NCBI GenBank assembly: GCA_015063285.1
Contig: SUST01000015.1
Coordinates: forward strand, 1-32,643
Source: Thermoplasmata archaeon
GTDB taxonomy: Archaea > Thermoplasmatota > Thermoplasmata > Methanomassiliicoccales > Methanomethylophilaceae
DNA length: 32,643 nt
Direction of reading: 5' to 3'
In this document: positions 1 through 32,643 of the stretch, piece by piece
How positions within the stretch are numbered: the first letter of the stretch is position 1
How the letters are laid out: every line of letters begins with the position of its first letter
Made by a program: the position numbers and the translations under genes
The notes under the pieces: generated by a model
The model's database searches: none
What the model was told of the DNA's origin: nothing
Seen by the model: only the letters and a program-made list of their open reading frames with translations

Positions 1-5
1 AAAAA

Positions 6-152
6 CTACCTATCCAGACATCCCTTTTCCACTTTCGGTTCGGTGTCTAAGGTTCCTAGATAATTCTGTTGAATCATCAATTCTGACGCTAGACTGGGGG
101 TTTTCTCAATGCTACTCTCAAAGAACGACAATATAGGCTCGGTTCCATCAAA
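6..152 (-). pseudogene. possible 3' end of an unrecognised gene, ending in TAG
   Basis: On the minus strand a 48-codon open frame runs from just after a TAA (153-155) to a TAG (6-8). Its translation looks protein-like, ending in LGTLDTEPKVEKGCLDR, but there is no start codon near its 5' end and I do not recognise the family. It could be the tail of a broken gene, for example a decayed mobile element, or chance. The rest of the leftmost 220 bases shows only a small TGGGA/TCCCA hairpin (177-191) and no other gene. Confidence 0.2.
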
Positions 153-220
153 TTAAAAAACTAGTCAGGCCGGCGCTGGGACCTGTTCCCACCTCTCACT
201 TATCCAATCGGATCGTTTAT

Positions 221-300
221 CTTTCGACCAAATACGATTATTTTTCGATTTTTTCGATTAAATACGATTTTTTATCTAAAAATACGATTAAATACGATTA
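221..300. repeat. 10-bp-period array of CGATT decamers upstream of the AlbA_2 gene
   Basis: Eight consecutive 10-bp positions carry a degenerate decamer with consensus AATACGATTA. CGATT cores start at 235, 246, 255, 265, 285 and 295, with a weaker CGACC at 225 and a TATCT at 275. The spacing is close to one helical turn, so all copies face the same side of the DNA. The last copies overlap a TTAAATA stretch (288-294) that could be the TATA box for a leaderless transcript of the gene starting at 317. It is best read as an operator for an oligomeric DNA-binding protein, probably the neighbouring gene product. Confidence 0.8.
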
Positions 301-316
301 TTTCATACAGTAGTGT

Positions 317-1561
317 ATGGCGGAAGACTTGCATACCGAATACAAATCAGAGTTCTCCGATAAGATTGCCAAGAGTGTAGTGGCATTCTCCAACGGGGAC
401 GGAGGAGTCATACTCATCGGTATCGATGATGACGGAAACATCATCGGATTGCACAATGCAGACGAGACTGCGCTCAAATGCGTCGGAATGCTTCATGACG
501 ATATTCGCCCAGATGTGACACCGACCACTTCTGTCGATGTCATCAAGATGGATGGAAAGGATATCATCGAGATCATTGTGCAGGAAGGAACGTCCAAACC
601 ATACTATCTAAGACAGAAAGGAATGCGTGCCGAAGGCGTATACATCCGTCGCGGCCCATCATCCACCCCCGCCACGGACGAACAGTTCAATCAGATGATA
701 CGCAGAGCACGTTCCAAAGAGTATGAATCACTCAGATCATTCAGACAAGACCTGACATTCACATACGCCGAGAACGTCTTCCACAGATCCGGATTGGCAT
801 TCGATGATGCACACATGAACATGCTCGGAATGATGGACCAGGACGGGTACACAAACCTGGGATTCCTCCTGTCCGACCAATGCGACTTCCAGATGAAAGC
901 CGCGGTCTTCATGGATGAACACAGGACCGGCTTCATCGACCGCCAGGAGATATCGGGCTCTCTTCTCAGACAGTACGATGATGCAATGATGTTCATCCGT
1001 AGGCACACCACCGTATCTTCGGAGATCGTCGGTACCAAGAGGAACGACCATTACGATTTCCCCACCGAGGCTGTCAGGGAGATCGTCCTTAACGCCATCA
1101 TCCACAGAGATTACACCTCCAGCGGTACCACCCTGATATCGATGTACGGTGACAAGCTGGAAATCGCCTCTCCGGGAACCATCATGGAGGACATCTCACG
1201 CGAAGACATGTTCAAAGGGGTCTCGTTCCCCCGCAACAGGAAGCTGTCAGAGGTCTTCTACAGACTGGGCCTCGTGGAAGCCTATGGCTCCGGAATCCCG
1301 CGTATAATGGGCATATACTCGGACTCGGAAAGACACCCGGAATTCGATATAACTCCGGCAGTATTCCGCGTTACTATCTATTCCAAGAACGGATTCAAGG
1401 ACATTTCCCTGAAGAAAGGAGATGTCCTGACCAGGTCCGACATTGAGGAACGCTTGGGCGTGAGCAAATCAAAAGCGACCATGATCGTCAACGAGATGGT
1501 CGACAATAACAAGCTGGAACGGATCGGTGTCGGGAAGTCAACGCGTTATGTGGTGCTCTGA
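317..1561 (+). CDS. AlbA_2 / ATP-binding winged-helix protein (COG2865-like)
   Basis: The 414-residue product starts with an AlbA_2 (Schlafen-like) domain: EYKSEF near residue 8, then the NGDGGVILIGIDDDG stretch. The middle and C-terminal half resembles the GHKL-type ATP-binding domain of COG2865 proteins (NAIIHRDY near 260, EAYGSGIPRI near 335). The last 45 residues form a likely winged helix (TRSDIEERLGVSKSKATMIV). Proteins of this build are usually annotated as predicted transcriptional regulators or putative DNA-binding proteins, and their biochemical role is mostly unknown. The ATG at 317 has no Shine-Dalgarno sequence and fits leaderless translation from a TATA box inside the repeat array. 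The gene converges on the ATPase gene that ends at 1578. Autoregulation through the 221-300 array is an inference from position. Confidence 0.8.
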   Translation: MAEDLHTEYKSEFSDKIAKSVVAFSNGDGGVILIGIDDDGNIIGLHNADETALKCVGMLHDDIRPDVTPTTSVDVIKMDGKDIIEIIVQEGTSKPYYLRQKGMRAEGVYIRRGPSSTPATDEQFNQMIRRARSKEYESLRSFRQDLTFTYAENVFHRSGLAFDDAHMNMLGMMDQDGYTNLGFLLSDQCDFQMKAAVFMDEHRTGFIDRQEISGSLLRQYDDAMMFIRRHTTVSSEIVGTKRNDHYDFPTEAVREIVLNAIIHRDYTSSGTTLISMYGDKLEIASPGTIMEDISREDMFKGVSFPRNRKLSEVFYRLGLVEAYGSGIPRIMGIYSDSERHPEFDITPAVFRVTIYSKNGFKDISLKKGDVLTRSDIEERLGVSKSKATMIVNEMVDNNKLERIGVGKSTRYVVL

Positions 1562-1577
1562 GTCTGAAGAACTACCC

Positions 1578-2945
1578 TCACTCGAACATATCTTTGGGCG
1601 TCACGAGCTCTATACCCGATGACTCCGCCACCTCCATCAGCTCATCGGTGAATCCCGAACGGGAGAACATGCAGTATCTGATGTTATAGCAGTTCTTCAG
1701 GGATGCCGTATTCTTCCTGAGCTCCTCGAACTCCCTCACACCGGCCTCCTTGTTGCGGAACTTGTATTCGCAGACCAGATGGTATTCGCCGTCACCGTCG
1801 TCACATAGCGCTATGATGTCGATATCGGTATGCTCCCCGGCAACCTTGCCCCACCAGGAACCCACCTCCTTGCAATGATGCTTGGATCTGACATACTGCA
1901 TGCATTCATCCTCGAAGGCAGGACCGTAGAAACTGCCGATCTCCTGCATAATCGCATTGTATCCGAAATCCCTGTCGGGATCCGATACGGCAGATATGTT
2001 GGGCAGTATGACATCGCTATGGAGCCTGATCAGCCCATCAGATACTCTAAAGAGCTGTTCCTTTCTCGGTGCCCCGCACATCGGATAGACCTTGGAGACG
2101 ATCCCGATCCTCTCCATCTTCGATAGATTGTTCAGACAGGATTCAGGACTCTGACCGATGTATTCCGCAATCTCCTTGATGGTGACGCGTCCCTTCGATA
2201 TGGCCCCGATTATCCTCAGATTGGTCTGGATGGGTGCAAGCTCGCGGATTACGGTATTATCTGCCTCCTCGCGCAGCGGCGCCAGTGGACCCAATAGAGA
2301 ATTCTTGATGCATTCCTCTGCTGTGTCCCCAGACATCAGTATGTGATAGAGCGGGACCCCTCCGGCTATGGCATACACCCTCAGGAGATCCTCCTCGCTC
2401 AATTTTGGATGGAATGCCCTGCATTCCTTGTATGGCAACGGCCCTACCGAAATGGGTCCGATGAAACGCTTGTACAGAGGGCCTTTGGTATCGTTGAATA
2501 TGTCTCCCATGACTGTCACGGCGGACCCGCAGATGATCAGCATAGCGTTCATGTCCTGGAGATCGTGATCTATGAAGATCTGCAGATACGAATTGCAGGC
2601 CGGTTCCGTCTCATACAAATAGGAGTACTCATCGATAACGATGACCATACGGTCATCCTCCCTATCCAATCCCCTGAAGCGCTCCAGGATATCCTGGAAT
2701 CCTCTGGAATGCGTCGGGCCTTCTCCCAGATACTTATCCAGGGACCTGTCGAAGGACTCTATGGATTTCTCGTAAGAATCCTCGACGGCGGTGAGGATCA
2801 CGTGCGGTTTGCCTTCGCAGAACTTCCTGATGATGGCGGTCTTACCGATACGTCTCCTTCCCCAGAGGGCCATGGTCCTGATCCCTCTGTTGGAATACCT
2901 CCTCTCCATCTCCTCGAGATAGATCTCTCTGCCGACCAATTCCAT
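1578..2945 (-). CDS. DUF234-type archaeal ATPase with nuclease-like C-terminus
   Basis: A 455-residue P-loop ATPase. It opens with the family-typical MELVGRE segment, has Walker A GRRRIGKT at residues 29-36 and Walker B VIVIDE at 101-106. A winged-helix region in the middle (about 240-290: VTIKEIAEYIGQSPESCLNNL) is followed by a C-terminal DUF234 domain with a PD-(D/E)XK-like pattern, DIDIIAL then EYKF. The ATG at 2945 is chosen over the in-frame ATGs at 2969 and 2966 because GGAAGGAAG lies just upstream and the protein then begins at the conserved motif. It resembles the gene at 25854 in domain order. Function is unknown: such proteins are often annotated simply as ATP-binding proteins. Twin palindromes (2981-3028) lie directly upstream. 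Confidence 0.85.
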   Translation of the reverse strand: MELVGREIYLEEMERRYSNRGIRTMALWGRRRIGKTAIIRKFCEGKPHVILTAVEDSYEKSIESFDRSLDKYLGEGPTHSRGFQDILERFRGLDREDDRMVIVIDEYSYLYETEPACNSYLQIFIDHDLQDMNAMLIICGSAVTVMGDIFNDTKGPLYKRFIGPISVGPLPYKECRAFHPKLSEEDLLRVYAIAGGVPLYHILMSGDTAEECIKNSLLGPLAPLREEADNTVIRELAPIQTNLRIIGAISKGRVTIKEIAEYIGQSPESCLNNLSKMERIGIVSKVYPMCGAPRKEQLFRVSDGLIRLHSDVILPNISAVSDPDRDFGYNAIMQEIGSFYGPAFEDECMQYVRSKHHCKEVGSWWGKVAGEHTDIDIIALCDDGDGEYHLVCEYKFRNKEAGVREFEELRKNTASLKNCYNIRYCMFSRSGFTDELMEVAESSGIELVTPKDMFE

Positions 2946-2980
2946 ATGGACACTTCCTTCCAACATCATGTAATCATCAC

Positions 2981-3028
2981 AACTAAATAAAAATTTAGTT
3001 AAATTATTTTACTAAAATTAATTTTAGT
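2981..3028. repeat. twin ACTAAA-N6-TTTAGT palindromes, 29 bp apart
   Basis: AACTAAAT and ATTTAGTT (2981-2988, 2993-3000) form a perfect 8-bp inverted repeat. The 18 bases at 3011-3028 are a perfect palindrome built from the same half-sites, ACTAAA and TTTAGT. In both copies the half-sites are separated by six bases, and the copies start 29 bp apart (2982, 3011). The proximal copy overlaps the AT-rich stretch that would serve as TATA box for the ATPase gene starting at 2945, so repression by a dimeric protein is plausible. Confidence 0.8.
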
Positions 3029-3072
3029 TATAGAAAATATCATATGAGCCAGATTTACAAATATTGACTTGG

Positions 3073-3094
3073 AACCCAACTATCGCCTTGGGTT
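3073..3094. promoter_or_regulatory. inverted repeat upstream of purE
   Basis: AACCCAA (3073-3079) and TTGGGTT (3088-3094) are a perfect inverted repeat with an 8-base spacer. It lies 36-57 bp upstream of purE and next to a TATA-like TTATACTTTTTAT. It may be an operator for the purE-guaA pair or a small hairpin in the 5' leader, depending on which TATA element is used. Confidence 0.4.
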
Positions 3095-3129
3095 ATACTT
3101 TTTATCTTTTCACAAAATAAGGAGGAACA

Positions 3130-3609
3130 ATGTCCAAAGTCTCCATCATCATGGGAAGCAAGAGCGACCTTCCTGTCGCAGAGAAGGCCATATCGATCCT
3201 GAAGAAGTTCGGCGTCGCTTTCGATATAGATGTGGCATCGGCCCACAGGACCCCCCACAGGGTAGAGGAGCTGGTAACGAAGAGCGATGCTGATGTGTTC
3301 ATCGCCATCGCAGGACTCTCCGCGGCACTGCCAGGAGTGATCGCATCGTTCACCACCAAGCCCGTCATAGGGGTTCCAGTAAGCGGAACGCTCAGCTACG
3401 ACGCACTACTTTCCATCGTCCAGATGCCTCCAGGGATCCCTGTGGCATCTGTAGGTCTCGACCGCGGGGACAATGCGGCCGTGCTTGCGATAGAGATGCT
3501 CGCCATCGGCTGTCCCGATCTTCAGAAGAAGCTGTCCGATTACAGGCAGGAGCAGGCGGACAAGGTCATTGCCGATTCCAAGAAGGTAAAGGAAGATGTT
3601 GGGTGCTGA
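3130..3609 (+). CDS. purE: 5-(carboxyamino)imidazole ribonucleotide mutase (PurE)
   Basis: A 159-residue class I PurE, which converts N5-CAIR to CAIR in purine synthesis. The family signature is clear: [15 protein letters not shown] at the N-terminus, [12 protein letters not shown] near residue 42, [13 protein letters not shown] near 60, and the [28 protein letters not shown] stretch split across 80-110. The start has a strong AGGAGGA about 5 bases upstream of the ATG. Its end overlaps the start of the GMP synthase subunit gene by 14 bases, so the two are almost certainly translated from one message. This places a de novo purine step with the GMP branch. Confidence 0.95.
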
Positions 3610-4543
3610 GGATTTCATCAACGATACCATCGAGGACACCAGGTCCAAAATCACAGGCAAGGCCATCATAGCATGCTCCGGAGGAGTGGACTCCATGGTA
3701 GCCGCCGCACTGGTCCACAGGGCCATCGGAGACAGGTTATTGGCGGTCTACGTGGACAACGGGCTCATGAGGAAGGGCGAGACCGAGGAGGTCGAGCAGA
3801 TGTTCAAGTCCATGGGCTTCAACTACGTCATCGAGGATGCATCCGAGGAGTTCTTCGCCGCCCTGAAAGGGGTGACGGAACCCGAGCAGAAGAGGAAGAT
3901 CATCGGCGAGAAGTTCATCCGCGTCTTCGAGAGGAGGGCGAAGGAATACGGCGCAGAGTTCCTCATCCAGGGAACCATCGCTCCCGACTGGATAGAATCT
4001 GGGGACGGTGTCCGTGACACCATCAAGTCGCACCACAACGTCGGAGGACTCCCCAAGGAGATGGGCATGTCTCTGTATGAACCTCTGAGGGACCTCTACA
4101 AGGATGAGGTCAGGGACCTCGCCAGGATGCTGAACGTTGCCGCCTCCGAGAGGCAGCCCTTCCCGGGACCAGCCCTCGCGGTGAGATGCTTGGACGAGGT
4201 CACACCGGAGAACATAGAGGTTGTCCGCGAAGCGTGCTACATAGTTGAGGATGAGATCAGGAAGGCCGCCGAAGCGGGAAAGATGGAGCTCCCCTGGCAG
4301 TACTTCGCTGTGCTGCTTCCTTCCAAATCCGTCGGTGTCCAGGGAGACAGGAGGGCATACGGAAGGACCATCGCCATCCGCGCGGTGGCATCCATAGACG
4401 GTATGACGGCCACTTATGCGAAGATCCCCCTCGATGTCCTGGACGCGATGAGTCAACGCATCACGAACACCATGAAGCAATCCGTCAACCGTGTCGTGTA
4501 CGACATAACGAACAAACCTCCCGCGACCATAGAATGGGAGTGA
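3596..4543 (+). CDS. guaAB: GMP synthase, ATP-pyrophosphatase subunit (GuaA subunit B)
   Basis: A 315-residue protein with the PP-loop motif SGGVDS (residues 28-33) and the rest of the GMP synthase ATPPase and dimerisation domains, including [48 protein letters not shown] and the C-terminal [11 protein letters not shown]. It lacks the glutaminase domain, as usual for archaea in which GMP synthase is two polypeptides. The glutaminase partner is at 7715, separated by two ATPase genes. Subunit B adenylates XMP and aminates it with ammonia from subunit A. The ATG at 3596 lies inside the end of purE, behind a GGAAG element. Confidence 0.95.
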
Positions 4544-4547
4544 AAAT

Positions 4548-4590
4548 ACAGGCTCCTTCGGGGGCTGTTCTTCACAATTATATTTTTTAT
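4548..4590 (+). terminator. putative terminator after guaAB
   Basis: An imperfect hairpin, ACAGGCTCC (4548-4556) against GGGGGCTGT (4560-4568) with one bulge and a T-G pair, is followed by the T-rich TATTTTTTATCTCC. It probably ends the purE-guaAB message before the ATPase genes begin. Confidence 0.5.
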
Positions 4591-4613
4591 CTCCTTTATA
4601 TATTAAGCACCAA

Positions 4614-4699
4614 TATTTTAAGGACAGTGCAATTTTTCTGCTTATAACATTTTAAGGGTAGTGTAGAAATTGACCATAAAACATTTTAAGGACAGTGCA
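4614..4699. repeat. 18-mer direct repeat, three copies at exact 34-bp period
   Basis: TATTTTAAGGACAGTGCA (4614-4631), CATTTTAAGGGTAGTGTA (4648-4665) and CATTTTAAGGACAGTGCA (4682-4699) start exactly 34 bp apart. The 16-base gaps are not conserved. The third copy ends 11 bp before the ATG at 4711, and the array spans where the promoter must be, for example ATAAAACA at about 4677. The sequence is unlike the arrays in front of the other ATPase genes in this window. Confidence 0.85.
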
Positions 4700-4710
4700 T
4701 ATTATAGATT

Positions 4711-6048
4711 ATGGCGATGAAGAGGAAGATCTATTCGAAACTGCTCGAATGGAAGACGGAGAGCAACGGACAATCCGCATTGCTCATCGAAGGGGCCAGA
4801 CGTGTCGGCAAGAGCTTCATCGTCGAGGAATTCGGAAAAAACGAGTACGATTCCTACATTCTGATCAACTTCGGAAAGGTCGGGAAGGCATTCAGGGATC
4901 TGTTCGATGACCTATCTGACATCCCCTTAGTCCTTCAGAAGATCTCCAGCATGATGCGTGTCAAGCTGTATGAGCGCAGATCACTCATAATATTCGACGA
5001 AGCTCAGAAATTCCCCCGCGCCAGAGAAGCAATCAAATTCCTTGTCGCCGACGGCAGATACGACTACATAGAGACGGGCTCGCTCATCTCCATTCATGAG
5101 AACGTGAAGGACATCATCATCCCTTCCGAAGAGAAACGCATAAGGATGTACCCGATGGACTTCGAGGAGTTCTGCTGGGCCCTGGGCGATGAGACCACCG
5201 TTCCATTGATCAGGGAACATTTCGAAAAGAAACTGGCGCTCGGAAACGACCTGCACAAATCCATCATGGACCAATTCAGAAAGTACATGATAGTCGGAGG
5301 GATGCCAAAAGTTGTTGAGATATACGCTGCCACCCTCAATTTCGGAAAGGCGGAGGAACAGAAGAGGATGATCCTGGACCTCTACCGTGAAGACATCTCG
5401 AAAAAAGCCAAAGATAACAAACTGAGGACCATGAAGCTGTTCGAATCCATACCATCGGAGCTATCCAAACACGACAAGAGAGTAACGTTATCAGATATTG
5501 AGAAGCATGGCCGGATGAACAGCTTTGACGAACCTATCTACTGGCTGGAGGATTCGATGATAGCTAACGCTTGCTACAACTCCACCGTCCCCAGCGCGGG
5601 ACTGAATCTGAACACCGACCTGTCCTCGGTAAAGCTGTACATGGGCGATACTGGCCTGCTCGTAAGCCTGGCCATAAACGAGAACGAATCGATAGAGCAT
5701 GACATCTACGATTCCATCCTCAATGACAAGATGCATCTGAACGAGGGCATGTTCATGGAGAATATCGTCGCCCAGACCCTGAAGAGCAACGGACACAGGC
5801 TGTTCTTCCACACATTCTACAAGGACGACGGGAAGAACCGCTACGAGGTGGACTTCCTCGTGAGGCACGGGAAGAAGATCGATCCGATTGAGGTGAAATC
5901 CAGCGGTTATTCCAACCATTCCTCGCTGGACTACCTGATGAAGAAGCATTCCAAAACACTTGGGCAGCCATACGTCCTGTTCTCGAAGGATCTGAAGAAG
6001 GAAGGGAATGTCCTGTTCCTCCCGCTGTACATGGCGATATGCCTGTGA
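4711..6048 (+). CDS. AAA_14/DUF4143 ATPase with nuclease-like C-terminus
   Basis: A 445-residue P-loop ATPase. Walker A is EGARRVGKS (27-35) and Walker B is SLIIFDEAQ, with the family-typical YMIVGGMPKVVE in the middle. The C-terminal DUF4143 region has a PD-(D/E)XK-like pattern, YEVDFLV followed by PIEVKSSG. Proteins of this class are common and multicopy in gut bacteria and archaea, but their function is not established. Two in-frame starts exist (4711, 4717), both without a Shine-Dalgarno sequence, suggesting a leaderless message. It shares overall architecture with the next gene (6308), but each has its own upstream array. Both lie between the two GMP synthase subunit genes, which suggests they arrived as insertions. 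Confidence 0.88.
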   Translation: MAMKRKIYSKLLEWKTESNGQSALLIEGARRVGKSFIVEEFGKNEYDSYILINFGKVGKAFRDLFDDLSDIPLVLQKISSMMRVKLYERRSLIIFDEAQKFPRAREAIKFLVADGRYDYIETGSLISIHENVKDIIIPSEEKRIRMYPMDFEEFCWALGDETTVPLIREHFEKKLALGNDLHKSIMDQFRKYMIVGGMPKVVEIYAATLNFGKAEEQKRMILDLYREDISKKAKDNKLRTMKLFESIPSELSKHDKRVTLSDIEKHGRMNSFDEPIYWLEDSMIANACYNSTVPSAGLNLNTDLSSVKLYMGDTGLLVSLAINENESIEHDIYDSILNDKMHLNEGMFMENIVAQTLKSNGHRLFFHTFYKDDGKNRYEVDFLVRHGKKIDPIEVKSSGYSNHSSLDYLMKKHSKTLGQPYVLFSKDLKKEGNVLFLPLYMAICL

Positions 6049-6070
6049 ATACAGGATTTCTTGATCATCT

Positions 6071-6180
6071 TTTTATCCGGCTATAGACGGATAAAACCAT
6101 AATTCAAACATACTTTATCCTTCCATAGGAGGATAAAACCTCATTTTGGACGTGTTTTATCCTTCCATAAACGGATAAAA
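6071..6180. repeat. TTTATCC-N10-GGATAAA inverted repeat, three copies at exact 42-bp period
   Basis: TTTATCC starts at 6072, 6114 and 6156, and GGATAAA starts at 6089, 6131 and 6173. Each copy is a perfect inverted repeat with a 10-base spacer, and copies are exactly 42 bp apart, about four helical turns. The first copy extends to 9-bp arms (TTTTATCCG/CGGATAAAA). It starts 23 bp after the previous ATPase gene ends, so it could be read as a terminator, but three evenly spaced copies argue for protein binding sites. Confidence 0.85.
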
Positions 6181-6187
6181 ATTTGAT

Positions 6188-6300
6188 AAAACATGTATTT
6201 GAAGACCGTAAAATCCCTTCAAAACCTGTATTTGAAAGCCCGAAAAACTTGATAAAACATGTATTTGAAACTAATAAATACCTGTAAAAACATGTATCTG
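6188..6300. repeat. 16-mer direct repeat, four copies at exact 33-bp period
   Basis: AAAACATGTATTTGAA (6188), AAAACCTGTATTTGAA (6221), AAAACATGTATTTGAA (6254) and a truncated AAAACATGTATCTG (6287) start exactly 33 bp apart. A TATA-like AATAAATA (6273-6280) lies between copies three and four, so copy three abuts the promoter upstream and copy four covers the expected transcription start. The last copy ends 7 bp before the ATG at 6308. Binding should block or control this promoter. Confidence 0.85.
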
Positions 6301-6307
6301 CGATACG

Positions 6308-7666
6308 ATGGAAAGGCTTGCAATTAGGTATCTGGAACAGTGGATTGTATCCCCTGACAGGAAACCGCTCATTATTTGGGGGGCAAGACAGGTCGGCAAA
6401 ACATACCTCCTCCGTACCCTCTTCATGAAAGAGCACCCCAAGGCCCTATACATCGATCTAGCCAAGGATGAGGAAGCGAGATCGTTCTTCTCCACAACCT
6501 CCGACCCCGACAAGTATCTAAGATACATAGAGGCCCGCTACATGAAGAAGATAGGTCCGGACACGCCTCTGATATTCGATGAAATGCAGAGGTGCCTCTC
6601 AGTCCTCACATCCCTGAAATACTTCTGCCAAGAGCACAAGAAGATCCCCGTCATCGCTACGGGCTCCATGGTTAGACTGGCCATGATGGAGATGCAGAAG
6701 GAGAACAAGGATGACAGCTTCCTATTCCCCGTGGGCAGCGTCGACTCACTCGACCTCTACCCGCTTAATTTCGAAGAGTATCTCCTCAACGTCAACCCAG
6801 TGATGCTGGACCGCATTAGGGAATCATACAGATCCTGCAGACCTATGGAGAAGTACGAGCACGACCTTGCCACCGACCTCCTCCACGACTACATGTCGAT
6901 AGGGGGCATGCCGGAGGCCGTGGACAAGTTCATCAGAACGGGATCCTACGTGGATGTCTCCAAAACCCTGAGTTCCATCTACGACAACTATCTGGCGGAT
7001 ATGAGTCAATACAACATATCCCCGGAGATGATCCTTAAGACAAGGAAGGTCTACCAGAGCATCTTCTCCCAGCTGAACAAGGAGAACCGCAACTACAAGA
7101 TATCGCAGACTGACAAGGGAAAGACCAACCGGGACTATCAGAGCGCCTACATCTGGCTGGAGCTGGCCCGCGTAGTTCACAGGAGCCTTAACAAGACCGA
7201 CAAGGTCACCCTACCGCTGTCCGACTCCGACAGCAACCTTTTCAGGCTGTACCTGGGCGACATAGGGATGTTCACCTATCAGAGCGGGATCCCCTTCTCT
7301 GATTTCATCGCAAAGGACAAGAGAAACTCCCTCGCAGGAGTGTTCTACGAGAACTATGTCGCTGACGAGCTGGCCGCCAAGGGTATCGACCTCTACTACT
7401 GGACCGGAAAATCCCATCATGAATTCGAATTCATAGTCCCGAACCGCGGAAGGGTCGTTCCGATAGATGTGAAGAAGGGTTCGGGCACCATGAATTCCCT
7501 CAAGGCGTTCCGCGACCATAACCCAAAGGAGCTGGCGATAAAGGTCTCATCCAACAACTTCGGCTACGATGAGGAGAACATGATCCTCACCATTCCGCAT
7601 TACGCGATGTTCATGCTCGCGCAGGACCTCTCCGAGGATACTGACCCCGTCCTGGGATCCGAATAA
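6308..7666 (+). CDS. AAA_14/DUF4143 ATPase with nuclease-like C-terminus
   Basis: A 452-residue P-loop ATPase with Walker A WGARQVGKT (24-32), Walker B PLIFDEMQ, and the family motif YMSIGGMPEAVDKF. The C-terminus has the degenerate nuclease-fold pattern HEFEFIV then PIDVKKG, where the first acidic position is E-F-E rather than the usual E-V-D. It has the same domain order as the gene at 4711 but is clearly diverged from it. No Shine-Dalgarno sequence precedes the ATG, and the TATA position fits a very short leader. The gene is followed by the GMP synthase glutaminase subunit on the same strand. A role in genome defence or selfish maintenance is possible but unproven. Confidence 0.88.
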   Translation: MERLAIRYLEQWIVSPDRKPLIIWGARQVGKTYLLRTLFMKEHPKALYIDLAKDEEARSFFSTTSDPDKYLRYIEARYMKKIGPDTPLIFDEMQRCLSVLTSLKYFCQEHKKIPVIATGSMVRLAMMEMQKENKDDSFLFPVGSVDSLDLYPLNFEEYLLNVNPVMLDRIRESYRSCRPMEKYEHDLATDLLHDYMSIGGMPEAVDKFIRTGSYVDVSKTLSSIYDNYLADMSQYNISPEMILKTRKVYQSIFSQLNKENRNYKISQTDKGKTNRDYQSAYIWLELARVVHRSLNKTDKVTLPLSDSDSNLFRLYLGDIGMFTYQSGIPFSDFIAKDKRNSLAGVFYENYVADELAAKGIDLYYWTGKSHHEFEFIVPNRGRVVPIDVKKGSGTMNSLKAFRDHNPKELAIKVSSNNFGYDEENMILTIPHYAMFMLAQDLSEDTDPVLGSE

Positions 7667-7714
7667 AAGAGAAGACAGATACGTTTTTACCGTATCCGAC
7701 CATCACATCATCCG

Positions 7715-8290
7715 ATGAAAGTCTACGTCATCGACAACGGAAGCCAGTGGACACACCGCGAGTGGCGCGTCCTGAGATACCTCAAGGTCGAAACCAAGAT
7801 CGTTCCGAACACAACACCGTTCGACGAGATCAAGGACGTGGACGGTCTGATCCTCTCCGGAGGAGCGCCCAACGTCGCCACCGAGGGCGCGGCCATGGGC
7901 AACAACGGAGAATATCTGGACAAGGCCGACTTCCCCATATTAGGGGTGTGCGCAGGTATGCAGTTCCTCTCAGAGCATTTCGGCGGTACACTGGGTCCAG
8001 GATCCACACCCGAATTCGGTGCCGTCCCGCTGAAGGTGACAAATCACGACGATCTCTTCAGGGACCTTCCCGACGAGTTCACGGTATGGGCATCCCACAA
8101 CGATGAAGTGAAAGTAGTCCCGGAGGGGTTCGATGTCATCGCATATTCCGACGGATGCCCCCATGAGGCGGTCCGCTGCAGGGACAGACCGATCTGGGGA
8201 GTGCAGTTCCATCCTGAGGTCGAGAACACCGAGCACGGGGTGGAGATCTTCCAGAACTTCCTCAGGATAATAGAGGAGCACGATTACTGA
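7715..8290 (+). CDS. guaAA: GMP synthase, glutamine amidotransferase subunit (GuaA subunit A)
   Basis: A 191-residue class I glutaminase that supplies ammonia to the ATPPase subunit encoded at 3596. The catalytic triad is visible: nucleophile C79 in GVCAGMQ, and H166 and E168 in QFHPEVE. The start MKVYVIDNGSQWTHREWR matches the archaeal GuaAA family. It is a stand-alone subunit of normal length. It lies 3.2 kb downstream of its partner subunit on the same strand, with two ATPase genes between, so it probably needs its own promoter in the 48-bp gap (a T-rich stretch at 7683-7688). Confidence 0.94.
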   Translation: MKVYVIDNGSQWTHREWRVLRYLKVETKIVPNTTPFDEIKDVDGLILSGGAPNVATEGAAMGNNGEYLDKADFPILGVCAGMQFLSEHFGGTLGPGSTPEFGAVPLKVTNHDDLFRDLPDEFTVWASHNDEVKVVPEGFDVIAYSDGCPHEAVRCRDRPIWGVQFHPEVENTEHGVEIFQNFLRIIEEHDY

Positions 8291-8358
8291 CGCTTTTCGG
8301 CTGACAATGGTAAGAAAAGAAATTTACTTACTATTCTTTCCAAAATTCAGTAGGGAAC

Positions 8359-8649
8359 ATGAAGACCAAGGAGGAGTTCATCGCGGAGCGCAAAGAGACC
8401 ATGGGATTCATGATCTCCATGTACTGCAGGAAAAATCACGGTCAGGACCTGTGCGATGACTGCAAAAGGCTCAGGGATTACGCCTTCGAGCGCATCGACA
8501 GCTGCATGAACAACGATTCGCAGATCAGATGCGCTGGATGTCCCTCGAGATGCTACAACTCGGAAATGCGCGATAGAATCCAGAACGTGATAGGATTCAG
8601 CAGACCGCGCATGATCCTGCATCCAGTGATACTTTTCAAAAAATATTGA
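8359..8649 (+). CDS. YgbA-like Cys-rich protein (nitrous oxide-stimulated promoter family)
   Basis: A 96-residue protein with the spaced Cys/His pattern of the YgbA family: MYCRKNH, LCDDC near residue 33, then RCAGCPSRCY near 58, and the C-terminal PRMILHPV. The family is known mainly from bacteria. Enterobacterial YgbA is linked to nitrosative stress, and the conserved cysteines suggest metal or Fe-S binding. The gene stands alone, with a TATA-like TTTACTTA about 30 bp upstream of the ATG, and it converges on the methyltransferase gene. In an anaerobic gut methanogen a role in NO or Fe-S stress is an inference from the family. Confidence 0.75.
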   Translation: MKTKEEFIAERKETMGFMISMYCRKNHGQDLCDDCKRLRDYAFERIDSCMNNDSQIRCAGCPSRCYNSEMRDRIQNVIGFSRPRMILHPVILFKKY

Positions 8650-8658
8650 AAGGGTTAT

Positions 8659-8684
8659 CGGGCCGACCGCTGAGGCCGGCCCTT
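8659..8684. terminator. bidirectional hairpin between convergent genes
   Basis: GGGCCG (8660-8665) and CGGCCC (8677-8682) form a GC-rich hairpin between the ends of the YgbA-like gene and the convergent methyltransferase gene. It could serve both. Confidence 0.5.
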
Positions 8685-8703
8685 GGCATTCTTTAGTGTT
8701 AGT

Positions 8704-9732
8704 TCAACCCTTTATCGCTTTAACCAGGGCACGGATGTTGTCCGCCGGGGTTCCGATGGGCACTCCGCATCCTGCGGATATGATGTTGAATCCTGCATCC
8801 CTGCTGTGTCTTGCGGCTGCAGCGACATCCTCGGGGGTTCCCTTGAACAAGGGGAATGCGCACCCCACGTTACCAACGAGACATCCTCTGTGGTTCGCGA
8901 TCTCCACCGCCTTCTCCGAGGGGACCTTCTCCTCTACCGAGATTCCATCCGCATTGGTGTCTAGCATGTACGGGATGATCGGTGCGGAGTCTCCGCAGAT
9001 GTGCAGGATCGACATTCCTTTCAATCCACCGAGACAGTCCTTGACGAACTGGCCTGACTGCACTGGGAAGTCGGTAGGCGCCAGGATATCGGTCGATGCC
9101 GACGGCTCCGACATCTGGACTACGTCGGCCCCGTTGTCGAGCATCGCCTGTCCGAACGCCTTGCAGTAAGGTGCGATAGCACCAACCCACTTCTGCGCCC
9201 TCTCGGGCTCGGTCCATACCGAGTAGACCAGGTTCTCCGTGTTGAGTAGATGTCCGGTGAGGGTAAACGGTCCGGTGTTCCCTCCGATGACCACATAGTC
9301 CTCTCCGTGCGTCTTGTGCATGATGGCCATCGCGTCGATGGCGGTCTTCACCCTTCCGGTGTTGAGGAACTCATCGATGTCCGGAAGGTTGTCCGGCTCG
9401 TCGTAAATCTTCTTCATCGGGTTGTACGTGAACGGATGTCCCTTCAGCATGGGCGATGATCTCTGGGTTCCCATATTGATGGGGCATCCCAGCGCCTCGG
9501 CCTCCTCGGTAAGGCAGAATCCCGCCCTCACCGATTCCAATCCGAAGTAATCCGCCTGGGCGCATCCCAGGGTGGCCATCTTCTGCGGGTCCGAATGTGC
9601 CTCCGGCCACTTCGCGCCGCAGGCCTCCATCATATCGATGGTGTCGCAGGTGGTGAACACCGCTACCGGAGGACGGTCGAGATCCTCCTGCTTCATAGCT
9701 GCCAATACTCTTTCTCTGCATGACATTGCCAT
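8704..9732 (-). CDS. UroD-family methylcobamide:CoM methyltransferase (MtbA/MtaA/MtsA-like)
   Basis: A 342-residue protein of the uroporphyrinogen decarboxylase superfamily, the fold used by methylcobamide:coenzyme M methyltransferases of methylotrophic methanogens. The expected zinc ligands are present: H244-x-C246 in LHICGD and C322 in SAGCGVP. The N-terminus SCRERVLAAMKQEDLDRPPV is typical. The ATG at 9732 lies 5 bp after the corrinoid gene stop with GAGGT about 10 bases upstream; an ATG at 9726 is also possible, and the longer frame to 9768 would overlap the corrinoid gene. It should move a methyl group from the neighbouring corrinoid protein to CoM. Whether it is MtbA-, MtaA- or MtsA-like cannot be settled by eye. 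Confidence 0.88.
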   Translation of the reverse strand: MAMSCRERVLAAMKQEDLDRPPVAVFTTCDTIDMMEACGAKWPEAHSDPQKMATLGCAQADYFGLESVRAGFCLTEEAEALGCPINMGTQRSSPMLKGHPFTYNPMKKIYDEPDNLPDIDEFLNTGRVKTAIDAMAIMHKTHGEDYVVIGGNTGPFTLTGHLLNTENLVYSVWTEPERAQKWVGAIAPYCKAFGQAMLDNGADVVQMSEPSASTDILAPTDFPVQSGQFVKDCLGGLKGMSILHICGDSAPIIPYMLDTNADGISVEEKVPSEKAVEIANHRGCLVGNVGCAFPLFKGTPEDVAAAARHSRDAGFNIISAGCGVPIGTPADNIRALVKAIKG

Positions 9733-9737
9733 TTCAA

Positions 9738-10376
9738 TCACAACCTCGAATTGACGTACTTCACGCACTGCTGCGCGTTCTCGTCCCTATGATCCGCTCC
9801 TATCTCTTCGGCGAACGCCTGGGTGGTCGGCGGTCCGCCGATGGTGATGATGACCTTGTCGCGGTATCCGCTCTCCTTGATCATCCTCACGGCATCCTGC
9901 ATGCTGTCCATGGTGGGGGTCATCAGGGTACTCAGACAGACGACCTCCGCCTTGTTGTCAAGCATATCCTTGACTACCTCTGCTCCGGGAACATCCTTTC
10001 CCGCGTCGCAGACTATGAATCCTGATGCGGTGAGCATGGTCTTCACGATGTTCTTGCCGATATCGTGGACGTCTCCCTGCACGACGGCCGTCACAGCACT
10101 CTTGCTGGTGAGGCTCTCGTCCTTGGGTATCGCCGGGATCAGCACATCCAAACCTTCGTACATGCTGTGCGCCGCGACCAATACCTGCGGGAGATACATC
10201 TTGCGCTCCGCATAATTGTCTCCGATAACTCCCATTCCCACGACCAATCCTTCATTGATCGCCGTAACGGGATCCATTCCTTCCTTCAGGGCCGTTTCTG
10301 CAGCCGCTTTCGCCCTTGGCGGGTCGCATGCGATTACTGCATCCGCTAGCTCCTTCAGGATCGCTTTCTCATCCAT
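9738..10376 (-). CDS. methyltransferase corrinoid protein (MtmC/MtbC/MttC/MtsB-like)
   Basis: A 212-residue cobalamin-binding protein with the helical cap domain (residues 1-85) and a Rossmann-like B12 domain. The cobalt-ligating histidine is H104 in GDVHDIGKN, followed by the family-typical VCLSTLMTPTMDSM and ITIGGPPTTQAFAEEIGAD. AGGAGG lies 5 bases upstream of the ATG. It is co-oriented with the CoM methyltransferase gene, 5 bp apart. No substrate-specific MT1 gene (MtmB, MtbB, MttB or MtaB) is next to it, so the methyl donor is unknown from context. Confidence 0.92.
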   Translation of the reverse strand: MDEKAILKELADAVIACDPPRAKAAAETALKEGMDPVTAINEGLVVGMGVIGDNYAERKMYLPQVLVAAHSMYEGLDVLIPAIPKDESLTSKSAVTAVVQGDVHDIGKNIVKTMLTASGFIVCDAGKDVPGAEVVKDMLDNKAEVVCLSTLMTPTMDSMQDAVRMIKESGYRDKVIITIGGPPTTQAFAEEIGADHRDENAQQCVKYVNSRL

Positions 10377-10465
10377 CTTATGCCTCCTTCTTCATAGATG
10401 TTGGTCGATCCAAGACCACACATAGGTCCAGGTTGGCCCATGTCCTGCCGTAAAAAACATCGTGG

Positions 10466-10512
10466 TGTTAGTATATCTAAAAGGATACGAACATGTTCGT
10501 GTTAGAATATCT
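10466..10512. promoter_or_regulatory. operator-like palindrome flanked by direct repeats, corrinoid gene promoter
   Basis: ACGAACATGTTCGT (10487-10500) is a perfect 14-bp palindrome. It is flanked by two copies of TGTTAG(T/A)ATATCT at 10466-10478 and 10500-10512, 34 bp apart. Reading the minus strand, the palindrome lies just upstream of a TATA-like TTAGATATAC (10470-10479), about 110 bp before the corrinoid ATG. The core GAACATGTTC occurs again upstream of the MFS gene. The region 10377-10590 otherwise holds no gene. Confidence 0.6.
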
Positions 10513-10590
10513 GGATAACCCGGATGCCATATACCGGCACCCGGTAAGATGTTTAGGGAAAGAGGTTTGGAGGTCTTGTCTGATTAATCC

Positions 10591-11898
10591 TCACGCGTCG
10601 TGCTCCTTCTCCTTGGACAGGAACGCACAGATGCATCCGAGGACCATCAATCCCAGGGCCATCAGCCATACGGTCTTGTACTGGTCAAGGGTCTGATCGG
10701 TCACAAGGAAACCTGCTATGGTGATCAGTATCGCCCCTCCCGCGAACGGGAAGAGGTTCAGCGCAGCGGTGGAGGTCCCTGCCATGGCTATAGGGTACAG
10801 CTCCTTGATCTGTGCATACGATACCACGAAGAATCCTCCGAAGAATCCGAAGCAGAAGTTGATGGCGTATTGGACGATGTCATTGGTCAGTATGTCCTTG
10901 GAATCGGCGGTCAGGTAGATGAACGCCCAGATCAGGGTGTACACCACGGTACCGATTATGACGACCTTCTTCCTGGAATGGAGGTAGGAATCGGACAACT
11001 TCCCGGCAAGGGGGCATCCAAAAACCATTCCGACTCCTACCATGGTGAGCATCATACCCGCGGTGCCGGCATCGAATCCCCCAATGTTCTTGTAGTACGC
11101 ACCGGCCTGCGATGCCTGCCATAGCATGATGGTCCCGTACATGACGAAGAACCATATCGCAAGGGGCCAGAAGTTGCGCCCGCTGAGGAAGGTCCTCTTC
11201 AGGGCCTCCACGGTACCCATCTTCTCGGAGGTGGACTCGGTTATAGGCTGTCCGGTCTCCTCGGAGACGATCTCCTCTATGCTGGGAAGATCCTTCTCCA
11301 TGGGATGGTTCCTCACGAGGAGCCAAACGAGGAGCGCGATGAGCGCGGTGATAATGGCCAGCACTATGTAGGTCATCTCGATCCCCAGAGCGTCCATCAT
11401 AAGGACCATCGGGGTGGCCGCGGCGATTCCTCCGACGTTACCGACCAGGAGCAGGATACCGCTCATGGTGGCAAACTCGTTCTTACGGAACCATACGGCA
11501 AGCACCTTCATGATCGGGATGTATACGACGGCCGCACCGATACCGATAATGAACTTACCGGCTATCATCAGGTTGAAATCGTTCGCCGTCGCGGAGTATG
11601 CGCTCAGCAGCGAACCCACTGCGATCAGGGCAACGAATATGGTGGCCGCCTTGCGCGGACCCATACGGTCCGTGAGAATACCGCTGGGGATCTGCATCAG
11701 GGTGTACGCGTAGAGATAAGCTGATGCCAGCAATGCAACCGAAGCCGTACCGACCCCGAAATAGTCCATAAGGGTGGTGGATATCGCACCGCCGGTCGTT
11801 CTGTGAAAATACACAAAGAAGTATGCGATAGCCAAGGCTATGAAAACCAGCCATCTGTACGAAAGCATCTTCTTCTTTTTAGTCTCATCAATGGTCAT
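10591..11898 (-). CDS. MFS transporter
   Basis: A 435-residue major facilitator protein with about 12 hydrophobic segments. It has a short cytoplasmic N-terminus rich in lysine, the MFS loop 2-3 signature GILTDRMGPRKAAT near residue 76, and a central charged loop near 200-230. AGGAGAGG lies about 5-12 bases upstream of the ATG. The substrate cannot be read from sequence. It lies between the HTH_10 regulator and the corrinoid/methyltransferase pair, all on the minus strand, which suggests uptake of the methylated substrate or a related compound, but this is inference. Confidence 0.9.
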   Translation of the reverse strand: MTIDETKKKKMLSYRWLVFIALAIAYFFVYFHRTTGGAISTTLMDYFGVGTASVALLASAYLYAYTLMQIPSGILTDRMGPRKAATIFVALIAVGSLLSAYSATANDFNLMIAGKFIIGIGAAVVYIPIMKVLAVWFRKNEFATMSGILLLVGNVGGIAAATPMVLMMDALGIEMTYIVLAIITALIALLVWLLVRNHPMEKDLPSIEEIVSEETGQPITESTSEKMGTVEALKRTFLSGRNFWPLAIWFFVMYGTIMLWQASQAGAYYKNIGGFDAGTAGMMLTMVGVGMVFGCPLAGKLSDSYLHSRKKVVIIGTVVYTLIWAFIYLTADSKDILTNDIVQYAINFCFGFFGGFFVVSYAQIKELYPIAMAGTSTAALNLFPFAGGAILITIAGFLVTDQTLDQYKTVWLMALGLMVLGCICAFLSKEKEHDA

Positions 11899-11978
11899 TC
11901 GAACCTCTCCTGGCGGGACATGGGGTACGTTCGACCAATGGTTATAGGATCAGGATATCGATAGATAACCGGGACTGC

Positions 11979-11988
11979 GAACATGTTC
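11979..11988. promoter_or_regulatory. second GAACATGTTC palindrome, upstream of the MFS gene
   Basis: GAACATGTTC (11979-11988) lies 81-90 bp upstream of the MFS start and overlaps the stop codon of the HTH_10 regulator gene. It matches the core of the palindrome upstream of the corrinoid gene (10489-10498). A shared regulator for transporter and methyltransferase is the simplest reading. Confidence 0.5.
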
Positions 11989-12652
11989 AATCGTTCCTCT
12001 TATCGGAAACGACGAACCCCTCCGAATAGAATCTGAAGATGTTGCGCTCCGCGGTCCTGAGCGTCACATTCAGAGAGGATTTCGATATGCCCAAAGCCTC
12101 TGCGATCTTGTCCAGATCCGTCTTCTTTGGAACGCTGTAGTAGCCCATCTCGACGGCCTTATTGAAACACCTCTCCTGTTTGGAAGTGAGGATGGGCTCC
12201 TGATTGATCGCGCCTATGGATTCGACCGCGAACTCGTAACCGTTCTCCCTGAGATCCTTGAAGAGCATGTGAAGACTGCCGCCGTCGGGACCTATCAGGG
12301 TCCATCTGATCTGGGTGTCGGTGATCGGGATGGCCGAGGTCAGGAAGCAGCCCGACCGGTTGATGACTGATGCTATCATACACTTCTTGTTGTTCACCAT
12401 CGCAGTATACTGACACGGCGCCACGCGTGTGACGTTGGACCTTCCGCCCTCGTAGACGAAATCGCCCTGAGGCATGGAATCCGACGGATCCGTGATCCTG
12501 ATGAACGAATGCCCAGAACCCTCCGCGGACATCGCACAGTTCTGTATCCCCACCTCGACACCCTCGGAAGCGATATCGATGGGCAGGAACCTATGGCATG
12601 GATGCTCCCTGGTCAGTTTAGACCTGTCCACGATGAGGCGAGCTCCATACAT
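11987..12652 (-). CDS. HTH_10 (bacterio-opsin activator-type) transcriptional regulator
   Basis: A 221-residue protein with an N-terminal sensor-like region of unknown type (about 1-150) and a C-terminal HTH_10 domain (about 165-210: LTSKQERCFNKAVEMGYYSVPKKTDLDKIAEALGISKSSLN, quoted here only as landmarks L165 to N205). Such regulators are common in halophilic and methanogenic archaea. The ATG at 12652 follows AGGAGG (12667-12672) at a rather long 14-base spacing; a TATA-like ATATAAATA lies at about 12675-12683. Upstream in-frame sequence to 12955 is rejected because it runs through the zinc-ribbon gene in another frame. The gene lies next to the methyltransferase/transporter genes, which it may control. 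Confidence 0.82.
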   Translation of the reverse strand: MYGARLIVDRSKLTREHPCHRFLPIDIASEGVEVGIQNCAMSAEGSGHSFIRITDPSDSMPQGDFVYEGGRSNVTRVAPCQYTAMVNNKKCMIASVINRSGCFLTSAIPITDTQIRWTLIGPDGGSLHMLFKDLRENGYEFAVESIGAINQEPILTSKQERCFNKAVEMGYYSVPKKTDLDKIAEALGISKSSLNVTLRTAERNIFRFYSEGFVVSDKRND

Positions 12653-12711
12653 GACGGATAATATTTCCTCCTTAGTATTTATATTACATATAATGAAATT
12701 AAATCGGCTGA

Positions 12712-12882
12712 TTATTCCATCGGAATGGTCTCTCCGCCGCACTTGGGGCACTTCTTGAGACTGGTCGCCACGGCGCACCTCGGACACACCCTGTCCGTGC
12801 GATCGTCCTGAACGATATTGGACATCGCCTTCTCCGATTCGAGCAGCCTGCGGCTCTCCTCCTCGCGTCTCTTGGAAGCCAT
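12712..12882 (-). CDS. small zinc-ribbon protein
   Basis: A 56-residue protein with a charged helical N-terminal half (MASKRREEESRRLLES) and a zinc ribbon: CPRC and CPKC pairs about 12 residues apart near the C-terminus. The start at ATG 12882 is preferred over the TTG at 12900. It precedes the HTH_10 regulator with a 59-bp gap that has its own AT-rich promoter-like stretch. Function is unknown; small zinc ribbons often bind nucleic acid or partner proteins. Confidence 0.65.
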   Translation of the reverse strand: MASKRREEESRRLLESEKAMSNIVQDDRTDRVCPRCAVATSLKKCPKCGGETIPME

Positions 12883-12925
12883 GTGCAGTCCGATACCCAA
12901 CCTGTATTTGACGGTATCTGGATAC

Positions 12926-12943
12926 GGTCATTCCAAATTGACC
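12926..12943. promoter_or_regulatory. GGTCA-N8-TGACC inverted repeat upstream of the zinc-ribbon gene
   Basis: GGTCA (12926-12930) and TGACC (12939-12943) form a perfect 5-bp inverted repeat 44-61 bp upstream of the zinc-ribbon start. It may be an operator. The arms are short, so chance is possible. Confidence 0.3.
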
Positions 12944-13013
12944 AACTATGTACATTTACATTCGTTGGATGTTATTTCCAAAAATAGATCTCAAAAAATT
13001 CGTAATAGTTTGT

Positions 13014-13036
13014 TTCCGGAGGATTGACCTCCGGAA
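13014..13036 (-). terminator. strong hairpin after the Sel1 gene
   Basis: TTCCGGAGG (13014-13022) and CCTCCGGAA (13028-13036) form a perfect 9-bp stem with a 5-base loop, 9 bp after the Sel1 stop codon. On the minus strand it is followed by AAACAAACTATTACGA and a T-run, as expected for a terminator. Confidence 0.65.
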
Positions 13037-13045
13037 TTATTGATT

Positions 13046-13933
13046 TCAATCCTTCTCGTCCTCTTCCTCTTCAGACTCCGGGAGCTCCTCGTCGAATCCC
13101 TCATCGAACTCGTACTCGTCCTCGGCCTCGAAGAGGTCGTCGGCGACGATCCTCATCCACTTGAACGCTTCCTTGTTGGACTTCTTGACACCGGTACCGT
13201 AGTGATACATCAGAGCGAGGTCGTACATTGCATTGGTGACGCCCTGTTCCGCGGCCTCCTTCATCCATTTGAAGGCATCCTTGTAGGACTGCTTCGTACC
13301 CTTTCCTTCGAGGTACATCGTAGCGACGGCGTACTGTGCCAAGGCGTGATCCTCTTTAGCTGACATCAGATACCATTTGAACGCTTCCTTCTTGGACTTC
13401 TTCACCCCGAATCCGGTGAAGTACATCTCCGCAAGGTCGAACTGCGCATAGGGGTTGCCCTGGTCCGCTGCGAGCTTGAACCACTTGCGGGCCTGCTCGA
13501 AGGACTGCTCGACGTATTCCCCGTCGAGATAGATCAGTCCGAGGAAGTACTGGGCGTTGGAGTTGCCCATGGCCGCCGCATCCTCGTACAGTTTGATGGC
13601 CTTCTTCTTGGACTTTCTCACGTCGGGATCGTAAAGGTACATTCCCGCAAGGTCGCACATCGCATCCGAGTGCCCCTGCTTCACGGCCTCCTTGTACCAT
13701 TTGACGGCCTCTTCTGTGGATGCCTCGATCCCGTCGCCCCATGAATAGAGCCTTGCGATGCAGAACTGCGCATCGGCGTTGCCCTGCTCGGCAGACTTCA
13801 GATACCACTTGGCGGCGAGTTCTGGAGAGAAATGCTTGTCGAAGACGTCGTAGTAGATGTTCGCGAGCTCGTACTGAGCCTCTGCATCCCCGTCGGATGC
13901 CTTTATGACCAGCTGGTCGAATTTATCTGCCAT
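13046..13933 (-). CDS. Sel1-repeat (SLR/TPR-like) protein
   Basis: A 295-residue protein made of about seven Sel1-like repeats of 36 residues (recurring A.WY..AAEQGNA.AQ..LA.MY..G.GV..S). The repeats run from residue 5 to about 265 and are followed by a strongly acidic tail (DEYEFDEGFDEELPESEEEEDEKD in part). There is no signal peptide or membrane segment, so it should be cytoplasmic. Sel1 proteins act as protein-interaction scaffolds. They are more typical of bacteria and eukaryotes, and in archaea they cluster in host-associated lineages, which suggests transfer. The partner is unknown. Confidence 0.88.
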   Translation of the reverse strand: MADKFDQLVIKASDGDAEAQYELANIYYDVFDKHFSPELAAKWYLKSAEQGNADAQFCIARLYSWGDGIEASTEEAVKWYKEAVKQGHSDAMCDLAGMYLYDPDVRKSKKKAIKLYEDAAAMGNSNAQYFLGLIYLDGEYVEQSFEQARKWFKLAADQGNPYAQFDLAEMYFTGFGVKKSKKEAFKWYLMSAKEDHALAQYAVATMYLEGKGTKQSYKDAFKWMKEAAEQGVTNAMYDLALMYHYGTGVKKSNKEAFKWMRIVADDLFEAEDEYEFDEGFDEELPESEEEEDEKD

Positions 13934-14095
13934 GCTGTCAAGGATGGGTTTCTTTGCATAAAAACATACAACGTTAAATAGGACGCACGAAAAACATCTG
14001 GCTAGATATCGGACATATCATCCCTCTCGGGAAAACCAGGATTGTCAGTGGAATTGTAAGACTTCACGGACTCTCCGATGAACACACCTCGCTCC

Positions 14096-14245
14096 TTTAT
14101 ATATGCCGAATTCAAGACGGGTAATGTTATCAGTCCGTTTCACTCCGGACAAGACTGGGAACGCATCGAATCGCCATCCAACAATATCACTCGGATAGGC
14201 CGGGAGGAGCGTCAACCCTCAACTCCCGGCCGGCATCCACTCTTC
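14096..14245 (+). ncRNA. candidate structured RNA between Sel1 and priS
   Basis: The 353-bp gap before priS has no convincing ORF. It holds a TATA-like TTTATATA (14096-14103), and about 25 bp downstream a hairpin GTCCG/CGGAC (14133-14137, 14146-14150). A long-armed hairpin follows: GGCCGGGAG (14198-14206) against CTCCCGGCC (14223-14231), a perfect 9-bp GC-rich stem with a 16-base loop, then CACTCTTCTTCCC. This could be a short RNA gene of about 120 nt or a structured priS leader. I do not recognise the family. The left end of the gap also holds the Sel1 promoter. Confidence 0.3.
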
Positions 14246-14286
14246 TTCCCGACGGCTCATCAAAAGTTTAAAGACAGACCCCGCCG

Positions 14287-15528
14287 ATGGCATCTGCGAT
14301 GGATTCGAACCAGCGCTTCCTCCTGAAGGCATTCAGGAAATACTACAAGGCGAACACGCCCGCACTACCGGACAGGTTCACCCGCAGGGAGTTCGGATTC
14401 ATGTTCTTCGACAAGACCTTCGTCCAGAGGCACATGGCCTTCGACAATTCGGCAGAGCTGCACAGGTTTATGGCCGGACAGGTACCGTCGCACAGCTACT
14501 ACTCCACATCCTACTACCGCAAGCCCGATGCGCCAACGATGGACGAGAAGGGGTGGATGGGAGCGGAATTGATATTCGACCTCGACGCCGACCACCTAGA
14601 GGGCGCAGGGAACATGACCTACGCCGAGATGCTGATAAAGATCCGCTCTCAGATGATGCATCTGGTAGACACCTTCCTGATGGACAATCTCGGATTCCAG
14701 GAGGACCAGATACACATCACGTTCTCCGGCGGAAGGGGATACCATGCACACGTCAGGACACCGGACATAATGGGATTGGGTTCCCCCGAGAGGAGGGAGC
14801 TGGTGGATTTCATCACAGGTTCCGGACTGAACATCGATTGGGTGTTCCCGTACAACAGGGTGGCGACATCGCAGATCGCCACGGGGAACGGTGTGCGCAC
14901 CAACGTCGCCAAGGACCGTCTCATACCCCCTGCCGATTCCGGAGGATGGAAGCTGATGATGAGGAACGCATTGATGGATGTAGTCAACGACCTATGCGAC
15001 GGGGACGTGAAGGAGTTCAAGAAGGAATACCCCAGCATCAAGGGAAGCCAATCCGCCACGCTCTTCAAGGCCCATGAGGAGCTGAAGAAGACCAGAGGGC
15101 TCCTGTTCGAGAAGAACACCATGGCCATGCTCTCGCAGTCCACCCAGAACATCCTGGTGAAGATAATGAAGGAGGATATGGCGCCCCGCCTCTCGGGAGA
15201 GGTCGATGAACCCGTCACAGCCGACATCAAGAGGCTGATCCGTCTTCCGGGATCCATACACGGCAAGAGCGGATTGAGGGTCACGCCGATAACCCGTGCC
15301 GAGCTCACCGATTTCGATCCCCTGCAGATGGCCGTACCCTCGGAATACACCGACGATGAGGTCAAGGTAACCATGAGGAAGGACATGGAATTGGACATGA
15401 AGGGACAGCACTTCAAGCTCAGCGGAGAGACCACCGTCCCCGAGTACGCCGCCATATTCCTCATAGGGAGGAAATACGCCTCCTACGGATTCGCATCGGA
15501 GGAGAGCCAAAAGGAGAAACTCTTCTGA
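14287..15528 (+). CDS. priS: DNA primase small (catalytic) subunit PriS
   Basis: A 413-residue archaeal/eukaryotic-type primase catalytic subunit, which makes primers for DNA replication together with PriL (24641). The catalytic acid motif DLDADH gives D98 and D100, and the nucleotide-binding motif SGGRGYH is at residues 147-153. The third conserved region, RLIRLPGSIHGKSGLRV, is in the C-terminal part. Starts at 14287 and 14299 are both possible; a TTTAAA stretch about 20 bp upstream suggests a leaderless or short-leader message. The large subunit is 10 kb away, so the two are not in one operon here. Confidence 0.95.
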   Translation: MASAMDSNQRFLLKAFRKYYKANTPALPDRFTRREFGFMFFDKTFVQRHMAFDNSAELHRFMAGQVPSHSYYSTSYYRKPDAPTMDEKGWMGAELIFDLDADHLEGAGNMTYAEMLIKIRSQMMHLVDTFLMDNLGFQEDQIHITFSGGRGYHAHVRTPDIMGLGSPERRELVDFITGSGLNIDWVFPYNRVATSQIATGNGVRTNVAKDRLIPPADSGGWKLMMRNALMDVVNDLCDGDVKEFKKEYPSIKGSQSATLFKAHEELKKTRGLLFEKNTMAMLSQSTQNILVKIMKEDMAPRLSGEVDEPVTADIKRLIRLPGSIHGKSGLRVTPITRAELTDFDPLQMAVPSEYTDDEVKVTMRKDMELDMKGQHFKLSGETTVPEYAAIFLIGRKYASYGFASEESQKEKLF

Positions 15529-15611
15529 GCTGGCACATTGCATTCATCCCAGCCTTCACACCGTTTTCAAGGCGCTGGACCGTCGTATAAAACACTAAAT
15601 TGTACGCGATA

Positions 15612-15622
15612 TCTTTATTAAT
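15612..15622 (+). promoter_or_regulatory. TATA box of the LX-pfdA-ftsY operon
   Basis: TCTTTATTAAT lies about 33-43 bp upstream of the first ATG of the operon, with a GGTAA element 5 bases before that ATG. The 126-bp gap from priS contains no gene. Confidence 0.45.
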
Positions 15623-15654
15623 AGGTCCTTTATCACGTGGTTTAGGTAATTAAA

Positions 15655-15882
15655 ATGAAAGCATTCCTCGTATCAGGAACCTATGCCGACCCCAGGCAGA
15701 AGCAGCAGCCTTTCGCTGTAGAGATGGCCGCTGCCGATGAGGCGGCAGTCAAGGAGAAGGCACTCTCGACCATCGGAAGCAAGCACAAGCTGAAGAGATG
15801 GCAGATCAACATCGCCGAGGTCAAGGAGCTCTCCGCAGAAGAGGTCACCAACCACGTCGTGAAATACCAGATCGGTGAGTGA
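15655..15882 (+). CDS. rplX: 50S ribosomal protein LX (eL20 / L18Ae)
   Basis: A 75-residue protein that matches archaeal ribosomal protein LX: MKAFLVSGTYADPRQKQQPF at the start, KALSTIGSKHKLKRWQINI in the middle. It is the first gene of a compact three-gene set with prefoldin alpha and FtsY, an order seen widely in archaea. Its stop codon overlaps the GTG start of the next gene. LX is a peripheral large-subunit protein near the 5S/23S region. The length is normal for the family. Confidence 0.93.
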   Translation: MKAFLVSGTYADPRQKQQPFAVEMAAADEAAVKEKALSTIGSKHKLKRWQINIAEVKELSAEEVTNHVVKYQIGE

Positions 15883-16313
15883 ACGTGAACGACGACGAAC
15901 TCCGTCAGATGCTCGCTCTGATGGAAAGCTACAAGAACAGGACCGAGGCGCTCAGCCGTCAGGTCAACGTTCTGCGCTCGACCCTCGACGAGGTCAACAT
16001 GGCCAACGAGTCGATCAAGGCCCTGCTCGCCGCCAAAGAAGGCGATGAGATCATGGTGCCCATCGGAGCTTCGTCCTTCATGAACGTCAAGGTCGCCTCC
16101 AACAAGAACATCATCGTGGGAATCGGATCCAACATCTCCGTTGAGAAGACCCCCGAGGATGCAAGCCAGTACATGGAGGCGAACGCCGCGGAGCTCACAG
16201 AGGCCCTCAAGAAGACCGTTGACGCGCTCAACGAGGTCCAGAAGGCCCTGTCCACAGTCTCCGAGGCTGTACAGATCGAGTATATGAACAGACAGCAAAC
16301 CCCAACGCAGTGA
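15879..16313 (+). CDS. pfdA: prefoldin alpha subunit
   Basis: A 144-residue (or 142-residue) prefoldin alpha subunit, part of the hexameric chaperone that passes unfolded proteins to the thermosome. Two coiled-coil helices (residues 1-50 and 95-140) flank the beta-hairpin region with the typical VPIGASSFMNVKV and NIIVGIGSNISVEK. The start is a GTG. The GTG at 15879 overlaps the LX stop by four bases; the GTG at 15885 is better spaced from a GGTGA element and may be the real one. It is followed by ftsY after 10 bp. Confidence 0.92.
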   Translation: MNVNDDELRQMLALMESYKNRTEALSRQVNVLRSTLDEVNMANESIKALLAAKEGDEIMVPIGASSFMNVKVASNKNIIVGIGSNISVEKTPEDASQYMEANAAELTEALKKTVDALNEVQKALSTVSEAVQIEYMNRQQTPTQ

Positions 16314-16323
16314 GTGGTCCGGA

Positions 16324-17412
16324 ATGTTCGATTCTCTCAAATCCAAGCTGAAAGGATTGTTCAGCAAGGCCGACAAGGAACTCGACAAGGAGCAGATCTT
16401 CGGCAAAGAGGACGAACAGACCGCCACTCCTGAAAAACCGATTCAACAGGATTCTACACCGGCACAGCCGGAACAGCCCAAACTCTCCAGGAAGGAGATG
16501 CTGAAGCTCCAGAAGCAGCAGAAGGCCGCAGGGGCACACAAGTCATCCGAGATCGTATCGGAGAGCGGCGGCAAGAAGATCAAGGATTCCGCATTGGACG
16601 AGATCCTCGACGAGCTATACTTCACATTGCTGGAAGCCGATGTCGCCGTCCCTGTGGCGGACAAGATCAAGGAAGGCGTCAGGGAGAACCTCCTCGGCAA
16701 GAAGTACGACCGCTCCTACTCCTTGGAAGAGGTTGTGGAGATGGCCGTCAAGGACGCTGTGAGGGACGTACTCGAGATCAACGAGTTCGACTTCGACAGC
16801 TGGATCGCCGAGCAGAAGAGGCCTACCGTCATAATGTTCGTCGGTATCAACGGTACCGGTAAGACCACGGCCATCGCGAAGATCGCCAAGCGTCTCCAGG
16901 ACCAGAACAAGACCGTCGTCATGGCCGCATGCGACACTTTCAGGGCAGGTGCGATAGAGCAGTTGACCATCCACGCCGACAAGCTGGGATGCAAGATCGT
17001 CAAGCAGACTCAGGACGCAGACCCCGCCGCTGTCGCATACGATGCGGTGGAGCACGCAAGGTCCAAGATGAAGGACGTCGTCCTCGTGGACACCGCAGGA
17101 CGTATGCAGACCAACAGCAACCTCATCGAGGAGATGAAGAAGATCGTAAGGGTCGCCAAACCCGACCTGAAGGTCTTCGTCGGAGATTCCCTGGCAGGCA
17201 ACAACGCCATAGAGCAGGCGAAGGTCTTCGACGATGCCGTTGGAATCGACGCAGTGATCCTCACCAAGATCGACACCGACGCCAAGGGCGGAGCTGCGTT
17301 ATCGATAGCCCACACCATCGGCAAGCCCATCGCATTCGTCTGCAACGGTCAGGAATACGACGACATCGTCAAGTTCAACACCGAGTGGATGATCTCAAGG
17401 ATGTTCGAGTGA
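16324..17412 (+). CDS. ftsY: signal recognition particle receptor FtsY
   Basis: A 362-residue SRP receptor GTPase that docks ribosome-SRP complexes at the membrane. The N-terminal 85 residues are charged and low-complexity (A domain), followed by the N domain helices and the G domain. G motifs are visible: GINGTGKTT (174-182), DTFRAGA (204-210), DTAGR (256-260) and TKID (314-317), with the FtsY-specific VGDSLAGNNAIEQA at 286-299. It completes the LX-pfdA-ftsY operon. It ends one base from the stop codon of the convergent M20 peptidase gene. Confidence 0.96.
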   Translation: MFDSLKSKLKGLFSKADKELDKEQIFGKEDEQTATPEKPIQQDSTPAQPEQPKLSRKEMLKLQKQQKAAGAHKSSEIVSESGGKKIKDSALDEILDELYFTLLEADVAVPVADKIKEGVRENLLGKKYDRSYSLEEVVEMAVKDAVRDVLEINEFDFDSWIAEQKRPTVIMFVGINGTGKTTAIAKIAKRLQDQNKTVVMAACDTFRAGAIEQLTIHADKLGCKIVKQTQDADPAAVAYDAVEHARSKMKDVVLVDTAGRMQTNSNLIEEMKKIVRVAKPDLKVFVGDSLAGNNAIEQAKVFDDAVGIDAVILTKIDTDAKGGAALSIAHTIGKPIAFVCNGQEYDDIVKFNTEWMISRMFE

Positions 17413-17413
17413 T

Positions 17414-18643
17414 TCACATACAGAGCTTGTAGATCACTCTGGCGAACACCTTCGTGTCGTTTATCAGATTGTCTACCTTCAGATACTCGTTGGGCGCATG
17501 CAGTGAACCGTCCCCGGTCTGCCACGCATAAGCATCAAATCCCTTCAGCCTGAAGAAGTTCGCACAGGTGCCTCCTCCTATTCCGACAGCATAGGGTTCA
17601 ATGCCGCGCACCTCCTTGACCGAATCGCGGAGCGCTTTGAATCCTTCCGACTCGATCGATGACTGCCTTCCCGCTACAGCCTTCTGCAGGACCTCTACAG
17701 TGATCTTGGCCCCGGTGGATTCAGCATATACCTGAGCGGTCTCGTTCACCATGCTCAGGACGATATCCGGATCGTATTCAGGATTGAGACGTATGTCCAG
17801 ACAGAACTCGTCGTAGCCCGGGATCGTGTTCACGTTCTCGACCGTGGCGATTCTCTTGGTAGGCTCGAAAGTGGAATTCTTGGGCAGATACAGATCGTTG
17901 GTATCGCCGAACCTGCTGTCGAAGGACTCTATCAGATCCATGAGGAGGAGCGTGGATACCTTGTACGCATTGATGCCCAGATTGGGAGTTGATGCATGGG
18001 TGGTCTTCCCTTCCACACAGACCTTCAGCCACAGGATGTGCTTCTCCCCGACATCTATGTCCTCTCCATTGGGAGAGCAGTGGTCGGGCACCATTATGAT
18101 GTCGCCCGGTTTGAAGATGCCCTGATCTATGAGGTACTGGATCCCGTGGACGCTTCCGGTCTCCTCGTCGGCCACCAGGGCCAGGCCCAGGGACATCCCC
18201 TCGAGCTCGAGCCCGTTGAACTGCTTGGCGGCGAATATGGAGGATATGACGGACTGCCCGTCGTCCTCGGTTCCCCTTCCGTAGATCTTACCGTCCTTCA
18301 ATTCTGGCTCAAACGGCATAGTATCCCACAGCTCCAGATCCCCTACGGGCACAACATCCATGTGCGCGACGAACCACAGTGTCCCTTCCTTCTTCCCCTG
18401 TTTCACTGCAATTATGTTGGACCTCATCACATTCGGATCCGTTGCATCATGGACATCGTGCCTGGTGACGGTATCGAAACCGGTTAGCAGGGTCCAGAGG
18501 TAATCCGCTTTCTTGGATTCGCCGTCTCCGCCGTTGATCGGTGCGAGTGCGGGTATGCGTATCATATCCATCATGGACTCGATGATCTCCTGCTTAGAGG
18601 TCTCGATATCCTCCATGATGATCTCGAGGGACTTCATGCCCAT
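17414..18643 (-). CDS. M20-family metallopeptidase/deacylase (ArgE/DapE-like)
   Basis: A 409-residue dinuclear zinc hydrolase of the M20 family. Metal ligand motifs are in order: AHMDVVPVGD, GRGTEDDGQS (metal-bridging D), DEETGS (catalytic and ligand acids), VPDHCSPNGEDID, and the final HAPNEY. A lid/dimerisation domain (about 200-310) contains THAS. It could be a dipeptidase or an N-acyl amino acid deacylase; the substrate cannot be read from the sequence. Starts at 18643 and 18637 are both ATG, without a clear Shine-Dalgarno sequence. It lies between ftsY and the decayed AbiE locus. Confidence 0.9.
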   Translation of the reverse strand: MGMKSLEIIMEDIETSKQEIIESMMDMIRIPALAPINGGDGESKKADYLWTLLTGFDTVTRHDVHDATDPNVMRSNIIAVKQGKKEGTLWFVAHMDVVPVGDLELWDTMPFEPELKDGKIYGRGTEDDGQSVISSIFAAKQFNGLELEGMSLGLALVADEETGSVHGIQYLIDQGIFKPGDIIMVPDHCSPNGEDIDVGEKHILWLKVCVEGKTTHASTPNLGINAYKVSTLLLMDLIESFDSRFGDTNDLYLPKNSTFEPTKRIATVENVNTIPGYDEFCLDIRLNPEYDPDIVLSMVNETAQVYAESTGAKITVEVLQKAVAGRQSSIESEGFKALRDSVKEVRGIEPYAVGIGGGTCANFFRLKGFDAYAWQTGDGSLHAPNEYLKVDNLINDTKVFARVIYKLCM

Positions 18644-18675
18644 TGATGCACATCTATGGTTTTACCGTTGTCGAT

Positions 18676-19524
18676 TCATTCGATTACGATCCTCTTGGAC
18701 AGGTCGATGAAATGTTCTGAGGACCAGTCTTCAGAGTTCTTGGAATCTAGAATATATTCACGAACATCATTTGATGCTTTCTCGTAATCTATTTCTTCAA
18801 AACGCTTGTACAGAATTGAAACCAGCATCTCTGCGTCCAATCCAGAACCTTCGTAGGCATTTTTGCCTTCCAAGATGCTCTCAAGGAACTGCATCCTTAT
18901 CCGAATTTTCCATTCTATGAATCTTTCATATTCATACAGAACCTGTCCGTTAACTGCATTATCTGAACAGATAATGTCCTAAACGATACATGCAAACAAG
19001 CTGGATTGATCCAATATAGTAACGCCGTAGTGGAAAGGATAGGTCTTGTAATGATGCTCCAGAGCGTAATTCTTTATTGCTTTCTTCACTATCTCAATCT
19101 CAACAATGATGGCATCATCTGAACTGAATGATCCGTGAACAGGCTCTTGAATTCCGATCCACTCCAAAACCTTTCTGGTGTTGACCTTGATAATGAATCC
19201 GTAAGTATCGAATCCTTCTCCATCCCTTTCTACCATATTGAAATTGATTCCGAAGGATTCGATTTCATCCCTCAGATATCCTGAGATCTTTCCTAATTCA
19301 ACCTTGCGGCCTTCATTCAAAATAACGAAACACAATTTCTCTGAATAAGTTTCCAGACCATGAAAGAGACTCAAAGAAGTGCTTCCCTACAACGCTGCAT
19401 ATCCAAAGAAGTTGCTACGATACAATCCTGTGAGTATTATCTCATTCAGATACCGTCTGACAAGCCTGACTGCATTTATTGGTTCCTGCGGACAAATATC
19501 TGTGATATGCCTCAATACATTCAT
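18676..19524 (-). pseudogene. AbiEii-type nucleotidyltransferase toxin with two in-frame TAG codons
   Basis: One frame of 283 codons runs from ATG 19522-19524, which overlaps the antitoxin stop as ATGA, to TGA 18676-18678. It is interrupted only by TAG at codon 46 (19387-19389) and codon 182 (18979-18981). The translation follows the AbiEii/AbiGii plan: GSTSLSLFHGLETYSEKLCF (47-66), where the family has GGT..L and SED.DF; DQSSLFAC before the second TAG; VNGQVLYEYERF where KGRD.YD is expected; and a C-terminal DV-Ws tail. The catalytic aspartates are replaced (K63, C65) and KGRD is lost (NGQV, 192-195). The absence of any frameshift is unusual for a dead gene, but the lost active site favours decay over pyrrolysine read-through. 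Confidence 0.72.
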
Positions 19525-20126
19525 ACAAACGGCTCCGTTGTATCAAGATAGTGGGATAGCATTGTAACGTTTCTAGATCTGTACAGTTGACTGAGCTGTC
19601 TAATCATATCCTTATCCATCTCGAATAGGATTTCTTCATCGACCCTCATATCCTCGAATAAAAGGGCTTCGAACTCTTTCTTGTTCAGGGCAACCCACTT
19701 CTTATACAATTTATCGCAGAGGGCCTTTTCCATTGTTGCAATATAGACGGCATAACCATACAGATTCATGCATTCAACCCCGATAGGGAATACCTGCTTA
19801 GGAACGTCAGAATAGAAGAAAATGCATTTATCCGTATGAAATGCCTTATCCTTGTGGTTTCCAAACGTTGCACAAGATACATTGTATGCGTATTCCGGTA
19901 TGATACCGTAAAAGGAAAGAGCATAGTCAAAAGAGACGTATGAGGGGCCATAGATAGACTGAGCCCACGCCAGCCTAGGTATATCCGCATTAGTCTCGTA
20001 CAGGTTCCTCTTCAACCGAACATACTTGCCAGCCTTTACATCTCTGCTCAATTTCTTACGAAGGTTAGAAGAGTCCCCATTCTCACTTATGTACGAATCA
20101 AGAATCATCTCTCCTGTACATATCAT
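19521..20126 (-). CDS. AbiEi-family antitoxin / transcriptional regulator
   Basis: A roughly 200-residue protein of the AbiEi antitoxin type. It has an N-terminal winged-helix segment (ILDSYISENGDSSNLRKKLSRDVKAGKYVRLKRNLYET region), then LAWAQSIYGPSYVSFDYALSFYGIIP and the family hallmark MEKALCDKLY near residue 145. In AbiE type IV systems this protein represses the operon and counteracts the AbiEii nucleotidyltransferase. The start is uncertain: ATG 20126 fits a leaderless message from a TATA-like AATATTT at about 20149, ATG 20108 follows AGGAGAG directly, and the frame opens at 20147. Its partner toxin downstream is broken, so it may now be an orphan. Confidence 0.8.
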   Translation of the reverse strand: MICTGEMILDSYISENGDSSNLRKKLSRDVKAGKYVRLKRNLYETNADIPRLAWAQSIYGPSYVSFDYALSFYGIIPEYAYNVSCATFGNHKDKAFHTDKCIFFYSDVPKQVFPIGVECMNLYGYAVYIATMEKALCDKLYKKWVALNKKEFEALLFEDMRVDEEILFEMDKDMIRQLSQLYRSRNVTMLSHYLDTTEPFV

Positions 20127-20218
20127 AATTGTTACACATACCGACAATATTTGAATTTGGCGCCGCGCCGTTGGTCCTACTGTTAAAGCAGATATTGTGA
20201 CAAAGAAGAGATAAATTG

Positions 20219-20234
20219 AGGGCCTTTCGGCCCT
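20219..20234 (-). terminator. terminator hairpin of the malic enzyme gene
   Basis: AGGGCC-TTTC-GGCCCT is a perfect 6-bp stem with a 4-base loop, 17 bp after the malic enzyme stop codon. On the minus strand it is followed by CAATTTATCTCTTCTTTG. The gap 20127-20250 holds no gene. Confidence 0.65.
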
Positions 20235-20250
20235 GAAATGTTTGTAAGAA

Positions 20251-21600
20251 TCACTCGACGTATTTTTTGATGAAGCCTTCCTTCATCATCTGGGCGGTGA
20301 GGTTCCTTGACCTGTTGATCATGAACTCTGCCCTGTCGTGCATCTCCTGCCTGGAGAGCTTGAGCCTGGCGACGCCCTGCTCCTGAGCCTTTGCTCCGAC
20401 AGCGACGGCCTCGTCGATGAAGACCTCGGTCTCCGACATGGTCGGGACGATGTACTCGGGGGTGATTCCCTTCTTCTCTGCGGATGCGGCCAATGACCTG
20501 GCCGCAGCGATGCACATCTCGTCCGTGATGGTCTTGGCCCTTACGTCGAGCACACCGCGGAAGATTGCGGGGAATCCCATGGAGTTGTTGACCTGGTTGG
20601 GGAAGTCGGACCTTCCGGTTGCGAAGATCTTGCATCCATGCTCCTTGGCCTCCCAAGGCCAAATCTCCGGGATCGGGTTGGCGGTCGCGAAGATCACAGG
20701 GTCGTCCGCCATGAGGTCGACGTACTCAGGAGGTATGGTTCCGGGTCCGGGCTTGGATGCCGCGATAACGATATCCGCTCCCTCGAACGCTTCCTTCATT
20801 CCTCCGGTCTTTCCTGCACCGTTGGTCTTCTTACAGATCTCCCACTTCTGCTTGAATCCCTGCTCCACATCCGTCCTGGACTGGTTGAGGATTCCTTTGG
20901 AGTCGCACATGCACATGTGCTCGGGCTTGAATCCGGTCGCGAGAAGGAGCCTTGCGATTGCGATGGATGCCGCACCCGCTCCGATGACGGTGATGTGCGC
21001 ATCCTCGAGCTTCTTTCCCACGAGCTTCATGGCGTTGATCGCACCGGCGACCTCGACGGTGGCGGTTCCCTGCTGGTCATCATGCCATACGGGGATCTTG
21101 CAGTCCCTCCTGAGCTCGTCGAGGATGTCGAAGCACTTGGGGTTCGAGATGTCCTCGAGGTTGATTCCTCCGAACGAGGGCGCGATGAGCCTGACGGTCT
21201 CGATGATCTTGTCGGGATCCTTGGTGTCCAGACAGATCGGGACGCAGTCCACTCCTCCGAGATACTTGAAAAGCATTGCCTTTCCTTCCATGACGGGCAT
21301 GGCGGCCTCGGGTCCGATGTCTCCCAGACCAAGAACGCGTGTTCCGTCCGATACGACCGCAACGGTATTCCATTTCCATGTGTGCTCGTAAACCTTGTCG
21401 GGATTCGCTGCTATGTCCTTACAGGGCTCCGCAACTCCCGGCGAGTACCAAACGGAGAAGTCGTCGAAGGACCTTACACATGCCTTCGGTACGACCTCGA
21501 TCTTACCCCCGTAGTAGGGGTGCATCTTCATGGCGTCCTGTCCGGGCTTCTTCGCCTTGGCCAGACGCTCCTCTACGCTAATTTCCTGGTCGTTTGCCAT
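20251..21600 (-). CDS. NAD(P)-dependent malic enzyme (malate dehydrogenase, decarboxylating)
   Basis: A 449-residue malic enzyme of the short prokaryotic type, converting malate to pyruvate and CO2. The landmarks are SVWYSPGVAEPCKDI, SDGTRVLGLGDIGPEAAMPVMEGK, the conserved GGINLEDI, PVWHDDQQGTA and the Rossmann motif VIGAGAASIAIARLL. The C-terminal part contains IFATGRSDFPNQVNNSMGFPAIFRG (landmarks only). The ATG at 21600 is chosen because GAGGTGA lies at ideal distance just upstream; upstream in-frame sequence to 21741 lacks family similarity. In a methanogen it may supply pyruvate or reducing power for biosynthesis. A TATA-like TTATATAA (21672-21679) lies between it and the divergent RelB gene. 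Confidence 0.94.
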   Translation of the reverse strand: MANDQEISVEERLAKAKKPGQDAMKMHPYYGGKIEVVPKACVRSFDDFSVWYSPGVAEPCKDIAANPDKVYEHTWKWNTVAVVSDGTRVLGLGDIGPEAAMPVMEGKAMLFKYLGGVDCVPICLDTKDPDKIIETVRLIAPSFGGINLEDISNPKCFDILDELRRDCKIPVWHDDQQGTATVEVAGAINAMKLVGKKLEDAHITVIGAGAASIAIARLLLATGFKPEHMCMCDSKGILNQSRTDVEQGFKQKWEICKKTNGAGKTGGMKEAFEGADIVIAASKPGPGTIPPEYVDLMADDPVIFATANPIPEIWPWEAKEHGCKIFATGRSDFPNQVNNSMGFPAIFRGVLDVRAKTITDEMCIAAARSLAASAEKKGITPEYIVPTMSETEVFIDEAVAVGAKAQEQGVARLKLSRQEMHDRAEFMINRSRNLTAQMMKEGFIKKYVE

Positions 21601-21740
21601 TTCATTCACCTCGATACGTGCTGATACCCATCGCCAGCCGTAGTCGGTAATGAACCCCATTCTTATCCTAATTATATAATGATAAAGGAAAAGGCACCCC
21701 CATCCAGTTCTAAAACGGCGCGTAAAAAGATTATAATACA

Positions 21741-21770
21741 ATGTACGTACATAATATTATTAGTGATAAT
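21741..21770. promoter_or_regulatory. palindromic operator of the RelB/RelE pair
   Basis: ATGTACGTACAT (21741-21752) is a perfect 12-bp palindrome, followed by the palindrome ATAATATTAT (21751-21760) and an ATTAT-N5-ATAAT inverted repeat (21756-21770), all ending at the RelB ATG (21772). A TTATAATACA promoter element lies at 21731-21740. This is a typical place for antitoxin autoregulation. Confidence 0.55.
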
Positions 21771-21771
21771 A

Positions 21772-22089
21772 ATGAGCGATCTGCAGGTAGTAACAGCACC
21801 CAAGGACTACACTTATCAGCTGAGGATGAACAGTGAAATCAAAGCAGAATTGGAACGCATCTATGCAGAATGCGGAGTCACGTTATCAGATGCCATCAAC
21901 ATCTTCCTCCAGCAATCCTTAAACGAACACGGGTTCCCGTTCGCCGTTGTTTCAGACCAAACAGCATTCAAAAAGAAGAAGGTGCTCGATGAACTCCTGG
22001 AAATCCATATGAGAGGTATGCGTTCAGGATCCGAATATGGCTGGACGGACGACAGGGACATGGATGAGGAATTCGGAGGTTCTGAATGA
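21772..22089 (+). CDS. RelB/DinJ-type antitoxin
   Basis: A 105-residue antitoxin with a ribbon-helix-helix N-terminus (TYQLRMNSEIKAELERIYAECGVTLSDAINIFLQQSL, landmarks T15 to L50) as in RelB/DinJ, then NEHGFPFAV and a charged, probably disordered C-terminus that would neutralise the toxin. The ATG at 21772 has no Shine-Dalgarno sequence. Its stop overlaps the toxin start as ATGA, showing translational coupling. It likely represses its own promoter through the palindromes at 21741-21770. Confidence 0.82.
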   Translation: MSDLQVVTAPKDYTYQLRMNSEIKAELERIYAECGVTLSDAINIFLQQSLNEHGFPFAVVSDQTAFKKKKVLDELLEIHMRGMRSGSEYGWTDDRDMDEEFGGSE

Positions 22090-22382
22090 ACATCCTCTAT
22101 TCCCATGAGGCCAAAATTAGGATCAGAAACATTCGCTGCAATCTACCTCCGAAATACTCAGAAAGCATCCTGAATGAAATCAGAGAGGGCTGTCGCAGAT
22201 TGTCTGATTTCGCTGATTTGGGCTATATATTGGAAGAATCGGGAGCTATTCCGGTAAGAGTGCTCTTGGTGAAAGGATATGCCATCCTCTACGAACATGA
22301 TGATGAATCAGTCTACATCTCTGCAATTGAACCAATGAAATCAGACTGGATAGAAGTCTTCAATTTGAATGAACGTGAATAA
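22086..22382 (+). CDS. RelE/ParE-type toxin
   Basis: A 98-residue protein in the typical toxin position, overlapping the RelB-type gene by four bases. Features of the RelE/ParE superfamily are the helical hairpin at the N-terminus (MNILYSHEAKIRIRNI), LSDFADLGYI, and the beta strands VRVLLVKGYAILYEHDDESVYISAI. The length is normal. Family members are mostly ribosome-dependent mRNA nucleases, though catalytic residues vary and I cannot confirm activity. A radical SAM gene follows 17 bp downstream on the same strand and may be partly co-transcribed. Confidence 0.75.
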   Translation: MNILYSHEAKIRIRNIRCNLPPKYSESILNEIREGCRRLSDFADLGYILEESGAIPVRVLLVKGYAILYEHDDESVYISAIEPMKSDWIEVFNLNERE

Positions 22383-22399
22383 AAAGCAGAGGAAACGAC

Positions 22400-24013
22400 A
22401 TGCCCAAAGAGATCGTGATTGCCCTGATCGACGGATACATCGACGACCCCGCTGCATTAGGGGTTCCGCCGTACATCTCCCCGATGATCCGTTCCATAGC
22501 GGGCGCGGCCTTGGATGCGGGAGCGGATAGGGTCGAGTACATCTCCATCGACATGATCAGGAAGCATAGGAAACTGCCCGATGCTGCCGTCTCTGTAGTA
22601 TTGTCAGGTAACACTGTACCAGGCAAGTATCTGAGGACCATGCCGATGTCCCTCAAGGAGCTGGCGGAGATCACTCCAAAACTCAAGGGATGGAAGATGA
22701 TAAGCGGCTCCGCCGCCGATTCCAAAGAGGCTGAGGCCTTTGATTTCATTATCAAGAAGGATCCCGCCGCATCGCTGTTCGACGGGATCTCCGGAAAAGA
22801 GGTGCTGGAAAGGTACAGGACCCTCGAGGAATGGAACAGATGGATGCTGCTGGGTGCTGATATCGTCACTCAGCATCAGGACTTCCCCGAACCGCTGGTG
22901 GCCGAGATCGAATCCTACAGGGGATGCCACCGTTACAGGTCAGGAGGATGCTCCTACTGCATAGAACCGCTGAAGGGCAAGCCCCTCATGAGGTCCCCCA
23001 AGGATATCCTGGCAGAGGCTCAGAAACTGAGGGATCTGGGAGTCAGAAACATCCGTGTCGGCGGCCAGACATGCATAGTATCCTACGGTTCCGAGGATGA
23101 TTCGGAGACGCCCCGCCCCAATCCGGATGCTGTAAGGGAACTCTTCGAAGGCCTTCACTCCATGGGATTCGACACCATACACGTGGACAACGCCAATCCC
23201 GCCGTCATCTCATCCTATCCAGGGGAATCAGAGGAGATACTCCGTATCCTTGCGGACAACTGCACCGACGGCAACGTTCTCGCTTTGGGGATGGAGTCCG
23301 CCGATCCTTTTGTCATCACGGAGAACAACCTCAACAGCACATCCGAACAGGTCCTGGATGCCGTCAGGCTCATCAACAAGGTCGGTTCAGACAGAGGGGG
23401 ACGCGGAATGCCCAAACTCCTCCCCGGGATCAACATAATATGCGGTCTGGACGGAGAGACGAAGGACACCTACAGGATGGACATGGAGATCCTCGAAAGG
23501 ATCAGGGACGAGGACCTCATGGTCCGCCGTATCAACATCCGCCAGGTGCTCCCGGTCAGGAGACCGTTCGACGTCAAGGTGGACCAGCGCAGGTTCAAGA
23601 AGTTCAAGGAGGACATCAGAGAGAATATAGACCGCGCCATGCTGGAGCGCATAGTTCCGTACGGAACAATCCTGAAGGATGTCTACATGGAGCTGAATGA
23701 CGGGAACACCACGTTCGGCAGGCAGATAGGTTCCTATCCTCTGTTGGTTGGTATCCCTTACAAGGTGGACACCGACGAGTTCCATGACGTGTTCATAACC
23801 GACTGGGGATTCCGTTCCATCACCGGGATAACCTACCCCTTCGACATCAACCACATGCCCATGTCGTCCCTCGCGGGACTGCCCGGGATCGGCAAGAAGA
23901 GGGCCAGCAAGCTCGTGATGGAGAGGCCTTTCAAATCATTGGAAGAACTGGCAGAAGTGATCGAGGACCCTTCAGTGGTTGAGAAGCTGAAGGACATCAT
24001 AGTTCTGGGATGA
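22400..24013 (+). CDS. archaeal radical SAM protein with C-terminal helix-hairpin-helix
   Basis: A 537-residue radical SAM enzyme. The N-terminal 165 residues resemble the B12-binding-like domain of archaeal relatives. The Fe-S cluster motif is C176-x7-C184-x2-C187 (RGCHRYRSGGCSYC), a wider first spacing than the classical C-x3-C-x2-C. The C-terminus has a helix-hairpin-helix segment (LAGLPGIGKKRASKLV, about 490-505), which suggests nucleic acid binding. Members of this archaeal family are annotated only as radical SAM proteins and the reaction is unknown. GAGG lies about 7 bases before the ATG. Its stop codon directly abuts that of the convergent carbonic anhydrase gene. Confidence 0.85.
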   Translation: MPKEIVIALIDGYIDDPAALGVPPYISPMIRSIAGAALDAGADRVEYISIDMIRKHRKLPDAAVSVVLSGNTVPGKYLRTMPMSLKELAEITPKLKGWKMISGSAADSKEAEAFDFIIKKDPAASLFDGISGKEVLERYRTLEEWNRWMLLGADIVTQHQDFPEPLVAEIESYRGCHRYRSGGCSYCIEPLKGKPLMRSPKDILAEAQKLRDLGVRNIRVGGQTCIVSYGSEDDSETPRPNPDAVRELFEGLHSMGFDTIHVDNANPAVISSYPGESEEILRILADNCTDGNVLALGMESADPFVITENNLNSTSEQVLDAVRLINKVGSDRGGRGMPKLLPGINIICGLDGETKDTYRMDMEILERIRDEDLMVRRINIRQVLPVRRPFDVKVDQRRFKKFKEDIRENIDRAMLERIVPYGTILKDVYMELNDGNTTFGRQIGSYPLLVGIPYKVDTDEFHDVFITDWGFRSITGITYPFDINHMPMSSLAGLPGIGKKRASKLVMERPFKSLEELAEVIEDPSVVEKLKDIIVLG

Positions 24014-24586
24014 TCACTCGAAGAACTCCACGTTGCCGTGGTCGATATCGTACATCGCACCGATGACCATCAGCCCTTCCCTGCCTTCCTTCCCTTCGCT
24101 GATCTCACGGACGCTGTTCTCCACGTTGAGCCTGGACGCCTTATCGGGATCCTTCTCGTCACCGATGGCATCGGTGATGACCTTGATGATCTGAAGGGAA
24201 TGCCCCTCATTGAATCCGTTCAATGCCTCTGCGATGGCCCCGCATTTGGTGTGCCCGAGTACAACGATCAGCTTGCATCCCAGATGGTCGACGGCATACT
24301 CCAGGCTGCCGTAGGTATTGATGTCGTCCACGATGTTGCCTGCGGTCCTGATGACGAAGAGTTCGCCGATACCGGCAGAGAAGATCACTTCGGGGATCAC
24401 ACGCGAATCGGAACAACTGACGATGGCAGCGTAGGGATGCTGGCCGTTGTCCGCGGCATCGATGATCCTCTCGACGGTGATATCGCCGCAGTACTCCGCC
24501 TTATCCACGAAGAGCCTGTTGCCGTCCTTGAGCCTCTTCAGCGCATCCTCCGCTGAGATGTTCCCCTTAGGTGCCTTGTGAACCAT
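24014..24586 (-). CDS. beta-class carbonic anhydrase
   Basis: A 190-residue beta carbonic anhydrase interconverting CO2 and bicarbonate. Zinc ligands and the catalytic dyad are present: C58-x-D60-x-R62 in VSCSDSR, and H112-x2-C115 in GHTKCG. The conserved IRTAGNIVDDINTYGSLEYAV stretch lies between them. The length is normal and no signal peptide is visible, so it is cytoplasmic. It may supply bicarbonate for carboxylations such as those of purine or CoA-linked metabolism. It is divergent from priL. Confidence 0.94.
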   Translation of the reverse strand: MVHKAPKGNISAEDALKRLKDGNRLFVDKAEYCGDITVERIIDAADNGQHPYAAIVSCSDSRVIPEVIFSAGIGELFVIRTAGNIVDDINTYGSLEYAVDHLGCKLIVVLGHTKCGAIAEALNGFNEGHSLQIIKVITDAIGDEKDPDKASRLNVENSVREISEGKEGREGLMVIGAMYDIDHGNVEFFE

Positions 24587-24609
24587 ATCGGATGGATATC
24601 GTGCCGTGC

Positions 24610-24617
24610 GATATATC
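24610..24617 (+). promoter_or_regulatory. TATA box of priL, leaderless
   Basis: GATATATC is centred 27 bp upstream of the priL ATG (24641), which places the transcription start at or next to that ATG. It supports 24641 over the in-frame ATG at 24680. Confidence 0.5.
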
Positions 24618-24640
24618 TGTTAACCCTGCACTGACGGCGG

Positions 24641-25750
24641 ATGTCAAACGTTATCTATCTGTACGTTCGTCATTCGGCCATGGACACTAAACGTGCTGCA
24701 AGGTATCCGTTCCTAAAGGAATCGGCGGAGTTCGCGGAGAAGAACTCGGCCGACCTGGAATCCCTTCTCACGTCGGAATCCTACGCCCCCGCACGCACCA
24801 GGGGCAGGGAGAGGGTCCTCCAGGCGCTGGAGAGATCCGAGGTGTCCTATGTGGAGCTCATGACCGATTATGACAGATTGATCGAGGTCATGTCCTATCC
24901 TTACGCAAGGATGCTGGTCTCCCAGGTGGGCGACCGTTTCCTGACGAAGAGATATGCCTTGTCGGAAGCCGTACGGATGAACAATCTCCTGAGCAAGGAG
25001 GATAGAGATACCGTGCTGATGGTTTCCGAGGAGCTGGGGGTCAATTCGACGGTGGCCCGCGACGGCACGATCCATATGAACTTCCCCGATTTCCTCAGAC
25101 TGTCCAGCAGACTGAACAGCGTCGATTGGAAGCTGATCAACAGCGACATCCACCACGGTGTGGTGTACCTCCCTCAGGAGAAGTTCAGCCGTCTGATGCA
25201 GAACGCGCTCCAGGACAAGATCGAGTCCGAATTGCCGCTGCTCACGCCCGATGAGTACAAGAGATACCTCGCTGGCGACGTTACTGCCGTCACCATGGCC
25301 CTGGCGGATACCAAGATGAAGATGAGCCCCACCAACGGCGAGGGAATGAAGACAGAGTTCCTCCCGCCCTGTCTGGTGCACATATTGGAGATGTCCAGGA
25401 ACGGTCTGAACCTGCCGCACAGCGCAAGGTTCGCGATAGTGACATTCCTGAAGGCATTGGGATTGGGGTATGAGGACATCATCAGGGTGTTCGCGGAATC
25501 CCCGGACTTCGACGAATCCAAGTCGGAATATCAGATCAAGCACATCATGGGGGAGCTGAGCGGAGGCGAGGGGTACTCCCCACCGGAATGCAAGACCATG
25601 AAGACCAACGGTCTCTGCTACAATCCCGACAGGCTCTGCGAGCAGGAATGGATGAACCATCCTCTGAAGTACTACAGGACGAAGATGAAGGACAGGGACA
25701 AGAACAATGCTGTCCCTTCATATGAAGACAAGACTGCTGGCACAGAGTGA
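24641..25750 (+). CDS. priL: DNA primase large subunit PriL
   Basis: A 369-residue primase large subunit, the regulatory partner of PriS (14287). The N-terminus has the conserved ARYPFLKES. The C-terminal 4Fe-4S domain has its four cysteines: C244 (LPPCLVH), C317 (PPECKTM), C326 (NGLCYNP) and C333 (DRLCEQE), followed by the typical HPLKYYRTK. The start is ATG 24641, fitting a leaderless message; ATG 24680 would remove 13 residues and still keep the conserved core. The gene ends 103 bp before an ATPase gene, and that gap holds the TACTTCA/TGAAGTA repeats. Confidence 0.95.
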   Translation: MSNVIYLYVRHSAMDTKRAARYPFLKESAEFAEKNSADLESLLTSESYAPARTRGRERVLQALERSEVSYVELMTDYDRLIEVMSYPYARMLVSQVGDRFLTKRYALSEAVRMNNLLSKEDRDTVLMVSEELGVNSTVARDGTIHMNFPDFLRLSSRLNSVDWKLINSDIHHGVVYLPQEKFSRLMQNALQDKIESELPLLTPDEYKRYLAGDVTAVTMALADTKMKMSPTNGEGMKTEFLPPCLVHILEMSRNGLNLPHSARFAIVTFLKALGLGYEDIIRVFAESPDFDESKSEYQIKHIMGELSGGEGYSPPECKTMKTNGLCYNPDRLCEQEWMNHPLKYYRTKMKDRDKNNAVPSYEDKTAGTE

Positions 25751-25771
25751 TTTCTAATTGTATTTTGATTA

Positions 25772-25818
25772 TACTTCAGAATTTGAAGTAAAATGTTTTT
25801 ACTTCATTATTTGAAGTA
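25772..25818. repeat. twin TACTTCA-N5-TGAAGTA inverted repeats, 28 bp apart
   Basis: TACTTCA and TGAAGTA occur at 25772-25778/25784-25790 and again at 25800-25806/25812-25818. Both copies are perfect 7-bp inverted repeats with a 5-base spacer, starting 28 bp apart. The second copy lies directly upstream of a TATA-like ATTATAAAC (25824-25832) that would give a leaderless message for the ATPase gene starting at 25854. The architecture parallels the twin palindromes of the other DUF234-type ATPase (2981-3028), but the sequence differs. Confidence 0.85.
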
Positions 25819-25853
25819 AATATTATTATAAACATAATGCATCCCCATAATCG

Positions 25854-27281
25854 ATGGAATTCATAGGTCGCAAGAAGGAACTCGATCGTCTGCAAAACGT
25901 ATGGGAGAAGAACCGCTACAAGACCTGCGCCATATACGGCAGAAGGAGGATTGGCAAGACCACTTTGATCGAAGAATTCATCAAAGACAAGAATAACATC
26001 TCATTCTCCATGGTCAAAGGCACCTATGAGGAGAACGTCCAAAGGATGGCCTATGAGTTAATCGAAAAAGGGGAATCGGTCGAAAAACCTGAGCTTTACT
26101 TCGTTATGAAAGCATTGAAAGCAATATGTGTGAGGGAGAAAACAGTCATCGTATTCGATGAACTTCCCAATTTAACGCAGAACAAGGAGTCAGCTGCTTC
26201 GGAACTCCAGTTCTTCATAGATTGGATGGTGGATAACAGCGATTCTATGTGCATAATATGCGGTTCATCCATCTCCCTGATGATAAACGAAATAAAGAAC
26301 TCCTCAAAACCACTCTACCAAAGATTCATGTGCATAATCGAGCTGGGGCCGCTAACCATAGATGAGGTGCGCTGTTTCCATCCGAATATGGATGATAGGG
26401 ACCTTCTCAGGACCTATCTCATCCTAGGCGGCATCCCTCTGTACCATGAAAGCGCCAGAGGTCTTGACTTCAAAAGTATGATTGATGATTACGTACTCAG
26501 CAAAACCAGCAACTTCAATGAGGATGCGACCAACATCATCATGGTGGAGATGGGGACGTTGGGAATTCCTTCACTGTCAGTCTTGAATGCATTGAGCAAC
26601 GGTTCAGTGAGGTTCACAGAGATAGCGTCTGTAACCAAACTCTCTGATCGGATGGTCAGCAGATGTTTGGAAGGTCTCGAATCGATGAGACTTGTCTCCA
26701 AAAAACATCTCATGTGCGCAAATAGCAAACATCCTACATACATGATAACAGACAGCCCCATGGCATTCCATTACAGGATCGTAAGGAGATACTCTCCAAT
26801 TACTGCAACGAACGCCTCCAAATACGATTCTATGCATCAGCTGATATCATCATTCCTGGGAAGCCAATTTGAGGTTTATTGCAAAGACCTCGTAGCCAGG
26901 AATTATCCATGTTCAGAGATTGGTAGCTGGTGGGGCTCTGTCCCGGTCAGAGACTATGACGGTCAAATAATGAAAGACGGGAACGGGAAGACGATAACAG
27001 AGGATGTGGACATCGACCTGATCGCCACCGTCCGCAAAGGCAACAACCGCATAGACCTATTCGGAGAATGCAAATTCGATGGCAGCGAGGCCGATATTTC
27101 AGTATTTAACAAACTAAATGTGAGGGTCGAATCGCTGAGCGGAGGTTACAATCCACGTCTGATGATCATCGCTGTGAATGGGTTCGAGGAAGAACTATTG
27201 AACTATGCAAGCGCAGGATTGGTACTGCTTGTGAATCTGGACATGATAGTAGGAAAGGCCCCGCTTCCCGAGTTACCATAA
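25854..27281 (+). CDS. DUF234-type archaeal ATPase with nuclease-like C-terminus
   Basis: A 475-residue P-loop ATPase starting MEFIGRKKEL. Walker A is GRRRIGKT (29-36), identical to that of the gene at 1578, and Walker B is VIVFDELPN. A central winged helix (VRFTEIASVTKLSDRMVSRCLEGL region) is followed by a C-terminal DUF234 nuclease-like domain: EIGSWWGS, DVDIDLIATV and LFGECKF give a D-x-D plus E-x-K pattern. The EVGSWWGKV/EIGSWWGSV landmark is shared with the 1578 gene, confirming they are paralogues. It has no gene partner; priL lies upstream and the phospholipid gene is convergent downstream. Confidence 0.88.
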   Translation: MEFIGRKKELDRLQNVWEKNRYKTCAIYGRRRIGKTTLIEEFIKDKNNISFSMVKGTYEENVQRMAYELIEKGESVEKPELYFVMKALKAICVREKTVIVFDELPNLTQNKESAASELQFFIDWMVDNSDSMCIICGSSISLMINEIKNSSKPLYQRFMCIIELGPLTIDEVRCFHPNMDDRDLLRTYLILGGIPLYHESARGLDFKSMIDDYVLSKTSNFNEDATNIIMVEMGTLGIPSLSVLNALSNGSVRFTEIASVTKLSDRMVSRCLEGLESMRLVSKKHLMCANSKHPTYMITDSPMAFHYRIVRRYSPITATNASKYDSMHQLISSFLGSQFEVYCKDLVARNYPCSEIGSWWGSVPVRDYDGQIMKDGNGKTITEDVDIDLIATVRKGNNRIDLFGECKFDGSEADISVFNKLNVRVESLSGGYNPRLMIIAVNGFEEELLNYASAGLVLLVNLDMIVGKAPLPELP

Positions 27282-27294
27282 CCCTTGAGGGGGA

Positions 27295-27969
27295 TTACTC
27301 CTTCTTCTCGTTCTCCATCTTCCCAAGGTTCTTCCATGTGATGATGGCCCTCTGGATTGCAGTCAGATTGCCGACCACGGCGAACCAGAGCATCATGATC
27401 TCCAGCCAGTTGATGTCAAAGGCCCAAAATCCGAGATCGATGTAGAACGATCCCAGGTCGAATATCTCCATTATGTATTGGATGAGCGGGAACAGCGTGG
27501 ACAGCACGACCCTGTCCGCACGGCCCAGCAGACCTGCGTAGAGACGGGGAGCACCGATGGCCTGTGCCTGTGTTCCCATGTAGGATGTCAGAAGGACGCC
27601 GACCAGAGCGAGCATACCAAGGTACGGGTTGCACCAATATGCGCAGAAGGCGATTCCGCCTATCATGAACACATCGGCGTACCTGTCGAAGACATGGTCA
27701 AGATAGTCCCCTTTGGCGCTGCACTTGTTGCCCAATTTGGCGATCTTCCCGTCCAGAGCATCGAAATATCCCGATACGATGACCAATGCCGCCCCGACTA
27801 AGAGAAGCCAATGCCTGTCGTCATCGCCGCTGAGATAGAACACTACACCGCTGAGCAGTGCGACTATGAGCCCCAGCCACGAGACCAGATTCGGATTCAC
27901 ATTGATGAGTCTCTTGGCTACGGGGGCCAATGCGAAATCGGCCTTCGCTCTCTGTCCGTCTAGAACCAT
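27295..27969 (-). CDS. CDP-alcohol phosphatidyltransferase (archaetidylinositol phosphate synthase-like)
   Basis: A 224-residue membrane enzyme of archaeal ether lipid head-group synthesis. The CDP-alcohol phosphotransferase signature is present at about residues 69-95: DALDGKIAK, then KGDYLDHVFDRYAD, i.e. D-x2-DG-x2-AK-x8-G-x3-D-x3-D, with K in place of the usual R after the alanine. About five hydrophobic segments surround it. Archaeal homologues include archaetidylinositol phosphate synthase, but the exact alcohol cannot be read. Its ATG lies inside the end of the upstream kinase gene (10-bp overlap), so translation is coupled. It is the last gene of the operon. Confidence 0.87.
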   Translation of the reverse strand: MVLDGQRAKADFALAPVAKRLINVNPNLVSWLGLIVALLSGVVFYLSGDDDRHWLLLVGAALVIVSGYFDALDGKIAKLGNKCSAKGDYLDHVFDRYADVFMIGGIAFCAYWCNPYLGMLALVGVLLTSYMGTQAQAIGAPRLYAGLLGRADRVVLSTLFPLIQYIMEIFDLGSFYIDLGFWAFDINWLEIMMLWFAVVGNLTAIQRAIITWKNLGKMENEKKE

Positions 27970-28493
27970 TTGTCCATCTCCTGCGACCAGTCGGTCTTTC
28001 CAGGTAGGTAATCGTCGGACTCCCCTATTAGTATTTCTTCTATAGAGTCGGCCGAGACGGCTATTTCATTGCGTGAACAGTCGACCTCCCAAACGGGTAT
28101 ATCGGAATCGATCGCTTCACACAGAATAACGTCCAGGACCTCCGATTGGACGTTCTCGCAGACCTTCTGCTCGGAATATCCTCTAGCTCTAAGCCTCTCC
28201 GCCAGCACCTCGGGATGGCATCTCAGCACGATGATTCCGCTGCAGTCCATGAAATGAGAGAGATGGCTGTCCAGGATGTATAGGTCCTTACTCTTGCGAT
28301 ACTCTTCCAGAGAATCGTTTAGATCATCCAGGTCAACCTCGTGGGTGTCCCTTTCGGCATCCAGTTCTCCCAGGAGGCCATGGGATTTGATGTGATCCTT
28401 TCCGTCGATGACATTGTAACCTCTGGAGCGCAGCTCCGCTGAGATCGATGTCTTCCCGGTCCCGGGGGTGCCCGTGAGGGCATAGAGTGTCAT
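27960..28493 (-). CDS. Fap7/AK6-type putative adenylate kinase, ending in TAG
   Basis: A 177-residue P-loop kinase of the archaeal adenylate kinase 6 (Fap7/hCINAP) type: GTPGTGKT at 8-15, the DSHLSHFM loop near 75, and LRARGYSEQKVCENVQSE near 100 (lid region). Members phosphorylate AMP and also act in small-subunit ribosome maturation. The start overlaps the PfkB stop as ATGA and the end overlaps the next gene. It stops at TAG (27960-27962). A read-through would add 13 residues before a second TAG and a TGA 7 codons further on, and the protein is already of normal length, so TAG is taken as a true stop here. Confidence 0.85.
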   Translation of the reverse strand: MTLYALTGTPGTGKTSISAELRSRGYNVIDGKDHIKSHGLLGELDAERDTHEVDLDDLNDSLEEYRKSKDLYILDSHLSHFMDCSGIIVLRCHPEVLAERLRARGYSEQKVCENVQSEVLDVILCEAIDSDIPVWEVDCSRNEIAVSADSIEEILIGESDDYLPGKTDWSQEMDKWF

Positions 28494-29410
28494 GAGATCT
28501 CTCTGAGATAGGGCTCCGCCCTCTCCATGACAGCATCCCAGGTGGGGATGTGCGTCAGAGCGCCGGTCTCCTCAATAACGAACGATGCCACCGTGGAAGC
28601 GATGGTGAGCGCCTCCGGGATCTCATATCCCTTATAGAGCGCAGTATAGAATCCCGCTCTATAGGTGTCCCCGCATCCTGTGGGGTCGGCGATCCTCTCG
28701 GCCTTCACCGTAGGGATCTTTATGATCTCCCCTTTGACCTTGGCAACGCTTCCCTCTGCCCCATGTGTGCAGACGACCAGATCGACGTCCGCATCTGTGA
28801 TCTCCTTGAGTCCGGCATACTTCTTCAGCGATTCCGCCTCGAAGTTATTGCAGAACAGTGCATCGGATCTCGACAGTGCCTTCGGGAAATTATCGGAATT
28901 CCAGATTCTGTGGGATTCCTGGGCGGGATCGATGGCGATCCTCGTTTTGGACTTGATCTCGTCCATGACCCTGATGTAATAGGAGGGCTGTCCGGTACAG
29001 AAGTGGGTGTACTTCGACTTCTGGGCATTCTTGGTGAGGAGGATGTCCAGATCGTCAGCGAATCCCTGGGGGCCCTGGTAGAAGACGACCTTCTGCGTCA
29101 TGTTGGGATCGTTAACGACCACCGCACCGGAGGTCTCGAACTTGTCCACATGGAGGAACTCGTCCAGTATCAATCCCGAATCGGCTATCTGCTTCTCGTA
29201 CATTCCCGGGAAATCGTTCCCCACGAAGGCGCACAGCGCCGTAGGGCATCCAAGCTTCGCGGCTGCCACTGCTATGTTCGTACCGGTGCCGCCCAGAGTC
29301 GTCAGCTTCGTGATTATGTCCTCTGTTGTATTGTCGGCAGGGAACTTCCTCACTGTGAGGATCTGGTCGACGGTCACGTGGCCGTATACGGACAGGAAGG
29401 GTTCGCTCAT
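28490..29410 (-). CDS. PfkB-family carbohydrate/nucleoside kinase
   Basis: A 306-residue ribokinase-like kinase. The N-terminal TTLGGTGTNIAVAAAKLG is the PfkB substrate-binding signature, and DPTGCGDTYRAGF near residue 250 is the C-terminal signature with the catalytic aspartate in GCGD. The start ATG 29410 overlaps the AdoHcy hydrolase stop as ATGA; the frame further upstream runs through that gene and is not used. The substrate is probably a nucleoside such as adenosine, given its place directly after AdoHcy hydrolase, but sugar kinases of this family cannot be excluded. Confidence 0.88.
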   Translation of the reverse strand: MSEPFLSVYGHVTVDQILTVRKFPADNTTEDIITKLTTLGGTGTNIAVAAAKLGCPTALCAFVGNDFPGMYEKQIADSGLILDEFLHVDKFETSGAVVVNDPNMTQKVVFYQGPQGFADDLDILLTKNAQKSKYTHFCTGQPSYYIRVMDEIKSKTRIAIDPAQESHRIWNSDNFPKALSRSDALFCNNFEAESLKKYAGLKEITDADVDLVVCTHGAEGSVAKVKGEIIKIPTVKAERIADPTGCGDTYRAGFYTALYKGYEIPEALTIASTVASFVIEETGALTHIPTWDAVMERAEPYLREIS

Positions 29411-30645
29411 GTTCCCTCTTTCCATCCGGTGGTGTATCTTACCTGGTCGTCGCTGAGCTTGTCGATGAGGACTCCCATGGAATCGAGCTTGATCGCGGCG
29501 ATCTTGTTGTCGATCTCGTCGGGTACCCTGTAGACTATCGGCTGCATGTCCTTGTAGTTCTGGCTCATGTACACGATTCCCAAAGCCTGTGTGGCGAAGG
29601 ACATGTCCATGATTTCTGCGGGATGTCCCTGTCCTGCGGCGAGGTTCATGAGACGTCCCTCTCCGATGAGGTAGATCCTCCTTCCGTCCTTCATCTTGTA
29701 CTCGTCGATGAACTCGCGGACACGGGTGCATGTCTCCGACAGAGCGTAGAGATGCTCCTTGTTAATCTCGTTGTCGAAGTGTCCTACGTTTCCTACGACG
29801 CATCCGTCCTTCATGACCTGGAAGTGCTCAAGGGTGAGGATGTCCTTGCATCCGGTGACGGTGAATACCATGTCCGCCTGTTTGACGGCGTCAATCATCC
29901 TCATGACCTGGAATCCGTCCATCTTGGCCTCGATGGCCTTGACCGGATCCACTTCTGTGACGATGACGCATGCTCCGAATCCCTTCGCCCTCATGGCGAT
30001 TCCCTTTCCGCACCATCCGTATCCTGCGACGACGACCGTCTTTCCAGCCACCAGCAGGTTGGTGGAATTCATCCATCCGTCGAATGCGGACTGTCCGGTT
30101 CCGTACCTGTTGTCGAACAGGAACTTCATCTTCGCGTCGTTGACATCGAGGACGGGGAACTGGAGGGTACCGTCCGCGGCCATGGCTCTGAGACGGGTGA
30201 CTCCGGTGGTGGTCTCCTCGTTCGCGGCCTTGATGTTGGGCAGGACCTCCCTGCGGGTGGTGTGCGCCATTGTGATGAGGTCGGCACCGTCGTCGATGAT
30301 CAGGTCGGGATTCATGTTCAGGACGGTGTTCAGGTTAGCGTAGTACTCGTCCTGCGACTCCCATTTCTTCGCATAGACGTCCAGTCCGTACTCGTCGCGA
30401 AGCGCAAGAGCGACCGAATCGTCTGTCGACAGGGGATTGCAGCTTGCGAGGCGTATGTTCGCTCCCGCATCGGCCAATGTGATGGCGAGCATCCCTGTCT
30501 TGGCCTCTGTGTGGAGGGCCATTCCGATCTTGAGACCCTCGAGGGGCCTCTCCTTGATGAAGTTCTTTCTGATCTCCTGGAGCACGGGCATGTGGTTCTC
30601 CACCCAGTGCAGCTTCAGGGATCCCTGTTTTAGAAGGTCGTCCAT
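29407..30645 (-). CDS. ahcY: S-adenosylhomocysteine hydrolase
   Basis: A 412-residue NAD-dependent hydrolase that splits S-adenosylhomocysteine into homocysteine and adenosine. Landmarks are HTEAKTGMLAITLADAGA, SCNPLSTDDSVA, the substrate-binding DNRYGTGQSAFDG, the NAD motif VVAGYGWCGKGIAMRAKG and the C-terminal GEGRLMNLAAGQGHP. The archaeal-type protein lacks the long insertion of eukaryotic forms. In some methanogens the related enzyme acts on S-inosylhomocysteine, which sequence alone does not separate. Its ATG directly abuts the stop of the upstream gene and its stop overlaps the PfkB start. Confidence 0.95.
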   Translation of the reverse strand: MDDLLKQGSLKLHWVENHMPVLQEIRKNFIKERPLEGLKIGMALHTEAKTGMLAITLADAGANIRLASCNPLSTDDSVALALRDEYGLDVYAKKWESQDEYYANLNTVLNMNPDLIIDDGADLITMAHTTRREVLPNIKAANEETTTGVTRLRAMAADGTLQFPVLDVNDAKMKFLFDNRYGTGQSAFDGWMNSTNLLVAGKTVVVAGYGWCGKGIAMRAKGFGACVIVTEVDPVKAIEAKMDGFQVMRMIDAVKQADMVFTVTGCKDILTLEHFQVMKDGCVVGNVGHFDNEINKEHLYALSETCTRVREFIDEYKMKDGRRIYLIGEGRLMNLAAGQGHPAEIMDMSFATQALGIVYMSQNYKDMQPIVYRVPDEIDNKIAAIKLDSMGVLIDKLSDDQVRYTTGWKEGT

Positions 30646-31404
30646 TCAATCATCTCCCGTTTCGAAACCGGACATAAGCGAATCGCATATGTATCTCACG
30701 GTCTCGCGGCGGCTCTTTAAACTATCGTAATCACTAATCACTTTATGAATTGTATCCTCGTCGCCGCGAAGCTCCAAAACGAATTGGATAATGTTCTCGA
30801 GGGCACGGGTCATCTCATCCGAGATGGGTACTGTAGCTTTGCATGAGGTGCGCGAAAGAGGATTCAGATCGATGGAAATAACCACCTTTCCCATGGATAC
30901 CAGCGCTTCAGCGCGGTCGCCGTCCTCTATGGGGACGATTATCACATCGCTGTCGAAGATCCCTTCCTTGGTGCACAGTGCACGGTCGTGATTGAGACCC
31001 TGTATCCTGCAGTCGGGCTCACGCCCGAGGACGTGCTCCGCACCCTTGGATTCCAGATAGGATATCAGTCCCTCCATCCTCTCGGGGGTCCTGTGGAAGA
31101 GGTTGACCTCCATCTTCGCCGGGATCGCTTTGGCCAGAGCTATTAGGTTCTCCGGGTCCAATGCAGCGGCGTTGCCGTTCACGCAGACGACCGGGTTCTT
31201 CGCTTTCAGAAGGTAGGCCGCAGCCACCTTCTCCGCTTCCAGTGCGGGAGGTATGCTCTTCTCGCCCATCAGATAGTCGTAGGCCTCTCCCCTTCCGTGG
31301 GAGATCAGTCCCGTAGGGGTGACCAGACCTTCTTCGACCATATGGGCCAGGCGCTCCCTTGTCATCAGCGATTTGTATCTTGGATGGTCCTTGGGTATAT
31401 CCAT
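30646..31404 (-). CDS. 4-phosphopantoate--beta-alanine ligase (archaeal phosphopantothenate synthetase)
   Basis: A 252-residue protein of the archaeal-only phosphopantothenate synthetase family, which joins 4-phosphopantoate and beta-alanine with ATP in CoA synthesis. Landmarks are IPKDHPRYKSLMTRERLA, GLVTPTGLISHGRGEAYDYL, VCVNGNAAALDPENL, NLFHRTPERM and the C-terminal IDLNPLSRTS. The ATG at 31404 is preferred over the GTG at 31428 because GGAG lies about 10 bases upstream and the protein then starts at the conserved MDIPKDHPRY. It is the first gene of the five-gene minus-strand operon. Confidence 0.92.
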   Translation of the reverse strand: MDIPKDHPRYKSLMTRERLAHMVEEGLVTPTGLISHGRGEAYDYLMGEKSIPPALEAEKVAAAYLLKAKNPVVCVNGNAAALDPENLIALAKAIPAKMEVNLFHRTPERMEGLISYLESKGAEHVLGREPDCRIQGLNHDRALCTKEGIFDSDVIIVPIEDGDRAEALVSMGKVVISIDLNPLSRTSCKATVPISDEMTRALENIIQFVLELRGDEDTIHKVISDYDSLKSRRETVRYICDSLMSGFETGDD

Positions 31405-31510
31405 TGAAATCTTTCTCCGATTGAACACATTATTTCCCTATCGTAGATAAACATGTACCGATACCATCCTCTTGCTGGCTGTACAGTAGCAGATATCGAT
31501 TATGAATATA

Positions 31511-31565
31511 CATCAATTGATGATGAATTATCAGCAAATATCTATATATTTTCATCATATGCTGA
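31511..31565. promoter_or_regulatory. interleaved inverted repeats around the RelB-PemK promoter
   Basis: CATCAATTGATG (31511-31522) is a perfect palindrome. ATGATGAA (31520-31527) pairs with TTCATCAT (31551-31558), and TCAGCA (31531-31536) with TGCTGA (31560-31565), so two inverted repeats interleave across the TATA element TCTATATATT (31541-31550). The TATA box is 25 bp from the ATG at 31571, implying a leaderless message. This is a likely autoregulatory operator. Confidence 0.55.
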
Positions 31566-31570
31566 TTATT

Positions 31571-31855
31571 ATGAAAGAAGCGAGTATAACGGTACGGATC
31601 AGTCCAGAATTCAAACAGAAGTGTGACAGTCTGTTTAATCAGCTTGGGATGAATACATCTGCTGCTATCAGTATATTCCTCCATCAAGCGGTCAGAGATC
31701 AATCAATGCCGTTCACCCCTTCCCTCAGAACACTGGACCAGGACGGTATCGCATCCAAACTGCCGGTCGTAGGGCGCTTCGATGAATCAGGGAACACGAT
31801 TCTCCCTTCCGAACTGGACAACCCGGAAGATGATGTATACGAACAGCTCCTGTAA
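31571..31855 (+). CDS. RelB/DinJ-type antitoxin
   Basis: A 94-residue antitoxin with a ribbon-helix-helix N-terminus (ASITVRISPEFKQKCDSLFN, then MNTSAAISIFLHQAVRDQSMPF) of RelB/DinJ type and a polar C-terminal tail. The ATG at 31571 fits a leaderless message. The toxin start lies inside its last 26 bases. It is related in plan to the antitoxin at 21772, but is paired with a different toxin fold. Confidence 0.83.
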   Translation: MKEASITVRISPEFKQKCDSLFNQLGMNTSAAISIFLHQAVRDQSMPFTPSLRTLDQDGIASKLPVVGRFDESGNTILPSELDNPEDDVYEQLL

Positions 31856-32183
31856 ATTCAGAAAATGGGATGTTTGGCTGGCCGACGTAAGATTTGAAAG
31901 CGATCCCAGCAAAAGCAAGATCAGACCTGTGGCCATCATCGAAGAAAAGGAAGTCTATGTGCTGTCTGTGCAGATAACATCCCACGAACCTCGCAAATTC
32001 CTTGAGGGAGAATACCAGATACAGTTTTGGGAATATGCTGGATTGGTGAAACCTTCAACTCTTCAATTAGGGCAGTTGATCAAAATCAAAGAAAAACACC
32101 TCCTAAAAAGAATCGGAAGGCTTCATGATATCGATATCAGGAATATCTTGGAGATTCTGCGTGAAAGCATTGTCGCGAACTGA
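31833..32183 (+). CDS. PemK/MazF-like toxin
   Basis: A 116-residue protein with the start of the PemK/MazF fold: RKWDVWLADVRFE, then SKSKIRPVAIIEEKEVYVLSVQITSHEPR, where the K-x-RP-V motif after the first strand is typical. It is followed by LVKPSTLQLGQLIKIKEK and a C-terminal helix. Family members are sequence-specific mRNA endonucleases. In-frame ATGs at 31830 and 31833 both lie in the antitoxin end, behind CCGGAAG. Antitoxin family RelB/DinJ with a PemK/MazF-like toxin is a mixed pairing. Confidence 0.75.
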   Translation: MYTNSSCKFRKWDVWLADVRFESDPSKSKIRPVAIIEEKEVYVLSVQITSHEPRKFLEGEYQIQFWEYAGLVKPSTLQLGQLIKIKEKHLLKRIGRLHDIDIRNILEILRESIVAN

Positions 32184-32198
32184 TGTGTCCCGATGGGA

Positions 32199-32206
32199 TT
32201 ATTTAA
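32199..32206 (+). promoter_or_regulatory. TATA box of the TrmJ-like gene
   Basis: TTATTTAA is centred about 26 bp upstream of the ATG at 32228, which suggests a leaderless message. Confidence 0.4.
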
Positions 32207-32227
32207 TCGGTGGTCCTGTCACAGACT

Positions 32228-32643
32228 ATGCCCGAGATCCGTGTGGTGGTTGTCGGTCCCAAATACGAAGGGAACGTAGGTGCGATAGCAAGGTCAATGG
32301 CCAACTTCGACATGAAGGAGCTCTATCTGGTCAACCCCTGCGAGCTGGGGGACGATGCGTACCGCAGATCCAAGCACGGAGCGGATATCCTCGATACCGC
32401 GGTCATCTGTAACACTCTGGAAGAAGCAACACAAGACTGCTTCCTCGTCGTGGGTACCAGCGGTGTCGTCACCAAGGGGGACAGCAACTACACACGCGTA
32501 CCGATGCCCGTCAGGGAGTTCGCTGAACACTGCAGAGGGTACACAGAGAAGATAGCCGTCGTATTCGGAAGGGAGGACATCGGACTTCTCCAGGAGGAGC
32601 TGAACTACTGCGATGTCCTGATAACCATCCCCGCCAGCGAGGA
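32228..32643 (+). CDS. SpoU/TrmJ-type RNA 2'-O-methyltransferase (5' part)
   Basis: The first 138 codons are open to the window edge, so the gene is truncated by the window. The product starts MPEIRVVVVGPKYEGNVGAIARSM; N-x-GA-x-AR is SPOUT motif 1. KELYLVNPCELGD and VVFGREDIGL follow, the latter being the SpoU S-adenosylmethionine-binding knot region. This fits archaeal TrmJ, which methylates position 32 of tRNA, though other SpoU rRNA/tRNA enzymes are possible. The ATG follows a TATA box at leaderless distance. Confidence 0.88.
   Translation, partial: MPEIRVVVVGPKYEGNVGAIARSMANFDMKELYLVNPCELGDDAYRRSKHGADILDTAVICNTLEEATQDCFLVVGTSGVVTKGDSNYTRVPMPVREFAEHCRGYTEKIAVVFGREDIGLLQEELNYCDVLITIPASE

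Follow-up and report, generated by a model that had tools for sequence, protein, structure and literature searches.

Orc1/Cdc6 initiators have origin repeats beside their gene. RptR, the autorepressor of a defence island, represses its own promoter via three direct repeats, each with a short palindrome (PMC12255303). According to a published account, PDC-S01 and PDC-S27 are ATPase plus PD-(D/E)XK proteins abundant in archaea, PDC-S01 being the fourth commonest defence across prokaryotes; PDCs are phage-defence candidates, most of which still await validation (PMC12988326). The window, that is, the whole 32,643-nucleotide stretch of archaeal DNA analysed here, carries two paralogous PDC-S27 genes, each preceded by a pair of palindromes (dyads) found nowhere else in the genome. 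We propose, with a probability of roughly 75%, that such palindrome pairs and the related arrays are self-specific autoregulatory operators of the gene downstream.

Twin dyads at two paralogous ATPase genes

1578 to 2945, minus strand: DUF234-type ATPase (ATPase_2, winged helix and PD-(D/E)XK-like DUF234 domain), PADLOC PDC-S27, from profiles
2982 to 2999, unstranded: dyad 1 of the putative operator of the 1578 gene, ACTAAA-N6-TTTAGT, ACTAAATAAAAATTTAGT, genome-unique pattern
3011 to 3028, unstranded: dyad 2 of the same putative operator, ACTAAA-N6-TTTAGT, ACTAAAATTAATTTTAGT, genome-unique pattern
25772 to 25790, unstranded: dyad 1 of the putative operator of the 25854 gene, TACTTCA-N5-TGAAGTA, TACTTCAGAATTTGAAGTA, genome-unique pattern
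25800 to 25818, unstranded: dyad 2 of the same putative operator, TACTTCA-N5-TGAAGTA, TACTTCATTATTTGAAGTA, genome-unique pattern
25854 to 27281, plus strand: paralogous DUF234-type ATPase, PDC-S27, from profiles, with an AlphaFold2 model (pLDDT 94)

As claimed in the initial annotation, ACTAAA-N6-TTTAGT is found twice upstream of the minus-strand ATPase, 29 bp from start to start, and TACTTCA-N5-TGAAGTA twice upstream of its plus-strand paralogue, 28 bp from start to start. In both pairs the stretch between the dyads forms a further imperfect dyad, giving an alternation of half-sites with a pitch of about 14-14.5 bp. Each pattern has two matches in the window, against 0.02 and 0.06 expected by chance, respectively (counted with up to one mismatch for the former and up to two for the latter); no shuffled window contained two matches to either pattern, and a search of the whole genome (1.79 Mb) returned no further site of either. 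The promoter of the 1578 gene is very AT-rich, and its generic dyad/repeat score reaches only p ~0.03 against local shuffles. The strength of these dyads lies in their two exact copies, their uniqueness in the genome and the family-wide pattern described below, not in the generic score.

The 1578 gene lies in an open reading frame spanning 1578-2969 and its start is uncertain (2945 or 2969), homologues pointing to 2945. Its product and that of the 25854 gene are paralogues with 31% identity, and both match, by profile, ATPase_2 (PF01637; 57.6 and 72.1 bits against a cut-off of 33.2), a helix-turn-helix (HTH_24/HxlR) and DUF234 (PF03008; 35.5 and 24.7 bits against a cut-off of 22.5), as well as the PADLOC profile PDC-S27 (E values of 7e-38 and 5e-47). 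In the model of the 25854 protein, an AAA+ domain and a C-terminal domain are accompanied by a winged helix at approximately residues 220-298, including helices 254-261 and 265-277 with a wing at 281-298. Its D388 and K407 show no variation among 45 diverse homologues, as expected of a PD-(D/E)XK enzyme. Among solved structures, those nearest to this model belong to the archaeal ATPases 2qen and 2fna; origin-bound Orc1/Cdc6 and proteins of the NLR/Apaf-1 type come next, and a MalT-system complex is also among the matches.

Arrays across the ATPase families

Three further genes of the window have arrays of their own:

225 to 303, plus strand: three direct repeats, CGATTAAATACGATTATTT, period 30 bp, preceding the 317 gene
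317 to 1561, plus strand: SLFN_AlbA_2/HATPase/HTH protein with its own array, a different family in a like arrangement
4612 to 4699, plus strand: three direct repeats, AACATTTTAAGGACAGTGCA, period 34 bp, preceding the 4711 gene
4711 to 6048, plus strand: AAA_14/DUF4143 ATPase, PDC-S01, 33-bp clade, from profiles and tree
6188 to 6301, plus strand: direct repeats with core AAAACATGTATTTG, period 33 bp, preceding the 6308 gene
6308 to 7666, plus strand: AAA_14/DUF4143 ATPase, PDC-S01, 33-bp clade, from profiles, tree and model

The two DUF4143 genes are assigned to PDC-S01 by the PADLOC profiles, and in the model of the 6308 protein (pLDDT 83) the AAA domain is likewise separated from the nuclease-like domain by helices and a wing. 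In both ATPase families, an AAA+ domain, a winged helix and a PD-(D/E)XK-like domain occur together. The SLFN_AlbA_2/HATPase proteins may be a third family under the same rule. One more array, at 6071-6180, comprises three dyads TTTATCC-N10-GGATAAA with a 42-bp period, their exact sites being unique in the genome; this period is that of the 40-bp clade, yet the gene downstream (6308), which is preceded by an array of its own, belongs to the 33-bp clade. It is an orphan array, perhaps the remnant of a lost gene. The window also contains two toxin-antitoxin pairs recognised by Pfam, at 21679-22382 and 31502-32183 (RelB/ParE and RelB/PemK).

The twin architecture pointed out in the initial annotation is real, but it is not limited to the twin and extends to a wider set of genes. 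Searches of the genome, followed up in the stretches around the hits, found five DUF234-type (PDC-S27) and seven DUF4143 (PDC-S01) ATPase genes, and all 12 have their own promoter array or dyad, with at least one score at p 0.03 or better. One array consists of four copies of AAACTACCGAAC, with no exact copies elsewhere in the genome, and another of three near-identical copies of GTAAAGTATACTTTAC. When the window's genome and its relatives are considered (a redundant set of 153 ATPases), direct repeats with z>3 precede 40% of the DUF234 genes and 69% of those for DUF4143 proteins; among 252 control genes the figure is 7%. In the non-redundant set (129 clusters at 70% identity), an array or dyad is found for 59% of DUF234 and 79% of DUF4143 clusters, compared with 10% of the 252 control genes; the clusters with no detectable array or dyad at z>3 (41% and 21%, respectively) are explained in part by wrong start calls. 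Members of another DUF4143 clade (L073-L079, L122, L242, L247) often have a single long promoter dyad, such as GGAGTTCAACTCC, and no array.

The AT-richness of the 1578 promoter and its modest local score would suit chance dyads of intergenic DNA, or RNA hairpins and terminators. We find such an origin scarcely credible, given the enrichment over control genes and over dinucleotide-keeping shuffles, the quantised periods described below and the direct repeats, which form no hairpin; chance dyads are rejected on the controls and contradicted by the family-wide statistics. A CRISPR array was also considered and ruled out, since the stretches between the cores repeat too in many arrays (e.g. L140, L095).

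The repeat period is fixed by the clade of the protein (23, 28, 33 or 40 bp). The periods fall into classes of 27-29 bp for DUF234 and of 23-24 (or 46-48), 32-34 and 39-42 bp for DUF4143, and a tree of 95 proteins accommodates them with 4 changes, against 49 with shuffled labels (minimum 40). The array sequence, for its part, is private to each gene: copies within one array are on average 86% identical, and the identity of units between genes is near the baseline given by shuffled units (0.45/0.42, 0.50/0.48, 0.43/0.42 and 0.30/0.28, by clade). The 1578 gene and L012, which share one genome and encode proteins 48% identical, both have a 29-bp period and different sites. In most clades, units are more alike where the proteins are more nearly identical (Mantel test), and several relatives of the 25854 gene keep the outer TTTAC...GTAAA while the inner letters vary. 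The initial annotation described the operators of the paralogues as unrelated in sequence; this applies to distant paralogues, whereas close relatives have operator cores in common. The initial annotation proposed a comparison of recognition residues; in domain-by-domain partial Mantel tests of whether operator change tracks the recognition helix, the winged helix gave a p of 0.056 in one DUF4143 clade and no signal in DUF234. Upstream of the DUF4143 gene L144, two versions of a 23-bp unit lie adjacent in one array, which differs from that of the 94%-identical relative L093; this is possibly an operator in the course of change.

The same arrangement is observed outside this archaeal group. Of DUF234 homologues, the majority of them from Bacillota, Actinomycetota and Spirochaetota and a few from other archaea, 60% have promoter dyads (z>3) against 9% of neighbouring genes (p=5e-17), and the bacterial dyads often have a 15-bp half-site pitch. 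Among DUF4143 homologues from virus-classified contigs of IMG/VR, the best lag is 32/33 bp in eight of nine promoters and 66 in the ninth, two of the nine being near-identical so that the independent count is slightly lower; shuffles of these promoters gave a lag of 32/33 in 4.9%. A Bacteroides ovatus plasmid encodes a homologue that shares 54% identity with the archaeal protein L001 and is preceded by three 23-bp copies of AAGCCAAACTGCCGAATAATATT, and the core AAACTNCCGAA is common to this array and that of L001. For the homologue of the 6308 protein on a Bacteroides cellulosilyticus plasmid, an 18-mer occurs twice, 66 bp apart. As the promoter machineries of archaea and Bacteroides differ, the encoded protein itself is the simplest common reader. 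The arrays could instead be read by other trans-acting regulators, as the orphan 40-bp-type array in front of a 33-bp-clade gene might suggest. This is very improbable, because the period tracks the clade of the ATPase itself, because the rule spans archaea, bacteria and plasmids with differing regulators, and because the three arrays tried as exact patterns lack other genomic sites.

Candidate autoregulation and alternative roles

These data lend weight to the idea, put forward in the initial annotation, of self-specific operators that diverged together with their proteins. The sites are unique in the genome, each of the 12 ATPase genes has its own array or dyad, a clade-fixed period goes with a private sequence and the protein contains a winged helix; moreover, the rule recurs in bacterial, plasmid and virus-classified homologues, and operator similarity climbs with protein identity in most clades. 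The encoded ATPase is likely to bind its own array. Binding would take place via the winged helix between the AAA+ and PD-(D/E)XK-like domains, and would involve a multimer whose geometry sets the half-site spacing, with a step of about 14 bp in archaeal and about 15 bp in bacterial DUF234 proteins and of 23, 33 or 40 bp in the DUF4143 clades. After duplication, the specificities of paralogue and site would have diverged together, and a specificity of its own for each paralogue would allow many copies to coexist in one genome without cross-regulation.

Array position taken alone is compatible with autorepression and with autoactivation. The median distance from the end of the array to the start codon is 27-30 bp, and the arrays lie mostly just upstream of the TATA region; a crude TATA scan gave a diffuse signal. 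Judged by eye, the proximal dyad of the 1578 gene appears to overlie the probable TATA position, and in bacteria several dyads overlap sequences that resemble a -35 promoter element. Because the array lies at the promoter or abuts it, binding most probably turns off the gene (autorepression); repression, as opposed to activation, is moderately likely. Expression of a nuclease-like and potentially harmful protein would in this way be held at a low set-point, and would be released when the protein is disturbed, for instance by an invader. A location mostly just upstream of TATA would also fit a self-activation site (enhancer), at which an ATP-bound multimer recruits the transcription machinery in the style of MalT-type STAND proteins. 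The STAND-ATPase-like fold and the MalT-system complex among the structural matches are in line with such a role, as is the case of IniR, whose ATPase domain is like SSO1545 and which is needed to induce its target operon (PMC5760070). The apparent coverage of TATA at the 1578 gene and of -35-like sequences in bacteria suits repression, and we regard self-activation as possible but unlikely.

Structural resemblance both to origin-bound Orc1/Cdc6 and to NLR resistosomes raises another possibility, namely that the array is a parking or assembly address for a non-transcriptional job, such as a defence self-marker or sensor, or an Orc1/Cdc6-like loading site, and that promoter proximity is secondary. 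The invariant PD-(D/E)XK-like residues and the status of PDC-S01 and PDC-S27 as defence candidates would agree with this; however, almost all of the arrays are placed directly at the promoter and their units vary by gene with no ORB-type conserved motif, which makes such an address doubtful. A replication origin was rejected as the main reading: no common ORB motif was found, unit sequences differing between genes, the profile searches of the ATPases returned no Orc1/Cdc6 match, and there are about a dozen copies per genome.

Autoregulation might also be one aspect of a further scheme, in which every ATPase-nuclease would form a clade-specific multimer on a private array of its own, with the nuclease held idle, until an invader that disturbs the array or the complex frees the enzyme. 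The invader would act by titrating, unwinding or copying the array, or by disturbing the complex. We consider this scheme speculative and rather unlikely; it is the family label of these ATPases that suggests a role in defence. If it were true, the private sequences would be diversified self-addresses by which a dozen paralogues avoid mutual interference. Under the preferred autoregulatory reading, a private phased array at most members names the probable DNA target of each protein, and the arrays predict oligomer geometry clade by clade. They also make up a large natural collection of protein-site pairs from which to learn how winged-helix specificity changes after duplication, and they could serve to locate further family members and true start codons.

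Comparison with described systems

By profile, the ATPase genes of the window belong to PDC-S27 and PDC-S01, the single-gene phage-defence candidates of PADLOC. Promoter arrays go without mention in the available part of the account of these families (PMC12988326), and the arrays with their clade-fixed spacing are new here. Likewise, no report of promoter arrays was found in the accessible literature on DUF234, DUF4143, COG1672 and PDC-S01/S27, a coverage that leaves out most subscription journals. The nearest known regulation is that of RptR, also a defence-linked protein with repeats at its own promoter. RptR, however, is small and acts as a dedicated repressor at a conserved TAGCTA site (PMC12255303), whereas here the ATPase-nuclease would itself be the regulator and paralogues have different sites. 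With Orc1/Cdc6 these ATPases have in common the AAA+ and winged-helix domains, structural similarity and repeats beside the gene; they differ in their extra nuclease-like domain, their dozen copies per genome and the lack of a common motif. The STAND factors MalT and IniR offer a parallel for a STAND-like ATPase as a DNA-directed regulator, a putative function in the present case, but they act on target operons, whereas the sites tried here occur only at the protein's own gene. Autoregulated operators are thus of a known kind, and it is the scale, the clade-phased geometry and the private sequences that are notable here.

What the first reader, a model, noticed from the sequence alone, without database searches (positions are those of the whole stretch)
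18676..19524. Full-length AbiEii toxin frame interrupted only by two TAG codons in a probable pyrrolysine-using archaeon
Seen: the toxin frame starts as ATGA on the antitoxin stop and stays open for 283 codons to TGA, except for TAG at codons 46 and 182. There is no frameshift, and similarity to AbiEii continues across both. Known: Methanomassiliicoccales decode UAG as pyrrolysine in methylamine methyltransferases. Two readings follow: a toxin whose full-length synthesis depends on UAG decoding, or a pseudogene. The catalytic SED.D positions are K and C, and KGRD is NGQV, which favours decay.
Basis: partly seen in the sequence, partly recalled or inferred. Interest (0 to 1): 0.7.

Follow-up and report, generated by a model that had tools for sequence, protein, structure and literature searches.

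The report
Dead AbiEii toxin containing two UAG codons
A toxin gene in a gut methane-making archaeon has lost every residue it needs to poison the cell, yet its protein frame and fold look preserved straight through two UAG 'stop' codons, probably because this organism mostly reads UAG as the amino acid pyrrolysine; it is an interesting but modest extension of a known phenomenon.

Summary
On the minus strand, 18676-19524 is a 282-codon AbiEii frame, overlapping AbiEi by ATGA and interrupted only by TAG46 and TAG182. The host is a Methanomethylophilaceae MAG with pylS(C-term)-pylB-pylC-pylD and TAG-containing mtmB and mttB. In 69% of the genome, TAG ends about 2% of genes. Nine further non-methyltransferase frames contain an in-frame TAG mid-gene, with few or no genuine TAA/TGA equivalents, so UAG behaves largely as a sense codon. 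Intact syntenic orthologues in two sister species have Gln/His and Ser codons there, so the UAGs are lineage-specific. Catalytic motifs II-IV are destroyed (2 of 15 near-invariant polar residues remain), so the product cannot be a working AbiEii toxin. It is nevertheless not a simple pseudogene: 19/27 near-invariant structural residues and 60/69 hydrophobic-core positions are kept (orthologues 60-61/70), also after both TAGs, with no TAA, TGA or frameshift. Neutral-decay simulations almost never reproduce this. Best reading: a detoxified AbiEii pseudoenzyme whose frame and fold stayed under constraint, probably translated with two pyrrolysines. Main rival: a long-lived pseudoenzyme recently killed by two amber mutations. 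No protein evidence exists.

The parts
18676..19524 (-). abiEii-like frame, 282 codons plus TGA, with in-frame TAG at codons 46 and 182
   Evidence: AbiEii by PADLOC; syntenic orthologues
19387..19389 (-). TAG codon 46, next to motif I (orthologues CAG/CAC/CAG)
18979..18981 (-). TAG codon 182, in the motif III helix (orthologues TCC/TCT/TCC)
19521..20147 (-). abiEi antitoxin/repressor gene, intact and under ordinary constraint; ATGA overlap with abiEii
17414..18643 (-). M20-type peptidase gene 32 bp downstream, possibly co-transcribed; conserved flank
20251..21741 (-). malic-enzyme gene upstream (coding from about 21603); conserved flank of the AbiE site

Best explanation
The gene encodes a catalytically dead AbiEii (a DUF1814 nucleotidyltransferase-fold pseudoenzyme). 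AbiE was inherited vertically at this site, between the malic-enzyme and M20 genes. In this lineage the toxin lost its active site, while its hydrophobic core and reading frame stayed constrained. UAG is largely a sense codon in this genome, so changes to TAG at codons 46 (Gln/His in relatives) and 182 (Ser in relatives) act as missense changes to pyrrolysine and were tolerated. SHOWN: frame, host pyl genes, in-frame TAGs elsewhere in the genome, intact orthologues, loss of catalytic residues, retained structural pattern. INFERRED: UAG is actually decoded here; the frame is kept because a folded protein is made from an operon with the still-constrained AbiEi repressor and the downstream M20 gene. 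Premature termination there could be polar, or a misfolded product costly, or the folded dead protein may have some binding role (least certain).
For: Host decoding: pylS C-terminus at a contig edge followed by pylB (439.7 bits), pylC (312.8) and pylD (192.0), all over cut-off except the truncated pylS; two mtmB genes, each with one TAG. TAG as sense: in 1.24 Mb (987 genes) stops are TGA 866, TAA 101, TAG 20. Eleven in-frame TAGs lie between coding stretches, two of them in mtmB and mttB, the others including a Na/Ala symporter (E=1.7e-106 across the TAG), GT87 and YegS_C. Nearly all 26 TGA/TAA candidates are ordinary gene boundaries with a start codon just downstream, most with an SD-like site. 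Orthologues: intact syntenic copies in G064 and G050. Dead active site: 2/15 near-invariant polar residues kept versus 19/27 nonpolar, Fisher p=0.0009. Constraint: hydrophobic-core columns 60/69 versus 60-61/70 in orthologues, against 0.68-0.72 expected under neutral decay of the same depth (none of 300 runs per setting); by segment 10/10, 30/35, 20/24. Zero TAA/TGA has P about 1-7% under neutrality, and about 270 substitutions would be needed without one frameshift. AF2: pLDDT 89.6 versus 92.4 for the intact orthologue, with almost the same secondary structure.
Against: No peptide or ribosome-profiling evidence. dN/dS on the window branch is raised (0.14 versus 0.024 background, 2dlnL 6.5) though below 1 (2dlnL 10.8), and synonymous sites are saturated, so those values are soft. 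The constraint tests use living orthologues as stand-ins for the ancestor. A few genes, such as the kinase at 27960-28493, end with TAG at the orthologous terminus, so UAG may still terminate in part. Selection before a recent death would leave the same traces. The AF2 models share an alignment of intact relatives and so inherit confidence.
Confidence: 0.58

Rival explanations
1. Recent pseudogene: the toxin first became a structurally constrained pseudoenzyme, then died through two amber mutations; only a 45-residue stub, or little read-through product, is made now.
For: Two nonsense codons in a gene with a dead active site; GC3 fallen to 0.44 versus 0.60-0.67 in orthologues; raised dN/dS; AbiEii copies in sister genomes G072 and G077 are broken.
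Against: Both disabling changes are TAG, with no TAA, TGA or frameshift, in a genome where TAG occurs within other intact genes. The sister copies decay the opposite way: frameshift with catalytic residues still present.
Confidence: 0.3
2. Simple neutral decay: the toxin lost function and every site has drifted since.
For: Loss of half of the 42 near-invariant residues.
Against: Losses are concentrated in polar catalytic sites (2/15 versus 19/27 kept), core hydrophobicity is untouched, and there is no frameshift or TAA/TGA after the roughly 270 substitutions needed; simulations give P under 0.01 for the polar-loss and core contrasts at matched depth.
Confidence: 0.07
3. An active toxin gated by pyrrolysine supply: full-length toxin appears only when UAG is decoded.
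For: Two UAGs in a TA toxin of a Pyl organism.
Against: Motif II (R59T, D63K, D65C), III (K180I, R187S) and IV (R194Q, D195V, D198E) are lost; single substitutions at corresponding motif residues abolished AbiEii toxicity (PMC3985639). Orthologues lack the UAGs.
Confidence: 0.02
4. Assembly or base-call artefact in a metagenome-assembled genome.
For: Source is a 33-contig genome assembly.
Against: Two separate TAGs plus dozens of coordinated in-frame replacements and an in-frame deletion; flanks are clean and syntenic.
Confidence: 0.03

Closest known systems
AbiE type IV toxin-antitoxin system (AbiEi/AbiEii, DUF1814; PMC3985639)
   Same: Bicistronic order antitoxin then toxin, ATGA overlap, AbiEii homology along the whole frame, NTase-like fold
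   Different: The catalytic and NTP-binding motif residues, except G47 of motif I, are gone; two in-frame UAGs
MenT/TglT nucleotidyltransferase toxins (MenT3/Rv1045, 6j7s, 6y5u)
   Same: Among the best structural matches of the read-through model (Foldseek prob 1.00, TM about 0.4-0.5)
   Different: MenT3 is an active NTase; 10-15% sequence identity
In-frame amber genes of Methanomassiliicoccales (46 genes in ISO4-H5, PMC5011839)
   Same: UAG inside ordinary, non-methyltransferase genes of a Pyl-encoding methanogen
   Different: The ISO4-H5 genes named in the passage read include insertion sequences and cas3 but no TA toxin; the case here is a pseudoenzyme with two UAGs
Archaeal 'Pyl code' with all TAG codons read as pyrrolysine (Science 2025; own recollection, paper not in the library)
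   Same: Would predict that these TAGs are sense codons
   Different: Whether this genome was covered there is unknown to me; full reassignment is not shown here

Membership tests
AbiEii toxin (DUF1814 NTase) | Sequence similarity over the whole protein | tested here: met
   PADLOC AbiEii E=2.3e-42, residues 15-280; Pfam below cut-off
AbiEii toxin (DUF1814 NTase) | Motif I hG[G/S] and motif II R..DhD | tested here: not met
   Motif I kept as GS; motif II R59T, D63K, D65C; residues required per PMC3985639
AbiEii toxin (DUF1814 NTase) | Motif III Lys/Arg and motif IV +DxxD | tested here: not met
   K180I, R187S; R194Q, D195V, D198E
AbiEii toxin (DUF1814 NTase) | Toxicity neutralised by AbiEi without binding | not testable with these tools
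   Needs expression assays
AbiE operon | AbiEi gene directly upstream | tested here: met
   AbiEi E=1.7e-54, ATGA overlap
UAG-decoded (pyrrolysine) gene | Host encodes pylS, pylB, pylC and pylD | tested here: met
   pylS C-term at contig edge, pylBCD; pylT and the rest of pylS not seen because the contig ends there
UAG-decoded (pyrrolysine) gene | UAG acts as sense codon outside methyltransferase genes of this genome | tested here: met
   Nine further in-frame TAGs against few or no genuine TAA/TGA; some terminal TAGs remain
UAG-decoded (pyrrolysine) gene | UAG position conserved in orthologues | tested here: not met
   Gln/His and Ser codons in G064, G050, G056
UAG-decoded (pyrrolysine) gene | Peptide with pyrrolysine at the site | not testable with these tools
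   No proteomics available
Pseudogene | Absence of selective constraint on the frame | tested here: not met
   Core and structural residues retained; neutral simulations reject at matched depth; dN/dS below 1 but saturated. A recent death cannot be excluded

The most novel reading that the evidence does not exclude
A former toxin has been turned into a maintained, non-catalytic AbiEii protein carrying two genetically encoded pyrrolysines with a role of its own, for example as decoy or partner in the AbiE operon. It would be a non-methyltransferase protein whose full-length synthesis relies on UAG decoding.
Probability: 0.2. Interest if true: 0.7.

Novelty: new variant of a known kind. Interest (0 to 1): 0.48.

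Why it matters
It warns that in pyrrolysine-coding archaea an in-frame TAG is not by itself evidence of a pseudogene, and that TA annotation by homology can call a detoxified pseudoenzyme a toxin. It also gives a clean test gene: if peptides span both UAGs, UAG decoding is general in this organism and not reserved for methylamine methyltransferases.

Tried and rejected
A release-rescue RNA search (alpha_tmRNA) was an ill-chosen family for the tRNA-Pyl question and found nothing. The codon-model dN/dS for AbiEii is dominated by synonymous saturation (branch lengths about 7-40) and was kept only as weak support. Searching PDB sequences with the profile gave only a 25-residue match to H. pylori NTases. 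Papers on the archaeal 'Pyl code' were not in the library. I first took the second AbiEii of the genome as an intact control, but it has SEVLDF in motif II, so it may be inactive too. TGA/TAA 'interruptions' from the coding scan turned out to be mostly gene boundaries.

Full report
OBSERVATION. The frame lies on the minus strand. Window 18676-19524 reads ATG to TGA with TAG at codons 46 and 182 and no other interruption. Its ATG overlaps the stop of the upstream gene as ATGA. With TAG read through, the protein matches AbiEii over its length (PADLOC, E=2.3e-42) and the upstream gene matches AbiEi (E=1.7e-54). Pfam's AbiEii model gives only 18.8 bits, below its cut-off, which fits a diverged member.

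HOST. The window is contig C15 of a 1.79 Mb, 97% complete genome assembly in 33 contigs. Contig C13 begins inside pylS (86 residues of the C-terminal domain) and continues pylB, pylC, pylD. Two mtmB genes each hold one TAG. So the host is a pyrrolysine user; pylT and the start of pylS fall off the contig end.

IS UAG A STOP HERE? In 1.24 Mb of the genome (69%), a simple coding scan gave 987 genes with terminal TGA 866, TAA 101, TAG 20. Eleven TAGs sit in frame between two coding stretches. Two are mtmB and mttB. Others lie in a sodium/alanine symporter (one Pfam hit, E=1.7e-106, across the TAG), a GT87 membrane protein, a YegS-type lipid kinase, a flavodoxin/ferredoxin protein and an HD-domain protein. 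In the symporter the TAG replaces Glu or Gln of sister species, and the rest of the gene is intact and 80% identical to the G064 orthologue. The same scan's TGA and TAA candidates are nearly all gene junctions with a start codon directly after the stop; three or four are unclear or antisense-like. If nonsense mutations were the cause, about half should be TAA/TGA: 9 of 9 has p=0.0016, and 9 of 12 (counting unclear ones) p=0.06. UAG is thus largely a sense codon in this genome. It may still terminate in some genes: the kinase at 27960-28493 ends with TAG where the L023 orthologue also ends. Published work agrees: UAG is avoided as a stop in this order (PMC3941956), and 46 ISO4-H5 genes contain in-frame UAG (PMC5011839). 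I recall a 2025 Science paper on a full archaeal Pyl code, but it is not in the library.

ORTHOLOGUES. G064 and G050 carry malic enzyme - AbiEi - AbiEii - M20 peptidase - FtsY in the same order. G054, G055, G062 and G059 have malic enzyme next to M20 with no AbiE between. AbiE at this site was therefore probably present in a common ancestor of the three species. The orthologues are uninterrupted and have CAG/CAC at site 46 and TCC/TCT at site 182. The UAGs are private to the window lineage among the genomes held.

ACTIVE SITE. Against 89 homologues, 42 columns are at least 95% conserved. The window protein keeps 21; the intact orthologues keep 41-42. The loss is not random: 2 of 15 polar residues remain but 19 of 27 nonpolar ones (Fisher p=0.0009). 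Lost are R59, D63, D65 (motif II), K180, R187 (motif III), and R194, D195, D198 (motif IV). In AbiEii, single substitutions R63A, D67A/E, D69A/E, K173A, R180A and D192A each abolished toxicity (PMC3985639). The protein is therefore very unlikely to be a toxin, with or without read-through.

CONSTRAINT. Starting from G064 or G050 and mutating neutrally until the same number of conserved residues is lost takes about 260-300 substitutions. Such sequences hold on average about 2.5-4.5 TAA/TGA (none in only 1-7% of runs), keep 7 polar and 14 nonpolar conserved residues (polar no more than 2 in at most 0.75% of runs), and keep 68-72% of hydrophobic-core columns. The window protein has no TAA, TGA or frameshift and keeps 60/69 core columns, the same as intact orthologues (60-61/70); no run out of 300 per setting reached that. 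The pattern holds before, between and after the TAGs: 10/10, 30/35, 20/24; the last segment alone is not significant (P about 0.08). Codon models give omega 0.14 on the window branch, above the background of 0.024 but below 1; synonymous saturation makes these values soft. AbiEi shows no relaxation. AlphaFold2 gives pLDDT 89.6 for the read-through protein and 92.4 for the intact orthologue with nearly the same elements; both inherit confidence from the shared alignment. The closest solved folds are MenT3/TglT and H. pylori NTases.

INTERPRETATION. The sequence fits a long-lived pseudoenzyme: the active site was free to vanish while the fold was kept. The two UAGs sit where a change to pyrrolysine would be mild or irrelevant in a dead enzyme. 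Why the fold was kept is open. Candidates are the cost of a misfolded product from an operon with AbiEi, polarity on the M20 gene 32 bp downstream, or a binding function. Sister copies that decay (G072, G077) do so the opposite way, by frameshift with catalytic motifs still present.

WHAT REMAINS UNSURE. A constrained pseudoenzyme killed recently by two amber mutations would look almost the same. The preference for TAG over TAA/TGA, here and genome-wide, favours decoding, but only peptides or strain-level data can settle it.

Noticed in passing
G000:C1:145029-145802 (L001:1405-2283): The only other AbiEii of the genome has an open frame and intact motifs III and IV, but motif II reads SEVLDF: the first catalytic Asp is Val. 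Both AbiEii copies of this genome may be non-toxic.
   Followed up: partly
G000 C1:243472, C4:25239, C17:19246, C2:226976, C7:9079, C1:169774 (joined-stretch coordinates): In-frame TAG in ordinary genes: flavodoxin/ferredoxin, Na/Ala symporter, YegS-like lipid kinase, GT87, HD-domain protein, Sel1-repeat protein.
   Followed up: partly
27960-28493 (-): Adenylate-kinase-like gene ends with TAG at the orthologous terminus, overlapping the next gene's start; a second in-frame TAG follows 14 codons later. The ISO4-H5 paper also lists an adenylate kinase gene with an amber codon.
   Followed up: no
L031 (G077) about 5895-6694; L030 (G072) about 6029-6876: Two sister-species AbiEii copies are frameshifted (G077 also has a TAG) while their catalytic motifs remain.
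   Followed up: partly
L167 (G070:C61:6022-7245): M20 peptidase orthologue with one in-frame TAG in a sister species: UAG as sense codon may be wider in the genus.
   Followed up: no
1578-2969, 4711-6048, 6308-7666, 25854-27281: Four ATPase genes of the archaeal AAA type (by eye), two of them between the guaA-like ORFs 3596-4543 and 7715-8290.
   Followed up: no
21679-22382 and 31502-32183: Two further small gene pairs that look like toxin-antitoxin modules of RelB/DinJ type (by eye).
   Followed up: no
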